64,000 bases of DNA, taken from positions 1,550,001 to 1,614,000 of the forward strand of contig NZ_CP093340.1 in assembly GCF_022637415.1 (NCBI RefSeq), given 5' to 3'. This document shows positions 1-64,000 of the stretch, in pieces. The stretch comes from Luteimonas sp. S4-F44. GTDB lineage: Bacteria; Pseudomonadota; Gammaproteobacteria; Xanthomonadales; Xanthomonadaceae. Position numbers and translations under genes: made by a program. The notes beneath the pieces are model-generated. The model searched no databases, was not told where the DNA came from, and was given only the letters and a program-made list of their open reading frames with translations. Within the stretch, counting starts at the first letter, position 1. Each line of letters begins with the position of its first letter.

Positions 1-915
<915 letters not shown>

Positions 916-1015
916 TCATTTTAGCCTGCATGGCGCTCGCGTATCCTGCGCAGGACCGTCCCATCCGCCAGCGACCACGCCAGCCGGACCCTTTCCCTCA
1001 CGAGGAGCCGAACGA

Positions 1016-2431
<1,416 letters not shown>

Positions 2432-2504
2432 TCCGGCACGGGCGATCGCCCGCCGAACCGGCGGCCGGCGGGGGGGCGCGGCGGCGCCCGCCCAGTGGGG
2501 GCCG

Positions 2505-3179
2505 CTACTGCGCGGTGTCATCGCTTCCCAGGCAGGCGCTGCAGGCAGCCTCGCTGAAGCGGCTGGTGCAGATGCCGCGCACCTGCGCCGGCGGCAGACC
2601 GCCGGGCACTTCATCGGCGAGGCCGCCGCGGAACAGCGTGCAGGTCGATGCCGACAACGCGGCCACCTCCGGCAGCTGCAATTGCACGCGGCCGTCGACC
2701 GACTGGCTCAGACGCGCGCCGTCGGCGTCCGCGCGCAGGTCCAGCATCCGGCCGCCGTGCCAGATCTGCAGCGCGGCCGTGCCGTCAGGTCCGGCGACGA
2801 ACAGCGCACTCTGGCGTTCGCGGCCGTCGAGGGTCAGGCCGATGTTGTCGCCTTCGTCCCAGGTCACGTAGCCGCCCCGTTCCTGGCCGCTGCGGTCGTA
2901 GAGCATGACGCCTGCCGCCGCGCTGCCGCGATCGACGCGCTTGCCGTCGATCACGGCGTCGGGCAGGTCGCCGGAGATGCGCACGCGCTCGATGCCTGCC
3001 GGGTCGACGACGACCAGTTCACGCAGCCGCACGTGGTCCGGCAATTCGGTTGCCGGGGGCCGCAGCCAGAGCGCGATGCAGGCGCCCGCCAACAGCAGGC
3101 AGACGGCGCCCAGCCCGAACACCGCGAGACGATGGCGGCGCTCGATCGCATCGAGACGGTGCGGGATGTCGGCATGCAT
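2505..3179 (-). CDS. Membrane-anchored hypothetical protein
   Basis: A 224-residue protein of unknown role. Residues about 18-38 form one hydrophobic segment (LAVFGLGAVCLLLAGACIALWL), so it is probably inner-membrane anchored with the rest in the periplasm. The body has short beta-type repeats (VVDPAGIERVRISG, GVMLYDRSGQERGGYV, ALFVAGPDGTAALQIW) of a kind seen in many uncharacterised bacterial proteins. The C-terminal region has four Cys, two of them as CSAC, suggesting disulphides or metal binding. The start at 3179 is chosen for the AAGGAAGG ribosome site just upstream; an open frame reaches 3296 but overlaps the preceding gene. It is the last gene of the leftward eight-gene run, 43 bases after the DUF2884-like lipoprotein. 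Confidence 0.75.
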   Translation of the reverse strand: MHADIPHRLDAIERRHRLAVFGLGAVCLLLAGACIALWLRPPATELPDHVRLRELVVVDPAGIERVRISGDLPDAVIDGKRVDRGSAAAGVMLYDRSGQERGGYVTWDEGDNIGLTLDGRERQSALFVAGPDGTAALQIWHGGRMLDLRADADGARLSQSVDGRVQLQLPEVAALSASTCTLFRGGLADEVPGGLPPAQVRGICTSRFSEAACSACLGSDDTAQ

Positions 3180-3222
3180 GGGACGCGCCTTCCTTGGGGC
3201 GGCTCGGTGGCCCGAACCGGAA

Positions 3223-3942
3223 CTACGGGGTCGTCTCGCCGGCCGCGGCCTCCACCGCCGCGCCGCCGTGCTCTGCGGCGTCCTTGCGGCAGTCATCGAT
3301 GTCGGTGGCGGTCATCGTGGCGTAGGGCTGGAACGCCGGCAGGGCGCTCGCCAGCGACTGCTGGGACTGGAGCAGTGGCGGCAGCAGGTCGCACAGCTTG
3401 CGCGCCTCGGCCTCGATTCGCGCGCCTTCCGCCTTCATGCGCGCCTCGAAGGCATCGGACTCGCCCGACAGCGCGCTGGCGATGGCGCCCTTCGCGGCGT
3501 CCGCGCCGAGCCGCGCGCCCTGCACGCCGATCGCGATGCCGGCATCGGCGATCGCCAGGATATGCGCGCGGTGGGCGAGCAGCAGTTCGCGCTGGGCCGC
3601 GTCGATGGTCGCAGGCTTGCCTGCGATCAACAGGTCGCCCGCCGGGCTGATCTCGGCCTTGGGCAGATGTGCGGTCCGCCCGTCCTTGTCGCCGACGCGC
3701 ACCCCGTTGATCTCGACCCCTCCGCTGCCCTTACCGCCGATGTCGACGTTGCTCTCGGCCATTTCGGTCCGGGCCGCGTCGAGTGCGCGGCGCGCGGTGC
3801 GGGCGACGAAGCCGTCGTCGGCCGCGGCCGTCGTGGCCTCGTCGGTCGCAGGGCCGGGATCGCGGCCGCAGCCCGGAAGTGCGGCGGCACAGGCGAGCAG
3901 CAGCGCCACGGAAAGTGCGTTCGAGCGAAGAAGGCGGATCAT
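3223..3942 (-). CDS. DUF2884-like lipoprotein
   Basis: A 239-residue probable lipoprotein: MIRLLRSNALSVALLLACAAALPGC has a basic start, a hydrophobic core and lipobox LPGC, so the mature protein would begin at Cys25 in the periplasm. The middle resembles the YggN/DUF2884 type: PKAEISPAGDLLIAGKPATIDAAQRELL is followed by a helical region and a late Cys pair. It is a paralogue of the gene at 4927-5589, which shares the blocks I-T/S-P-x-GD-x-LI-x-G-x-P and ALPAFQPYA. The biochemical role is unknown. It sits 33 bases after the GSGD-repeat gene in the same leftward operon. The family assignment comes from remembered sequence patterns and should be treated as likely, not proven. Confidence 0.75.
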   Translation of the reverse strand: MIRLLRSNALSVALLLACAAALPGCGRDPGPATDEATTAAADDGFVARTARRALDAARTEMAESNVDIGGKGSGGVEINGVRVGDKDGRTAHLPKAEISPAGDLLIAGKPATIDAAQRELLLAHRAHILAIADAGIAIGVQGARLGADAAKGAIASALSGESDAFEARMKAEGARIEAEARKLCDLLPPLLQSQQSLASALPAFQPYATMTATDIDDCRKDAAEHGGAAVEAAAGETTP

Positions 3943-3975
3943 GGTGCGGCTCCTGAAATGGGCAAGGGCAGAAGG

Positions 3976-4824
3976 TCAGCGCTTGGGTGGGAGATCGACG
4001 GTGCCGCGCACCTCGCGTACCACGATGTCGCCGCTGCCCTTCGACGAGACGGTCAGGTCGCCGTCGACGCGTTGCGCGTCCAGGTCGCCCGACCCGATCG
4101 AGCCGACGCGCACGCTGCCGGCCGCGTCCCGGATCTCGACGTCACCCGAGCCGATGCTGCCGATGCGAATGTCGCCGCCGATACGGTGCAACTCGACATC
4201 CCCCGAACCGATGCTGCCGACTTCGACACTGTCGCGGATGCCGCGCGCGACGACGTCGCCCGAGCCCACCGACAACAGTTTCAACTCGCCCGCGTCCTCG
4301 ACCAGAATGTCGCCCGAGCCGGTCTTGACCGTCGCGCGTCCGGCGATCCGTCGCAGCTCGGCATCGCCGGAACCGACGTCGGCGCTGGCTGCCGCGACAC
4401 CGGTCACCCACGCATCGCCCGAACCGACGACCACCTGGACGAGCGCGTCGGCCGGCACCTGGCCCGCGACATCCAGATAGGCATAGCGGCTGCCGAACAG
4501 GCCGCCGGTGGTGGTGCGTCCGAGCGTCACCGTCAGTACCTCGCCCGCGCGTTTGGCGTCGATCGTCAGTGACGCCAGCGCCGACGCGCTCGAGGCGCAG
4601 ACGCGCCCGCGCAGTGTGGCATCGGGGCGGCTGGCGCCGTCGATGCGCAGCCTGCTGTTGCCGGTCTCGAAGCGGACCACACGAACGCCGTCGAAGTCCA
4701 TCGCGAGCTCGCGCGGCTCGGTGTGGCGGCACTGCGGAGCATCGTCGGCGTGGGCCGCGAGCGGCGCGGCGAGCAGAGCAACCAGGAAGGCGAGAGCGGA
4801 CGCGCGGGAAGAAGAGGTATGCAT
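3976..4824 (-). CDS. Secreted GSGD-repeat beta-solenoid protein (DUF2807/DUF4097-like)
   Basis: A 282-residue protein with a Sec signal (MHTSSSRASALAFLVALLAAPLAAHA). From about residue 130 onward it contains eight copies of the tetrapeptide GSGD, starting at residues 134, 151, 169, 187, 206, 224, 243 and 263, so the period is 17-20 residues. Each is followed by alternating hydrophobic residues. This is the pattern of a right-handed beta-solenoid, as in the DUF2807/DUF4097 head-domain proteins that often sit beside envelope regulators and ABC transporters. No catalytic motif is visible. It lies between two DUF2884-like genes in the YtrA-type operon, so an envelope or surface role is inferred. 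It is probably periplasmic or exported. Confidence 0.8.
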   Translation of the reverse strand: MHTSSSRASALAFLVALLAAPLAAHADDAPQCRHTEPRELAMDFDGVRVVRFETGNSRLRIDGASRPDATLRGRVCASSASALASLTIDAKRAGEVLTVTLGRTTTGGLFGSRYAYLDVAGQVPADALVQVVVGSGDAWVTGVAAASADVGSGDAELRRIAGRATVKTGSGDILVEDAGELKLLSVGSGDVVARGIRDSVEVGSIGSGDVELHRIGGDIRIGSIGSGDVEIRDAAGSVRVGSIGSGDLDAQRVDGDLTVSSKGSGDIVVREVRGTVDLPPKR

Positions 4825-4926
4825 CGAAAATCTCCTGTGACGTAAGCCGGGCAGTCGTCGAGTGCCGGTGCAGGCGCGTGGGTGGGCGGGGCAGCCCGGC
4901 GCGACGCGACAGGCGCCACGGACCGA

Positions 4927-5589
4927 TCAGCGCGATGCGAAGCTGCGCCGTACCTCGTCGCGGCAGGCATCGGCCTCACGGGCCTCGCGCTGTGCATAGG
5001 GACGGAATGCCGGCAGGTCGGCCGCCAGTTGCTGCTCGGCCGCGTGCAGCGCCGGCATGCGCGCACAGATCTGCAACGCGCCCGGTTCCACGGTCTGGCG
5101 CACGGTCCGCTCGATGCGGCGCTCCAGGCTGCCGGTCATCGCGCTGACCATGAGCCCGAACACGCCCCGGTCCACGGCGTCGACGGCCGCCAGGGCTGCG
5201 ACCTCGCCCATATCGATACCGGCGCGTGCGATCTCGAGGACCAGGCCGCGGTAGGCCAGCAGCTGTTGGCGTTGGTGGGCGTCGATGGCCACCGGGCGGC
5301 CATCGATGAGGAAGTCGCCGCGCGGCGTGATCGCGGCGTGCGGCAGCTTGGTGTCGCCGTCACGCTTGCGGCGTCCGTCGCGACCGAACTGGAGGCTGTC
5401 GCCGACGTCGATGTTCTCGGTCTCCAGTTCGGCGCGGGCGTTGGCGAGCTCGGTGCGGATCTCCTGCCGAGCGTCGGCGAGTTCGCGGCGCACTTCGTCG
5501 CGCACCCCTTCCTGCGGTGGTGCGGACCAGGCGGCAGACGACAGGCCCAGAGTGAGCGTGGCGATGGCGAAGCAGGCGGCGGACTTCAT
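4927..5589 (-). CDS. DUF2884-like periplasmic protein
   Basis: A 220-residue protein with a cleavable signal (MKSAACFAIATLTLGLSSAAWSA). After the signal comes a charged, probably coiled-coil segment (residues about 28-60, rich in Glu, Arg and Ala), then the block PHAAITPRGDFLIDGRPVAIDAHQRQQLL shared with the lipoprotein encoded at 3223-3942. The two are therefore paralogues, one soluble and one lipid-anchored, on either side of the GSGD-repeat gene. No enzymatic motif is seen. It begins 43 bases after the ABC permease gene stops and is very likely co-transcribed with it. Function unknown; association with the transporter is an inference from position. Confidence 0.75.
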   Translation of the reverse strand: MKSAACFAIATLTLGLSSAAWSAPPQEGVRDEVRRELADARQEIRTELANARAELETENIDVGDSLQFGRDGRRKRDGDTKLPHAAITPRGDFLIDGRPVAIDAHQRQQLLAYRGLVLEIARAGIDMGEVAALAAVDAVDRGVFGLMVSAMTGSLERRIERTVRQTVEPGALQICARMPALHAAEQQLAADLPAFRPYAQREAREADACRDEVRRSFASR

Positions 5590-5632
5590 GACGGAGGCTC
5601 CTTGCGGTCGTGATGGCAGATTCGAAGCGGGG

Positions 5633-6682
5633 TCAGCCTTCCTCGCGCCAGCGGCGCAATCGGATCGCCAACGCGATCATCACGGCGCCGGCCACGATGC
5701 CAATCCACATCGAGGGCGTAGCGAAGTTCGCGTAGATCCCGGTCACGCTCAGCAGGTTGGTAATCCGGTCGCCGCCGGCCGCGGCGTGCTGCAGGTACGA
5801 CAGGTCTGTACCGGTCAGCGGCACGGTGCCCAGCAGCAGCCGCGCGATCACGTTGCCCCACAGCCAGTGGCGGTCCAGACCGATCAATTGCAGCAGCCCG
5901 GTCATCGACGCGGCGGCGCCGACCGCCAGCGGCAACAGCACGGCCCACAGGAACGGCTTGCTGCGCGCCCAGGCCGAGCACAGCAGCAGCCAGCCGATGG
6001 TCGGCAGTGCCCACGCGGCATACACCGGGATCGCGGCGACCAACTGCGCGGCGAGCAAGAAGGCCATGCCATTGCCCCACAACAGCGGCAGCGGGTTGGC
6101 GCCGTGCGCCGCGGCGGCCACGCTCAGCGCCGTCAGGAACAGCAACATGACGACAATGGCGATCGCGGTCGAAATCGCCGGGATCACGAACGCGGCGGTG
6201 ACGACCTTCGACAGCACGGTCGCGGTGTCCGATACCGGCAGCGACTTCCAGAACAGCACGCTGCGGTCGCGGCGGTCGTCGTAGAGCGCGCCCAGGCAAT
6301 AGAAGAACGCGACGAAGATCATCACCAGGTACGGCCAGGCGGCCGACATCAGCAGGGTGGCGTAGAGGCCGTCGGCGAGTTCGCGCAGGTCGTCGCCGCT
6401 GAGCTGGTTGGCCAACGCGCCCAGGTCCAGCCCGTTGATGGTGACGCCTTCGTACTCGATCCGCGAGCCGTTGGCGATCTGGCGGCGCGTGACGAAGATC
6501 ATCGTGATCAGCAGGCCCACCGACAGCAACAGCGACAGGCCACCCGCAATCAGCGGTGCCCACAGCATGCCGCCGCGGTGCTCCCAGTACTCGCGGCGCA
6601 GCAGTAGCCGGAACCGGTGGGTGGCGTGCGGCGGCGTGCGCGCAGGTGCGGGCGCAACGACGGTGTCGACGGTGGCATTCAT
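5633..6682 (-). CDS. ABC-2 type transporter permease
   Basis: A 349-residue inner-membrane protein with about six hydrophobic helices, for example MLWAPLIAGGLSLLLSVGLL, YLVMIFVAFFYCLGAL, AIAIVVMLLFLTALSVAA, and a final helix before the basic tail RLRRWREEG. The segment LYDDRRDRSVLFWKSLPVSDTATVLSK is characteristic of ABC-2 permeases of the YtrC/D and CcmB-like sort. It should form the membrane channel for the ATPase encoded just upstream: its ATG overlaps the ATPase stop by 4 bases (ATGA), so the two are translationally coupled. The substrate cannot be told from sequence. YtrA-controlled transporters in other bacteria respond to cell-wall-active compounds, which is a hint only. Confidence 0.88.
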   Translation of the reverse strand: MNATVDTVVAPAPARTPPHATHRFRLLLRREYWEHRGGMLWAPLIAGGLSLLLSVGLLITMIFVTRRQIANGSRIEYEGVTINGLDLGALANQLSGDDLRELADGLYATLLMSAAWPYLVMIFVAFFYCLGALYDDRRDRSVLFWKSLPVSDTATVLSKVVTAAFVIPAISTAIAIVVMLLFLTALSVAAAAHGANPLPLLWGNGMAFLLAAQLVAAIPVYAAWALPTIGWLLLCSAWARSKPFLWAVLLPLAVGAAASMTGLLQLIGLDRHWLWGNVIARLLLGTVPLTGTDLSYLQHAAAGGDRITNLLSVTGIYANFATPSMWIGIVAGAVMIALAIRLRRWREEG

Positions 6683-7554
6683 GCGTAGGCTCCCTTCATC
6701 GTGGCCACGAACAGATCCGCCAGACCGGGCGTGCGGGTCTCGCCATAGGCCGCCAGCGCGGCAGCCGGCACGTTGTCGAACAGCATCACGGTCTTGCCGA
6801 ACGGCAGGGCCCGCTCGTCGATCGGGCGATGGGCGCGGGCGGCCTCGAGCTGGTCGGCCTCGACCAGCACCTCGACAAAGCGCTCGGCGACATCGTCCAT
6901 CGGTGCGTCGAGCACGATCCGGCCGTCACGGATGAACAGCACGTCGGTGAGGATGTGTTCGATCTCTTCGACCTGGTGGGTGGTGACGATGATGGTTTTC
7001 TGCTCATCGAAGTAGTCCTCCAGCAGGCGCTGGTAGAACTGTTTGCGGTAGAGGATGTCCAGGCCGAGCGTGGGCTCGTCGAGTACCAGCAGCCGAGCGT
7101 CGATCGCCATCACCAACGCCAAGTGCAGCTGCACGATCATGCCCTTGGACATCTCGCGCACGCGCTGCTTGGGACGGAGCTTGGTGTTGGCCAGAAAACG
7201 CTCGCAGCGTGCCCGGTCGAAACGCGGGTGCACGCCCTCGACGAAATCGATCGCATCGCGGACCCGCATCCAGCGAGGCAGCACTGCGACGTCGGCGATG
7301 AAGCACACATCGTTCATCAGCGCATCGCGCTCTCGGCGCGGGTCACGGCCCAGCACCGACAGGTCGCCATCGCAGCGGATCAGACCGAGAATCGCCTTGA
7401 GCGCGGTGGTCTTGCCGGCGCCGTTGGGGCCGATCAGCCCGACGATGCGGCCGGCGGGAATCTGGAAACTGGCGCCGGCCAGGGCGCGGGTGCCCTTGTA
7501 GGTCTTGTCGAGATTGCGCGCGGAGATGACGGGGGCGTCGAGCACGGCGTTCAT
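6679..7554 (-). CDS. ABC transporter ATP-binding protein (YtrB-like)
   Basis: A 291-residue ATPase. Walker A is GPNGAGKT at residues 42-49, the signature loop is the variant MSKGM rather than LSGGQ, Walker B is LLVLDEPTLGLD, and the H-loop is VTTHQ. The MSKGM signature is usual for ATPases paired with YtrA-type GntR regulators. The C-terminal 80 residues beyond the nucleotide-binding domain are an extension of unknown role. The start at 7554 is fixed by a 4-base ATGA overlap with the end of the GntR gene; the stop overlaps the permease start in the same way. It powers the permease encoded at 5633-6682. Cytoplasmic face of the inner membrane. Confidence 0.92.
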   Translation of the reverse strand: MNAVLDAPVISARNLDKTYKGTRALAGASFQIPAGRIVGLIGPNGAGKTTALKAILGLIRCDGDLSVLGRDPRRERDALMNDVCFIADVAVLPRWMRVRDAIDFVEGVHPRFDRARCERFLANTKLRPKQRVREMSKGMIVQLHLALVMAIDARLLVLDEPTLGLDILYRKQFYQRLLEDYFDEQKTIIVTTHQVEEIEHILTDVLFIRDGRIVLDAPMDDVAERFVEVLVEADQLEAARAHRPIDERALPFGKTVMLFDNVPAAALAAYGETRTPGLADLFVATMKGAYA

Positions 7555-7922
7555 GCATTGGCTCCATTGCCGATGGATTGCAGCAGATCCCGGGCCGACA
7601 GCCCCAGGCGTTCGATCCGTTCCAAGACCAGCGGCCATTCCTCGTGCAGGAACCGTTCGCGCTCGCTGGTGCGCAGCTTGCGGGACGCTTCCTCGGTCAC
7701 GAACATGCCCAGGCCGCGGCGCTTCTCGACCAGCGCCTCGTCGGCGAGCTCCTGGTAGGCGCGCGAAACGGTGATCGGGTTGAGCTGGTACTCGGCGGCG
7801 ACCTGGCGCACCGAGGGCAGCGCGTCGCCGGGCTTGAGCACGCCGTCGAGCATCATCGCGATCACCCTCTCCTTGAGCTGCCGATAGATCGGGGCGCCGT
7901 CGCTCCATTCGATGTTGGCCAT
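7551..7922 (-). CDS. GntR-family transcriptional regulator, YtrA subfamily
   Basis: A 123-residue repressor-type protein. Residues 1-75 form the GntR winged helix-turn-helix (PIYRQLKERVIAMMLDGVLKPGDALPSVRQVAAEYQLNPITVSRAYQELADEALVEKRRGLGMFV). The short C-terminal tail of about 45 residues is the mark of the YtrA subfamily, which dimerises through two helices and lacks a ligand domain. It starts at 7922, one base past the stop of the small membrane protein gene, and is coupled to the ATPase gene by ATGA. It probably represses its own operon through the GGTG-N16-CACC repeat at 8230-8253. A longer frame upstream has no supporting ribosome site. Confidence 0.92.
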   Translation of the reverse strand: MANIEWSDGAPIYRQLKERVIAMMLDGVLKPGDALPSVRQVAAEYQLNPITVSRAYQELADEALVEKRRGLGMFVTEEASRKLRTSERERFLHEEWPLVLERIERLGLSARDLLQSIGNGANA

Positions 7923-7923
7923 G

Positions 7924-8205
7924 TCAGCCTCTCCCACCGGTGCCCCGGGCGAATGAGAAGTAGGGCATCGCGATCGCGCTGCGGCCACGCCGGCTGCGGC
8001 TGCGCGGCGCAGCATCCTGCGGTTCGGCATCGCCGATGGCGACGTCGCGCGCGACGGCCGTGGTCGCGACGTCGAGTCCGCCTGCGGCAGACGCGGCGGC
8101 GTCGTGGCCGGCCGACAGCGAAGGGGCGGCGGCCAGCAGCACGGCGCACAGGGCCGCAGCGGAAACGCCACATGCGATGATCGGGGTCTGGAGCCTGCGG
8201 GTCAT
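7924..8205 (-). CDS. Small membrane or secreted protein, first gene of YtrA operon
   Basis: A 93-residue protein starting MTRRLQTPIIACGVSAAALCAVLLAAAPSLSAGH: a short basic start and a hydrophobic segment that could be a signal anchor or a cleaved signal. The rest is Ala-rich, then a basic patch (RSRSRRGRSA) and an aromatic end (MPYFSFARG). No family recognised. The start at 8205 has an AGCAGGACGG ribosome site; an open frame continues upstream through the promoter and is rejected. It is the promoter-proximal gene, one base ahead of the YtrA-type regulator, so it is probably the most strongly expressed member when the operon is derepressed. It is likely real because the operon spacing requires translation here. 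Confidence 0.65.
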   Translation of the reverse strand: MTRRLQTPIIACGVSAAALCAVLLAAAPSLSAGHDAAASAAGGLDVATTAVARDVAIGDAEPQDAAPRSRSRRGRSAIAMPYFSFARGTGGRG

Positions 8206-8229
8206 GGGACCGTCCTGCTCTGGTGGGTA

Positions 8230-8253
8230 GGTGTTGTAGGCAACTATAACACC
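8230..8253. promoter_or_regulatory. Inverted repeat, predicted YtrA operator
   Basis: A 24-base inverted repeat with ends GGTGTT and AACACC and 18 of 24 symmetric positions. It has the form GGTG-N16-CACC, which I recall as the recognition pattern of the YtrA-type regulator in Xanthomonas. It covers the -10 box of the leftward promoter and extends to the expected transcription start, the position for simple repression. The first leftward gene begins 25 bases further on. Confidence 0.65.
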
Positions 8254-8270
8254 ACGGCAGGGGGTGTCAA
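8243..8270 (-). promoter_or_regulatory. Promoter of the eight-gene YtrA operon
   Basis: On the minus strand there is a perfect -35 box TTGACA at 8265-8270, a 16-base spacer and a -10 box TATAGT at 8243-8248, giving a start near 8236, about 30 bases before the ATG at 8205. This is the best sigma70-type promoter seen in the window, and its -10 lies inside the predicted YtrA operator, as expected for a tightly repressed but intrinsically strong promoter. Confidence 0.7.
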
Positions 8271-8338
8271 TGCCTCGGGGCGCGGACGTCCACCCAACTG
8301 ATGGCATACGAAGGCCGGCGCCTTCACAGGAGTGCGCG

Positions 8339-8929
8339 ATGCGGAAGATCCACCTGTCCCTGATCCTGGCGACCTGTGCGGCGGGCCTGCTGGCCGCTTC
8401 AATGGCGATCGCGCAATCGGCGCCGACCGCCCCCGACCTGCTCGGCCACCAGTTCCGACCACTGGCCGGACGCGAGCCGGTCGATCTGCGGCGGACCTAT
8501 GGCGGCGACGTGCTGCTGATCGTCAACACCGCCAGCAAATGCGGCTTCACGCCGCAGTTCGAGGCGCTCGAAGCCCTGCACGCGCGCTATCGCGCGCAGG
8601 GCTTTGCGGTGCTGGGATTTCCGTCGGGCGATTTCAAGGAACAGGAGTTCGAGGACGAGCAGGCGATCCAGGACTTCTGCACGCTGACCTACGGGGTGAA
8701 GTTCCCGATGTTCCAGAAGGTGCACGTGGTCGGGCCGGACGCGGTGCCGCTGTACCGCCAACTGGCGGAGGCGACCGGGCAGGCGCCGCAGTGGAATTTC
8801 CACAAGTATCTGATCGGGCGCGATGGCCGGGTGCTGGCGCAATGGGGCAGCCGGACCAAGCCTGACGACCCGCAGATCGTCGCCGCCATCGAGCGGGCGC
8901 TGCAGGCGCCGCGCCCGGCCGCGCGCTGA
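8339..8929 (+). CDS. Periplasmic glutathione peroxidase-like thiol peroxidase
   Basis: A 196-residue member of the glutathione peroxidase family, which reduces peroxides using thiols. A signal peptide (MRKIHLSLILATCAAGLLAASMAIA) puts it in the periplasm. The peroxidatic Cys is Cys68 in NTASKCGFTPQ, and the WNFHKYL motif gives Trp152 and Asn153 of the catalytic tetrad. The tetrad Gln normally found in FPCNQF is replaced: the sequence reads FPSGDF, with Asp98. Cys114 in DFCTLTYGVKFPMF is placed like the resolving Cys of two-Cys members, so thioredoxin-type reduction is plausible. The start at 8339 follows an AGGAG site. The gene is divergent from the YtrA operon. Confidence 0.88.
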   Translation: MRKIHLSLILATCAAGLLAASMAIAQSAPTAPDLLGHQFRPLAGREPVDLRRTYGGDVLLIVNTASKCGFTPQFEALEALHARYRAQGFAVLGFPSGDFKEQEFEDEQAIQDFCTLTYGVKFPMFQKVHVVGPDAVPLYRQLAEATGQAPQWNFHKYLIGRDGRVLAQWGSRTKPDDPQIVAAIERALQAPRPAAR

Positions 8930-9025
8930 AGCGCATCTGAGTCGCCGCCGGTCGCGATTGCTCCGCGCCGCGCTGGCCGCGACAATAATTGGCTGTATCG
9001 CCCGACCGGGCAGGAGAACCAACGG

Positions 9026-9940
9026 ATGTCCAATTTGATGCGCGCCGGCGTTGTGGCGCTGCTGATCGCCGTCGGTGCCCAGGCCGGCGCCGCTGAGCCG
9101 GCCGCCGATCGTGCGCAGACCAGTTATGTGGTCGGCCTGGATGTCGGCCGCTCGCTGGGCCAAGTGGGCGCGGACCTGGACATACGCGTGTTCGAGCAGG
9201 CGCTTGCGAACGCGCTCGACGGCAAGCCGCCGTCGCTGTCGCCCGAGGAGACCCGCCAGCTCGGCGTGGCGCTGGGTCAGCGCATCGCCGCGCGCAGCGG
9301 TCGCCCGGTGCCGGGCCTGCCGCCGGGCAGTGAGCCGCCCGCGGTCGACACGACCAAGGTCAGCCAGATGGTGGCGGTGGATATCGCCCGATCGCTCGCG
9401 CCGCTCAAGGGCGAGATCGAGGTTGCGCCGCTGGCGCGTGCGGTCGCCGACACCATCGCAGGCCGGCCGCCGACGCTCGATGAGGCGCGTATCGCACAGA
9501 TCCGCGAGGCGATGGCGGGCCGGACCCAGGCCCGCGCCGCCAACGCCGCCGAGGCCAATCGCCGCGCCGGTGCAGAGTTCATGGCCGGCAACCGTGGCAA
9601 GCCGGGTGTGTTTGCGACCGCATCGGGGATCCAGTACAGCGTCGAGCGGCAAGGGCAGGGACCGCGCCCGCGGGCGGGCGATCGCGTCCGCGTGCATTAC
9701 CGTGGCACGCTGCTCGACGGCACCGAGTTCGACAGTTCCTATGGACGCGGCGCCCCTGCGGTATTCGGCCTGGACCAGGTCATCGCCGGCTGGACCGAGG
9801 GCCTGCAGCTGATGCCGATCGGCGGCAAGTACCGGTTCTGGATCCCGGGCGACCTGGCCTACGGGCCCAAGGGCAGCCCGCCCAATATTCCCGCCAACGC
9901 CACGCTGGTGTTCGACGTCGAACTGATCGACATTCTCTGA
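9026..9940 (+). CDS. FKBP-type peptidyl-prolyl isomerase with duplicated N-domain
   Basis: A 304-residue periplasmic prolyl isomerase. After a signal peptide (ending AQAGAAEPA) there are two successive FKBP N-terminal-like helical domains: TSYVVGLDVGRSL...GKPPSL at about 31-90 and KVSQMVAVDIARSL...GRPPTL at about 112-165. The C-terminal FKBP catalytic domain (residues about 195-304) has the usual VRVHYRGTLLDGTEFDSSY, VIAGWTEGLQLMPIGGKYRFWIP and AYGPKG blocks. FkpA/Mip proteins normally have one N-domain, so the tandem copy is unusual. It precedes a second FKBP gene by 80 bases; the two are probably related by duplication. A GACAAT hexamer at 8981-8986 is a possible -10 box. Confidence 0.9.
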   Translation: MSNLMRAGVVALLIAVGAQAGAAEPAADRAQTSYVVGLDVGRSLGQVGADLDIRVFEQALANALDGKPPSLSPEETRQLGVALGQRIAARSGRPVPGLPPGSEPPAVDTTKVSQMVAVDIARSLAPLKGEIEVAPLARAVADTIAGRPPTLDEARIAQIREAMAGRTQARAANAAEANRRAGAEFMAGNRGKPGVFATASGIQYSVERQGQGPRPRAGDRVRVHYRGTLLDGTEFDSSYGRGAPAVFGLDQVIAGWTEGLQLMPIGGKYRFWIPGDLAYGPKGSPPNIPANATLVFDVELIDIL

Positions 9941-10020
9941 TCGCGTTTCCATTCCTGCGGCGTGTTGTTGCCGCGTTCGTACACTCAATTCCCGCAATTT
10001 TCCCCGGAGTCCTTACCAAG

Positions 10021-10791
10021 ATGAAGACCACATCGCGTATCGCCCTCGTCGGCCTGGTGGCCGTGCTGCCGCTGGCGATGATCGCCTGCAAGCCGATCGA
10101 CAAGGAGACCGGCAAGCCAGTCCAAGGTGCTGCCGATGCCGGCGAGCAAGCCGCCAGCGGCACCGAGATCGCCGGCCTCAAGACCGAGCGTGAGCAGGTG
10201 AGCTACATCATCGGCAACCAGATGGGCGAGTCGCTCAAGCAGGTCAAGGACGAGATCGATCTCAAGACCCTGCAGCGCGCGATCGCCGAGACGCTGGACG
10301 ACAAGGCGATCGAGATCAGCGACGAGCAGGCGATGAAGGTGATGCAGTCCTTCGGTGAGCGCATGCAGGCCAAGCAACAGGCCGAAATGCAGGAGAAGGC
10401 CAAGGCCAACGCCGCCGAGGCCGAGAAGTTCTTCGCCGAGAACGGCAAGCGCGAAGGCGTGCAGACCACCGCGTCGGGCCTGCAGTACCGCGTCGTCACC
10501 CAGGGCACCGGCGCCAAGCCCGGCCCCGAAGACACCGTGCGCGTGCACTACAAGGGCACGCTGCTCAACGGCGAGACCTTCGACAGCTCCTACGACCGCG
10601 GCGAGCCGGCGCAGTTCGCGCTCAATCAGGTGGTCCCGGGCTGGCAGGAAGGCCTGCAGCTGATGCCGGTCGGCAGCAAGTACGAGCTGTGGATCCCGGC
10701 CAAGCTGGGCTACGGCGAGATGGGCACCGGCCCGATCGGCCCGAACCAGGCGCTGGTCTTCGAGGTCGAGCTGCAGGACATCGTCAAGTGA
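10021..10791 (+). CDS. FkpA/Mip-like FKBP isomerase lipoprotein
   Basis: A 256-residue FKBP-type prolyl isomerase that assists folding of envelope proteins. The N-terminus MKTTSRIALVGLVAVLPLAMIAC has lipobox MIAC, so it should be lipid-anchored at Cys24, unlike the upstream gene product. A single N-terminal dimerisation domain with a long Lys/Glu/Ala-rich helix (MQAKQQAEMQEKAKANAAEAEKFF) leads into the catalytic domain with VRVHYKGTLLNGETFDSSYDRG, VVPGWQEGLQLMPVGSKYELWIP and LGYGE. The architecture matches Mip of intracellular and plant pathogens and FkpA of E. coli. It lies 80 bases after the other FKBP gene and just before slyX, an association common in gammaproteobacteria. Confidence 0.92.
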   Translation: MKTTSRIALVGLVAVLPLAMIACKPIDKETGKPVQGAADAGEQAASGTEIAGLKTEREQVSYIIGNQMGESLKQVKDEIDLKTLQRAIAETLDDKAIEISDEQAMKVMQSFGERMQAKQQAEMQEKAKANAAEAEKFFAENGKREGVQTTASGLQYRVVTQGTGAKPGPEDTVRVHYKGTLLNGETFDSSYDRGEPAQFALNQVVPGWQEGLQLMPVGSKYELWIPAKLGYGEMGTGPIGPNQALVFEVELQDIVK

Positions 10792-10846
10792 TCCACGCAC
10801 CGTCGCGGCGTGCATCGCCGCGTCGCGACGGTGGAGATGCCGCGCG

Positions 10847-11089
10847 ATGACCGGTGCCCTCATCGACGCCCAGGCCCATGCGGCGCTGGAGCAGCGGGTG
10901 ACCGAGCTGGAGACGCGGCTGGCCTTCCAGGAGCACACGATCTCCGAGCTCAACGACGCGCTCGCCGCTGCGCGGCTCGAGCTCGTGGCCCAGACCGGTC
11001 TGCTGCGCCGGGTCATGGACGACCTGCGCCAGGCGCGTACGGTGCAGTTTCCGGACCCGGGGCAGGAGCCGCCCCCGCCGCATTACTGA
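10847..11089 (+). CDS. slyX: SlyX family protein
   Basis: An 80-residue protein that is mostly one coiled coil: ALEQRVTELETRLAFQEHTISELNDALAAARLELVAQTGLLRRVMDDL, with leucines at heptad spacing, then a Pro-rich tail ending PPPPHY. The LETRLAFQEHTISELN block and the PP-x-HY ending are diagnostic of SlyX. Its molecular role is not established. In many gammaproteobacteria it lies next to fkpA or slyD, as here, where it follows the Mip-like gene by 55 bases. Confidence 0.93.
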   Translation: MTGALIDAQAHAALEQRVTELETRLAFQEHTISELNDALAAARLELVAQTGLLRRVMDDLRQARTVQFPDPGQEPPPPHY

Positions 11090-11205
11090 CGTGCCAACAT
11101 GATCGAAAACCCAGTGTCGGGCCTGCCTGTCCGGTCGGCGTCTGTCGCCGCTGTTGCGTTGTTCACCGTGTTTCCTGTTCCTGTTCCCGGCGAGGTCCTT
11201 CCTCC

Positions 11206-11844
11206 ATGAGCGATACCCTGCGTGACCAGTTGCTCGGTCTGGGTTTCAAGGCGCCTGCCAAACCGGCCAAGCCGCCACCGAGGCGCGACGAGCGTCGGGG
11301 ACGTCCGGACGAGCGCCGCGGTGGCGGTAAGCGTGCCGAGAGCGTGCGCCAGGACGGAGCGGCACGGCCGCCGGGGCGACGCGATGCGCAGGGCCCGCGC
11401 AAGCCGCGCCCACCGCGTGAGGACATCGACCTGGCCAAGGCCTATGCGATCCGCGCTCAGCGCGAGAAGGACGAGCGCATCGAGGCCGAACGTCAGCGGC
11501 AGGAAGAGGCCCGACTGCGCCGCGAGGCGCGCGCCAGGCTCGAGGCGTTCGTCAAGGACAAGGCGCTCAACCGCGCCGATGCCGAAATCGCTCGGCATTT
11601 CGAGTATGGCGGCAAGATCAAGCGGATCCATGTCGATGCCGAGCAATTGCGCGCGCTCAACGCCGGCGAGCTTGGTGTGGTGCAGGTCAACGGCCGATAC
11701 CTGCTGGTGACCGCGGCGGTACTGGCCGAGGCGGAGACGATCTTCGCGCAGGCGGTCGCGCTGAAGGTGGACCCGTCCGCGCCAGCGGGCGACGACCCCT
11801 ACAGCGATCCCCAGTACCAGGTGCCCGACGACCTCGTATGGTGA
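11206..11844 (+). CDS. DUF2058 (YaiL-like) protein
   Basis: A 212-residue cytoplasmic protein. It begins MSDTLRDQLLGLGFK, the standard start of YaiL/DUF2058 proteins, followed by a strongly basic, probably disordered region (residues about 15-75, rich in Arg, Lys and Pro), a charged helix, and the conserved C-terminal block FEYGGKIKRIHVDAEQLRALNAGELGVVQVNGRYLLV. The basic region suggests nucleic-acid or ribosome association, which is inference. The start at 11206 is preferred to the long upstream open frame because it matches the family start. The end overlaps the next gene by 7 bases. Confidence 0.87.
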   Translation: MSDTLRDQLLGLGFKAPAKPAKPPPRRDERRGRPDERRGGGKRAESVRQDGAARPPGRRDAQGPRKPRPPREDIDLAKAYAIRAQREKDERIEAERQRQEEARLRREARARLEAFVKDKALNRADAEIARHFEYGGKIKRIHVDAEQLRALNAGELGVVQVNGRYLLVTAAVLAEAETIFAQAVALKVDPSAPAGDDPYSDPQYQVPDDLVW

Positions 11845-12590
11845 GCATGCGCGCTGTCGGGTTGTATCTCATGCTGCTGCCGGTCGGCGGCGCCTGCGCG
11901 CAGGACATCGCGTTCGACCGGCCGGGCATCGGGTTCTCGGCGTCGGTGCTCGCGCCGGGCCAAGTGGCCTGGGAGCAGGGCTTGCCGGATCTTGAGCGTA
12001 ATCGCGACGACGGCGTGCGCACCACCGAAGTGACCGCGGGCAGTGCGTTGCGCGTGGGCCTGGGGGCATCGCTGGAACTGCAACTGTCGGCGACGCCGTG
12101 GCAACGCATGTCGATGCGCGATGGCGGCGGCGCACGGCAGGTGTCCGAGGGGGCGGGTGACAGCAGTGTCGGCTTGAAGTGGGCATTGCCCAGCACGGGC
12201 GCGCTCGATTGGGCGCTACTGGCGCGCTACGGTCTGGCGACCGGATCGCGCGGGCTGCGTCCCGACACCCACCTGCGCAGTCTGGGTGCGTCGGTCGAGG
12301 GCGAGACCGAGGGCGGGCGCGGCTACGCGCTGTTCGCCGGCTACCAACATGACGACGACGGCAGCGGCTGGCAGGTCGCGCCGAGCCTGGACCTGTTCGA
12401 GGCCGGCACGCTCGCCGGCTATGTCGAGGCGGGCGTCGGCGGCGGGACGCAGGCCGGGACAGTCGTCGGCAGCGGTCTGACCTGGCGTCCGCGACCGCAG
12501 CTGCAGTTCGACCTGTCGGTATTACGCGGTGTCGGTGGGGATGCGCCCGATTGGCAGGGCGGCTTCGGCGTGGCGGTCGGGTTCCGCTGA
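11838..12590 (+). CDS. Outer-membrane transporter-like protein (MetA-pathway type)
   Basis: A 250-residue protein with a short signal (MVSMRAVGLYLMLLPVGGACA) and then a series of amphipathic beta-strands ending in the aromatic GVAVGFR, as in outer-membrane barrels. The opening DIAFDRPGIGFSASVLAPGQVAWEQGLPDLER and the SVGLKWALP block match the family annotated as 'transporter, putative MetA-pathway of phenol degradation', which carry no proven function. The true start could be ATG at 11838 or 11847. It overlaps the DUF2058 gene by 7 bases. The assignment to the barrel family is good; the substrate is unknown. Confidence 0.7.
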   Translation: MVSMRAVGLYLMLLPVGGACAQDIAFDRPGIGFSASVLAPGQVAWEQGLPDLERNRDDGVRTTEVTAGSALRVGLGASLELQLSATPWQRMSMRDGGGARQVSEGAGDSSVGLKWALPSTGALDWALLARYGLATGSRGLRPDTHLRSLGASVEGETEGGRGYALFAGYQHDDDGSGWQVAPSLDLFEAGTLAGYVEAGVGGGTQAGTVVGSGLTWRPRPQLQFDLSVLRGVGGDAPDWQGGFGVAVGFR

Positions 12591-12657
12591 AAGGCGCCGA
12601 ATCGGCGTCATTGACCGCGCGGCGCGCCGCAAGCGACGCCTGACTCGGCGCGCGGGC

Positions 12658-14073
12658 TCAAGGCGCGCGGTAGTCGGCAACCGGTCCTGCGACCTTGCGC
12701 CCGGCCTGCCAGACCGCTTCGATCGTGCGCAGATTGCGGATATCGGCCAGCGGATCGGCCGCGACCACGATGAAGTCCGCGCGTCGGCCCGGCTGCAGCA
12801 GGCCGCGGTCGTCCAGACGCAGCAGGTGCGCCGAATCGCGGGTCGCCACGGTCAGCGCCTGCTGTGGGCTGAAGCCGGCCTGCATCATCAGTTCGAGTTC
12901 GCGATGTTCGGCAAAGCCCGGCACGCGACGCGGTAGCGCGCCAGCATCGGTGCCGAAGCCGATCCGGACGCCGGCCTCGCGCAGCGTCGACAGATTGCGC
13001 AGGTTGGTGGCGAGCGCGGCGCGGGCCTTCGTGGTCTGCGGATCGCGCAGTGTGTCGGCGCGCCACTGCGGGTCGGACCACTGCGCGCGCACCGCCTCGG
13101 GCAGCGCGTTGCGCAGGAAGGGCGTCTGCAGCCACTCGGGATGCTCGGCGTAGATGTAGTTCGCCTCGTCGATCTGCAGCGTCGCGATGTAGCCGGTATC
13201 CGAGCTGCGCAGCGCAGTGACGAACGCCGGGTCGACGGGCCGGTCGCGCACGCCGTGGGCGACGATGTCCAGGCCCGCGGCGACGAGGTCGGCGGCCGGT
13301 GCGAGGTCGTGGATATGCGCGGCGGCGAGCAGCTTCTGGCGATGGGCCTCGTCGATCGTGGCGCGATAGATCTCGGGCGCCATCGGTGTCACCTGGCCGC
13401 CGAGGGCATCGACCCACAGCTTGACGATGTCGACGCCGCCTTCGGCCTGCGCGCGGACCGCGGCACGGGCCTCGGCAGCGCTCGCCGGGCGCGCGACCGG
13501 ATCGTGCACCAAGCCCATGTTCGCGGCCGGCGGCGCGCCGTCGGGCACGCCGATGCCGCCGCCCGCGCCCAGCAGTTGCGCGCCCAGCGACGGGTCGGCC
13601 GCGACGGCGTCGCGGATGTCGCCGAAGGCTGCGCCGTTCATGCCCAGCGACATCACCGTGGTGACCCCGTAGGCCTGGAACTGGCGCAGGTCGCGCACGA
13701 CGTGCGCGCGGGTGTAGAAGCGGTCGCCGTGGGCGGTGCCTTCGGTATTGCCGACGTGTGCATGGGCATTGACCAGGCCCGGCACGATGAACCGGCCGCG
13801 GTAGTCGATGCGCTCGGCATCGGCGGGCAGGTCGTCGGCATCGGGCTGCGCGACGCGTGCGATGAGGCCATCGCGGATCACCAGCGTGACCTCACCCAGG
13901 TCACGCTCGCCGTCGAATACGCGCGCATGCTCGATCACGATCACGATCGGCGGCGGCGAGGGCGGCGCATCGGCCTGCGTGGTCGCGGATGGACCGGTGA
14001 CGGGACTGCAGGCGGCGGCCAGGCCGGCGATCGCGGCCAGCGCCAGGGCGCCGGCGGTACGGCGTCGAAGCAT
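12658..14073 (-). CDS. Amidohydrolase-superfamily lipoprotein
   Basis: A 471-residue metal-dependent hydrolase of the imidazolonepropionase/prolidase-like branch. The N-terminus MLRRRTAGALALAAIAGLAAAC has lipobox AAAC, so it is probably anchored at Cys22 outside the cytoplasm. The metal-site motifs are in order: NAHAHVG (His104, His106), a Lys in VDIVKLWVD that may be carboxylated, AHIHD, IVAHGV and FGTDAG. The C-terminal DFIVVAADPLADIRNLRTIEAVWQAGRKV is the usual small beta domain. Relatives act on acyl-proline dipeptides or other amides; the substrate here is unknown. The start at 14073 is chosen because it exposes the lipobox. The gene lies 72 bases beyond metH part 2 and may be co-transcribed. 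Confidence 0.87.
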   Translation of the reverse strand: MLRRRTAGALALAAIAGLAAACSPVTGPSATTQADAPPSPPPIVIVIEHARVFDGERDLGEVTLVIRDGLIARVAQPDADDLPADAERIDYRGRFIVPGLVNAHAHVGNTEGTAHGDRFYTRAHVVRDLRQFQAYGVTTVMSLGMNGAAFGDIRDAVAADPSLGAQLLGAGGGIGVPDGAPPAANMGLVHDPVARPASAAEARAAVRAQAEGGVDIVKLWVDALGGQVTPMAPEIYRATIDEAHRQKLLAAAHIHDLAPAADLVAAGLDIVAHGVRDRPVDPAFVTALRSSDTGYIATLQIDEANYIYAEHPEWLQTPFLRNALPEAVRAQWSDPQWRADTLRDPQTTKARAALATNLRNLSTLREAGVRIGFGTDAGALPRRVPGFAEHRELELMMQAGFSPQQALTVATRDSAHLLRLDDRGLLQPGRRADFIVVAADPLADIRNLRTIEAVWQAGRKVAGPVADYRAP

Positions 14074-14145
14074 GATGGGATCCTCAGCGCGAATCAGGTG
14101 CACAAGATAGCGAGACGGTCGTGACGGGCATGCGCAGCTGGACGC

Positions 14146-16850
<2,705 letters not shown>

Positions 16851-16854
<4 letters not shown>

Positions 16855-17945
16855 GCGGCGTCGGCCCGGTGGGCGACCGGCGTGCGCGGCGCGACGTCGC
16901 GCACCGCGTCGGCGATCGCGCGGATGTGCGCGGGCGTGGTGCCGCAGCAGCCGCCGACGATGTTCAGCAGCCCGGCGGTCGCGAACTCGCGCAGTGTCGT
17001 GGCCATGTCCTCTGGCGTTTCGTCGTAACCGCCGAAGGCGTTGGGCAGGCCGGCGTTGGGATGACAGGACACATGGACTTCGGCGATCTGCGCCAGGGTG
17101 TCGACGTGGGGGCGCAGGTCCTTGGCGCCGAGCGCGCAATTGAGCCCGATCGACAGCGGCCGCGCATGGCGCAGCGAGTACCAGAACGCTTCGGCGGTCT
17201 GTCCGGACAGCGTACGTCCCGAAGCATCGGTGATCGTGCCCGAGATCATCACCGGCACCCGGCCGCCGAGATCGTCGAATACCGTCTCCACCGCGAACAG
17301 CGCGGCCTTGGCATTGAGCGTGTCGAATACCGTTTCGACCATCAGCACGTCGGCGCCGCCTTCGATCAGGCCGTGGGCGGCATCGCGGTAGATGCGTACC
17401 AGGTCCTCGAAGGTCACCGCCCGGAAGCCCGGATCGTTGACGTCGGGGCTGATCGACGCGGTGCGGCTGGTCGGGCCGAGGATGCCGGCAACGAAACGCG
17501 GCTGCGCCGGTGTACGCGCCTGCGCGGCATCGCAGGCCGCGCGCGCGAGCGCGGCGCCCTCGCGATTGAGTTCGTGCGCCAGGTGCTGCAGTCGGTAATC
17601 GGCCAGCGACACCGCGGTCGAGTTGAAGGTATTGGTCTCGACGATGTCGGCGCCGGCCTCGAGATAGGCGGCGTGAATGTCGCCAATGATGTCAGGACGG
17701 GTCAGCGTGAGCAGGTCGTTGTTGCCGCGCTGGTCGGCGGGCTCGCAGCCGCAGCCGGCGCCGTGGGCATGGCCGTCGGCGGCGTGCAGGGCATCGAAGC
17801 CGTCGGCGAAGCGCGTGCCGCGGTAATCGGCCTCGGTCAGCCCGTGCTGCTGGATCATCGTGCCCATGCCGCCATCGAGCACCAGGATGCGCTGCGCGAG
17901 CGCGGCCTCGAGCGCGGCGACGCGGTCGGGATGCAGCCAGGTCAC
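16851..17945 (-). CDS. metH: Methionine synthase, homocysteine-binding part
   Basis: A 364-residue homocysteine S-methyltransferase module, the N-terminal part of MetH. The zinc ligands are visible as Cys270 in [11 protein letters not shown] and Cys333-Cys334 in [10 protein letters not shown]. It begins [17 protein letters not shown], typical of the domain. Residues about 53-74 hold an extra His/Cys-rich segment ([20 protein letters not shown]) not found in E. coli MetH. The start is GTG at 17945, overlapping the stop of the ArsR-methyltransferase gene (GTGA); the stop overlaps the next metH part (ATGA). All three genes are thus translationally coupled. It presents homocysteine thiolate to methylcobalamin held by the partner protein. 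Confidence 0.94.
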
Positions 17946-18871
17946 GGCTTTCTCGCGATGATCGAGATCACCTGGAAGTGCGGTGGTCGCTTCTCGCGCG
18001 TCACCGTCTCGGCGCTGTGGATCTCCAGTCCCGCCTTGGTGACGAAACGGCGCAGCTCCTTGTCCGGGAAGCCCAGGTTGGCGTGGCCGTAGGCCTGCAC
18101 GACCGCCTCGTGGCCATGTCTGTCCAGGCTGGACAGCAGCAGCCGCCCGCCAGGGCGCAACACCCGCGCGGCCTCGGTGACCGCCTGCGCCGGGCGCGTG
18201 GCATAGGTCAGCGCGTGCATCAGCACGACAAGGTCGAAGCTGGCGTCGTCGAACGGCAGCGCGTGCATATCGCCTTCGCGGACTTCGACGTTGCGGAAGC
18301 GTTTAAGGCGTTCGGCCGACGCGGCGACCACCCGCGAACTCGCATCGAGGCAGACGTAGCGATGAGCGTGCGGCGCCAGCAGCTCGGCGAGTACGCCATC
18401 GCCGGAGGCGATGTCGAGCACGTCACCTGTCTCGAGCAACGGCAGTGCCGAGCGCGCCAATGCCTCCCAAGTCCGTCCGGGCGAGTAGTGGCGCTCCATG
18501 TCGCCGGCCACGCTGTCGGCCCAGTTCTGGTCGGCGGCGCGCATTGCCAGCACCGACGGGATACGCTCGGCGTCCTGGCGCAGCAGCGGATCGTCGCTGC
18601 CGGTGCTCAGCGCCTGCCACAATGCGCGCTGCGCCGGGTCGAGCGCGGCGTCGTCGAAGCGGTAGTAGGCCGACACGCCGGCGCGGCGATCGCGGACCAG
18701 GCCGGCTTCCTTGAGGCGTGCCAGGTGCGTGGACACGCGCGGCTGCGCGAGGCGGGTGATCGACGACAGCTCGGCCACCGTCAGTTCCTCGACCTCGAGC
18801 AGCGCCAGCAGCCGGACGCGGGTCGGATCGGCGAGGGTCTTGAGCCGCGCCGACCAGGCTTCCAGGTCCAT
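17942..18871 (-). CDS. ArsR-family regulator fused to methyltransferase domain (SahR-like)
   Basis: A 309-residue two-domain protein. Residues 1-85 are an ArsR winged helix-turn-helix ([40 protein letters not shown]). Residues about 120-309 are a class I SAM-dependent methyltransferase fold with motif [16 protein letters not shown] and [19 protein letters not shown]. SahR regulators of the methionine cycle bind S-adenosylhomocysteine and some have this fusion, so the domain is likely a sensor, though enzymatic activity is not excluded. ATG at 18871 is preferred because GGAG lies 6 bases upstream; ATG at 18883 is inside the palindrome at 18875-18900. It leads the metH operon and probably represses it. 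Confidence 0.88.
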
Positions 18872-18874
18872 GAA

Positions 18875-18900
18875 TATCTCCATATCGCGATACAGAGATA
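18875..18900. promoter_or_regulatory. 26-base palindrome, predicted operator of metH operon
   Basis: A near-perfect inverted repeat immediately upstream of the ArsR-methyltransferase start: outer arms TATCTC (18875-18880) and GAGATA (18895-18900), centre TATCGCGATA (18883-18892), 22 of 26 positions symmetric. It is strikingly AT-rich for this genome. ArsR-type regulators bind such repeats, so autoregulation of the regulator-metH operon is the natural reading. The ribosome site GGAG of the gene is inside one arm, so bound protein or a transcript hairpin could also affect translation. Confidence 0.65.
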
Positions 18901-19024
18901 ATTTTCGGCGCGGGGCGGGGTGCGGTCAAGCCGAGCGCATCCCGCGTTGGGGTGCCGGCCACCTTGCGGCCGCGCGGCCGAGCGCCGATGCTGCGCGTCC
19001 CCAGCTGCTCCAGGTCCGCACCGC

Positions 19025-19600
19025 ATGTCCGCCTCCCGCCCTTCGCGCGCGCCCGCGCTGGCCGCCGCCTTCGCCGACTACGCGGTCCTGTATCCCGACG
19101 AGCACGCCACCGTCGCCGAGTTCGCCGCGCTGCTCGACGATCCGCTCGATCCGTTCGTGCGCGAACGCCTCGCCGGCCATTTCACCGCCTCGGCGCTGGT
19201 GGTCTCGGCCGACGGCCAGCGCACCTTGCTCACCCACCATCGCAAGCTGAACCTGTGGCTGCAGCCCGGCGGCCATGCCGATGGCGACATCGATCTGGCA
19301 CGCGTGGCGCGGCGCGAGACCGAGGAGGAGACCGGTCTGCAGGGCGTGGCGGTGCTGCCGGCGATCTTCGACCTCGACCGGCATTGGATCCCCGAACACA
19401 GAGGCGTGCCGGCGCACTGGCACTACGACGTGCGCTATCTCGTGCGCGCCGGCGCCGACGAACGCTTCGTCGTCAGCGCCGAATCCCACGCGCTCGCGTG
19501 GCGGGCGCTCGCCGATGTGGCCGCAGGCAGCGAGTACGACGCGTCCCTGCGCCGCATGGCGCACAAGTGCCTGGACGGGTGGGGGAGCTCGGTCGGCTGA
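19025..19600 (+). CDS. Nudix hydrolase
   Basis: A 191-residue member of the Nudix family, which hydrolyses nucleoside diphosphates linked to other moieties. The Nudix box is visible as GGHADGDIDLARVARRETEEETGL (residues about 80-103), with the REXXEE core RETEEE. Downstream DRHWIPEHRGVPAHWHYDVRYLVRA is typical of a subgroup with a conserved HWHYDVRY strand. Substrate not determinable. The start at 19025 is the first ATG giving a compact protein; the open frame continues upstream without a ribosome site. It stands alone between the divergent metH operon and convergent serA. Confidence 0.85.
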   Translation: MSASRPSRAPALAAAFADYAVLYPDEHATVAEFAALLDDPLDPFVRERLAGHFTASALVVSADGQRTLLTHHRKLNLWLQPGGHADGDIDLARVARRETEEETGLQGVAVLPAIFDLDRHWIPEHRGVPAHWHYDVRYLVRAGADERFVVSAESHALAWRALADVAAGSEYDASLRRMAHKCLDGWGSSVG

Positions 19601-19643
19601 GCCTCGCGACGGTCCGCCAACCCAACGCCCTGATCCCGATGGC

Positions 19644-20876
<1,233 letters not shown>

Positions 20877-21066
20877 CGAGGCTGCGGCCGCCGGTCGGGA
20901 GGAGCGCATCATGGTGCCAGAAGGCCGCCGCTGTTGCAGCGCAGCAGATGGTCTCGCCTCCGGGATGTGCACGCGCTCGGTTCGGCCCTGCACCGAAGCC
21001 GCGCGGACGCTGGACGCCTGCGGGCGCGGCTGGCAGGCTGGCCCGCCGTGCCGCGATGTCTTCACC

Positions 21067-22455
<1,389 letters not shown>

Positions 22456-22529
22456 CTGCCACTTGGCATCGGCATGAAGGTGGCGTGAGGGCAGGGTAGA
22501 GTGTGGCCTCCCCGATGGAGATGCCCCTG

Positions 22530-22829
22530 ATGTTTCGAGCCTTGCTGGCCTGTGCGTTGCTCGTTCTGACCACGTCGGCGTTCGCCGGCAGTTTCGCCGG
22601 GACGACCGGCGGTGCGACGTCAGCTGGCAGCTCGGCCTCGTCGGGCAGCAGTTCGGGCAAGGACAAGATCGTGCTGCAGGCGCGCGAAGATGCCGCCGGG
22701 TTCGTCGCCAGCGATGGCCGGATCCGCGGCGTCCGCCTCGAAGCCGCCCTGCGTCACCTGCGGCAGACGCGGCCCGATGCGCAGGCGGCGAGCGATCTGC
22801 AACTGGCGCAGGCGATTCTCGCGCTCTAA
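22530..22829 (+). CDS. DUF2388-like small exported protein
   Basis: A 99-residue protein with signal peptide MFRALLACALLVLTTSAFA. The mature part starts with a Ser/Gly/Thr-rich stretch and ends in the conserved block DKIVLQAREDAAGFVASDGRIRGVRLEAALRHLR...ASDLQLAQAILAL, which I associate with DUF2388, a family of about 100 residues found mainly in pseudomonads and xanthomonads. Function unknown; periplasmic. The start at 22530 is chosen because GGAG lies 9 bases upstream and it gives a clean signal peptide; in-frame ATGs at 22515 and 22521 and GTG at 22503 also exist. It is followed after 4 bases by the DUF4105 gene. Confidence 0.75.
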   Translation: MFRALLACALLVLTTSAFAGSFAGTTGGATSAGSSASSGSSSGKDKIVLQAREDAAGFVASDGRIRGVRLEAALRHLRQTRPDAQAASDLQLAQAILAL

Positions 22830-22833
22830 CGCC

Positions 22834-24687
22834 ATGCGGTCCCGCCGTCGCCTGCGGGCCGCGGGCATTGTGTTGCTGCTCGTCGCCGGTGCTGCACAGT
22901 CGCAGGCGCAAGCCTGGCGGATCGACACAGGGATTGGCGCGCCGCCGCTGGATGCCAACGCGCAGGCCGCGTCGGCCCGGCTGGTCGACGCGGTGCTCGC
23001 GCGTCTGCCGCCGGCCTGGCGCGCCGCCGAGGGGCTCGACGTGCAATTGGCGTGGCGCGACGACCTGCCGCCGCAGGTGCATGGACATGCGGTCGGCGAT
23101 CGCATCGTGCTGCGTCGGTCGCTGCTCGATGCCGTGGCCGCAGACGGCCGGGATGCGCAGGCGACCCAGGCTGCGTCCGCCGCGCTGGTGCACGAGCTCG
23201 CGCATCGCTATGACCGCAGCCCGCATGGTGGCCTGTCGCGCGATCCGCGCTTGCGCGATCTCGCCGGCTGGCCGCGCCCGCCGCTGCGGCTGGGTCTGCG
23301 GGCGCGCCACAACGCGATGACCGACCGCCGGCCCGATGCCTACGAAACCGCGTCTCCGGCGGAGTTCGTCGCGGTGAACCTCGAGCATTTCCTGCTCGAT
23401 CCCGAGTACGCCTGCCGACGGCCTGCATTGCATGGGTACTTCGCCGCGCACTTCGCCTGGGCGCCGCCCGCCGCGGACTGTGCCGGGGACCTGCCGTTCG
23501 TCGAGGCCGAGCCACAGGCGCAGGCGGACGGCCAGGCGCTGCTGGAACTCGACCCGGCGCGGGTCTGGGCGGTCGAGTACCTGTTCGCCGAAGGCAACGC
23601 GCAGCCGATGAGTCGCTGGGGCCACAGCATGCTGCGGCTGGTGATCTGTGCGCCCGGCCGTCTGCCTGGGCCGGACTGCCGCTACGACCTGGCGCACCAC
23701 CGCGTGTTGTCGTTCCGCGCGTTCGTCGACGATGTGCAGATCTCCAGCTTGCGCGGGCTGACCGGGCGCTATCCGGCGCGGCTGTTCGTGTTGCCGCTCG
23801 ACCAGGTGATCGACGAGTACACCCGGATCGAACTGCGCGGCCTGCAGTCGATTCCGCTGCGCTTGTCGCCGGGCGAGATCGCGACATTGCTCGAGCGCGC
23901 GGCCAGCGTGCACTGGAGCTACGACGGCCGCTACCGGTTCGTCGGCAACAACTGCGCGGTGGAGACCTGGAAGCTGCTCGATGCCGGTGTGCCGCGGCTC
24001 GACGGCGCGCGCCTGCGCAGCATCACGCCCAACGGTCTGCTGCGCCGCCTGGTGCGCGCGGGCATCGCCGATGCCGCGGTGCTCGATGCGCCCGATCGCG
24101 CCATTCGCGACGGCTATTACTTCCCGTCCGCGGACCGCGAGTACGCGGCGCTGCTGGCGGTCGCACACGCTGCCCAGCCGCTGCCTACTGGCGATGCCGC
24201 CACCTGGCTCGATCTCGATCCCGATCTGCGCGCGCCGTGGCTGGCGCAGGCGGGGCAGCGCGATGGCGCCGCGCTGCTGGTGCTCGAGCACGCCGCGCAG
24301 CGGCGGCTGGAGGCCCGGCTGCGCGACGTGCTCAAGCGCCAGTGGCATCTCGCGGACGCAGACCAGGACGCTGCGGCCGGCACGCTGCATGCCTTGCTCG
24401 CCGCCGGCGACGGCCTCAGTCGTCCGGCGCAACTGCTCGACAGCGGCTACGGCCTGCCGCAGCAGGCCGAGCGCGCGGTGCTGCGGGGGCAGGTCGATGC
24501 GCTCGGCCACCGTCTGCAGGCGCTGCGCGACGCGCTGGACATCCAAGGGCGCGCGGCGTTGCCGATGGATGCGCAACGACGGTTGGCGCGCACCGAGCGC
24601 AACCTCGCCACGCTCGGCGCCCGCTTGCGCGAGCTGCACCGTGAGTCGGGTGGGCTGCAGTTGGATCGCGTGCAGCTGAGCGATTAA
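22834..24687 (+). CDS. DUF4105 periplasmic protein
   Basis: A 617-residue exported protein (signal MRSRRRLRAAGIVLLLVAGAAQSQAQA). An HELAH motif in ALVHELAHRYDR at about residue 125 looks like a zinc-metallopeptidase site. The middle contains YLFAEGNAQPMSRWGHSMLRLV and YRFVGNNCAVETWKLL, hallmark blocks of DUF4105, a family related to NlpC/P60-type cysteine proteins and found in the N-terminal region of some lacto-N-biosidase chaperones. The conserved His (WGHS) and Cys (NNC) could form a catalytic pair. The C-terminal 120 residues are helical and charged. It is 4 bases after the DUF2388 gene, a pairing I recall from other genomes; their shared role is unknown. Confidence 0.8.
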   Translation: MRSRRRLRAAGIVLLLVAGAAQSQAQAWRIDTGIGAPPLDANAQAASARLVDAVLARLPPAWRAAEGLDVQLAWRDDLPPQVHGHAVGDRIVLRRSLLDAVAADGRDAQATQAASAALVHELAHRYDRSPHGGLSRDPRLRDLAGWPRPPLRLGLRARHNAMTDRRPDAYETASPAEFVAVNLEHFLLDPEYACRRPALHGYFAAHFAWAPPAADCAGDLPFVEAEPQAQADGQALLELDPARVWAVEYLFAEGNAQPMSRWGHSMLRLVICAPGRLPGPDCRYDLAHHRVLSFRAFVDDVQISSLRGLTGRYPARLFVLPLDQVIDEYTRIELRGLQSIPLRLSPGEIATLLERAASVHWSYDGRYRFVGNNCAVETWKLLDAGVPRLDGARLRSITPNGLLRRLVRAGIADAAVLDAPDRAIRDGYYFPSADREYAALLAVAHAAQPLPTGDAATWLDLDPDLRAPWLAQAGQRDGAALLVLEHAAQRRLEARLRDVLKRQWHLADADQDAAAGTLHALLAAGDGLSRPAQLLDSGYGLPQQAERAVLRGQVDALGHRLQALRDALDIQGRAALPMDAQRRLARTERNLATLGARLRELHRESGGLQLDRVQLSD

Positions 24688-24997
24688 GGCGGATATCCCG
24701 ACTCAGGCGCCATGCGACGCAGATCGGTATATCGGTTCTATGGTGATGTGTAAATCGGCTGTCGATTTTAATAGGAGGTGTGGCGCATTTGCTGCCCTTC
24801 GATCCTCATTAGCCGTGATGTGTAATCTTCGTGCTCTTGGCGAGCGGGGCGCGTCAGCAGATCGGTCGCGATCTCTTTCAGGCTGAGCAGTCAGGGCGCT
24901 TGCTGCGTTGCAGAAATGCGATTCGTTGGCCGTTGATATAGTGCGGGCGCGGTGGATGCCGCACCTTCGAAAATCAATGGCAAAGGAGAATGCAAGA
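24688..24997. other. AT-richer intergenic region
   Basis: A 310-base stretch without a convincing gene. Base composition is visibly more AT-rich than its neighbours (runs such as ATTTTAATAGG and TTGATATAGTG). A TATAGT hexamer at 24937-24942 could be the -10 box of the small secreted protein gene that follows, but no good -35 box is paired with it. An open frame on the minus strand (24703-25125) overlaps that gene and looks spurious. Confidence 0.5.
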
Positions 24998-25327
24998 ATG
25001 CGACACGTACTTTTCGCTGTGATGGGCGCTGCGGCGCTGGCATTGATGCCGAAAATCGTCAGTGCGCAGTCGGTGACGATTTCATGCGAACCCAGCAATT
25101 GGTGTATGTCGGAGGCTGCCGGCATTTCCTACGATACGATCAGTTGGTCAGCATCTCACCCGGGCGTCGGGGCGATTTTCCCGGCGAACTGCACCAACCA
25201 GAACTTCTGCCGGTTCTACTGTCCCTCTCGCCCTGGGTTCGTCACGATGACCGTGAACTATCAGTTAAGTGGGCAGTTGGTGGGGTCCGCAACAGCAACG
25301 ACTCGGTGTACGGCCCAAGACATCTGA
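24998..25327 (+). CDS. Small secreted cysteine-containing protein, unknown
   Basis: A 109-residue protein with a clean signal peptide (MRHVLFAVMGAAALALMPKIVSA, cleavage probably before QSVTIS). The mature 86 residues are Ser/Thr/Asn-rich, with Cys in CEPSNWC, NCTNQNFCRFYC and TRCTAQDI, consistent with three disulphides in a compact beta fold. No family recognised. AAGGAG at 24983-24988 is a strong ribosome site for ATG at 24998. Codon use is less GC-biased than the flanking genes and the gene stands alone between a noncoding AT-richer stretch and a strong hairpin, so recent acquisition is plausible. It could be an inhibitor, lectin-like protein or effector, but nothing in the sequence decides. 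Confidence 0.65.
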   Translation: MRHVLFAVMGAAALALMPKIVSAQSVTISCEPSNWCMSEAAGISYDTISWSASHPGVGAIFPANCTNQNFCRFYCPSRPGFVTMTVNYQLSGQLVGSATATTRCTAQDI

Positions 25328-25346
25328 TCGTGGGTGCTTGATGCTG

Positions 25347-25370
25347 AGAGCCCGCCTGAAGGCGGGCTCT
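25347..25370 (+). terminator. Hairpin downstream of the small secreted protein gene
   Basis: A perfect 10-base-pair stem (AGAGCCCGCC with GGCGGGCTCT) around loop TGAA, 19 bases after the stop codon. Only two T residues follow, so it is a weak intrinsic terminator by the T-tract rule, but stem strength and position fit 3'-end formation. Confidence 0.65.
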
Positions 25371-25480
25371 TGGTCATCCTTCATGCCGTTGGTCGAGGTG
25401 ATCTGAAGCGGCAGTGGTGTCGCGCTGGTTTTATCGGTGACCAATTGCACGTCACGCCTCGATCGCTGGTCTGACGAACC

Positions 25481-26047
25481 TCAGTCCGCGCGGCCGCCGA
25501 ACTCGCCGGTCGTGGTGTTGACCCAGACGCGCTCGCCGTTGCCGATGTACTCGGGCACCTGGATCTCGATGCCGGTGCTGAGCTTGGCGGGCTTGGGCCG
25601 CTTGGTCGCAGTGCCGCCCTTGAGTTCGGGCGGGGTGTCGACGACTTCGAGCACCACGCTCTGCGGCAGTTGCAGGCCGACCGGCGCATCGTCGATCACC
25701 TGGACATAGCAGCCGCCCAGGCCCTCGGTGATGTAGCCCGCACCGTCGCCGACGACATCGGCGTCGAGCGTGTAGGGCGTGAAGTCCTCGTCGTCCATGA
25801 ACACGAAGGCGTCGCCATCCTTATACGAGAAGCTGGCCTGGCGCCGGGCCAGGTCGACCTCGCGCAGGTCGTCGTCGCCATCGAAACTCGCATCGAGCTT
25901 GTTGCCGCCCGGGACGCTGTACATCGTGAAGCGGAAGCGCACGTTGCCGCCGCGGCCTTGCGGCGAGCTGCGCTCGATGTCGCGGATCTGGTAGATACCG
26001 CCGTTGTGTTCGACCACGTTTCCTTTCTTGACGTCGTAGGCTTTCAT
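25481..26047 (-). CDS. efpL: Elongation factor P-like protein (YeiP/EfpL)
   Basis: A 188-residue, three-domain translation factor of the EF-P family that relieves ribosome stalling at difficult peptide sequences. It starts [35 protein letters not shown]. The tip residue in the first-domain loop is Arg32, within SPQGRGG, where canonical EF-P has the modified Lys; this and the [13 protein letters not shown] stretch mark the YeiP/EfpL subgroup. The C-terminal [24 protein letters not shown] is the standard EF-P ending. The protein is encoded 14 bases after a retropepsin-like gene in a leftward run. It acts at the E site of the ribosome. Confidence 0.92.
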
Positions 26048-26061
26048 CGGTGTTTGCGTTT

Positions 26062-26634
26062 TCAGTGGGAGACGGACGCCGCGGACGCGGCAGGATTGCG
26101 CAGGTGCAGCCGCAGGTTCGGATAATCGATCACCGCCTGGCCGCGCTCGAGGACATCGGCGCCAAGCACGCCGTCGATTGTGGGCAGCCCGCGTTGCGAG
26201 AAGGCGGCGGTGACGTGGTCGAGCGCGAGGAAATGCGCGGTGAAATCGTCGTCCCGGTAATCGCCGATCGCCAGGCGGCTGCCCGGCAGGGTCTCGATGG
26301 CGAGATTGCCGGCACCGGCGCCGGTCGCCTGCAGCCCGCCCGACGCATCGGCCTGGCGCCCATCGGCAAAGCGCGCCTGGCGCGCACGATCGATGACCGT
26401 GCGCCCGGCGCCGGTATCGATCAGGAAGGTGCCGGCGACGCCGTTGATGCGGACCTCGACCGCGAGATGCGCCGCGCCGTAGCGGCGCATCGGGACCGTG
26501 TCGTAGCCGCGCGCGGCGAGCAGGCCGGTAAGCGCGCCCGTATCGGTCGGTGCCGTGTCGTCGGCATGGACCGGCACGAGCGATAGCAGCGCGAGCAGCA
26601 GGCCCGTGACCAGGCCGGACGAGGGGATCGACAT
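26062..26634 (-). CDS. Retropepsin-like aspartyl protease, exported
   Basis: A 190-residue protein with signal peptide [24 protein letters not shown]. The aspartic protease motif is [13 protein letters not shown] (Asp at about residue 73), followed by the flap region and the second hydrophobic motif [24 protein letters not shown], the pattern of single-domain clan AA proteases. Such proteins act as dimers, one Asp from each chain. It is periplasmic or outer-membrane associated. It lies between the SDR gene (3-base gap) and efpL, and is probably co-transcribed with both. Its target is unknown. Confidence 0.82.
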
Positions 26635-26637
26635 TGC

Positions 26638-27408
26638 TTACTTCGGCGCCAGCCGGACCGCGCCGTCGAGGCGGATGGTCTCGCCGTTGAGGTAGCGGCT
26701 GGCCAGCAGGTGGGCGACGAGGTCGGCGAATTCTTCCGGTCGGCCCAGGCGCGAGGGGAACGGGATCGAGGCCGACAGCGACTGCTGCACCGCCTCGGGC
26801 ATGCCGTCGACCATCGGTGTCCAGAAGATGCCCGGCGCGATGGTGTTGACGCGGATACCGAAGCGCGCCAGTTCGCGCGCCATCGGCAGCGTCATGCCGA
26901 CCACGCCGCCCTTGGACGCCGCGTACGCGGCCTGGCCGATCTGGCCCTCGTAGGCGGCGACGCTGGCGGTGTTGACGATCGCGCCGCGCTCACCGTCCTC
27001 GCCGGGCACGTTGTGCTGCATGAGCGCGGCCGCGGCCTTGGCGACATTGAAACTGCCGACCAGATTGACCATCACCGTGCGGCTGAAGGTCTCCAGCGGC
27101 ATCGGCGCCTCGCGCCCCAGCACGCGGCCGGCGCCGAGGATGCCGGCGCAGTTGACCGCGGCATTGAGGCCGCCCAGGAAGGCGCGCGCGGCTTCGAGGT
27201 GGGCCGCGACGCCGGCCTCGTCGGTGACGTCGGTGCGCAGGTAGCACGCGCGATCGGCACCCAGCGCCTCGACCGCCTCGGCGCCCTTGTCGTCGTTGAC
27301 GTCCAGCAGCGCGACGCGGCCGCCATCGGCGACGACGCGGTGGGCGACGGCCAGGCCGAGGCCGGAGACCCCGCCGGTGACGACGGCGCGGACGGAATCG
27401 GGAAGCAT
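26638..27408 (-). CDS. Short-chain dehydrogenase, 3-hydroxyacyl-CoA dehydrogenase type II-like
   Basis: A 256-residue SDR enzyme. The NAD-binding motif is [10 protein letters not shown], the NCAG motif is present (VNCAGILG), and the catalytic triad is Ser in [10 protein letters not shown], Tyr and Lys in YAASKGG. The sequence around [33 protein letters not shown] closely resembles type II 3-hydroxyacyl-CoA dehydrogenases (HSD17B10-like), which oxidise short or branched-chain hydroxyacyl-CoA. A role in branched-chain amino acid or fatty acid breakdown is likely. It is the first gene of the leftward run SDR-protease-efpL and is divergent from feoA. Confidence 0.87.
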
Positions 27409-27655
27409 GCGCGATCCTCTGGAGACGAAAGCTCGCAGTTTAACCGCTGCGCCTAGGCGCGAAGGCGCGCGGACACAGTGCGACGCGGGGGGGGGCGCGA
27501 TCTATCGGTGCGCGTTCGACGCCGTGGGGCGGACTGGGCCGGGCGGTGTTGCGCTGGCGAAACAGACCGAGGCATGACGGCGGGCGGTCGGGCGTCTGTG
27601 CCAAGGTCGAGCGGGAGTAGAATCGCGACCCATTCCCATTCGCACCGGATCTGTC

Positions 27656-27901
27656 TTGAATCTCTGTCAGCTGCCGCCGCGCACCCAGGGTCTCGTCGAT
27701 GCCGTCGAGGCGGTGGGCAGCCACGATCCGATCGCGCGCCGCCTAGGCGAGTTGGGCTTCGTGCCCGGCGAGTCGGTCGAGGTGGTCGCACTGGCGCCGT
27801 TCGGCGGCGACCCGCTGCTGGTCCGCGTTGGCTTCACCCGCTTTGCGCTACGGCGCAGCGAGGCGGCGCGCGTCCAGGTCTGCGCCGGAGACGCGGCGTG
27901 A
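27656..27901 (+). CDS. feoA: Ferrous iron transport protein A
   Basis: An 81-residue SH3-like FeoA protein, a cytoplasmic partner of the ferrous iron channel FeoB. The conserved core is IARRLGELGFVPGESVEVVALAPFGGDPLLVRVGFTRFALRRSEAARV. The only start giving a full domain is TTG at 27656; the upstream ribosome site is weak, so low basal translation is possible. A TAGAAT hexamer at 27618-27623 is a candidate -10 box. Its stop overlaps the feoB start by 4 bases (GTGA). Iron control by Fur is expected from the family but I see no convincing Fur box. Confidence 0.9.
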   Translation: MNLCQLPPRTQGLVDAVEAVGSHDPIARRLGELGFVPGESVEVVALAPFGGDPLLVRVGFTRFALRRSEAARVQVCAGDAA

Positions 27902-29751
27902 CCACGGCCGCCATGCCGCGGCTCGCCCTGGTCGGCAGTCCGAATGCCGGCAAGACGGCGCTGTTCAACCTGCTGACCGGCAGCCGGCAGAAGGTCGCCA
28001 ACTATGCCGGCGTCACCGTCGAGCGCAAGGAAGGGCGGATGCGCGGCCCGGATGGCGCGCACTGGGCGCTGCTCGATCTCCCCGGCGCCTACAGCCTGCA
28101 GCCGGCGAGTCTGGACGAACAGATCACCCGAGATCTGTGCCGCGGCTTCTATCCGGGCGAGCCGGCGCCCGATGTGCTGGTCTGCGTGGTCGATGCGACC
28201 AATCTGCGGCTGCACCTGCGCTTCGTGCTCGAGTTGCGGACGCTCGGCCGGCCGATGGTGGTGGCGCTGAACATGGCCGATGCCGCAGCGCGGCGCGGCA
28301 TCGTCATCGACCTGGCCGCGCTCGAAGCCGCGCTCGGCGTGCCCGTGGTCGAGACCGTCGCGATCCATCGCGACGGTGCGCAGGCGCTGCGCCAGCGGTT
28401 GGCCGACACGGTCGCAAGACCGCGGTCGCCTCCGAACGACGATGCCGACGGCGACCTGCACGCCCAGGTACGTGCGCTGCTGGCGGCGACGGTGACCATG
28501 CCGCGCCGGACGGCGCGGATCGACGACGCCCTCGATCGCTGGCTGCTGCATCCGGTGCTCGGCCTGCTGGCGCTGGCACTGGTGATGTTCCTGATCTTCC
28601 AGGCCGTCTACGCCTGGGCGACGCCGCTGATGGACCTGATCGATGCCGGTACCTCCGCGCTCGGGGCCTGGGTGTCGGCGACCTTGCCGCCCGGTCCGCT
28701 GACCAGCCTGCTCGCCGACGGCATCATCGCCGGCCTCGGCGGTGTGATCGTGTTCCTGCCGCAGATCCTGATCCTGTTCTTCTTCATCCTGGCGCTGGAG
28801 GAGTCGGGCTACCTGCCGCGTGCGGCGTTTCTGCTCGATCGGCTGATGAAGGGCGCCGGGTTGTCGGGGCGGTCATTCATCCCGTTGTTGTCGAGTTTTG
28901 CCTGTGCGATTCCCGGCATCATGGCGACGCGTTCGATCCAGGACCCGCGCGACCGGCTGGCGACGATCATGGTCGCGCCGCTGATGACGTGCTCGGCGCG
29001 GCTGCCAGTCTATGCGCTGCTGATCGGTGCGTTCATTCCGCAACGGCAGGTCTGGGGCGCGCTCAATCTGCAGGGGCTGGTGCTGTTCGCGCTGTACATG
29101 GCCGGCATCCTCAGTGCGCTGGCGGTATCGTTCTTGATGAAGCGCTGGCGCCGGGACCGCAGCGAGCATCCGTTGCTGCTGGAGTTGCCGTCCTACCGGC
29201 TGCCGCATCCGCGCGATCTGGCGATCGGTCTGAAGGAGCGCGCGATGATCTTCCTGCGCCGCGTCGGCGGGATCATCCTCGCGCTGACCGTCCTGCTGTG
29301 GGTGCTGCTCTCGTTCCCGGCACCGCCCGACGGCGCGACCGGGGCGGCGATCGAATACAGCCTCGGCGGTCGCCTCGGCCATGCGCTGGCGCTGGTGTTC
29401 GCGCCGCTCGGCTTCAACTGGCAGATCTGCATCGCACTGATCCCCGGCCTGGCCGCGCGCGAAGTCGCTGTCGCATCACTGGCGACCGTCTATGCGTTGT
29501 CGGCCACCGACGATGCCGCCGCAGCCCAGGCGCTGACCCCGATCATCACCGACGGTTGGTCGCTGGCGACCGGGCTGTCGTTGCTGGTGTGGTTCATCTA
29601 TGCGCCGCAGTGCATTTCGACCTGGGCGACGATCCGGCGCGAGACCGGCTCCTGGCGGCTGATGACGATCAACGCCGGCTACCTGTTCGCGCTGGCCTAC
29701 CTCGCCTCATTGCTGACCTACCAGGTGGCGCGCGCGCTGGGGGGCGGGTGA
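27898..29751 (+). CDS. feoB: Ferrous iron transporter B
   Basis: A 617-residue inner-membrane Fe(II) transporter with an N-terminal G-protein domain. G1 is GSPNAGKT, the switch Thr is in NYAGVTVERKEG, G3 is DLPGAYSLQP and G4 is NMAD. The membrane part has the two Gate regions, including LEESGYLPRAAFLLDRLMK, SFACAIPGIMATRSIQDPRDR and GLAAREVAVASLATVYAL. It is shorter than E. coli FeoB (773 residues), mainly in the linker and C-terminus, as in other xanthomonads. The start is GTG at 27898 overlapping feoA, or ATG at 27913. The end overlaps the next small gene by GTGA. Confidence 0.95.
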   Translation: MTTAAMPRLALVGSPNAGKTALFNLLTGSRQKVANYAGVTVERKEGRMRGPDGAHWALLDLPGAYSLQPASLDEQITRDLCRGFYPGEPAPDVLVCVVDATNLRLHLRFVLELRTLGRPMVVALNMADAAARRGIVIDLAALEAALGVPVVETVAIHRDGAQALRQRLADTVARPRSPPNDDADGDLHAQVRALLAATVTMPRRTARIDDALDRWLLHPVLGLLALALVMFLIFQAVYAWATPLMDLIDAGTSALGAWVSATLPPGPLTSLLADGIIAGLGGVIVFLPQILILFFFILALEESGYLPRAAFLLDRLMKGAGLSGRSFIPLLSSFACAIPGIMATRSIQDPRDRLATIMVAPLMTCSARLPVYALLIGAFIPQRQVWGALNLQGLVLFALYMAGILSALAVSFLMKRWRRDRSEHPLLLELPSYRLPHPRDLAIGLKERAMIFLRRVGGIILALTVLLWVLLSFPAPPDGATGAAIEYSLGGRLGHALALVFAPLGFNWQICIALIPGLAAREVAVASLATVYALSATDDAAAAQALTPIITDGWSLATGLSLLVWFIYAPQCISTWATIRRETGSWRLMTINAGYLFALAYLASLLTYQVARALGGG

Positions 29752-29984
29752 GCACGGACCTGCAACTGGCGCTGCAGTACGCCGCGGTCACGCTGCTGGT
29801 CGCGGTCAGCGGTTGGATCGTGCTGAAGAAGCAGGCGCCGGCAACCGCGCGTCGCCTGCGCATCGCGCTGGCGGTGCCGCTGGTGCGTCCGGGCCGGCCG
29901 GCCTGGATGCGGGCGCTGGGGCGCCGCATCGCGCCTGAGCCGCGCGTCGGTGCGGGCTGCGGCGGCTGCGACGGCTGCGGTTGA
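29748..29984 (+). CDS. Small Cys-tailed membrane protein of the feo operon
   Basis: A 78-residue protein with GTG start overlapping the feoB stop (GTGA). An N-terminal transmembrane helix (LALQYAAVTLLVAVSGWIVL) is followed by a basic, Pro-containing region and the C-terminal end CGGCDGCG. The layout, one helix then a terminal cluster of Cys and Gly, parallels the FeoB-associated Cys-rich membrane proteins of other phyla and the DUF6587 family as I recall it. It is not FeoC, which is a winged helix. The Cys cluster may bind iron or act in redox control of FeoB. Co-translation with feoB supports a role in iron uptake. Confidence 0.8.
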   Translation: MSTDLQLALQYAAVTLLVAVSGWIVLKKQAPATARRLRIALAVPLVRPGRPAWMRALGRRIAPEPRVGAGCGGCDGCG

Positions 29985-30017
29985 ATCCGGCATCCCTACG
30001 CGCGGGCTACGCGGTGC

Positions 30018-30554
30018 TCAGGCACCCTGCTCGAACGCCGCCAGGGCGTGTTCGAGAAAGTCGATGGCCTCGGCATGATGCGCCGGGGGCACCGTGGTCC
30101 CGAGATGGCTGCGACCATCGCGCAGGGCCACGTACGCGCCGAGTTGCTCGCCGCCCCACAGGAAGTCCAGAACCACGATGAAGTCGTCGGCCTCGGCGCG
30201 ATGCCATGCGGCCGCGCCGCGCAGCGGCGTGAGCATGCGCAGCAGCGCTTCAACATTCTCCGACGCGCTCAGCATCGCGATCCGGCAGACGCCGGTCGTA
30301 GCGTCGTAGTCGATCGGCGGCATGCCCAGGGCAGGGTCCCGCTGCCAGGCTTCCACGATGTCCGCGACTCGACCGGCCTCGACATCGGCGAGCAGGCCTG
30401 CCGGCACGCGTCCGTCGCCGGCCAGTCGATGCTGATCGAACCAGGCCTGCCAGTCGTCGAAGGCGGACGGCTGGGCAGGCGCGGCCGCCAGGAACGCATC
30501 GAATGCGCCCGGGGCGAAAGTGAGGCGGGCATACAGCGAATACGGTTCGGACAT
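30018..30554 (-). CDS. Hypothetical protein
   Basis: A 178-residue, acidic, soluble protein of unknown role with no signal peptide or membrane segment. It begins MSEPYSLYARLTFAPGAFDAFLAAAP and contains Trp-rich segments (DDWQAWFDQHR, AWHRAEADDFIVVLDFLWGGEQLGAYVALRDG). The last block resembles proteins annotated only as hypothetical in related genera. It is 25 bases beyond the zinc-ribbon protein gene and may be in the same leftward transcript as the bactofilin gene. No function is proposed. Confidence 0.65.
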   Translation of the reverse strand: MSEPYSLYARLTFAPGAFDAFLAAAPAQPSAFDDWQAWFDQHRLAGDGRVPAGLLADVEAGRVADIVEAWQRDPALGMPPIDYDATTGVCRIAMLSASENVEALLRMLTPLRGAAAWHRAEADDFIVVLDFLWGGEQLGAYVALRDGRSHLGTTVPPAHHAEAIDFLEHALAAFEQGA

Positions 30555-30579
30555 CCGGCGCTCGGCTCGAATCGCGTGA

Positions 30580-30957
30580 TCAGTGCCGGCCGCGGCGATT
30601 GGGCCCGCGCCGCATGTCGTTGGTCGGCACGATCTCCACAGCGAGGCTGAAGTGGCGCTCGTCGCCGCCCAACAGCGCGCCCACGCCGACGACCTGGCGG
30701 TTGAGTTCCTTGCCGGCTTCGTCGCGGATCACCAGCACCACCGAGTACTCCCAGGCGCCGCCTTCGGACGGATGCCGGATCGTGCCCTCTACCTGCAGCG
30801 CGGTGGTCGCGTCCTGCGTGCCGATGCTGGTGGACGCATCGGCATCGAAACGCAGGTAGTGCCGGCACGCCGGGCAGCGCGCCGAGCTCTCGAGGATCGT
30901 GGTCTTGCAGTGCGGGCAGACCCGGGTCGCGCCCGCCGCACCGGTGCGGGGATCCAT
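30580..30957 (-). CDS. Zinc-ribbon protein next to bactofilin
   Basis: A 125-residue protein with a zinc ribbon at the N-terminus: Cys14, Cys17, Cys28 and Cys31 (CPHC and CPAC). Residues about 45-110 form a beta-rich domain (ALQVEGTIRHPSEGGAWEYSVVLVIRDEAGKELNRQVVGVGALLGGDERHFSLAVEIV) and the C-terminus is very basic (RRGPNRRGRH). The start at 30957 leaves one base after the bactofilin stop; an alternative start at 30984 would overlap the bactofilin gene. The tight coupling suggests a helper or partner of the bactofilin, which is inference. No catalytic motif is seen. Confidence 0.75.
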   Translation of the reverse strand: MDPRTGAAGATRVCPHCKTTILESSARCPACRHYLRFDADASTSIGTQDATTALQVEGTIRHPSEGGAWEYSVVLVIRDEAGKELNRQVVGVGALLGGDERHFSLAVEIVPTNDMRRGPNRRGRH

Positions 30958-30958
30958 A

Positions 30959-31510
30959 TCAGTCGCGATCGGACGCTGCCGCATCCTTGCTGCGGGAGGC
31001 CGGGCGCTCGTCGCCCTTGCCCTCGCCCCAACCGCACTCGACGTGCCCGCGGATCTTCGAACCCGCGGCCACCGTCAGCGAGCCGGCCTTGAGGTCGCCG
31101 GTCATCACCGCCGAGGCGCGCAGTTCGACCAGCGAAGCCGAATCGATATTGCCGTCAAGTTCGCCCGACACCAGGACCTGGTTGGCGCGGACACCGCCGT
31201 TGAGCTTGGCGCCCTGTTCGATCGTCAGGCTGCCCTGGACGTTGACGTCGCCCTTGAAGCGACCGGCGATGCGGACATCGCCCGAACCCTCGATCTTGCC
31301 CTCGATCGTGATGTCGGCCGCGATGATCGACTCCTTCGCCACCGGCGCCGGCGCGCTGCGCGGCGGCGGCATCGGGGTCGGCGTCGCGAAGTCGGCGACG
31401 GCAGGCGTCGGCGGCATCACGTCGCGGACCGGCGTCGGGGGACGTGAGGCGTCATTGCCGGGAGCGGGCGAATCCTTCTTGGCGGAACCGGAACCTGGAA
31501 AAATAGCCAT
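30959..31510 (-). CDS. Bactofilin (polymer-forming cytoskeletal protein)
   Basis: A 183-residue bactofilin, a family that polymerises into filaments without nucleotide and positions cell-wall enzymes. A disordered Pro-rich N-terminus (residues 1-60) is followed by the beta-helical core with repeating G-x-I-x-G-x-G-D-V-x-I patterns: IEGKIEGSGDVRIAGRFKGDVNVQGSLTIEQGAKLNGGVRANQVLVSGELDGNI. The tail is charged. The start at 31510 has a GAGGTAA ribosome site. A possible promoter lies at 31596-31623. The zinc-ribbon gene follows after one base. Cytoplasmic, membrane-proximal. Confidence 0.9.
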   Translation of the reverse strand: MAIFPGSGSAKKDSPAPGNDASRPPTPVRDVMPPTPAVADFATPTPMPPPRSAPAPVAKESIIAADITIEGKIEGSGDVRIAGRFKGDVNVQGSLTIEQGAKLNGGVRANQVLVSGELDGNIDSASLVELRASAVMTGDLKAGSLTVAAGSKIRGHVECGWGEGKGDERPASRSKDAAASDRD

Positions 31511-31595
31511 GTCGCGCGTTACCTCGGAGATGGACGGGGCCGCCCAATGCACCCAGCGGGCCGGTCCGCGCCGCCGGGGGCGACGCGGAAGGCCG

Positions 31596-31623
31596 AGACT
31601 AGCACGCACTTTGGGGTCGGCAA
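31596..31623 (-). promoter_or_regulatory. Possible promoter of bactofilin gene
   Basis: On the minus strand TTGCCG (31618-31623), 16 bases, then TAGTCT (31596-31601) form a reasonable sigma70-type pair. Transcription would start near 31589 and leave a leader of about 80 bases before the ATG at 31510. Confidence 0.4.
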
Positions 31624-31836
31624 CGGGGGCGCCCAGGCCTTGCGTTCAGCCGGAAAACCACCGTGTCGATCGGCCGTTATGGGGCGTTTCCCGCGCCGCA
31701 GCAGGCCCGGCGCCATCGACGACGTCGGTGGCGCCGGGCATCCGCACCCATTCATCCAGAGTCGGACAATCCACGTCGAACGCCGTTCATGGGCTGGGCC
31801 GGGTCGCGCACGCGCGTTGCGCATCGGCCAGTAGAA

Positions 31837-31856
31837 AGCCCGCCTTGCGGCAGGCT
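31837..31856 (-). terminator. Terminator-like hairpin of Ala-rich lipoprotein gene
   Basis: Read leftward, an 8-pair stem with one G-T pair (AGCCTGCC with GGCGGGCT) and loop GCAA, followed by TTC. It lies 22 bases past the stop of the lipoprotein gene at 31879. The T-tract is short. Confidence 0.5.
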
Positions 31857-31878
31857 CGGGAACAGCATCGAACGGGGC

Positions 31879-32238
31879 TCAGCGGTCGGCGCGTTCTTCC
31901 ATGCGCTCGCCCGTGTTCTCGATCGCCTCACCGGCGCGCTGGGTCGCGCGGCCGGTGGCCGCAGCTGCTTCGCGGGCCGCGGCTTCGGAACGGGCGGCTG
32001 CTTCGTCGGCGGCGACTTGGGCGCGGCGCATCGCGTCCGACGATGCGGCGGCGGCCGCATCGGCGCCTTCGCGCGCGGCCTCGCCAGTCGCCGATGCGGC
32101 GTCGGAGATCGCACGGCCGGCATTGTCGGCGGCGGCCGAGGCCTCGGCACGCTCGCGCTCAGCGTCGGCGCTGTGGTTGTTACAGGCGGCCAGTGTCAGG
32201 GCGGCGATCGTCGTGGCGGTCAACAGAGTGAAACGCAT
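31879..32238 (-). CDS. Ala-rich helical lipoprotein
   Basis: A 119-residue lipoprotein: MRFTLLTATTIAALTLAAC gives lipobox LAAC with Cys19. The mature part is almost wholly Ala, Glu, Arg and Asp in helix-forming repeats (SAAADNAGRAISDAASATGEAAREGADAAAAASSDAMRRAQVAADEAAARSEAAAREAAAATGRATQRAGEAI), suggesting one long helix or coiled coil, in the manner of small murein-type or stress lipoproteins. AGGAG lies upstream of the ATG at 32238. A second lipoprotein of the same type is encoded 160 bases upstream with its own terminator, so the two are separate transcripts and probable paralogues. Likely attached to the outer membrane; function unknown. Confidence 0.75.
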   Translation of the reverse strand: MRFTLLTATTIAALTLAACNNHSADAERERAEASAAADNAGRAISDAASATGEAAREGADAAAAASSDAMRRAQVAADEAAARSEAAAREAAAATGRATQRAGEAIENTGERMEERADR

Positions 32239-32326
32239 GGCAGGTCTCCTGTGGACAGGTGTGGGAGACGCAGCGTGAATGCGTGCGCGTGAGCGCGATG
32301 GCAAGGCCGGGCAGGGGACCGTCCAT

Positions 32327-32358
32327 AAAAAAAGGCCGCCGGGATACCCGGCGGCCTT
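32327..32358 (-). terminator. Intrinsic terminator of Ala-rich lipoprotein gene
   Basis: Read leftward, a 12-base-pair perfect GC-rich stem (arms at 32332-32343 and 32347-32358) with a 3-base loop, followed by seven T residues (A run at 32327-32333 on the plus strand, partly in the stem). This is a textbook Rho-independent terminator about 40 bases after the stop at 32399. Confidence 0.88.
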
Positions 32359-32398
32359 CTGCAATTCGACACAGTGGCGCGACGGCCACCGGGCGGAA

Positions 32399-32734
32399 TT
32401 ACGGAGCGACTTCCTGCGCTGCGTCCTTGGCCTCTTCAGCCTTGGTCTCAGCGTGGTCAGCAGCGTCGGCAGCGTGCTCGGCAGCAGCGTCGGTGCCAGC
32501 AGCGGCGGCGTCGGCAGCGGCTTCGGCAGCGGCGTCGGCAGCAGCGGCGGCGTCGTCAGCGGCGGTCTGCGCGGTGCCAGCGACGGCCGGATCGGTCGTC
32601 TCGTTGGCAGCGGCCTGCGCGTCGGCAGCGGCGTCAGCAGCGCCTTCGGCCGAGCTGTTGGCCTGATCAGCGTTGCTGCAGGCAGCCAGCGCAAAACCCA
32701 TAGCCAGGGCAAGCAGAGCCTTGTTGATCGTCAT
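32399..32734 (-). CDS. Ala-rich helical lipoprotein
   Basis: A 111-residue lipoprotein: MTINKALLALAMGFALAAC with lipobox LAAC (Cys19). The mature part is extremely Ala-rich with acidic residues (AAAADAAAEAAADAAAAGTDAAAEHAADAADHAETKAEEAKDAAQEVAP), predicted as a long helix. It shares lipobox, length and composition with the gene at 31879-32238. Its codon use is markedly repetitive (GCAGCGGC-type runs), so replication slippage could change its length. It ends at a strong terminator at 32327-32358, which hints at high expression. Probably an abundant envelope lipoprotein; role unknown. Confidence 0.75.
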   Translation of the reverse strand: MTINKALLALAMGFALAACSNADQANSSAEGAADAAADAQAAANETTDPAVAGTAQTAADDAAAAADAAAEAAADAAAAGTDAAAEHAADAADHAETKAEEAKDAAQEVAP

Positions 32735-32859
32735 TGTGTCTTCCTCGTCTGAAAGTGTGGGCAACGCGCTAAATGCGCGCCGGCAACATCATGACAAGCC
32801 GCGAACGGCTGTCAAGCGGGAGTTCGTGGTTTTTTCGTAAAAATCACGTTAACAGAAGT

Positions 32860-34035
32860 TCACGCCATTTCGACGGCAATTGCGGTCGCTTCGCCGCCAC
32901 CGATACAAAGTGAAGCGACTCCGCGACTTAGGCCGCGCGCCTTGAGCGCGTGGACCAGCGTCACGATCAACCGCGCCCCGCTTGCACCGATCGGATGGCC
33001 GAGCGCCAGTGCGCCCCCATTCACATTGAGGCGGTCGTGGGGGATGCCCAGATCCTTCATCGGCGCCATCGCGACGTTGGCGAACGCCTCGTTGACCTCG
33101 AACAGGTCGACATCTTCGACCTTCCAGCCCGCCTTGTCGAGGACGTTGCGGATCGCGGTCACCGGCGCGGTGGTGAACCATTCGGGCGCCTGTGAATGCC
33201 GGCCGTGGGCGACGATGCGCGCCAGCGGGGTCAGGCCACGCGCGGCGGCCTCATCGGCCGAGGTCAGCACCAGCGCGGCGGCGCCATCGGAGATGCTCGA
33301 CGAGCTCGCCGCGGTGAGCCGGCCGTCCTTGCCGAAGGCCGCACGCAGGTTCGGGATCTTGTCGACCTGGATGCGTCCGGGCTGCTCGTCGGTGTCGAAG
33401 CTCGCCTCGCCCTTGCGGGTGGTGACCACGACCGGGACGATCTCCTCCTTGAAGGCACCCGACGCGATCGCGTGCTTGGCGCGGGTCGCGCTTTCCACCG
33501 CATAGGCGTCGAGGTCCTCGCGGCTGAAGCCGTACTTCTCGCTGGCGATGTCGCCGAACACGCCCATCGCCTTGCCGTCGTACGGGTTGGTCAGGCCGTC
33601 CCAGGCCATATGGTCGAGGAACTCGGCGCTGCCGTAGCGGATGCCGGCGCGAGCGCCCGGCAGCAGGTGCGGTGCGTTGGTCATCGATTCCATGCCGCCG
33701 GCGACCACCACCTTCGCGGTGCCTGCCTTGATCATGTCGTGGCCGTACATCACCGCCTGCATGCCCGAGCCGCAGACCTTGTTGATGGTCACGCATCCTG
33801 CGCTGTCGGGAATGCCGGCCGCGCGCGACGCCTGACGCGCGGGCGCCTGGCCCAGACCGGCCGGCAGCACGCAGCCGACGACGGTCTCGTCGACCTGGTC
33901 GGGCGCGACGCCCGCATGCTCGAGTGCGGCGCGAATCGCCGTGGCGCCGAGCGTCGGCGTCGGCACACCGGCGAACTGGCCGAGCATGGACCCGATGGCA
34001 GTGCGCTTGGCACCGACGATGACGATGTCAGTCAT
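32860..34035 (-). CDS. Acetyl-CoA C-acetyltransferase (thiolase)
   Basis: A 391-residue thiolase of normal length. The nucleophilic Cys is Cys88 in INKVCGSGMQAV; the second motif is NGGALALGHPIGASGARL with the catalytic His, and the third is SLCIGGGEATAIAVE with the second Cys. The sequence is closest to biosynthetic-type acetyl-CoA acetyltransferases (AtoB/PhbA), which condense or cleave acetoacetyl-CoA, rather than the long-chain FadA type. It is not next to fadJ (44331-46400). Cytoplasmic. The start at 34035 (MTDIVIVGAKRTAIG) fits the family. Confidence 0.93.
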   Translation of the reverse strand: MTDIVIVGAKRTAIGSMLGQFAGVPTPTLGATAIRAALEHAGVAPDQVDETVVGCVLPAGLGQAPARQASRAAGIPDSAGCVTINKVCGSGMQAVMYGHDMIKAGTAKVVVAGGMESMTNAPHLLPGARAGIRYGSAEFLDHMAWDGLTNPYDGKAMGVFGDIASEKYGFSREDLDAYAVESATRAKHAIASGAFKEEIVPVVVTTRKGEASFDTDEQPGRIQVDKIPNLRAAFGKDGRLTAASSSSISDGAAALVLTSADEAAARGLTPLARIVAHGRHSQAPEWFTTAPVTAIRNVLDKAGWKVEDVDLFEVNEAFANVAMAPMKDLGIPHDRLNVNGGALALGHPIGASGARLIVTLVHALKARGLSRGVASLCIGGGEATAIAVEMA

Positions 34036-34222
34036 GGGGGAGAACTCCGTAGTGAGCGGCGTGCGATCAATCGATTATCGCATTCGCCCGATGCCTGTGC
34101 CGCCCGGCTGTGAGTGGCGTCGGCGCGATGGCGCACATCGCCGATTGCGGGTATAGAAGAGCGCGCAGGGGACGCCGGCCGCGCGACGGGGGGCGGGCAC
34201 CGCCAATGGAAGAGGGGACACG

Positions 34223-37042
34223 ATGTTCGATTCGATCAACCCGAGACGGGCGCCTCCGTCGCGCTCGCTGCTTGCCTGTGCATTGGCGAGCGTTCTGGCC
34301 GCGTGCGGCGGTGGCGGCGGCTCGGGCGGCGGGCTGCTGCTGCCCAATCCGCCCCCGATCATCTCGCCCAATCCGCCGCCGACGGTCGTCTCACCGCCCG
34401 AGCCGGCCTACAGCCGCCATCTTGCCGACACTGGTGCCTGGGCAGCGCACGATGCCGGCTATACCGGTCGAGGCGTGCGCATCGGCTTGCTCGACAGCGG
34501 CGTCAATCGCACGCATCCGGCGCTACGCGATCACGTGGTGGCGAACCTGACCTACGTCGGGCGGGACAACAATTTGACGGTCGACGATGTCGCCGGCCAC
34601 GGCACCGCCGTCGCGCAGGCGGCGGCCGGGCGGCCCTTCGGTGCGTGGCCGGGCGGCGTGGCGCCCAATGCGGAGATCGTCTCGGCGCGCATCATCAACG
34701 ACAAGCCGCCCGTCGACGACGGGTCGGGCAACGGCAACCCGGTGACCGGCAGGATCGGGGTCGAGGCGATCCATGCCGATCTGATCCGCCGCGATGTGCG
34801 GGTCATGAACAACTCCTGGGGCGGGCTGTACATGAGCGGCGACAACGCGGCGCGCGAGATCGCGAGCGAATACCGTTCGTTCGTGATCGGCCACGGCGGG
34901 CTGGTGGTCTTCGCCTCGGGCAACTCGAAGCGCGCCGATCCTTCGGATCTTGCCGCACTGCCGAGCCAGCGCGGCGCCAACGGCAGCACGCCCGGCGCCG
35001 ATCTCGAGCGCGGCTGGCTGACGGTGTCGGCGCTCGCCGAGAACAGCACCACGCAGTTGGCCGATTACTCCAACGCCTGCGGCATCGCGATGCGCTACTG
35101 CCTGGTCGCGCCCGGTACCGTCGTGGTCACCGGCACCGACGATGCGCCCAACCGACCCGAGTACTGGAAGTACAGCGGCACCTCGCTGGCCGCGCCGCTG
35201 GTCTCGGGGGCCGCGGCGCTGGTCTGGGAGGCCTTCCCGTACTTCGACAACGACCTCGTTCGGCAGACGCTCCTCGGTACCGCCACCGACATCGGCGCAC
35301 CCGGTGTCGATCCGGTGTTCGGCTACGGCGCATTGAATGTCGCCAAGGCCGTGGGCGGCCCCGCGAAGTTCGACTGGGGCGATGTGACCGTGAACTTCAC
35401 CGGCACCTCGACCTGGCGCAACGCCATCACCGGTACCGGCGGCCTGGTCAAGCGCGGCAGCGGCACGCTGCAACTGGACGGGGTCGCCGATTACCGCGGT
35501 GCGACACGCGCCGAGGGCGGCACGCTGTCGTTCGCCGGCTGGGTGCCGGGGGCAGCAACCGTGTCCCCCGGCGCGACGCTGCGTTTTGGCGGCGCGCACG
35601 TGGGCGGCACGCTGGTCAACAACGGCACGGTCGCGGTCGCTGGCAATGCCGCCGGCCGCATGATCGTCGGCGACTTCCAGCAGGGCGCGGGTGGGCGGCT
35701 GGCGTGGCAGATCGGTGCGCCCCTGCAGGTGACCGGCCGCGCCTCGCTGGCCGGCGAATTGCAGGTGACCGGCATCGTCGGCGGTTACGTGCACTCGGCG
35801 CGCGAGACCGTGGTCCAGGCGATCGACGGCGTGACCGGCACCTTCGGCAGCCTGACCCGCGGCCCGGGTGTGTTCCTCGACGCCACGCTCGGCTACGACG
35901 CCAACCAGGCCTGGCTCGACATCGCGCGGCTCGATGTCGGCGCGACAGCGATGTCGATGGCCGGTATCACTGCACAGGGGCAGGGCGCGGCCGTCCGCGT
36001 CGAGGGCGCGTTCTCGCGCATCGATGCGCAGGACGCCACCGGCGCGCCGGTCGCCGACGGCTTTGTGCGCGCGGCCGGCGCGTTGCAACGTCTGCCCGAC
36101 GAGGCGAGCGCGCTGGCCGCGCTCGACAGTCTGTCCGGCGCGCAGCATGTCGCGGCGCTAGCGGCGACGTTCGACAATGTCGACATGACGCGCCGTCTGG
36201 TCGCCGGGCGCGTCGGCGCGCTGGCGGCGGATGCGGCCAGCATCGGGGTGTGGAAGGACACCCTGGGGCAGGGCGGCCGCGGCGGATTCGCCCGGGACGG
36301 CTTCACCGTCGATGGCTGGAGTCTGGGGCGCGATCACGTGATCGGTGACGGTCTGGTGGCGGGGTTCGCATTCGGCGAACTGCGCGGCGACGGCATCGCG
36401 CGCAGCCGCGGCGATCGCAGTCGCGATCGCCAGACGCAGGCCCAGGCCTACGTCGCACGGACCCTCGGCGCCGGTTACGCGATGCTGCAACTGGGCAGCG
36501 GCCGCTTCGATCGCGATCTGCAGCGCACGCTGTACACCGGCGCGATGCCACAGGGCGTCTCGACCCGCTACGCGGGCCAGTACACCCAGGCGGCGATCGA
36601 GGCCGGACGGCACTGGCGGATCGGCGCCGCCGAGGTCGGGCCGTATGCCGGCGCCGAGCATGTGCGCCTGCGCAGCGACGGGTTCGACGAACTCGGCGGC
36701 GACGGCTTCGGCCTGCGCAGCGCCGGCTGGTCGGCCACGCGCACCCAGGCGATCGCCGGCGTGCGCGCACGCTGGGAGGGACCCGGATTCTCGCTGCACG
36801 GCTACGGCGAATGGCAGCAGACGCTGTCGGCCAGCGGTTTCGACCTGCAGGCGAGCTTCACCGGCATCGAGGCCTGGGCGCCGATCGCAGGGCTGGACCC
36901 GGCACGTTCGGGCGGCCTGTTCGGCATCGGAATCGACAGCCGGCCGACGCGCCGCTCGCTGCTGGGCCTGGGCCTGGACCAGCGCTTCGGCCCGCGCGGT
37001 GCCGACCGCATGCTGTCGCTGCGCTACGCCTACGGGTTCTGA
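34223..37042 (+). CDS. Subtilisin-like serine protease autotransporter
   Basis: A 939-residue type V secreted protease. The N-terminus ends in a lipobox, LAAC (Cys28), followed by a Gly/Pro-rich linker. The S8 peptidase domain has the triad Asp91 (LLDSGVN), His126 (GHGTAVAQ) and Ser321 (SGTSLAAP). Residues about 385-640 are a passenger linker with the autotransporter repeat GGLVKRGSGTLQLDGVADYRG...GGTLSFAG. The last 280 residues form the beta-barrel, ending in the aromatic YAYGF. An extracellular protease like those of Xanthomonas and Stenotrophomonas is likely. A lipobox on an autotransporter is unusual but known in a few proteases. It stands alone with a hairpin after it. Confidence 0.92.
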   Translation: MFDSINPRRAPPSRSLLACALASVLAACGGGGGSGGGLLLPNPPPIISPNPPPTVVSPPEPAYSRHLADTGAWAAHDAGYTGRGVRIGLLDSGVNRTHPALRDHVVANLTYVGRDNNLTVDDVAGHGTAVAQAAAGRPFGAWPGGVAPNAEIVSARIINDKPPVDDGSGNGNPVTGRIGVEAIHADLIRRDVRVMNNSWGGLYMSGDNAAREIASEYRSFVIGHGGLVVFASGNSKRADPSDLAALPSQRGANGSTPGADLERGWLTVSALAENSTTQLADYSNACGIAMRYCLVAPGTVVVTGTDDAPNRPEYWKYSGTSLAAPLVSGAAALVWEAFPYFDNDLVRQTLLGTATDIGAPGVDPVFGYGALNVAKAVGGPAKFDWGDVTVNFTGTSTWRNAITGTGGLVKRGSGTLQLDGVADYRGATRAEGGTLSFAGWVPGAATVSPGATLRFGGAHVGGTLVNNGTVAVAGNAAGRMIVGDFQQGAGGRLAWQIGAPLQVTGRASLAGELQVTGIVGGYVHSARETVVQAIDGVTGTFGSLTRGPGVFLDATLGYDANQAWLDIARLDVGATAMSMAGITAQGQGAAVRVEGAFSRIDAQDATGAPVADGFVRAAGALQRLPDEASALAALDSLSGAQHVAALAATFDNVDMTRRLVAGRVGALAADAASIGVWKDTLGQGGRGGFARDGFTVDGWSLGRDHVIGDGLVAGFAFGELRGDGIARSRGDRSRDRQTQAQAYVARTLGAGYAMLQLGSGRFDRDLQRTLYTGAMPQGVSTRYAGQYTQAAIEAGRHWRIGAAEVGPYAGAEHVRLRSDGFDELGGDGFGLRSAGWSATRTQAIAGVRARWEGPGFSLHGYGEWQQTLSASGFDLQASFTGIEAWAPIAGLDPARSGGLFGIGIDSRPTRRSLLGLGLDQRFGPRGADRMLSLRYAYGF

Positions 37043-37072
37043 CCGCCCCGATGTTTTCAGATCGCCGGATAC

Positions 37073-37098
37073 GACGATGGGGCCGAAGCCCCATCGTC
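37073..37098. terminator. Hairpin between convergent protease and leucine dehydrogenase genes
   Basis: A perfect 11-base-pair stem (GACGATGGGGC with its complement) around the tetraloop CGAA, placed between two convergent stop codons (37042 and 37118). T-tracts are poor on both sides, yet symmetry and position suggest a shared bidirectional 3' end. Confidence 0.65.
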
Positions 37099-37117
37099 CT
37101 ATTCGACGTCGATCGCC

Positions 37118-38218
37118 TCAGGCGCCGCGGACGCGCCCCTGGAAACGCGGCGCGGCGCGTCCGAGCGGCAGCTTGAGCTTGCCGATGATCTCGATGCGCT
37201 CCTCGGCCAGGCGGTCGGCGGCCCGATAGGTCGGAATGCCGTCGCGCTCGGAGATCTCGAAGATGCGCGTGAGGTTGTGGTAGATCGTGCGCATCATGCG
37301 CATCGCACGCTCGCGGTTGTAGCCATCGATCTCCAGTGACACATTCATCACACCGCCCGCGTTGACCGCGTAGTCAGGCGCGTAGAGGATGCCGCGCTGC
37401 TCGACCTCGTCACCGATCGCATTGTTGGCCAACTGGTTGTTGGCCGCGCCGCAGATGATCTTCGCCTTCAGACGGGGCAGGGTCTTCTCGTTGACCGTGC
37501 CGCCGAGCGCGCACGGCGAATAGACATCGGCATCGACATCGTAGATCTCGTCCAGGCCCACGGCCTCGGCGCCGTACTCAGTGACCGCGCGCTCGACCCG
37601 CTCCTTGTTGATGTCGGTGACGAAAATCTTCGCACCGCGCTCCTTGAGCAGCTTCACGAACTCCAGCCCGACATGGCCCAGGCCCTGGACCGCGTAGCTG
37701 TAGTTGCCGACTTCCTCGTTGCCGAACTTGCGGTTCAACGACGCCAGCAGGCCCTGCAGCGTGCCGTAGGCGGTGAACGGCGACGGGTCGCCGGAACCGC
37801 CATGGACCTGGTGCACGCCGGTGACGTACTGGGTCTCGCGGTAGACGAACTCCATGTCGTTGACATCGATGCCGACGTCCTCGGCGGTGATGTAGCGGCC
37901 GCCCAGCGACTCGACGAACTGGCCGAACGCGCGGAACAGCCCCTCGGACTTGTCGGTCGCCGGGTCGCCGATGATCACCGCCTTGCCGCCGCCGATGTTC
38001 AGGCCGGCGACCGCGTTCTTGTAGGTCATGCCGCGCGACAGGCGCAGCACGTCGTTGAGCGCATCCTGCTCGGATTCGTACGGCCACATACGCGTGCCGC
38101 CCAGCGCCGGGCCCAGCACCGTATTGTGGATCGCGATGATCGCCTTCAGACCGACGTCCTTGTTGTGGCAGAACACGATCTGCTCGTGACCGGTGGTGTC
38201 GAGGTGCTCGAAAATCAT
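37118..38218 (-). CDS. Leucine/branched-chain amino acid dehydrogenase
   Basis: A 366-residue NAD-dependent amino acid dehydrogenase of the leucine/valine/phenylalanine type. The catalytic Lys is in AGLNIGGGKAVI and an NAD-binding motif appears as VQGLGHVGLEFV; GPALGGTRMWPY and CGAANNQLAN are family blocks. It deaminates branched-chain amino acids to 2-oxo acids, which feed the iso-branched fatty acids abundant in this bacterial family. That physiological link is inference. Length is normal. A short palindrome, CGTCCATATACGGACG, lies 76 bases upstream at 38294-38309. The gene stands alone. Confidence 0.9.
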   Translation of the reverse strand: MIFEHLDTTGHEQIVFCHNKDVGLKAIIAIHNTVLGPALGGTRMWPYESEQDALNDVLRLSRGMTYKNAVAGLNIGGGKAVIIGDPATDKSEGLFRAFGQFVESLGGRYITAEDVGIDVNDMEFVYRETQYVTGVHQVHGGSGDPSPFTAYGTLQGLLASLNRKFGNEEVGNYSYAVQGLGHVGLEFVKLLKERGAKIFVTDINKERVERAVTEYGAEAVGLDEIYDVDADVYSPCALGGTVNEKTLPRLKAKIICGAANNQLANNAIGDEVEQRGILYAPDYAVNAGGVMNVSLEIDGYNRERAMRMMRTIYHNLTRIFEISERDGIPTYRAADRLAEERIEIIGKLKLPLGRAAPRFQGRVRGA

Positions 38219-38507
38219 TCAATGCTCCGTCGCGGGCAATTGCCCGACGCATGGTTGGCTGGAGGCGGCATGGGGCCAGTTGTTGGGCCCGTGCGTCCAT
38301 ATACGGACGTCCGGCGGACGCCGTCTGTCCGGGAACGCGGCATTTTACGCACCTCCTCCCCCGAAAGGGTCGCGCCCCTCCTGGTGAGGTGGAAAACACC
38401 GCGACATCAATCGTTTGCGTCTGTACGATCGGCCTGTCGCGGGTGTTGCGGCGCACCACATTCCAGCGCCGCTGCGCAGCGTTGCTGTGCAGGCCGGCGG
38501 TGCACGG
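38219..38507. promoter_or_regulatory. Upstream region of leucine dehydrogenase gene with palindrome
   Basis: A 289-base gap. At 38294-38309 there is a 16-base near-perfect palindrome (CGTCC arms around an AT-rich centre, 14 of 16 symmetric) whose TATAT core could also be the leftward -10 box. No clear -35 box and no gene are seen. Confidence 0.35.
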
Positions 38508-40070
38508 TCACAGCTGCGATTCGATCGGCAGCCAGCGCACCACCGCCGCGATCGCACGCTGTCGCCGAGTGGCATCGGGTTCGCTGGTCAGCGCGGCCGG
38601 CGGATCGCGCGTGCGGTCGAGCCAGCGCAGCCGGCCCTTGCTGTCGAGATAGACCCAGTAGCTCATGCCCGGGTCGGCCAGGTGCAGGTATTCGTCGCGC
38701 AGCGCCGCGCCCAGGTCCGGGTCGTCGAACAGCACGCCCATCTCGGTGTTGAGATTGGCCGAGCGCGGATCGAGGTTGAACGAGCCCACGAAGCCACGGT
38801 GGCCATCGATCAGCACCGCCTTGGTGTGCAGGCTCGCGCCGCTGCTGCCGAACAGGCTGCTGGCGGCCTTGGCCTCGGCCTGGCTGCGAGTCTCGAACAG
38901 ATGGACGCCACCTTCGAGCAACGGCTTGCGATAGCGCGCATAGCCGCCGTGCACGGCGATGACGTCATTGGCGGCCAGCGAGTTGGTGACCACCGACACG
39001 TGCACACCGCGGCCGGCCAGCGCGATCAGGCCCTCGGTGCCGTCGCCGCCGGGAACGAAGTACGGCGAGATCAACAAGGCACTGCGCTCGGCCGCGCCGA
39101 TCTCGCCGACCAGGTGCTCGATCAGCCAGTTCTCGCGGCTGTCGCCACGCCACTTGATCGGCGGATCGGACAGGATGCGGATGTGCTCGCTCCAGATCGG
39201 CGTCAGTTCCTGGGAAAAGTAGCGGCGCACGCTGGGCGAGATGTCCATCGCGTCGAGGAAGCGGCGCGCCTCGGGGCTGCCGGCCTCGTCGCGGATCCGC
39301 TCGAGCACCGTGCGCAGCGTGCGCGGCGGTTTGCGATTGAGCGCGGCGATCGGCACCGCGGCCTCGCTGTTCCAGAAGTCGTCGAAGATCGCACTGGCCT
39401 CGGCGACCGCAGGGCCGAACACGGCGATGTCGAGGTCGTGGAAGTTGAACGCCTCGGCGGCGCTGAAATACTCCACGCCGATGTTGCGCCCGCCGACCAC
39501 CGCAAACCGCCCGTCGGCGATCCACGCCTTGTTGTGCATGCGGTGGTTCACACCCCAGGCACGCTGGATCATTTCCAGCACCCGCAGCGGGCCGCTGCGG
39601 TTGCGGAACGGGTTGTACACGCGCAGTTCGATGCGCGGGTGGGCGTCCATCGCCAGCAGCGTGGCGTCCATGTCGCCCACGCCCACGTCGTCGAGCAGGA
39701 TCCGCACCCGGACGCCGCGCTCGGCCGCCTCCCAGGCCGCGTTGGCGAGCATGCGGCCGGTTAGATCGTCGTGCCAGATGTAGTACTGCAGATCGAGGCT
39801 GCGTCCGGCCTGGCGCGCGGAGATCGCACGCGCGGCGTAGGCGTCGATGCCGTCGGGCAGCATGATCGCGCCGGTCTGACCTGGATGTCGGGCGAGCAGC
39901 GGCGCAAGTTCGCGATCCAGCGCGGTTGCATCCTCGGACAGCGGCAGGGTCGTGCTCGGCACCCCGGTCGCCGGCGGCATCAGCCGGTCGGCGACGAACA
40001 CGCTGCTGATCGCCATCACCAGCAGCGTGAACAGACCCCAGGCGAGGATTCTCTTGACGCGCTTCTTCAT
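38508..40070 (-). CDS. Phospholipase D family protein, membrane anchored
   Basis: A 520-residue protein with an N-terminal membrane anchor (ILAWGLFTLLVMAISSVFVADRL) and two HKD catalytic motifs: MHNKAWIADGRFAVVGGRN and LHTKAVLIDGHRGFVGSFNLDPRS. This is the layout of cardiolipin-synthase-like and ClsC/YmdC-like phospholipase D proteins; the active site forms between the two motifs. The substrate is probably a phospholipid head group, in the periplasm. The start at 40070 (MKKRVKRILAW) places the basic residues before the anchor; an upstream open frame has no support. Divergent from mltG. Confidence 0.9.
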   Translation of the reverse strand: MKKRVKRILAWGLFTLLVMAISSVFVADRLMPPATGVPSTTLPLSEDATALDRELAPLLARHPGQTGAIMLPDGIDAYAARAISARQAGRSLDLQYYIWHDDLTGRMLANAAWEAAERGVRVRILLDDVGVGDMDATLLAMDAHPRIELRVYNPFRNRSGPLRVLEMIQRAWGVNHRMHNKAWIADGRFAVVGGRNIGVEYFSAAEAFNFHDLDIAVFGPAVAEASAIFDDFWNSEAAVPIAALNRKPPRTLRTVLERIRDEAGSPEARRFLDAMDISPSVRRYFSQELTPIWSEHIRILSDPPIKWRGDSRENWLIEHLVGEIGAAERSALLISPYFVPGGDGTEGLIALAGRGVHVSVVTNSLAANDVIAVHGGYARYRKPLLEGGVHLFETRSQAEAKAASSLFGSSGASLHTKAVLIDGHRGFVGSFNLDPRSANLNTEMGVLFDDPDLGAALRDEYLHLADPGMSYWVYLDSKGRLRWLDRTRDPPAALTSEPDATRRQRAIAAVVRWLPIESQL

Positions 40071-40231
40071 CGAGGGGCGGAGGCGGGGAAGGCCGGCTAG
40101 GATCGCAGAAGTCGGGTCGTCGCCGCGCCGTGGCGGTCTTGCGGCGCCGATCACGGGGGCAGGTCACGCCCTGCACGGGAGCGCCACGGTATCCTGACGC
40201 CCCGATTCGGAACCGACGGCCTTCGCCGCCC

Positions 40232-42962
<2,731 letters not shown>

Positions 42963-42990
42963 CCATGACCATGACCTGGGAACCGAATCG

Positions 42991-43350
42991 ATGAGCGCCA
43001 CCGGAGCCGCCGCGCGCCAGGGCATCCTATCGCTGACCATCAAGGACAAGGCGGCGCTGTACAACGCCTACATGTCCTATCTCAAGCAGGGCGGGGTGTT
43101 CGTGCCCACGACCAAGCGCTACTTCATCGGCGATGAGGTGTTCCTGCTGCTGACGCTGCCCGAATCGAGCGAACGCCTGCCCACCGCAGGCAAGGTGGTG
43201 TGGGTCACGCCGGCCGGCGCCCAGGGCAACCGTGCGGCCGGGGTCGGGGTGCAGTTCGCGGACACGCCCGAGGGCGAAGCGCTCAAGGGGCGGATCGAGA
43301 CCCTGCTGGCCGGCGTGCTGACCTCCGAGAAGCCGACCCACACGATGTAG
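42991..43350 (+). CDS. pilZ: PilZ domain type IV pilus protein
   Basis: A 119-residue single-domain PilZ protein needed for type IV pilus assembly in Pseudomonas and Xanthomonas. The core is GILSLTIKDKAALYNAYMSYLKQGGVFVPTTKRYFIGDEVFLLLTLPESSERLPTAGKVVWVTPAGAQGNRAAGVGVQF. The RxxxR motif required for cyclic-di-GMP binding is missing, as in the founding PilZ, which instead binds PilB and FimX. It is the last gene of the mltG-tmk-holB-pilZ operon. Cytoplasmic. Confidence 0.93.
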   Translation: MSATGAAARQGILSLTIKDKAALYNAYMSYLKQGGVFVPTTKRYFIGDEVFLLLTLPESSERLPTAGKVVWVTPAGAQGNRAAGVGVQFADTPEGEALKGRIETLLAGVLTSEKPTHTM

Positions 43351-43383
43351 CGCGACAGCGCGGTGCGTGCGGCGTGACGCCTT

Positions 43384-43644
43384 TCAGCGCGCGTCGGCGA
43401 CCATCGCGCGCAGGGCGGGGTCGCGGATCTGCATGACGTCGAACAGGCCAGCGGCACGCAGATAGACCGCGCGGCGCAGTAGCTCGTCTTCGTAGCGGCG
43501 CCGCAGCGTTTCGTCATCGTCCTCGGCGATCGCCAAGCGGGCGAGCTCGACGAATTGCTCGACCCAGGATAAGGCCGCGTAGGCATCTGCGGCCGCGACG
43601 TTTGCGGTGTCGACGCGCGTCGGGCCTGGATGGAGGGAGGTCAT
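43384..43644 (-). CDS. Small hypothetical protein beside TetR regulator
   Basis: An 86-residue protein with no signal or membrane segment. The region SWVEQFVELARLAIAEDDDETLRRRYEDELLRRAVYLRAAGLFDVMQIRDPALRAMV is strongly helical and charged. No family recognised. ATG at 43644 has AAGGA 9 bases upstream; a GTG at 43647 is adjacent. It is divergent from the TetR gene, and the palindrome at 43659-43684 lies between them, so it is a likely target of that regulator. Its stop converges on pilZ with a 33-base gap. Confidence 0.65.
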   Translation of the reverse strand: MTSLHPGPTRVDTANVAAADAYAALSWVEQFVELARLAIAEDDDETLRRRYEDELLRRAVYLRAAGLFDVMQIRDPALRAMVADAR

Positions 43645-43658
43645 CACGTTAAATCCTT

Positions 43659-43684
43659 GACTGTACCGGCTGGACGGTATCGTC
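43659..43684. promoter_or_regulatory. Predicted TetR-family operator
   Basis: A 26-base inverted repeat, arms GAC..TACCG and CGGTA..GTC around six bases, 18 of 26 positions symmetric. It lies between the divergent small gene and the TetR gene, overlapping a TTGACT -35-like box at 43657-43662. The position suits control of both genes by the TetR protein. Confidence 0.6.
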
Positions 43685-43691
43685 TAGACTT

Positions 43692-44297
43692 ATGGGCTCG
43701 TCGTCAAGCCCGGCAGCCATGACCCGTAAACCCCGCAGCGATGCCCGCGAACGCATCCTCGATGCAGCCTTGGTCGTGTCCCAGCAGGTGGGGGCCGCCC
43801 ACCTCACGCTCGATGCGGTCGCGGCCGAAGCCGGGGTCAGCAAGGGCGGGCTGCTGTATCACTTCGCCAGCAAGGACGCGTTGCTGCGCGCGATGGTCGA
43901 GCATCATCTCGACGCGCACCGGGAGACCTTGCGGACCGCGATGGCCGAGTTCCCGGCCTCACCCGGCGGTTATCTGCAGGCGTTGGTGCAGGCGCATCGC
44001 GCCGAGCGCAAGGACGGCTTCCACGAGCCCCATGCCATGCGCTCGTTCATCGCGGCGGCGGTTAATACGCCCGAGCTGATGGAAGGTCCGCGGCGGTTCG
44101 CGAGCGAACAGGTCGCCCAGCTGCGGCGGCTGGGGCCGCATTTCTCCGAGGCCATGCTGCTGACGCTGGCCTTCGACGGGCTGTTCTTCGGCGAGACCTT
44201 CGAGATGCTCGATCTCACGTCGGCCGAGCGCGAGACGATCGTGCAGACGATCGCCGAGCGTGCCGCGGCCATCGCGAAGGCCGCCGACGGGCAATAG
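43692..44297 (+). CDS. TetR/AcrR family transcriptional regulator
   Basis: A 201-residue regulator. The TetR DNA-binding domain is at about residues 15-65: SDARERILDAALVVSQQVGAAHLTLDAVAAEAGVSKGGLLYHFASKDALLRAMVEHHL. The ligand domain (residues 75-201) is helical and does not reveal its inducer. The start is uncertain: ATG at 43692 lies 8 bases from the operator end, and ATG at 43719 (MTRKPRSDARER) fits the family N-terminus better; neither has a clear ribosome site. It probably controls itself and the divergent small gene through 43659-43684. It converges on fadJ, so control of fatty acid genes is possible but not shown. Confidence 0.88.
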   Translation: MGSSSSPAAMTRKPRSDARERILDAALVVSQQVGAAHLTLDAVAAEAGVSKGGLLYHFASKDALLRAMVEHHLDAHRETLRTAMAEFPASPGGYLQALVQAHRAERKDGFHEPHAMRSFIAAAVNTPELMEGPRRFASEQVAQLRRLGPHFSEAMLLTLAFDGLFFGETFEMLDLTSAERETIVQTIAERAAAIAKAADGQ

Positions 44298-44330
44298 AGG
44301 ATGGCCGGGCATCTCGCTCGGCCGTGCGCA

Positions 44331-46400
44331 TCAGCCTTGGCGCAGCGCGGCGGCGTCCCAGCCTGGGCGCGGTGCGAAACGGTCGCCGTGGCGCGCCTGC
44401 AGCGTCCGCAGGCGCTCGAGCACCGCGTCGACACCGGTTTCGCGGATGTACTGGATCGGGCCACCGCGGAACGGGGCAAAGCCGGTGCCGAAGATCACGC
44501 CGGCATCGAGTAGGTCGGCGTCGGCGACGACACCGTCATGCAGCGCGGCGACCGCCTCGTTGAGCAGCGGCAGCACCAAGCGGTCCTGCAGGTCCTCGGG
44601 CGCGCGATAGCCCTTCGGCAGTTCCGGCTTCTTCGGCTTGCCGTCCACCCACGTGTACAGGCCCTGGCCGTCCTTCTTGCCACGCTTGCCGGTCTCGGGC
44701 GGCGTCGCCAGCGAGGCGGGAATCTGCAGGCCGAGGAACGGCGCCAGTTCCTGGCCTACGCCTGAGGCGATATCCAGTCCGACCGTGTCGATGAGTTCGA
44801 TCGGCCCCATCGGCATGCCGAAGTCGACCGCCGCACGGTCGATTGCAGCCCCCGGGATGCCTTCTGCGTATGCGGTCGCGGCTTCAAGCATGTAGGGAAA
44901 CAGCAGCCGGTTGACCAGGAAGCCCGGCGTGCCGGCGACCGGCACCGGCAACTTATCGATCGCCTTGCAGAAGGCCGCCAGCCGCTGGATCGTCGCCTCG
45001 GCGACGCCGTCGTGGTGGACGATCTCCACCAGCGGCATCGACGCCACCGGATTGAAGTAGTGCAGCCCTGCGAACTGCGCCGGCCGTTGCACATGGGCGC
45101 GCAACTCGTCGAGCGGGATCGACGAGGTGTTGGTGGTCAGCAGCGCGTCGGGGCCGAGCTTCGGTTCGACCGTCGCATACAGGGCACGCTTGGCCTCGGG
45201 GTTCTCAATGATCGCCTCGATCACCAAGTCCGCCTGGGCGATGCCGTCGCCAGCCAGATCCGAGCGCAGCCGGGCGGCGACTTCGGGGCGCTTGGCCGCG
45301 TCGCGGACCTTCTTCTCGAACAGCTTGGCCGCGCGCGTCTGCGCCTTGTCGATGAATCCCTGCTCGCGGTCCTGCAGTGTGACCTCCAGCCCCTTGTAGG
45401 CCGACCACGCGGCGATGTCGCCGCCCATTACGCCGGCGCCGACCACGTGCACGTGCCGGATCGGCGCCTGCTGCGCGCCGGCCTTGCCGCCCAGGCCCTT
45501 GAGCCGTTCCATCAGGAAGAACACGCGCGTGAGGTTGCGCGCCGTCGATGTGCCGGCGAGCTTGACCACCGAGCGGCGCTCGGCCGACAGCAGGGCGCGG
45601 GTGTCGCCGGACGCGCGCTTCCAGGTCTCGATCAGCGCATACGGCGCCGGGTAGTGCGCCTTCCTCGCCTTGCGTGCGACCTGTTTGAGCAGGACCGGGG
45701 CCAGCGCCTGACGCGCCGGCCACAGGTTGGTCAACCGGGCCAGTGCGCGTTGCTTGAAGGACCGCGTCGTGCCCTTGAGCGCAAGCGCGGCGGCCGCATC
45801 CACCAGGAGCGCCGGCTCGACGACCTTGTCGACCAGGCCGATCCCGCGCGCGGCCTTGGCCGGCAAGGCGCGTCCGGTGAGCATCATGTCGAACGCGGCC
45901 GGGGCACCGACCAGGCGCGGCAGGCGCACGCTGCCGCCCCAGCCGGGATAGATGCCCAGCTTGACCTCGGGCAGGCCGATCTTGGTCGAGGGATCGTTGC
46001 TGGCGACCCGGTAGTCGCAGGCCAGCGCGATCTCGGTGCCACCGCCCATGCAGAAGCCGTGGATCGCGGCCACGGTCGGGCAGGGCAGTTCGGCCAGGCG
46101 CTGGAAGGTGGACTGGCCGCGGCGGATCGAGTCGCCGATCGTGCCCTTGGCATCGAACGCCTGGAACTCGCGGATGTCGGCACCGGCGATGAAGCCCTTG
46201 GCCTTGGCCGAGCGGATCACCAGCGCCTTGGGCGGGTCGAGCGCCAGACGTTCGAGCAGCGTGTCGAGCTCGATGAGCACATCCTGGGCGAAGGTGTTGA
46301 CCGACTCGCCTGCGCGGTCGAACGCGAGCACCAGGACACCGTCATCACGCGATTGCGCTTGCCAGTGGCTGAAGCGAAGCCCGTCGAGGCCTGCGAGCAT
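44331..46400 (-). CDS. fadJ: 3-hydroxyacyl-CoA dehydrogenase/enoyl-CoA hydratase
   Basis: A 689-residue bifunctional beta-oxidation enzyme (alpha subunit). Residues 1-190 are the hydratase/isomerase: AKGFIAGADIREF, HGFCMGGGTEIALACDYRVA and IGLPEVKLGIYPGWGG supply the oxyanion hole and both catalytic Glu residues. From about 310 the dehydrogenase begins with VHVVGAGVMGGDIAAW (NAD), and the catalytic His is in GLHYFNPVASMPLVEIV. It converts enoyl-CoA to 3-oxoacyl-CoA. FadB and FadJ are hard to separate by sequence; the lack of an adjacent fadA favours FadJ-type naming only weakly. It converges with the TetR gene and is divergent from rpoE. Confidence 0.9.
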   Translation of the reverse strand: MLAGLDGLRFSHWQAQSRDDGVLVLAFDRAGESVNTFAQDVLIELDTLLERLALDPPKALVIRSAKAKGFIAGADIREFQAFDAKGTIGDSIRRGQSTFQRLAELPCPTVAAIHGFCMGGGTEIALACDYRVASNDPSTKIGLPEVKLGIYPGWGGSVRLPRLVGAPAAFDMMLTGRALPAKAARGIGLVDKVVEPALLVDAAAALALKGTTRSFKQRALARLTNLWPARQALAPVLLKQVARKARKAHYPAPYALIETWKRASGDTRALLSAERRSVVKLAGTSTARNLTRVFFLMERLKGLGGKAGAQQAPIRHVHVVGAGVMGGDIAAWSAYKGLEVTLQDREQGFIDKAQTRAAKLFEKKVRDAAKRPEVAARLRSDLAGDGIAQADLVIEAIIENPEAKRALYATVEPKLGPDALLTTNTSSIPLDELRAHVQRPAQFAGLHYFNPVASMPLVEIVHHDGVAEATIQRLAAFCKAIDKLPVPVAGTPGFLVNRLLFPYMLEAATAYAEGIPGAAIDRAAVDFGMPMGPIELIDTVGLDIASGVGQELAPFLGLQIPASLATPPETGKRGKKDGQGLYTWVDGKPKKPELPKGYRAPEDLQDRLVLPLLNEAVAALHDGVVADADLLDAGVIFGTGFAPFRGGPIQYIRETGVDAVLERLRTLQARHGDRFAPRPGWDAAALRQG

Positions 46401-46554
46401 ACGGCACCATTCTTTAGAGTACGGAGGTTGGTCCTATGATCCCGAGGTCGCTTCCGTGCCGTCAAATCGTGCTCGATCGCCGGCTTGCGGAACGTCGGTC
46501 GCGGCCCCAGCACATGTGTTCCCGGTGCGGTGACGATGCCATATCCGTCGTGAC

Positions 46555-46582
46555 GGAACTTTTCGCGCGACCGCCTGTCTTA
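46555..46582 (+). promoter_or_regulatory. SigmaE-type promoter of rpoE operon
   Basis: GGAACTT at 46555-46561, 15 bases, then GTCTTA at 46577-46582. This fits the extracytoplasmic sigma consensus GGAACT-N15/16-GTCNNA that I recall for Xanthomonas sigmaE. Transcription would start about 30 bases before the rpoE ATG at 46621, so the operon is probably autoregulated. Confidence 0.75.
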
Positions 46583-46620
46583 TTGCCCGTGCCAGGCCGG
46601 GCCCCAAGGAGGTCCGGCCG

Positions 46621-47247
46621 ATGGCCGAACAACGCGACAGCTCGGAGTACGGCAATCTGGACGAGGAACTGGTCAAGCGGGTACAGCGCGGTGATACCGC
46701 GGCGTTCGACCTGCTGGTGCGCAAGTACCAGCATCGCATCGCTGCGTTGATCGGGCGCTACGTGGCCGATTGGAGCGAATGCCAGGACGTCGCCCAGGAG
46801 ACCTTCATCCGCGCTTATCGCGCGATCGCCAGCTTCCGCGGCGACGCGCAGTTCTACACCTGGCTGCACCGCATCGCGGTCAACACGGCCAAGAACCATC
46901 TGGTCGCGCACAACCGGCGGCCGCCGACCGACGATGTGGACGTCGACGACGCCGAGCACTTCGAATCGGCGATCCGTCTGCGAGACGGCGACACACCGGA
47001 ACGTGAACTGATGCGTCAGCAACTGGAACAAACCGTGGTGCGCGCGGTCGAAGCTCTGCCTGAGGAACTGCGTGTGGCGATCAATCTGCGCGAGGTCGAT
47101 GGTTTGAGCTACGAGGAGATTGCCGAACGCATGGGCTGTCCGATCGGCACGGTGCGTTCGCGGATTTTCCGGGCGCGCGATGCGATCGATCGCGAACTCA
47201 GGCCCCTGATGGACAACGAGAGACAAGTGGAGCGCGTGACCCGATGA
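46621..47247 (+). CDS. rpoE: RNA polymerase sigma factor RpoE (sigmaE)
   Basis: A 208-residue ECF sigma factor of the RpoE/AlgU type. Region 2 includes FDLLVRKYQHRIAALIGRYVADWSECQDVAQETFIRAYRAIASFRGDAQFYTWLHRIAVNTAKN, and region 4 ends VDGLSYEEIAERMGCPIGTVRSRIFRARDAI, both close to E. coli RpoE. It directs genes that respond to misfolded envelope proteins. The stop overlaps the rseA start (ATGA), and mucD follows, so sigma factor, anti-sigma factor and protease form one stress module. Confidence 0.95.
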   Translation: MAEQRDSSEYGNLDEELVKRVQRGDTAAFDLLVRKYQHRIAALIGRYVADWSECQDVAQETFIRAYRAIASFRGDAQFYTWLHRIAVNTAKNHLVAHNRRPPTDDVDVDDAEHFESAIRLRDGDTPERELMRQQLEQTVVRAVEALPEELRVAINLREVDGLSYEEIAERMGCPIGTVRSRIFRARDAIDRELRPLMDNERQVERVTR

Positions 47248-48203
47248 GCCCTTCCGACGACATCGATGCCCTGCAGCTCGGTCCCGATCCGGACAAACTC
47301 GAGCTGTACCACCGTCAGCAGCTGTCGGCGATGCTCGACGACGCGCTGCCCCAGGACCAGGCGCGCTTCCTGCGGCGCCGGCTGCAGCACGACGCCGAAC
47401 TGTCGGCGTGCTTCGAGCGCTGGCAGGTCTGCGGCGACGTGCTACGCGGCCGCCACGTCTCGCTGCTGCCGCCTGATTTCGCCGATCGCGTCGCCCGTGG
47501 CATCGCCAACGACGGCGTTGCCGTCGCGCCGGCAGCGGCCGGGCGCCGTCCGCGTCTGCTGCGCTGGGGCGGCGGCGGCGCGGCGCTGGCCGCCTCTGTC
47601 GCGCTGGCCGCCTTGTTCGTCGGTCGCCCCGGCGGCGTGCCGGGCGCGGACGAGAAGATCGCGCTGCCGGCTGCGCGGGTCGCCACGACTAGCGAGCCGC
47701 TGGCCACCGATGCCGCGGCCGATGCGTCGGCCTTCGCACACGAGCCGACGGCACCGGTCCAGGTGGCCGCAGCCGCGGGTGCGGCGGCGATTGCGATCGC
47801 CGAAGTGCCCCGGCGCAGCCGTGCCGAGCGCGCGGTCGCGGCCCCGACGGCGCGTCGGACGCGCGACGCAGTGCCGGTGCAAGTGGCGGCCGCCGCGACG
47901 CCACCGGAGGTCGCGCCCGATGGCTCGCTGCCAGTGCTGGCTACCGCGTCGCGGGTCGAGGCCGCGTTCGCGTCCGCCGCGTCCGACGTCGGACTGCCGG
48001 CCGCGCCCTCGGGTACGCGGCCCTGGCCGAAGGCGAGCGAGCTGACGCCCGATGCCCGTTTCTCGGTGCGCTACAGCGGGGGCTTCGACGCACCGTCGTG
48101 GGCACGCAGCGATGCGCCGGCCAGCGATGTGCTGCCGAGCTTCCCGGTCGAGCCCGGCCATGCACGCCAGGCGCCCGACCAGGCGTCCGCCGCGCAGCCC
48201 TGA
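47244..48203 (+). CDS. rseA: Anti-sigmaE factor, RseA/MucA-like
   Basis: A 319-residue inner-membrane anti-sigma factor. The N-terminal cytoplasmic domain (ELYHRQQLSAMLDDALPQDQARFLRRRLQHDAELSACFERWQVCGDVLRG) matches the RseA sigma-binding region, and one transmembrane helix follows (GGGAALAASVALAALFVG, residues about 110-128). The periplasmic part (190 residues) is Ala/Pro-rich and longer than E. coli RseA (216 residues in all). The family is released by stepwise proteolysis on envelope stress. The start overlaps rpoE by ATGA. No rseB-like gene is present between rseA and mucD. Confidence 0.88.
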   Translation: MSPSDDIDALQLGPDPDKLELYHRQQLSAMLDDALPQDQARFLRRRLQHDAELSACFERWQVCGDVLRGRHVSLLPPDFADRVARGIANDGVAVAPAAAGRRPRLLRWGGGGAALAASVALAALFVGRPGGVPGADEKIALPAARVATTSEPLATDAAADASAFAHEPTAPVQVAAAAGAAAIAIAEVPRRSRAERAVAAPTARRTRDAVPVQVAAAATPPEVAPDGSLPVLATASRVEAAFASAASDVGLPAAPSGTRPWPKASELTPDARFSVRYSGGFDAPSWARSDAPASDVLPSFPVEPGHARQAPDQASAAQP

Positions 48204-48280
48204 GCGACCGGCCGCAGCCGTCCGGTGTGTCGCCGCGCTGCGGCGACCGATCCCCCTGTCTCGAACTTTTCGGATGCCCC

Positions 48281-49819
48281 ATGACTTCGATGAAGAAATC
48301 CCTGTTGGCCGTGTCCCTGGTCGCGGTGCTGTCGGCGGCGACCACGGCGCTCGTGCTGCCCAATGCGACCGCCCAGTCGAACGCGCCCTCGGCCGCTGAT
48401 ACCGCCAATACCGTCTCCGCCACGCCCCAGGCACCGCTGGTCAGCGGCCTGCCGGACTTCACCCGGCTGGTCGAGCGGGTGGGCCCCGCCGTGGTCAGCA
48501 TCGAAGCGACCGCCGGCACCCGCCAGACGCGCGGCCAACAGGTGCCCGACGATGCGCAGATCCCGGAGATCTTCCGGCGTTTCTTCGGGCCGGGCTTCGA
48601 GTTCCCGGGCGGGCCCGGCGGTCCCGGGCAGGGCATGCCACGCGCCTCGATGGGCACCGGCTTTCTGATCTCGTCCGACGGCTATCTGCTGACCAACCAC
48701 CACGTCATCGAGGGCGCCGACGAGGTCAAGGTGCGGTTGTCGGACCGGCGCGAGTTCCAGGCCGAGGTCGTCGGCAGCGATCCCGAATCCGATGTCGCGG
48801 TGCTCAAGATCAACGCCAGCGGCCTGCCGATGCTGCGCATGGGCAATGCGGCGGCGGTCAAGCCCGGGCAGTGGGCGGTCGCGATCGGGTCGCCGTTCGG
48901 CTTCGAGCAGTCGGTGACGGCCGGCATCGTCAGCGCGGTGCAACGCTCCAATCCGTACGCCAACCAGCAGTACGTGCCTTTCATCCAGACCGACGTGCCG
49001 ATCAATCGCGGCAACTCGGGCGGCCCGCTGCTCAACGTCGCCGGTGAGGTGATCGGGATCAATTCGCAGATCTTCAGCAACTCCGGCGGCTACATGGGCG
49101 TGAGCTTCGCGATCCCGATCGATGTCGCGTCCAATGTCGCCGACCAGATCAAGCGCACCGGCAGCGTGCAGCGCGGGCAACTCGGCGTGCAGATCGGGCT
49201 GGTCGGCGCCGACGAGGTGGCCGGCTTCAAGCTGCCCGATGCGCGCGGCGCCCTGGTGACCGTGGTCGCGCCGGGCAGCCCGGCCGAGAAGGCCGGCCTG
49301 GAGCCGGGTGATGTGATCCGTGCCGTCGACGGCACGCCGATCAATACCTTCAGCGACCTGCCGCCGCTGGTCGGCAGCAAGGCGCCGGGGACCCGGGTCA
49401 AGCTCGAGGTCTTCCGTGACGGCCGCAGCCGCAACTTCGACGTGACGCTGATGCAGCTCGACGGCCAGGCCTCGGCCGGCACGCCGCGGACTGCGCCCGA
49501 GCGCGGGACCACGCCATCGACCCAGGGCAATCCGCTCGAGTTGGCTGGTCGTGACCTCGATGCCGCGCAGCGCCGTCAGTACGGGCTGTCGAACGACGAG
49601 GGCGTGCTGGTGACCGGCGTCGGCCGCGGTGCCGCAGCGACCGCGGGCATCGCTGCGGGCGATGTGATCCTGCGCGTGGGCCGGACCCCGGTCGCCAGCG
49701 CGGCCGCGCTGGACCGCGCGCTGCGCGACGTCAAGCCGGGCGACACGGTGATGCTGCTGGTGCGCGGCCGCGGCGGCGCCACCCAGTACCGCGCAGTCTC
49801 GGTGCCCGACGCGCCCTGA
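48281..49819 (+). CDS. mucD: Periplasmic serine protease, DegP/MucD
   Basis: A 512-residue HtrA protease/chaperone that degrades misfolded periplasmic proteins. A signal peptide (KKSLLAVSLVAVLSAATTALVLPNATA) precedes the trypsin-like domain with triad His141 (TNHHVIEG), Asp171 (PESDVAVLKI) and Ser246 (RGNSGGPLL). Two PDZ domains follow (around LGVQIGLVG...GSPAEKAGLEPGDVI and GVLVTGVGRGAAATAGIAAGDVI). ATG at 48281 or 48290 are both possible. It follows rseA by 77 bases as the effector of the sigmaE module. A hairpin terminator lies downstream. Confidence 0.95.
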   Translation: MTSMKKSLLAVSLVAVLSAATTALVLPNATAQSNAPSAADTANTVSATPQAPLVSGLPDFTRLVERVGPAVVSIEATAGTRQTRGQQVPDDAQIPEIFRRFFGPGFEFPGGPGGPGQGMPRASMGTGFLISSDGYLLTNHHVIEGADEVKVRLSDRREFQAEVVGSDPESDVAVLKINASGLPMLRMGNAAAVKPGQWAVAIGSPFGFEQSVTAGIVSAVQRSNPYANQQYVPFIQTDVPINRGNSGGPLLNVAGEVIGINSQIFSNSGGYMGVSFAIPIDVASNVADQIKRTGSVQRGQLGVQIGLVGADEVAGFKLPDARGALVTVVAPGSPAEKAGLEPGDVIRAVDGTPINTFSDLPPLVGSKAPGTRVKLEVFRDGRSRNFDVTLMQLDGQASAGTPRTAPERGTTPSTQGNPLELAGRDLDAAQRRQYGLSNDEGVLVTGVGRGAAATAGIAAGDVILRVGRTPVASAAALDRALRDVKPGDTVMLLVRGRGGATQYRAVSVPDAP

Positions 49820-49845
49820 CCGCGCGCCCAGTGCTGTGTTCATGC

Positions 49846-49873
49846 AAGGCCCGCGGTCATCGCCGCGGGCCTT
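49846..49873 (+). terminator. Terminator hairpin after mucD
   Basis: An 11-base-pair perfect stem (AAGGCCCGCGG with CCGCGGGCCTT) and a 6-base loop, 26 bases beyond the mucD stop. The stem itself ends in TT and only CTTC-type bases follow, so the T-tract is short. It separates the sigmaE module from lepA. Confidence 0.75.
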
Positions 49874-49985
49874 CGCGCATCCGGGCGCCCGGGTGTCGCG
49901 CCGGCAGATCGCACGGCGACCGCGGCGCGGCGGCAGCGCTATGCGATAATCGCCCGTTATCCCGACGACGGCCCGGCCGCCGCAC

Positions 49986-51797
49986 ATGACCCACGATCCC
50001 ATGCGGAACATCCGCAACTTCTCCATCATCGCCCACGTCGACCACGGCAAGTCGACCCTGGCCGACCGCATCATCCAGCTCTGCGGTGGCCTGCAGGCGC
50101 GCGAGATGGAGGCGCAGGTGCTCGACTCCAATCCGATCGAGCGCGAGCGCGGCATCACGATCAAGGCGCAGTCGGTCTCGCTGCCGTACACCGCACGCGA
50201 TGGCCAGACCTACCATCTGAACTTCATCGACACCCCCGGCCACGTCGACTTCAGCTATGAGGTCAGCCGTTCGCTGGCCGCCTGCGAAGGCGCGTTGCTG
50301 GTGGTCGATGCGGCCCAGGGCGTGGAGGCGCAGTCGGTCGCCAACTGCTACACCGCGGTCGAGCAGGGGCTCGAGGTGGTGCCGGTGCTCAACAAGATCG
50401 ACCTGCCCACGGCCGACATCGAGCGGGCGAAGAGCGAGATCGAGGCGGTCATCGGCATCGATGCCGAGGACGCGGTCGCGGTCAGCGCCAAGACCGGCCT
50501 GAACGTCGAAGAGGTGCTCGAGGCGATCGTGCACCGGATACCGCCGCCCAAGCCGCGCGACACCGACAAGCTGCAGGCGCTGATCATCGACTCGTGGTTC
50601 GACAACTACCTGGGCGTGGTCTCGCTGGTGCGCGTGATGCAGGGCGAGATCAAGCCCGGCGCCAAGCTGCTGGTGATGTCGACCGGGCGCAGCCACCAGG
50701 TCGATAACGTCGGCGTGTTCACGCCCAAGCGCAAGCCCTTGCCGCAGCTGCGGGCCGGCGAGGTCGGCTGGATCACCGCGTCGATCAAGGACGTGCACGG
50801 CGCGCCGGTCGGCGACACCCTGACCCTGGCCGGCGATCCGGCGCCCAGTCCGCTGCCCGGCTTCCAGGAAATGCAGCCGCGCGTGTTCGCGGGCCTGTTC
50901 CCGATCGACGCCGAGGACTATCCGGCGCTGCGCGAGGCGCTCGAGAAGCTGCGCCTCAACGACGCCGCGCTGCGCTTCGAGCCCGAGAGCTCGGAGGCGA
51001 TGGGCTTCGGCTTCCGCTGCGGGTTCCTGGGCATGCTGCACATGGAGATCGTGCAGGAGCGGCTGGAGCGCGAGTACAACCTCGACCTGATCAGCACCGC
51101 GCCCACGGTGATCTACGAGGTGCTGCGCACCGACGGCGAGATCGTCAGCCTCGACAATCCGGCCAAGCTGCCACCAGTCAACCAGATCGAGGAGATCCGC
51201 GAGCCGATCATCCGCGCCAATGTGCTGACCCCGCCCGACTACGTCGGCAATGTCATCACGCTGTGCGAGGAGAAACGCGGTACGCAGATCGGGATCAGCT
51301 ACCTCGGCAGCCAGGTACAGATCAGTTACGAACTGCCGATGGCCGAGGTCGTGCTCGACTTCTTCGACAAACTCAAGTCGGTCAGCCGCGGCTACGCCTC
51401 GCTCGACTACCACTTCCTGCGGTTCCAGGCCGGGCCGTTCGTGCGCGTGGACACGCTGATCAACGGCGACAAGGTCGATGCGCTGTCGCTGATCGTCCAT
51501 CGCCAGCATGCCGACCGCCGCGGCCGCGAGCTGACCGAGAAGATGAAAGAATTGATCCCGCGGCAGATGTTCGATGTCGCGATCCAGGCCGCGGTGGGCT
51601 CGCAGATCATCGCCCGCACCACGGTCAAGGCGATGCGCAAGAACGTGCTGGCCAAGTGCTACGGTGGCGATATCTCGCGCAAGAAGAAGCTGCTCGAGAA
51701 GCAGAAGGAAGGCAAGAAGCGCATGAAGCAGGTCGGCCGCGTCGAGATCCCGCAGGAAGCGTTCCTGGCGGTGCTCAGCAACAGCCGTGATTCGTGA
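49986..51797 (+). CDS. lepA: Elongation factor 4
   Basis: A 603-residue translational GTPase that acts on elongating or assembling ribosomes. GTPase motifs: AHVDHGKST, the switch region [18 protein letters not shown] and NKIDLP. The C-terminal LepA-specific domain ends with [41 protein letters not shown] at 49986 is used; ATG at 50001 (MRNIRNFS) is also possible. An extended -10 box TGCGATAAT lies at 49942-49950. lepB follows after 93 bases, the usual order. Confidence 0.96.
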
Positions 51798-51890
51798 TCG
51801 CGGGTCAGCGATCGGCGTGCGCCACGGCGACGCCGCGTTTGTCCCGACCCTCGATCGCCCATCAGGCACCACCGCTCCCAAGGAGCTCCC

Positions 51891-52685
51891 ATGAAATGGT
51901 TTGAGACTGCATTGGTCGTTCTGACGCTGCTGACCGGCGTCATCTGGTTGCTCGACAAGCTGGTGCTGGCCAAGCGGCGCGCGCGCCGCAGCGGGCTGAT
52001 CGAGGAGAAGGAGCCGGTCGCGGTCGACTACGCCAAGGCCTTCTTCCCGGTCCTGTTCGTGGTGCTGATCCTGCGCAGTTTCGTCGCCGAGCCGTTCCGC
52101 ATCCCGTCCAGTTCGATGATGCCCACGCTGCTGATCGGCGATTTCATCCTGGTCAATAAGTTCAGCTACGGCATCCGGTTGCCGATCACCAACAAGAAGG
52201 TCATCGACATCGGCGAGCCGGCGCGTGGCGACGTGGTGGTGTTCCGGCCGCCGCAGCACCCCGACCAGGACTGGATCAAGCGCGTGATCGGCCTGCCGGG
52301 CGACACGGTCGAGTTCCGCGACAACCAGGTCTTCGTCAACGGCACCCCGTTCGGCTACCAGCGGCTGGGCACCTACGAAGGCGTGGGGCGCGGTGCGGAG
52401 ATGACCGGCGCCTCGCTCTACGAAGAGACGATGCCCGGTCGCAGCCACGAGATCCTGCACATCGACGAGGCCGCGCCGTTCCATATGGGCGAGGGGCGCT
52501 ACGAGGTCCCGCAGGGCCATTACTTCGTCATGGGCGACAACCGCGACCGCAGCGACGACGGCCGCTTCTGGGGTACGCTGCCGGAGACCCAACTGCGCGG
52601 CAAGGCGTTCCTGATCTGGATGAACGTCGATTCGCAGGCGCCGGGCTGGGTCGACTGGGGCCGGATCGGCAGCAGCATCCGCTGA
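51891..52685 (+). CDS. lepB: Signal peptidase I
   Basis: A 264-residue inner-membrane serine protease that removes Sec and Tat signal peptides. Two transmembrane helices (residues about 5-24 and 50-66) precede the catalytic domain. The nucleophile is Ser75 in PSSSMMPTL and the general base is Lys131 in DWIKRVIGLPGD; GDNRDRSDDGRFWG is box E. AAGGAG lies just upstream of the ATG. It sits between lepA and the DUF4845 gene, typical of the lepA-lepB-rnc-era cluster. Confidence 0.95.
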   Translation: MKWFETALVVLTLLTGVIWLLDKLVLAKRRARRSGLIEEKEPVAVDYAKAFFPVLFVVLILRSFVAEPFRIPSSSMMPTLLIGDFILVNKFSYGIRLPITNKKVIDIGEPARGDVVVFRPPQHPDQDWIKRVIGLPGDTVEFRDNQVFVNGTPFGYQRLGTYEGVGRGAEMTGASLYEETMPGRSHEILHIDEAAPFHMGEGRYEVPQGHYFVMGDNRDRSDDGRFWGTLPETQLRGKAFLIWMNVDSQAPGWVDWGRIGSSIR

Positions 52686-52713
52686 GCCGGCGGGGGCGAC
52701 TGAAGGGGACACC

Positions 52714-53094
52714 ATGAAACGTACGCAACGCGGCATCACCTTGCTGGGCTTCGTCGTCGTGCTGGCACTGATCGGCTTCTTCGCCTATGTCGGCATGAAG
52801 CTGTTTCCGATGTACTCGGAGTACTACAGCGTCCGCTCCGCGCTCAAGGGCCTGGCGGCCGAGCCGGGTATCGCCAGTGCGGACACCGCGCGGATCCGCG
52901 AGCTGTTCTTCCGTCGGCTGCAGATCAGCTACGCGGAGACCGTCAAGCCCCAGGACGTGACGATTACCCGCGTGCCCGAAGGCCTGCGCATGGACGTGAA
53001 CTACGAAGCCCGCAAGCCGCTGATCGGCAATCTCGATGTGGTGGGCCGCTTCCAGGCCACCCAGACATTCGCAGGCGATGGCGGGCGCGGTTGA
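52714..53094 (+). CDS. DUF4845 membrane protein
   Basis: A 126-residue protein with an N-terminal pilin-like hydrophobic helix ([29 protein letters not shown]). The segment RITLLGF resembles a prepilin-type start but the family is not processed as a pilin. The body ([53 protein letters not shown]) matches DUF4845, regularly found between lepB and rnc in gamma- and betaproteobacteria. Function unknown. It overlaps rnc by 17 bases, so the two are translationally linked. Confidence 0.87.
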
Positions 53095-53761
53095 CCGCCA
53101 GCAGGGCCGGTTCGCAGGGCATGTGTTCCGCGATCCGGGGTTGCTGGCCCAGGCGCTGACCCACCGCAGCGCCGGTGCGCCCCATAACGAGCGGCTGGAG
53201 TTCCTTGGCGACGCTGTGCTCGGCGCGCTGATCGCCGAGGCGTTGTTCGCGCGTTGCCCCGGCGCCGACGAAGGCACGCTGACGCGGGCGCGGGCCGAAC
53301 TGGTGCGCGAGTCCTCGCTCGCTGCGGTCGCGCGCGAACTTGATCTGGGATCGCGTCTGGTGCTGGGCCCCGGCGAGATGAAATCCGGCGGGCATCGTCG
53401 CGACTCGATCCTGTCCGACGCGCTCGAGGCGGTGATCGCGGCCGTCTATCTCGATGCGGGCCTCGACACCTGCCGCGCGGTGGTGCTGCCGCTGTTCGAG
53501 CGCGCATTGGCGGCGCTGGCCAGCGGGCGGATCGCCAAGGACGCCAAGACCCGGCTGCAAGAATGGCTGCAGGCGCGGCAGCGCGCGCTGCCGGTCTACG
53601 AATTGCTGGCCGAGACCGGCGAGGAGCATGCGCGGACCTTCATCGTGCGCTGTGTGCTGGCCGATGCCCAGATCGCTGCCGAGGGGCAGGGCAGTTCCCG
53701 CCGAGCGGCCGAGCAACAGGCTGCCGAGGGCGTAGTCGCGCTGCTCGAAGCCGGCACCTGA
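53078..53761 (+). CDS. rnc: Ribonuclease III
   Basis: A 227-residue double-strand-specific RNase that processes rRNA and other RNAs. The signature [13 protein letters not shown] carries the metal-binding Glu and Asp; [17 protein letters not shown] is the second acidic cluster. The C-terminal domain ([22 protein letters not shown]...[21 protein letters not shown]) binds dsRNA. The start at 53078 overlaps the DUF4845 gene by 17 bases. era follows after 64 bases. Confidence 0.95.
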
Positions 53762-53825
53762 GCACGGCGGCGCTCGGGCGACGCTGGCCGCCGGCTGAAG
53801 CGGGTTTTTTCCGTAGAATGCCGGC

Positions 53826-54731
53826 ATGACAGATCCCCACTCCGCGCCCCATCGCGCCGGCTTCGTTGCCGTTATCGGTCGACCCAACGTCGGCAAGTCC
53901 ACCCTGGTCAATGCGCTCGTGGGCGCCAAGGTCAGCATCGTCTCCAACCGGCCCCAGACCACCCGGCACCGTCTGCTGGGCATCGCGACCCTGCCCGAGG
54001 GGCAACTGTTGCTGGTCGATACCCCGGGCATCCATCGCGAGCAGAAGCGCGCGATGAATCGCGTCATGAACCGCGCCGCGCGCGGTGCGCTGGAAGGGGT
54101 GGATGTCGCCTTGCTGGTCGTGGTGGCCGGACGCTGGGATGAGGAGGACACGCTGGCGTTCGATGCGCTGCGCGGCGCCGGCGTGCCGGTGGTGCTGGTG
54201 GTCAACCAGATCGACCGGATGAAGGACAAGACCGCGTTGCTGCCGTACCTGCAGCAGGTGGTCGAGGGGCGCGAGTTCGCCGGTGTGGTGCCGTTGTCGG
54301 CGCTCAAGCGCAACGGCCTGCAGCAACTGGTGGCGACGGTGCTGCCGCTGCTGCCCGAGCAGCCGCCGTTGTACGGCGAGGACGAGATCACCGACAAGAG
54401 CCAGCGCTTTCTCGCCGGCGAGCTGGTGCGCGAGCAGTTGATGCGCCAGCTCGGCGCCGAATTACCCTATGCCACGACCGTGGAGATCGAGAGTTTCACC
54501 GTCGACGGCGCGATGCTGCGCATCGGCGCGGTGATCTGGGTCGAGCGCGACGGCCAGAAGGCGATCGTCATCGGCAAGGGCGGCGCGCGGCTCAAGGACA
54601 TCAGCACCAAGGCGCGGCTGCAGATGGAACGCTTGTTCGACGCCAAGGTGTTCCTCGAGACCTGGGTGCGCGTGCGCCAGGGCTGGTCCGATGACGAGGC
54701 GGCGCTCAAGGCGCTGGGTTACGGCGAATGA
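53826..54731 (+). CDS. era: GTPase Era
   Basis: A 301-residue GTPase that binds 16S rRNA and helps 30S maturation. G1 is GRPNVGKST, the switch region is [10 protein letters not shown]3 is DTPG and G4 is NQID. The C-terminal KH domain has [31 protein letters not shown] hexamer at 53814-53819 ends 7 bases before the ATG, so if it is a -10 box the era message would have almost no leader. The stop overlaps the next gene (ATGA). Confidence 0.96.
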
Positions 54732-55180
54732 CCGAGGCCGCGACGGTGCCGGGCCAGAACGAGGCAGCGAGACTGCAGGGCCGTTGTCTGTGCGGCGGTG
54801 TGGTGCTGAGCGTGCCCGCCGGGACGCACGAGGTGCATGCCTGCCACTGCGGGGCCTGTCGCCGTTTCCATGGCAGCCTGGCGATGCTGCTGCCGGTCGG
54901 CAGCGCGTTGCGCATCGAGGCCGGCGAGGCACTGGTGCGCAGGTTCGCGTCCTCCGATTGGGCCGAGCGCGCGTTCTGCGCGACCTGCGGCAGCAGCCTG
55001 TTCTTCACGACCACCGGCGACGGCCACCACTACGTCGCCGCGGGGCTGTTCGATGCGATCCCGGAGGCGCACTTCGCGCTCGAGATCTTCATCGACGCCA
55101 AGCCCGACTGGTACAGCCTGGCGGGCCCGGACGAACGCCTGACCGGCGAAGCGTTCTTCGCCCGTATCGGCGCAGGCTAA
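54728..55180 (+). CDS. GFA/CENP-V family zinc protein
   Basis: A 150-residue member of the glutathione-dependent formaldehyde-activating enzyme family. Zinc ligands are visible as Cys20 and Cys22 (GRCLCGGV), Cys39, Cys41 and Cys44 ([12 protein letters not shown]), and Cys84 and Cys87 ([11 protein letters not shown]). Most members have no proven activity; some handle glutathione adducts. It overlaps era by 4 bases and is followed by recO after 17 bases, so it has been inserted into the normally adjacent era-recO pair and should be co-expressed. Confidence 0.9.
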
Positions 55181-55197
55181 AGCGGCGCCGGACCGCC

Positions 55198-55938
55198 GTG
55201 CGCATCGAGAACGAGCCCGCGTTCGTCCTGCATGCGCGGCCGTGGCGGGAGACCAGCCTGCTGGTCGAAGTTTTGAGCCGCGAACATGGGCGCCTGGGCC
55301 TGGTGGCGCGCGGCGTGCAGGGCCCGAAGAAGCACGTGCTGCGCGCGGCGCTGCAACCGCTGCAGCATGTGCGGTTGGAGGCGCAACTGCGCGGTGAACT
55401 GGCACAACTGCGCGGAGCCGAGGCGCTCGACGCGGCGCCGCGTCTGCTCGGCGATGCGATGCTCGCCGGCTTCTATCTCAACGAACTGGTGCTGCGCCTG
55501 GCGCCGCGCCAGGACCCATTGCCCGAGTTGTACGACGCCTACGCGCAGGTGCGTGGGCGCTTGACTTCGCCGGGCCAACTGGCCTGGAGCCTGCGCCGGT
55601 TCGAACGCGCCTTGCTCGATGCGCTCGGCGTGGGCCTGCCGCTCGACACCGATGGCGATGGCCGGCCGATCGACCCGGCGGCGCGCTACCTGCTCGACCC
55701 CGAGCACGGCCCGCGCCGACTGCACCTCGATGGCGGCGCGGCCTCACGCAGCGCGGCGGCGACCGGACGTGCCTTGCTCGCGCTGGCCGCCGATGGCGCG
55801 GCCCCCGATAGCGAGGACCTCGCCAGCCTGCGGCGCGCGTTGCGCGCCGTGCTGGCGCATCACCTGGGCCCGCGGGGCCTCAAATCCTGGGAGCTGGCGT
55901 CCCAGTTCGCGCGACCCGCAACGCCGGCCGACCGCTAG
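55198..55938 (+). CDS. recO: DNA repair protein RecO
   Basis: A 246-residue RecO, which helps RecR load RecA onto SSB-coated single strands. The OB-fold N-terminus reads [40 protein letters not shown], and the helical middle includes [28 protein letters not shown]. No zinc-finger Cys are present, as in other gammaproteobacterial RecO. The start is GTG at 55198, 17 bases after the GFA gene. End of the lepA-recO block. Confidence 0.93.
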
Positions 55939-55950
55939 GCGTCCACGCGC

Positions 55951-56685
55951 TCAGGCGGCCGCCAGCGTCGCGTCGATGGCGGCGAGGAACCGATGCAGCG
56001 CCGGCTCCGAGGCCGGGGCGGCGTGCAGGAGGGCGGCGGCTGCGCACAGGCGGTCGGCGCCGACGAAGCCGCAGCCGGCCCGCAGCTTGTGCAGCAGGCT
56101 GCGCATGGCCGGGGTATCGCCGCGTCGCGCCGCCAGCACGATGCCGTCGCGCGCTTGCGGCAGCTCGCCGAGGAACAGGCCGCGGAGTGCATCGGCGTTG
56201 CCGGCGTTGCCGCCCACGGCGGCCAGCGCGGCCCGGGTGTTCCAGACCGCCGGACGCCCGGCGGCAGAGGGCTCGAGGTCCTCGTCGGCCGGAATCGGGC
56301 GTGGCGGCGGGGGCGGGGCGACGACCGGCGCTGCGACCAGGGTGCGGATCGCAGCGCGCCAGTTGGCGGCCGTCACCGGCTTGCTCAGCGCGAGCAGGAA
56401 ACCGGCCGCGCGCAGGGCGTCGAGCGATTCGCGTTCGCGCTCGGCGGTGTGCGCCAGGGCCGGCGTGTCCAGCCCTTGTGCGCGCAGGCGGGCGAGCAGT
56501 TCGATGCCGCTGCCATCGGGCAGGTTGGCGTCGATCAGCCAGGCGTCGTGGGTGTCGGTCGCGGCCAGCGTGAGGGCATCGGCGACCGTTGCGGCCACGT
56601 CCACCTCGGCCGGCAGTGAGGACGCCGCGGCGAGCAGGAAACTGCGGCTCGTGGGGTCGTCTTCGACCAGCAGCAATCTGGGCAT
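55951..56685 (-). CDS. Response regulator receiver-Hpt two-domain protein
   Basis: A 244-residue protein without a DNA-binding domain. Residues 1-117 form a receiver: acidic Asp9-Asp10, phospho-acceptor Asp52 in LIDANLPDGSG, Thr80 and Lys102 in LSKP. After a Pro-rich linker (PVVAPPPPPRPIP) comes an Hpt domain with the phospho-transfer His199 in SLLHKLRAGCGFVGAD. It can accept a phosphate at Asp and at His and so act as an intermediate in a phosphorelay, but no histidine kinase is near. ATG at 56685 is chosen because GGAG lies 6 bases upstream. Such proteins resemble detached halves of hybrid kinases. Confidence 0.87.
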   Translation of the reverse strand: MPRLLLVEDDPTSRSFLLAAASSLPAEVDVAATVADALTLAATDTHDAWLIDANLPDGSGIELLARLRAQGLDTPALAHTAERERESLDALRAAGFLLALSKPVTAANWRAAIRTLVAAPVVAPPPPPRPIPADEDLEPSAAGRPAVWNTRAALAAVGGNAGNADALRGLFLGELPQARDGIVLAARRGDTPAMRSLLHKLRAGCGFVGADRLCAAAALLHAAPASEPALHRFLAAIDATLAAA

Positions 56686-56719
56686 CGGTCGCTCCATGCG
56701 ATGAAGGTATCCTGCGGCG

Positions 56720-58756
56720 ATGCCTCGCCGCCTGCTGCCGATCCTACCGCTGTTGCTGGCCTGTGTGCCTCTCGCGCAGGCGCGGACGGTGGCGGCCCGG
56801 ATCGCCCATGTCGACACCCCGGTCGCGGCGATGACCCAGGTCCGGCTGGCGCTCGACTGGCCGGCCGATGCGCCCAACGGCCGGCTCCGGCTGCGCGCCG
56901 CGGACGTCGATGCCGGGGCGCTGGGGTGGCGGCTGCGCGATGTCGACTGGCAATGTCCGCTGAAACGGCTCGTGAACGAGGGGCGGGTCCGTTGGCACTG
57001 CGAGGGCCCCATCCGCGACCGCTCCGGAGCTGCGCTGCGGCTGGCGCTCGAGCTCGATGCGCAGGACATCGATGCCCGACTGGCGGGCGAGGGCGGCGCG
57101 CTGACGCTGGCGCGCCGGGCGGTTACGCCCGAGCGCACGACGATCGACCTCGAACGCGTGCCGGCGGCCTGGGCGCAGGCGCTGGTGCACAGCGCGTGGG
57201 AGGCTGCGCAACTGCGCAAGGGACGGCTGGATGGCGCGCTGCGGATCGATGCGCCGGATGCGCAGCCGCTGCGCGTCGCCGGCACCTTGGCCGTGCACGG
57301 ACTTGCGCTGGAGACCCCTGACGGGGCGATCGCGGCCGAAGGCGTCGACGCCGATTTGCGGCTCGACCTACGCCTGCCCGATGCCGGCCCTGCGCTGCGG
57401 CTGGACGGCACACTGCACGGGGGCGAGTGGCTGTTCGGCGCGGCGTATCTGGCCTTGCCGCCCACGCCGATCGGGATCGGCCTCGACCTCCAAGGCAAAG
57501 CCGACGGCGGCTGGGACTTGCCGCGCCTGAGCTGGCGCGATGGCGATACGTTGCAGCTCGACGGCACCGGTGCGCTGTCGGCCGACGGCACGTTGCAGGC
57601 CTTGTCGCTCGATGCGACGAGCCGGGACGCCCATGCGCTGCCGGCGCGCTATTTATCCGGCTGGCTCGGCCCGGCCGGCCTGTCGGGGCTGTCGCTGCAG
57701 GGCGGCTTCGACGCGTCGCTGGCGCTGGCCGGCGGCGTGTTGCGCACGGCGGACCTGCGCCTGCGCGGCCTGGATGTCGGCGATGCGCAGGCGCGGTTCC
57801 GTTTCGATCACATGGACGGCGCGCTGCGCTATTCGGCGACCACGCCTGTACATAGCACCTTCGCCTGGCGGGGCGGGGCGCTGTACGGCATGCCGTTCGA
57901 CGCGGCGGCCTGGAGCCTGGAGAGCGCCGGGGGACGTATGCGGTTGCGCGAGCCGGTCGCGTTGTCGTTCCTGGGCGGCGAGATCGGGTTCGAAGCGCTG
58001 GCACTGCAGTTGCCTGGGCACGCGGAGCGCGACGGCGACGGCCTGCGGATGCGCACTGCATTGCGGCTTGACGGCCTGGACATTGGCCGGCTGGCGCAGG
58101 CGCTGGCTTGGCCAGCGTTCGAAGGCCGCCTGAGCGGCCACATCCCGACGGTGCGCTATGCGGACAACCGGATCGACTTCGACGGCGGGATGGCGATGCA
58201 GCTCTTCGACGGCCGCGTCGACGTGTCGTCGTTGTCGATCGAGCGGCCGTTCGGCGTCGCGCCGACGGTCACCAGCGATCTCGCGTTGCAGGGGCTGGAC
58301 CTGCAGGCGCTGACCGGCGTGTTCGGCTTCGGCAGCATCGAAGGGCGGCTGCACGGGCGGATCGACGGGCTTCGCCTGGTCGACTGGGGCGCCACCGCAT
58401 TCGATGCCGAACTGCATACCGAACGCACGCCCGGGGTGCGCCAGCGCATCAGCCAACGGGCGGTGCAGGACATCTCCAGCGTCGGCGACGCCTCGTTCGT
58501 CACCAGCCTGCAGGGCAAGGCGATCGCGCTGTTCGACGACTTCGGCTATCGCGGCATCGGCATCTCCTGCCGGCTGCGCAACCAGGTCTGTCGCATGGCT
58601 GGCCTGCATTCAGCGGGCAACGCCTTTACTATCGTCGACGGCGCGGGCCTGCCGCGGCTGGACGTCGTCGGGCACAACCGCGACGTCGACTGGCCGACGT
58701 TGGTCGAACGCCTGGCTGCCGCCGCTGGCGGCGATGTGGCCCCGGTCATCGACTGA
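56720..58756 (+). CDS. YdbH-like AsmA-family intermembrane protein
   Basis: A 678-residue, almost entirely beta-stranded protein with an N-terminal hydrophobic signal or anchor (RLLPILPLLLACVPLAQA). The repeated amphipathic strands (LRLDGTLHGGEWLF, LQLDGTGALSADGTLQAL and similar) suggest a long hydrophobic groove as in AsmA-like lipid-transfer proteins. The C-terminal block DFGYRGIGISCRLRNQVCRMAGL...VDGAGLPRLDVVGHNRDVDWPTLVERL fits the YdbH C-terminus as I remember it. The next gene encodes a YdbL-like lipoprotein, which supports this. In E. coli YdbH and YnbE form a bridge for phospholipid movement. It is shorter than E. coli YdbH (879 residues). A TATCCT box at 56708-56713 lies 7 bases from the ATG. 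Confidence 0.72.
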   Translation: MPRRLLPILPLLLACVPLAQARTVAARIAHVDTPVAAMTQVRLALDWPADAPNGRLRLRAADVDAGALGWRLRDVDWQCPLKRLVNEGRVRWHCEGPIRDRSGAALRLALELDAQDIDARLAGEGGALTLARRAVTPERTTIDLERVPAAWAQALVHSAWEAAQLRKGRLDGALRIDAPDAQPLRVAGTLAVHGLALETPDGAIAAEGVDADLRLDLRLPDAGPALRLDGTLHGGEWLFGAAYLALPPTPIGIGLDLQGKADGGWDLPRLSWRDGDTLQLDGTGALSADGTLQALSLDATSRDAHALPARYLSGWLGPAGLSGLSLQGGFDASLALAGGVLRTADLRLRGLDVGDAQARFRFDHMDGALRYSATTPVHSTFAWRGGALYGMPFDAAAWSLESAGGRMRLREPVALSFLGGEIGFEALALQLPGHAERDGDGLRMRTALRLDGLDIGRLAQALAWPAFEGRLSGHIPTVRYADNRIDFDGGMAMQLFDGRVDVSSLSIERPFGVAPTVTSDLALQGLDLQALTGVFGFGSIEGRLHGRIDGLRLVDWGATAFDAELHTERTPGVRQRISQRAVQDISSVGDASFVTSLQGKAIALFDDFGYRGIGISCRLRNQVCRMAGLHSAGNAFTIVDGAGLPRLDVVGHNRDVDWPTLVERLAAAAGGDVAPVID

Positions 58757-58791
58757 GCGCCACGCCCCGTACTGAAACAGGAGATCACCCG

Positions 58792-59391
58792 ATGGCGCGT
58801 TGGATGGGACTGCCGGCCGTGGCCGCGCTCGCACTGACTGCATGCGTGACGATCAACGTCTATTTTCCTGCCGCCGAGGCCAAGGAAGCGGCGCGCGAGT
58901 TCGTGGAGAACGTGATCGGCGACACCCCGGCCGCGCAGCCGCCTGCGCCGTCGACGACGCCCGGCGGCGGCATGGCCCAGCGCGGCACGGGTTTCGATCC
59001 GTGGATGCTGCTGGGCATCGGCACCGCCCAGGCTCAAACCCCGGACGTCACGATCCGCACGCCGGCGATCCAGGCGATCCAGTCGCGCATGGAGCAGCGT
59101 TTCAACGGCACGCTGCGTCCGCATTTCGATTCCGGGGCGCTCGGCTTCGGCGGCAATGGCCTGATCGTGGTCCGCGATGCCTCGCAGTTGCCGATCAAGG
59201 ACCGGGTCGCGGTCAACACCGCGGTCGCCGACGACAACCGCGATCGCCAGGCGGTGTACCGCGAGATCGCGGTCGCCAACGGTCATCCCGAATGGGAGTC
59301 GCAGATCCGCGACGTGTTCGCGCGGCAGTGGATCCAGAGCGCGCGTCCGGGCTGGTGGTATCAGCAGGGTGGGAGCTGGACGCAGAAGTAG
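58792..59391 (+). CDS. YdbL/DUF1318-like lipoprotein
   Basis: A 199-residue probable lipoprotein with lipobox LTAC (Cys18) followed by VTINVYFPAAEAKEAAREFVENVIG, a short strand like that of the E. coli lipoprotein YnbE. After a Pro-rich linker, residues about 85-199 match YdbL/DUF1318: KDRVAVNTAVADDNRDRQAVYREIAVANG...IRDVFARQWIQSARPGWWYQQGGSWTQK. So it may combine in one chain what E. coli splits between YnbE (outer-membrane lipoprotein) and YdbL (periplasmic helper). ACAGGAGA precedes the ATG. It is 35 bases after the YdbH-like gene and almost certainly works with it. Confidence 0.8.
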   Translation: MARWMGLPAVAALALTACVTINVYFPAAEAKEAAREFVENVIGDTPAAQPPAPSTTPGGGMAQRGTGFDPWMLLGIGTAQAQTPDVTIRTPAIQAIQSRMEQRFNGTLRPHFDSGALGFGGNGLIVVRDASQLPIKDRVAVNTAVADDNRDRQAVYREIAVANGHPEWESQIRDVFARQWIQSARPGWWYQQGGSWTQK

Positions 59392-59934
59392 GGGCTTTGT
59401 CGAGTACGGGAATGGGCTTCACTTCGAATGGGTAGCGGCCTGCCGGCCGGAAGTCGCTCTCCCCTCGGTCAGGACATCCTGTCCTGACTCGGGCGCGCGC
59501 CATCCCTGGCGCGCTTGGCGCGGCCACCGACCGCCAGTCCGCTGCTGTGGACGTAAGCAACCCGACTTCGGGTCGACGCAGAAAGCCATCTGGTTGAAGA
59601 AGTCGCGTGCTTCTCGGCCTCAGTGCGTCGTGCTGGTCGGGGATTGCGATAGCAGGCCAGGGATGGCCTGCGGCGGCGAGTCAGCCATGGAGGGCTGACC
59701 GAGCCGGGGAGCAGTCCCCGGCCGGCGCGATGCGCGCTCCGGAGAAGAACGCCTTAATGGAGTGAGCGTGAGCAAGATTCCCTCCGGAACGTGGTGAAGA
59801 ATCAGAAGTAGTGGACTTCGGCACCTGATGGACGATCTGCGTCGGCGTATGTGATACCCGTCGCGCAGGCCCGGTCCGACGGAGTGCCGGCTTCTGCGAC
59901 AATACGCGGCCTTTCCGCCCGCAGCCTTCGCCAC
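59392..59934. repeat. Intergenic region with two inverted copies of a multi-hairpin repeat
   Basis: A 543-base noncoding region. Copy A, on the minus strand (about 59455-59515), and copy B, on the plus strand (about 59651-59722), each have in order a hairpin with CCA-GGGA-TGG at its tip, a linker ending CGAG, a second hairpin beginning TCAG and ending CTGA, the bases CCGAG, and a third GGGGA-type hairpin. Plus-strand hairpins are at 59495-59514 and 59468-59488 (copy A) and 59652-59671, 59681-59698 and 59703-59722 (copy B). Stem 1 differs by paired changes (GCGC versus GCAG with matching partners). A GTAG followed by a small CGGCC/GGCCG stem at 59432-59450 resembles REP elements of Stenotrophomonas. 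No gene is seen. Confidence 0.75.
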
Positions 59935-61272
59935 GTGGCCCGCAAACGCCTCGATCAGACTCCTTTCCAGGTCGACATCCTCGACCTGACCCACGATGGC
60001 CGCGGTGTCGCGCGGCTGCCCGACGGCAAGGCCGTATTCGTCGCCGGGGCGCTGCCGGGCGAGCAGGTCGTCGCCCAGCGCACTGCGCGCTCGCGCAGCT
60101 TCGACGAGGCGGTGACGCTCGAGGTGCTGCGTGCCTCCGAGCACCGGATCGCACCGCGCTGCGCGCATTTCGGCGTCTGCGGCGGCTGCGTGCTGCAGCA
60201 CCTGGACGCCGAGCAGCAGATCCAGGCCAAGCAGCGGGTGCTGCGCGAGAACTTCGAGCGCATCGGCCACGTCACGCCGCAGCGCTGGATGGCACCGCTG
60301 GTCGACCGCGCCTGGGGCTACCGCCGCAAGGGCCGCTTTTCGGTGCGGCGGGTGGAGAAGAAAGACAAGACGCTGGTGGGCTTTCGCGAGCGCGATCCGC
60401 GCTTCGTTGCCGACCTGCACGAATGCCACACGGTGATCCCGCCGATCGGCGCGGCGATCCCGGCGCTGTGCGCGCTGGTCGACGGCCTCGATGGCCGCGG
60501 CGACATTCCGCAGATCGAGTTCATCGCCGGCGACCCGACTCCCGAGTTCGACGGCGTGGCGCTGGTGTTCCGCCACCTGCAGCCGCTGAGCGAGCGCGAC
60601 CTCGCGGCGCTGACCGCGTTCGGCCAGCAGCAGCGGATGGCGATCTTCCTGCAGCCGGGCGGCAATGACAGCGTGCACCCGCTGTGGCCGCAGGCGCCGG
60701 CGCTGTCGTTCCGTCTCGAGGCCTGGGATGTCGAGCTGAAGTTCCGGCCGCTGGATTTCATCCAGGTCAATGCGGGCCTCAACGGCACGATGATCGCGCG
60801 CACGCTCGAACTGCTCGACGTGCAACCCGACGACCGCGTGCTCGACCTGTTCTGCGGTCTGGGCAATTTCACCCTGCCGCTGGCGCGCCGCGTGCGCGAG
60901 GTCGTCGGTGTCGAGGGCGAAGCCGGGCTGGTCGCGCGCGCGCGGGAGAATGCCGTGCACAACGGCCTGGGCAACGCGCAGTTCCATGCCGCCGACCTGA
61001 CCCAGGATCAGCGCGGCGCACCGTGGATGCGTCAGGGCTTCGATAAGCTGCTGCTCGACCCGCCGCGGTCGGGCGCGATCGACGTGCTGCGCCAACTGCC
61101 GCTCGAACGTTTCGCCCGCATCGTCTACGTCAGCTGCCACCCGGCGTCGCTGGCGCGCGATTCCGGCTATCTGGTCAACGAGCGCGGCTGGCGACTCGTC
61201 GACGCAGGCGTGATGGACATGTTCCCGCAGACCGCGCACGTGGAATCGATCGCGGTGTTCGAGAGGAAGTAG
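59935..61272 (+). CDS. rlmD: 23S rRNA (uracil-1939-C5) methyltransferase
   Basis: A 445-residue SAM-dependent RNA methyltransferase (RumA). A TRAM domain at the start (VDILDLTHDGRGVARLPDGKAVFVAGALPGEQV) is followed by the 4Fe-4S ligands Cys76, Cys82, Cys85 and Cys164. The SAM site is LDLFCGLGNFTLPLA, and the catalytic Cys is in IVYVSCHPASLARD. It methylates U1939 of 23S rRNA. The start is GTG at 59935; the frame is open to 59851 but begins inside the repeat-rich region. A TGCGACAAT extended -10-like motif lies at 59895-59903. Confidence 0.94.
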   Translation: MARKRLDQTPFQVDILDLTHDGRGVARLPDGKAVFVAGALPGEQVVAQRTARSRSFDEAVTLEVLRASEHRIAPRCAHFGVCGGCVLQHLDAEQQIQAKQRVLRENFERIGHVTPQRWMAPLVDRAWGYRRKGRFSVRRVEKKDKTLVGFRERDPRFVADLHECHTVIPPIGAAIPALCALVDGLDGRGDIPQIEFIAGDPTPEFDGVALVFRHLQPLSERDLAALTAFGQQQRMAIFLQPGGNDSVHPLWPQAPALSFRLEAWDVELKFRPLDFIQVNAGLNGTMIARTLELLDVQPDDRVLDLFCGLGNFTLPLARRVREVVGVEGEAGLVARARENAVHNGLGNAQFHAADLTQDQRGAPWMRQGFDKLLLDPPRSGAIDVLRQLPLERFARIVYVSCHPASLARDSGYLVNERGWRLVDAGVMDMFPQTAHVESIAVFERK

Positions 61273-61276
61273 CGCC

Positions 61277-61780
61277 ATGGCCCTGGAGATCGAACGCAAA
61301 TTCCTGGTGACCTCGGACGCGTGGCGCGCTGCGGCGCACGCGGTGGTGCCGATGGCGCAGGGTTACCTCAACGACATGGCCGCGCTCGACAGCGGGGCGC
61401 AGAAGGCCTCGGTACGGGTGCGCATCGAGGGCGAGGCGGCGTTCGTGAACATCAAGTCGCGCGCGATCGGCCATACCCGTCAGGAGTTCGAGCTGCCCCT
61501 GCCGATCGTCGATGCGCACGCGCTGCTGACGCTGTGCGTCGGCGGCTTGGTCGAAAAGCGCCGACATCTGGTGCAACACGGCGACCATCTGTGGGAGATC
61601 GACGAGTTCCTTGGCGACAACGCCGGGCTGGTCGTGGCCGAGATCGAGCTGGACGACGCCGACGAGGCCTTCGCGCGTCCCGACTGGCTGGGCGAGGAGG
61701 TCACCGACCACAAGCGCTACTACAACCTGGCACTGGCCGCGTATCCGTTCTCCCGCTGGGACGCTGCGGAACGCGGTTGA
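61277..61780 (+). CDS. CYTH domain protein, probable inorganic triphosphatase
   Basis: A 167-residue single CYTH domain. The defining ExExK motif is MALEIERKFLV at the start, followed by the alternating charged strands of the tunnel fold: KASVRVRIEGEAAFVNIKSR, RQEFELPLP, VEKRRHLVQHGDHLWEIDEFLGDNAGLVVAEIELDD. Bacterial members of this size hydrolyse tripolyphosphate with divalent metal. It starts 4 bases after rlmD and is likely co-transcribed with it. Cytoplasmic. Confidence 0.9.
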   Translation: MALEIERKFLVTSDAWRAAAHAVVPMAQGYLNDMAALDSGAQKASVRVRIEGEAAFVNIKSRAIGHTRQEFELPLPIVDAHALLTLCVGGLVEKRRHLVQHGDHLWEIDEFLGDNAGLVVAEIELDDADEAFARPDWLGEEVTDHKRYYNLALAAYPFSRWDAAERG

Positions 61781-61814
61781 GGCGCGCGGCCGGGGACCGG
61801 CGCATGATGCGCGC

Positions 61815-62498
61815 ATGAGAATCGACATCTGGTCCGACGTCGTCTGTCCCTGGTGCTGGATCGGCAAGCGCCGCCTGCAACGCGCCATCGCCCTGCTGGG
61901 CGAGGGTGCGCCGACGATCGACATCCATTGGCATCCCTTCCTGCTCGACCCCGACGCCGACGCCACGCCGGTGCCGCTGTGCGAGGCCTATGCGCGCAAG
62001 TTCGGCGGCGCCGAGCGTACCGCGCAGTTGCTGGCGCAGACGCAGGCCACCGCCCGCGCCGAGGGCCTGCCGTTCGATTTCGATCGCGGCCAGGTCCGCG
62101 TGACCACGCTGCCGGCACACCGGCTGCTGGCGCTGGCCGCGCGCGAGGGCGACCCCGACGCGGTCGGCGAGGCGCTGTTCCATGCCCACTTCGCGCAAGG
62201 CCGCAACTTGGCCGATCCCGAGGTGCTGGTGGAGGCGGGCGCTGCGGGCGGGCTCGACGCGGCGCGCGTACGGGCGTTGTTGGCCGGCGACGAAGGCGAG
62301 GCGGAAGTGCGGGCGCGGATCGCGCAGGCCCAGGCAATGGGCATCCGCGCCGTGCCGACCTTCGTCATCGACGGGCGGCTGGCGGTGCAGGGCGCGCAGC
62401 CGCTCGAGCAACTGGCCCAGACCTTGCGCCAGGCGCTGGCTGCCGCAGCGCCTGCTTCGGCCACCGGCGCCGCTTGCGGGCCGCACGGCTGCGCCTGA
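61815..62498 (+). CDS. DsbA family oxidoreductase (FrnE-like)
   Basis: A 227-residue thioredoxin-fold protein without a signal peptide, so cytoplasmic. The active site is CPWC (Cys11, Cys14) in WSDVVCPWCWIGKRRL; a helical insertion follows, and the cis-Pro region is GIRAVPTFVIDGRLAVQGAQP. This matches the FrnE/2-hydroxychromene isomerase-like branch of the DsbA family, whose roles include polyketide chemistry and stress protection. The last residues (ACGPHGCA) carry two extra Cys. The physiological partner is unknown. Confidence 0.9.
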   Translation: MRIDIWSDVVCPWCWIGKRRLQRAIALLGEGAPTIDIHWHPFLLDPDADATPVPLCEAYARKFGGAERTAQLLAQTQATARAEGLPFDFDRGQVRVTTLPAHRLLALAAREGDPDAVGEALFHAHFAQGRNLADPEVLVEAGAAGGLDAARVRALLAGDEGEAEVRARIAQAQAMGIRAVPTFVIDGRLAVQGAQPLEQLAQTLRQALAAAAPASATGAACGPHGCA

Positions 62499-62586
62499 AC
62501 ACCACGGTGCGCACGCCCGGCGCGATGCGCGCATCTGCGACAATGCGCGTCTGCGCCGACCGGCGCGCTCGATGGAGATGTCCGCA

Positions 62587-63567
62587 ATGCTCGTGATCGG
62601 CGTGGCCGGCACCGAACTCACCGCGCAGGAGCGCGACTGGCTGCAGCACGATGCCTGCGCCGGCGTGATCCTGTTCAAGCGCAACGTCGCCTCGCGCGCG
62701 CAGATCGCAGACTTGGCGGCCGCGATCCGCGAAGCCGCGCCGCGTCCGCAGTTGGTCTGCGTCGACCAGGAGGGCGGCCGTGTGCAGCGCTTTGTGGACG
62801 GCTACACGGCGCTGCCGCCGCTGGCCGGCTTCGGCGTGCAGTTCCGCACCGATCCCGAGGCGGCGCTCGCCCAGGCGCGCGCGCATGCGCGGCGCATGGC
62901 CGAGGAGGTGCGCAGCAGTGGTGTCGACTTGAGTTTCGCGCCGGTGGTCGATGTCGGTCACGGCAACCTTGCGATTGGCGATCGGGCGTTCTCGGACGAT
63001 CCGCAGATCGTCGCCGCGTTGACGCGCGCCTATGTCGAAGGCATGCATGAGGCGGGCATGGCGGCCACGCTCAAGCATTTTCCGGGCCACGGCTCGGTGC
63101 GCGAAGACACCCATGTCGACCAGGCGGTCGATCGCCGCAGTCTCGAGGAGATTCGTGCGCACGATCTGGTGCCGTTCGTCGCCGGCATCGACGCCGGCGC
63201 CGATGCGGTGATGCTCGCGCACGTCACCTATCCGCAGGTCGCGCCGGAGCCGGCGGGGTATTCGCCGCGCTGGATCGAGACCATCCTGCGCGGTGAGTTG
63301 GGCTTTCGCGGCGTCGTGTTCTCCGACGACATCGGCATGGCCGCCGCGTTCTCGGCCGGCGGCATCAAGGCGCGCGTCGATGCGCACCTCGATGCCGGCT
63401 GCGACGTGGTGCTGGTCTGCCATCCCGAGCTTGTCGCCGAATCGCTCGCCGCCGTCGAAGGCCGCGCGCTCAACACCATGGCGCTGACCGGCCTGATCGG
63501 TCGCGGCCCCCTCGGCTGGGACGGCGCCCTCGCCGCAACCGCCCATCGCAACGGAGACATCGCATGA
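62587..63567 (+). CDS. nagZ: Beta-N-acetylhexosaminidase
   Basis: A 326-residue family 3 glycoside hydrolase that removes N-acetylglucosamine from anhydromuropeptides during cell-wall recycling. The signature KHFPGHGSVREDTHVD contains the catalytic His-Asp dyad; QEGGRVQR and FSDDIGMAAAF (the nucleophile Asp) are present. The start at 62587 (MLVIGVAGTEL) follows GGAG by 9 bases and matches the family; in-frame ATGs at 62572 and 62578 are alternatives. A TGCGACAAT motif near 62536-62544 may be a -10 box. The stop overlaps the next gene (ATGA). NagZ activity can induce AmpC in related bacteria. Confidence 0.95.
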   Translation: MLVIGVAGTELTAQERDWLQHDACAGVILFKRNVASRAQIADLAAAIREAAPRPQLVCVDQEGGRVQRFVDGYTALPPLAGFGVQFRTDPEAALAQARAHARRMAEEVRSSGVDLSFAPVVDVGHGNLAIGDRAFSDDPQIVAALTRAYVEGMHEAGMAATLKHFPGHGSVREDTHVDQAVDRRSLEEIRAHDLVPFVAGIDAGADAVMLAHVTYPQVAPEPAGYSPRWIETILRGELGFRGVVFSDDIGMAAAFSAGGIKARVDAHLDAGCDVVLVCHPELVAESLAAVEGRALNTMALTGLIGRGPLGWDGALAATAHRNGDIA

Positions 63568-64000
63568 ACATCCCCCGGCTCGACGACGTGCTCGACAGCG
63601 CGGACCTGCTGTTCGACCGCGATGTGCTCGACGAGGCGATCGAAGCGATGGCCGACGGTATCGCCGACGACTACTGCGACGACGAGGTGCCGCCGCTGTT
63701 CATCACGGTGATGCATGGCGGCATGCCGTTCGCCGCGCAGCTGGCGTTCGCACTGGGCGAGCGCGAGCTGGATCTGCAGTTCGACTATCTGCATGCCACC
63801 CGTTACCGCGGCGCGACCACCGGCTCGGGCCTGGCCTGGCTGCACCGTCCGGCCACACCGCTGCAGGGCCGGCGCGTGCTGCTGGTCGACGACATCCTCG
63901 ACGAAGGTCACACGCTCAAGGCCGTGCGGCACTGGTGCGAGGACCAGGGGGCGAGCGAGGTCCGTGTCGCGGTGCTCGCGGTCAAGGTGCACGACCGCTG
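63564..64000 (+). CDS. hpt: Hypoxanthine-guanine phosphoribosyltransferase, N-terminal part
   Basis: A 3'-truncated gene; 145 codons are inside the window. The PRPP-binding loop VLLVDDILDEGHTLKAV and the upstream FITVMHGGMPFAAQLA identify a type I phosphoribosyltransferase of the hypoxanthine-guanine class, which salvages purine bases. The acidic start (MNIPRLDDVLDSADLLFDRDVLDEAIEAMADGIADDY) is as in xanthomonad homologues. It overlaps nagZ by ATGA and is translationally coupled to it. The family length is about 185, so some 40 residues lie beyond the window. Confidence 0.9.
   Translation, partial: MNIPRLDDVLDSADLLFDRDVLDEAIEAMADGIADDYCDDEVPPLFITVMHGGMPFAAQLAFALGERELDLQFDYLHATRYRGATTGSGLAWLHRPATPLQGRRVLLVDDILDEGHTLKAVRHWCEDQGASEVRVAVLAVKVHDR

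Follow-up and report, generated by a model that had tools for sequence, protein, structure and literature searches.

A dispersed, often head-to-head paired three-way-junction element with GGA loops in Luteimonas and other Lysobacteraceae, a candidate RsmA-binding relative of TwoAYGGAY RNA

Introduction

In the 3.69-Mb single-contig genome of Luteimonas sp. S4-F44, the spacer between a ydbL-like gene and a methyltransferase gene houses two similar, hairpin-rich sequences in opposite orientation, copy A on the minus strand and copy B on the plus strand. The spacer lies at 59392-59934 of the window, by which we mean the whole analysed stretch of 64,000 nucleotides (positions 1550001-1614000 of the genome). 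A preliminary description took the two copies for a pair of multi-hairpin repeats whose paired stem changes point to selection on structure, either as an RNA family or as palindromes moved by a REP-type transposase. The question raised by this locus is therefore what kind of element the pair represents, and whether its structure is maintained as RNA or as DNA.

Results

Anatomy of the two copies

Copies A and B are head-to-head neighbours of one element of ~135 nt. An outer stem of 20-25 pairs (P1) encloses two inner hairpins (P2 and P3), giving a three-way junction. The features below were placed with minimum free energy (MFE) folds and with R1, a covariance model built from 53 aligned copies.

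58792..59391, plus strand: gene of a YdbL-like protein, DUF1318 (PF07027), upstream of the repeat pair, context only
59418..59551, minus strand: copy A, whole element (R1 positions 1-136, 103 bits, E 1.8e-20; fold z -4.1)
59517..59543, minus strand: copy A, P1 5' arm (MFE fold and consensus structure), inside the stretch earlier called unrelated
59514-59495, minus strand: copy A, hairpin P2 GCGCGCCAGGGATGGCGCGC, tip AGGGAT at 59502-59507, within CAGGGATG
59488-59468, minus strand: copy A, hairpin P3 GTCAGGACAGGATGTCCTGAC, tip AGGAT at 59476-59480, CCC..GGG flanks
59434..59457, minus strand: copy A, P1 3' arm (MFE fold)
59552..59615, no strand: middle segment, 64 bp between the two R1 matches (R1 coordinates), with a similar layout in three close genomes
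59616..59749, plus strand: copy B, whole element (R1 positions 1-136, 115.8 bits, E 2.0e-23; fold z -6.6)
59623..59647, plus strand: copy B, P1 5' arm (MFE fold)
59652-59671, plus strand: copy B, hairpin P2 GCAGGCCAGGGATGGCCTGC, tip AGGGAT at 59659-59664, within CAGGGATG
59680-59699, plus strand: copy B, hairpin P3 GTCAGCCATGGAGGGCTGAC, spanning 59675..59705 with its flanking GGC/GCC
59711..59735, plus strand: copy B, P1 3' arm (MFE fold)
59935..61272, plus strand: gene of an RlmD/TrmA-type (uracil-5-) methyltransferase, downstream; start codon uncertain, the listed ORF opening at 59851

The arms, loops and linkers quoted in the preliminary description are present in the sequence of both copies, and the hairpin pair is real, but it had been described too small since the outer stem P1 was missed. 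Nor are the ~135 bases between the hairpin clusters unrelated, as had been stated: they contain the 5' P1 arms of both copies, and pieces of the stretch made up of copy A and this middle part recur elsewhere in the genome, the stronger matches with 76-89% identity; one of these has 82% identity and covers 248 of the 251 bases of the query.

In the window copies the loops of P2 and P3 carry ANGGA/AGGA 26-28 nt apart. None of the 200 shuffles made of each copy folds as well as the copy itself, a result far outside chance expectation. The MFE of copy B was -89.7 kcal/mol for the sense strand, compared with -62.5 +/- 4.1 in shuffles and -67.6 for the antisense strand, whereas that of copy A was nearly equal on both strands (-71.8 versus -72.1); as judged by these values, the sign of a preferred strand is clear for copy B and absent for copy A. 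The P3 flanks of copy B are compatible with a tandem GA (59678-59679 facing 59701-59702), although the MFE fold pairs those bases differently. No promoter resembling the sigma-70 consensus was seen in the spacer or its middle segment, nor was a terminator in the spacer.

Copy number and distribution

A BLAST search of the same genome with copy B gave 15 matches at E<2e-4, itself included, and R1 recognised 24 places at E<1e-3 (30 at E<=1). The covariance-model check proposed in the preliminary description thus brought up many further copies, and more were found across the Lysobacteraceae: three close relatives have 29, 39 and 42, and of 149 family genomes, ours among them, 46 gave a match. In this survey of 149 the per-genome counts are lower bounds, with 22 candidates scored each. 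Some congeners had none. In a class-wide sample, with 14 candidates scored per genome and stricter filters, R1 matched at E<=1e-4 in 4 of 232 genomes, namely our own, one other member of the family and, weakly, two distant ones. Weak single matches of 42 and 38 bits were seen in one distant family of the class (G259:C52:9721-9875 and G369:C1:72070-72223; loci L348 and L349).

Named genomes were scanned with a cross-species pattern fixing CGAGTCA..GGAT..TGACCGAG. P1 and P2 lie outside this pattern, while most of P3 is invariant by construction, its letters being fixed. At least 120 stretches were found, and the 80 loci listed formed the set used. Luteimonas, Lysobacter, Pseudoxanthomonas, Xanthomonas, Stenotrophomonas and unclassified Lysobacteraceae accounted for 74 of them; the six outside the Lysobacteraceae were dropped as chance, and eight truncated or insert-bearing loci were omitted before alignment. 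The element had no match in plasmid and phage collections, and viral contigs gave one exact match to the pattern.

Behind ydbL, the element occupies the ydbL-rlmD spacer in 4 of the 28 genomes of the genus that gave a ydbL gene (own included), those with the most similar ydbL, and the other 24 spacers hold no R1 match above 20 bits. The suggested effect on the transcript of the YdbL-like gene is thereby not borne out. Since the distribution over the family is also patchy, no single copy is indispensable. By eye, a terminator-like hairpin is seen behind ydbL in some relatives whose spacer there has no copy of the element.

Pairing, placement and rearrangement

In our genome and the three close ones, neighbouring copies less than 700 bp apart comprised 33 head-to-head, 2 tandem and 0 tail-to-tail arrangements, orthologous pairs being counted more than once. 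The head-to-head pairs contained 66 of the 134 copies. Their spacing was 56-90 bp in 23 of the 33, and one was an overlapping fused copy. Several Xanthomonas loci (L092, L094 and L125) have direct repeats instead of head-to-head pairs, and in G073 two copies at a distance of 768 bp stand tail-to-tail. In the one wide pair inspected, in G099, a hypothetical ORF lies between copies that are ~890 bp apart.

Spacers were classified with a home-made codon-usage gene scorer, which misses small genes (ydbL among them) and placed 5 of 83 copies inside an ORF. The 74 classified rows of the 83, in which paired and orthologous copies count separately, comprised 40 convergent, 31 tandem and 3 divergent spacers; the shortage of divergent spacers has the look of tolerated insertion. 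Within tandem spacers 15 copies lay on the strand of the genes and 16 on the opposite one, a balance partly forced by the head-to-head pairs.

Comparison by eye of the four element-bearing ydbL spacers (own, G156, G178 and G182) revealed an inverted middle segment in two (G156 and G178), an apical insert in a P3 loop in three (G156, G178 and G182) and an inserted unrelated palindrome in one (G178). The inversion, seen between the window spacer and loci L274 and L275, is as recombination between inverted copies would give. Elsewhere in our genome (2004771-2005210) a copy has an insert of ~90 nt in its P2 loop, and by eye its G178 orthologue is a plain hairpin. Copies turn over fast at their loci. 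The orthologous spacers compared among these four genomes are too rearranged to yield a clean empty site and its duplication; as to MITE features, the P1 arms are inverted repeats, and a target-site duplication was not seen in the spacers compared.

Several further observations concern these insertions. Apical inserts start with GGTGAG and end near GGACCG..GCGG; at ~80-90 nt, they replace the GGA loop of P2 or P3 (L276 in G182, L213 versus L343, and L328), and orthologous copies with and without insert exist, which makes the tips of the hairpins resemble sites for grafting. Several elements have, within them or alongside, an insertion of a second palindromic repeat that is unrelated to them, AAAACCGGGGTCAGAGTGCAATTTCGC..GCGAAATTGCACTCTGACCCCGGTTTT, in our genome near 333160, 812300, 1154100 and 1791000 (L012, L013, L014 and L010) and elsewhere at L274, L329, L319, L354 and L355. 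In two congeners (L283 and L284) the spacer downstream of ydbL contains yet another palindrome, TGTAGGAGCAGCTACAGCTGCGACC, which is REP-like.

Covariation and strand asymmetry

RNAalifold on the MAFFT alignment of the 53 copies predicted 37 pairs, 28 of which keep pairing through changes on both sides. In this consensus structure 95% of the cells are paired, and its covariation score was 0.596, compared with 0.167 for shuffles and at most 0.087 for slid structures. P1 in particular varies in sequence between copies yet stays paired. These values agree with the earlier proposal of an RNA-family-like element under structural selection. That proposal had been drawn from the paired changes between A and B; its direction was right, but two copies alone are insufficient proof, since templated correction of quasipalindromes also yields paired changes.

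The triplets flanking P3 (3 nt before GAG and 3 after CCGA; GGC/GCC, CCC/GGG, CGC/GCG or CGG/CCG) were complementary in 180 of the 181 readable copies among 234 distinct ones, although for some of these copies the search pattern itself dictated one of the three pairs. As these triplets vary while staying complementary, they explain the linker difference between A and B. Such flank pairing would put GA opposite GA beside P3, in the manner of a tandem GA, but both RNAalifold and the MFE folds pair those bases otherwise.

A DNA cruciform treats both strands alike, and G-T and A-C mispairs should then be equally frequent on the sense strand. The P1 cells of the 53-copy alignment held 119 G-U but 11 A-C. 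As a guard against a bias towards G-U from alignment and structure, we took 100 mutually dissimilar copies and realigned their P1 with only Watson-Crick pairs rewarded; this gave 174 G-U versus 17 A-C, with G-U exceeding A-C in 83 copies and the reverse in 4. In a control in which 3' P1 arms were swapped among copies (20 rounds), the means were 75 G-U and 36 A-C. The ratio is thus about 10:1 in P1 and 2:1 in the control, indicating selection on just one of the strands in its single-stranded form, as is the case for RNA; it should be underlined that single-stranded DNA also favours G-T over A-C. Counting of this kind can separate an RNA-like repeat from a strand-symmetric palindrome, and the asymmetry over many copies also argues against templated correction.

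Orthologous copies were compared as well, and as these comparisons overlap, the counts are indicative only. One-sided changes in P1 comprised 15 between Watson-Crick and G-U, 3 between Watson-Crick and A-C and 4 between Watson-Crick and another mismatch; the remaining changes were 3 double Watson-Crick replacements and 5 of other kinds. The one-sided changes hint at selection after insertion.

GGA loops

Among 206 aligned matches, the P2 loop, which lies outside the search pattern, was mostly ANGGAT with T, G, A or C as N (ATGGAT in 105, AGGGAT in 42, AAGGAT in 17 and ACGGAT in 11). GGA was present in 203 of the 206 P2 loops and likewise in 203 of the 206 P3 loops, where GGAT is fixed by the pattern behind the model and the tip is often without the N (AGGAT). 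Expanded loops occurred in 10 of the 206. CANGGANG was found somewhere in 216 of the 234 distinct copies, compared with 17 expected from letter shuffles.

A(N)GGA is given as the CsrA/RsmA consensus (PMC4066749), and in the element it occurs in hairpin loops and in pairs, as a CsrA/RsmA-binding RNA should have it by sequence. The two loops look like landing sites for CsrA/RsmA. The free N in an otherwise fixed ANGGAT would fit CsrA better than a mark for a transposase. The genome encodes one CsrA/RsmA protein gene (PF02599, 90 bits).

Relation to TwoAYGGAY and other known RNAs

At curated cut-offs, Rfam gave no match in the window and none in 10 relative loci. Copy B matched TwoAYGGAY (RF01731) with 23.9 bits, below the cut-off of 43, and copy A was not among the matches; at E<=1, copy B was the only one of the 24 copies in the genome to be recognised. 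In eight element-bearing loci of named genomes there was one TwoAYGGAY match at E<=10 (27.6 bits) and one RsmW match over the element (25 bits) from the same clan, CL00106, which TwoAYGGAY shares with rsmX and RsmW. When 21 genomes were searched with RF01731, 12 had matches at E<=1 and four had matches above cut-off, the latter at 11 places, the best of which reached 58.7 bits across all 168 model positions. At these places R1 scored 62-78 bits in seven (G158 and G150), 37-39 bits in two (G164), and 22 (G164) and 16 bits (G161) in the remaining two. The RF01731 matches include head-to-head pairs in G150 and G130. In G130, 15 matches to RF01731 at E<=1 were accompanied by none to R1 at E<=1e-3, and locus L313 scored 40.2 bits with RF01731 and had no R1 match. 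Because intermediates in relatives link the window element to RF01731, it is best seen, from these sequence comparisons, as a diverged and multiplied branch of the TwoAYGGAY kind.

Two side observations belong here. The RF01731 matches of G130, a congener, several of them head-to-head, possibly represent a sister branch of the repeat. In a genome of another family of the order (L308 in G164), the RNase P RNA gene has copies of TwoAYGGAY/R1 type to its left and right, three in all.

TwoAYGGAY has been described as having two matches to the CsrA motif, an external stem of low conservation and, in one stem, tandem GAs, and it is predicted to bind CsrA, validation being pending in that account (PMC4333381). 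The window element resembles it in its two neighbouring hairpins enclosed by an external stem and, in part, in their AYGGAY-type loops: P2 has ANGGAT with any N, and P3 is often without the N. Unlike TwoAYGGAY, the element is multicopy, dispersed and often head-to-head, its window copies score below cut-off, its outer stem covaries strongly, many P3 tips are AGGAT and some copies bear apical inserts. The preliminary description had held that a match to a catalogued family would remove its novelty: copies of some relatives do pass the TwoAYGGAY cut-off, but the window copies fail it. Among the open-licence papers listed, as judged by titles and abstract openings, none dealt with a dispersed repeat of this sort in Lysobacteraceae. 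The multicopy, paired, mosaic form is new as far as searched, and partly catalogued through relatives.

RsmX/RsmY/RsmZ and CsrB/CsrC are dedicated sRNA genes with several sites each, whereas the element has two candidate sites per copy and many copies. Those RNAs titrate RsmA/CsrA by GGA hairpins (PMC4333381). RsmU of Xanthomonas campestris, an RsmA-sequestering RNA with GGA motifs, derives from the 3'-UTR of the XC1332 mRNA (PMC7694677). It is thus an RsmA-binding RNA with GGA motifs from the same bacterial family; it differs in being described from the 3'-UTR of a single mRNA, with no Rfam homologue reported (PMC7694677).

Comparison with REP elements

REPs are described as short palindromes headed by GT(A/G)G (PMC2817692), and no such head was seen by eye before the hairpins in our alignment. 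REPs/BIMEs and the element are alike in being multicopy, palindromic, intergenic and mosaic, in forming inverted doublets, and in their occurrence in Xanthomonas and Stenotrophomonas (PMC2817692). The element differs in being a three-way junction of ~135 nt and in its relation to Y1 transposases. Mobilisation by a REP-associated tyrosine transposase, an idea of the preliminary description, was rejected: PF01797 (Y1_Tnp) has no match in our genome, and over the 149 family genomes there was no association, the domain being present in 29 of the 46 genomes that carry the element and in 75 of the 103 that do not (counts read by eye from two tables).

Discussion

We regard the element, with slightly better than even confidence, as a structured RNA module of the TwoAYGGAY kind which has multiplied as a dispersed repeat in Lysobacteraceae and is a candidate for binding or titrating RsmA. 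Its copies occur alone, in head-to-head pairs or, at some Xanthomonas loci, directly repeated. Copies could be transcribed by read-through from neighbouring converging or tandem genes, or from another start, and the transcribed sense strand would fold into the three-way junction. The variable but paired P1 would then hold up P2 and P3 and present their ANGGA/AGGA loops, and, going by what is established for CsrA, both could be held by a single CsrA/RsmA dimer. The copies may thus bind and titrate RsmA, or RsmA may stabilise or process them as 3'-UTR-derived RNAs; the RsmU precedent makes the steps of transcription and titration plausible (PMC7694677). Element RNA probably binds RsmA, and a function of this kind is a well-founded hypothesis.

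The strongest competitor, though in our estimate a doubtful one, is a non-autonomous mobile DNA repeat (REP/MITE-like) without RNA function, folding only for its movement, for instance as a single-stranded DNA hairpin read by some transposase, with GGA as recognition marks. Such a repeat would account for the 24 copies here and 29-42 in close relatives, for 33 head-to-head arrangements against 2 tandem and none tail-to-tail with 23 spacings of 56-90 bp, for the placement in 40 convergent, 31 tandem and 3 divergent spacers, and for the mosaic copies, apical inserts and inverted middle at orthologous sites, and as single-stranded DNA it would likewise favour G-T over A-C. It sits less easily with the missing Y1 match in our genome and the missing association over 149 genomes, with the lack of matches in plasmid or phage collections, with the free N of the otherwise fixed ANGGAT loop, which suits CsrA better, and with the changes between orthologues (15 towards or from G-U versus 3 A-C and 4 other, indicative only).

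That the element is a cis-acting 3'-end structure, protecting or attenuating the upstream transcript like the REPs of Escherichia coli, seems unlikely to us, even though copies are mostly located after stop codons and some element-free relatives have, by eye, a terminator-like hairpin behind ydbL; 24 of 28 genomes of the genus do without it at that site, the strands in tandem spacers are balanced at 15 to 16 (partly forced by the pairs), and the conservation of the loop sequence would be left unexplained. Template-switch correction of quasipalindromes yields paired changes and perfect hairpins, and could keep the arms complementary with no selection at all. We hold this to be very improbable, as correction would restore Watson-Crick pairs and be blind to the strand, and would explain neither the 10:1 excess of G-U over A-C nor the conservation of loops and linkers.

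Returning to the RNA module, we consider it possible, though less likely than not, that a regulator-binding RNA has turned genomic parasite, or a parasite has turned sponge of a regulator, and that copy number tunes the RsmA network, since each paired insertion would add two folded RNAs with two RsmA sites each. If so, the tuning of this network would differ between close relatives. Were the copies transcribed, each genome would hold dozens of RsmA traps with two sites apiece, together a dispersed sponge that changes in size through insertion, mobile repeats would have a route to rewire a global regulator, and TwoAYGGAY would gain many natural copies for testing in soil bacteria.
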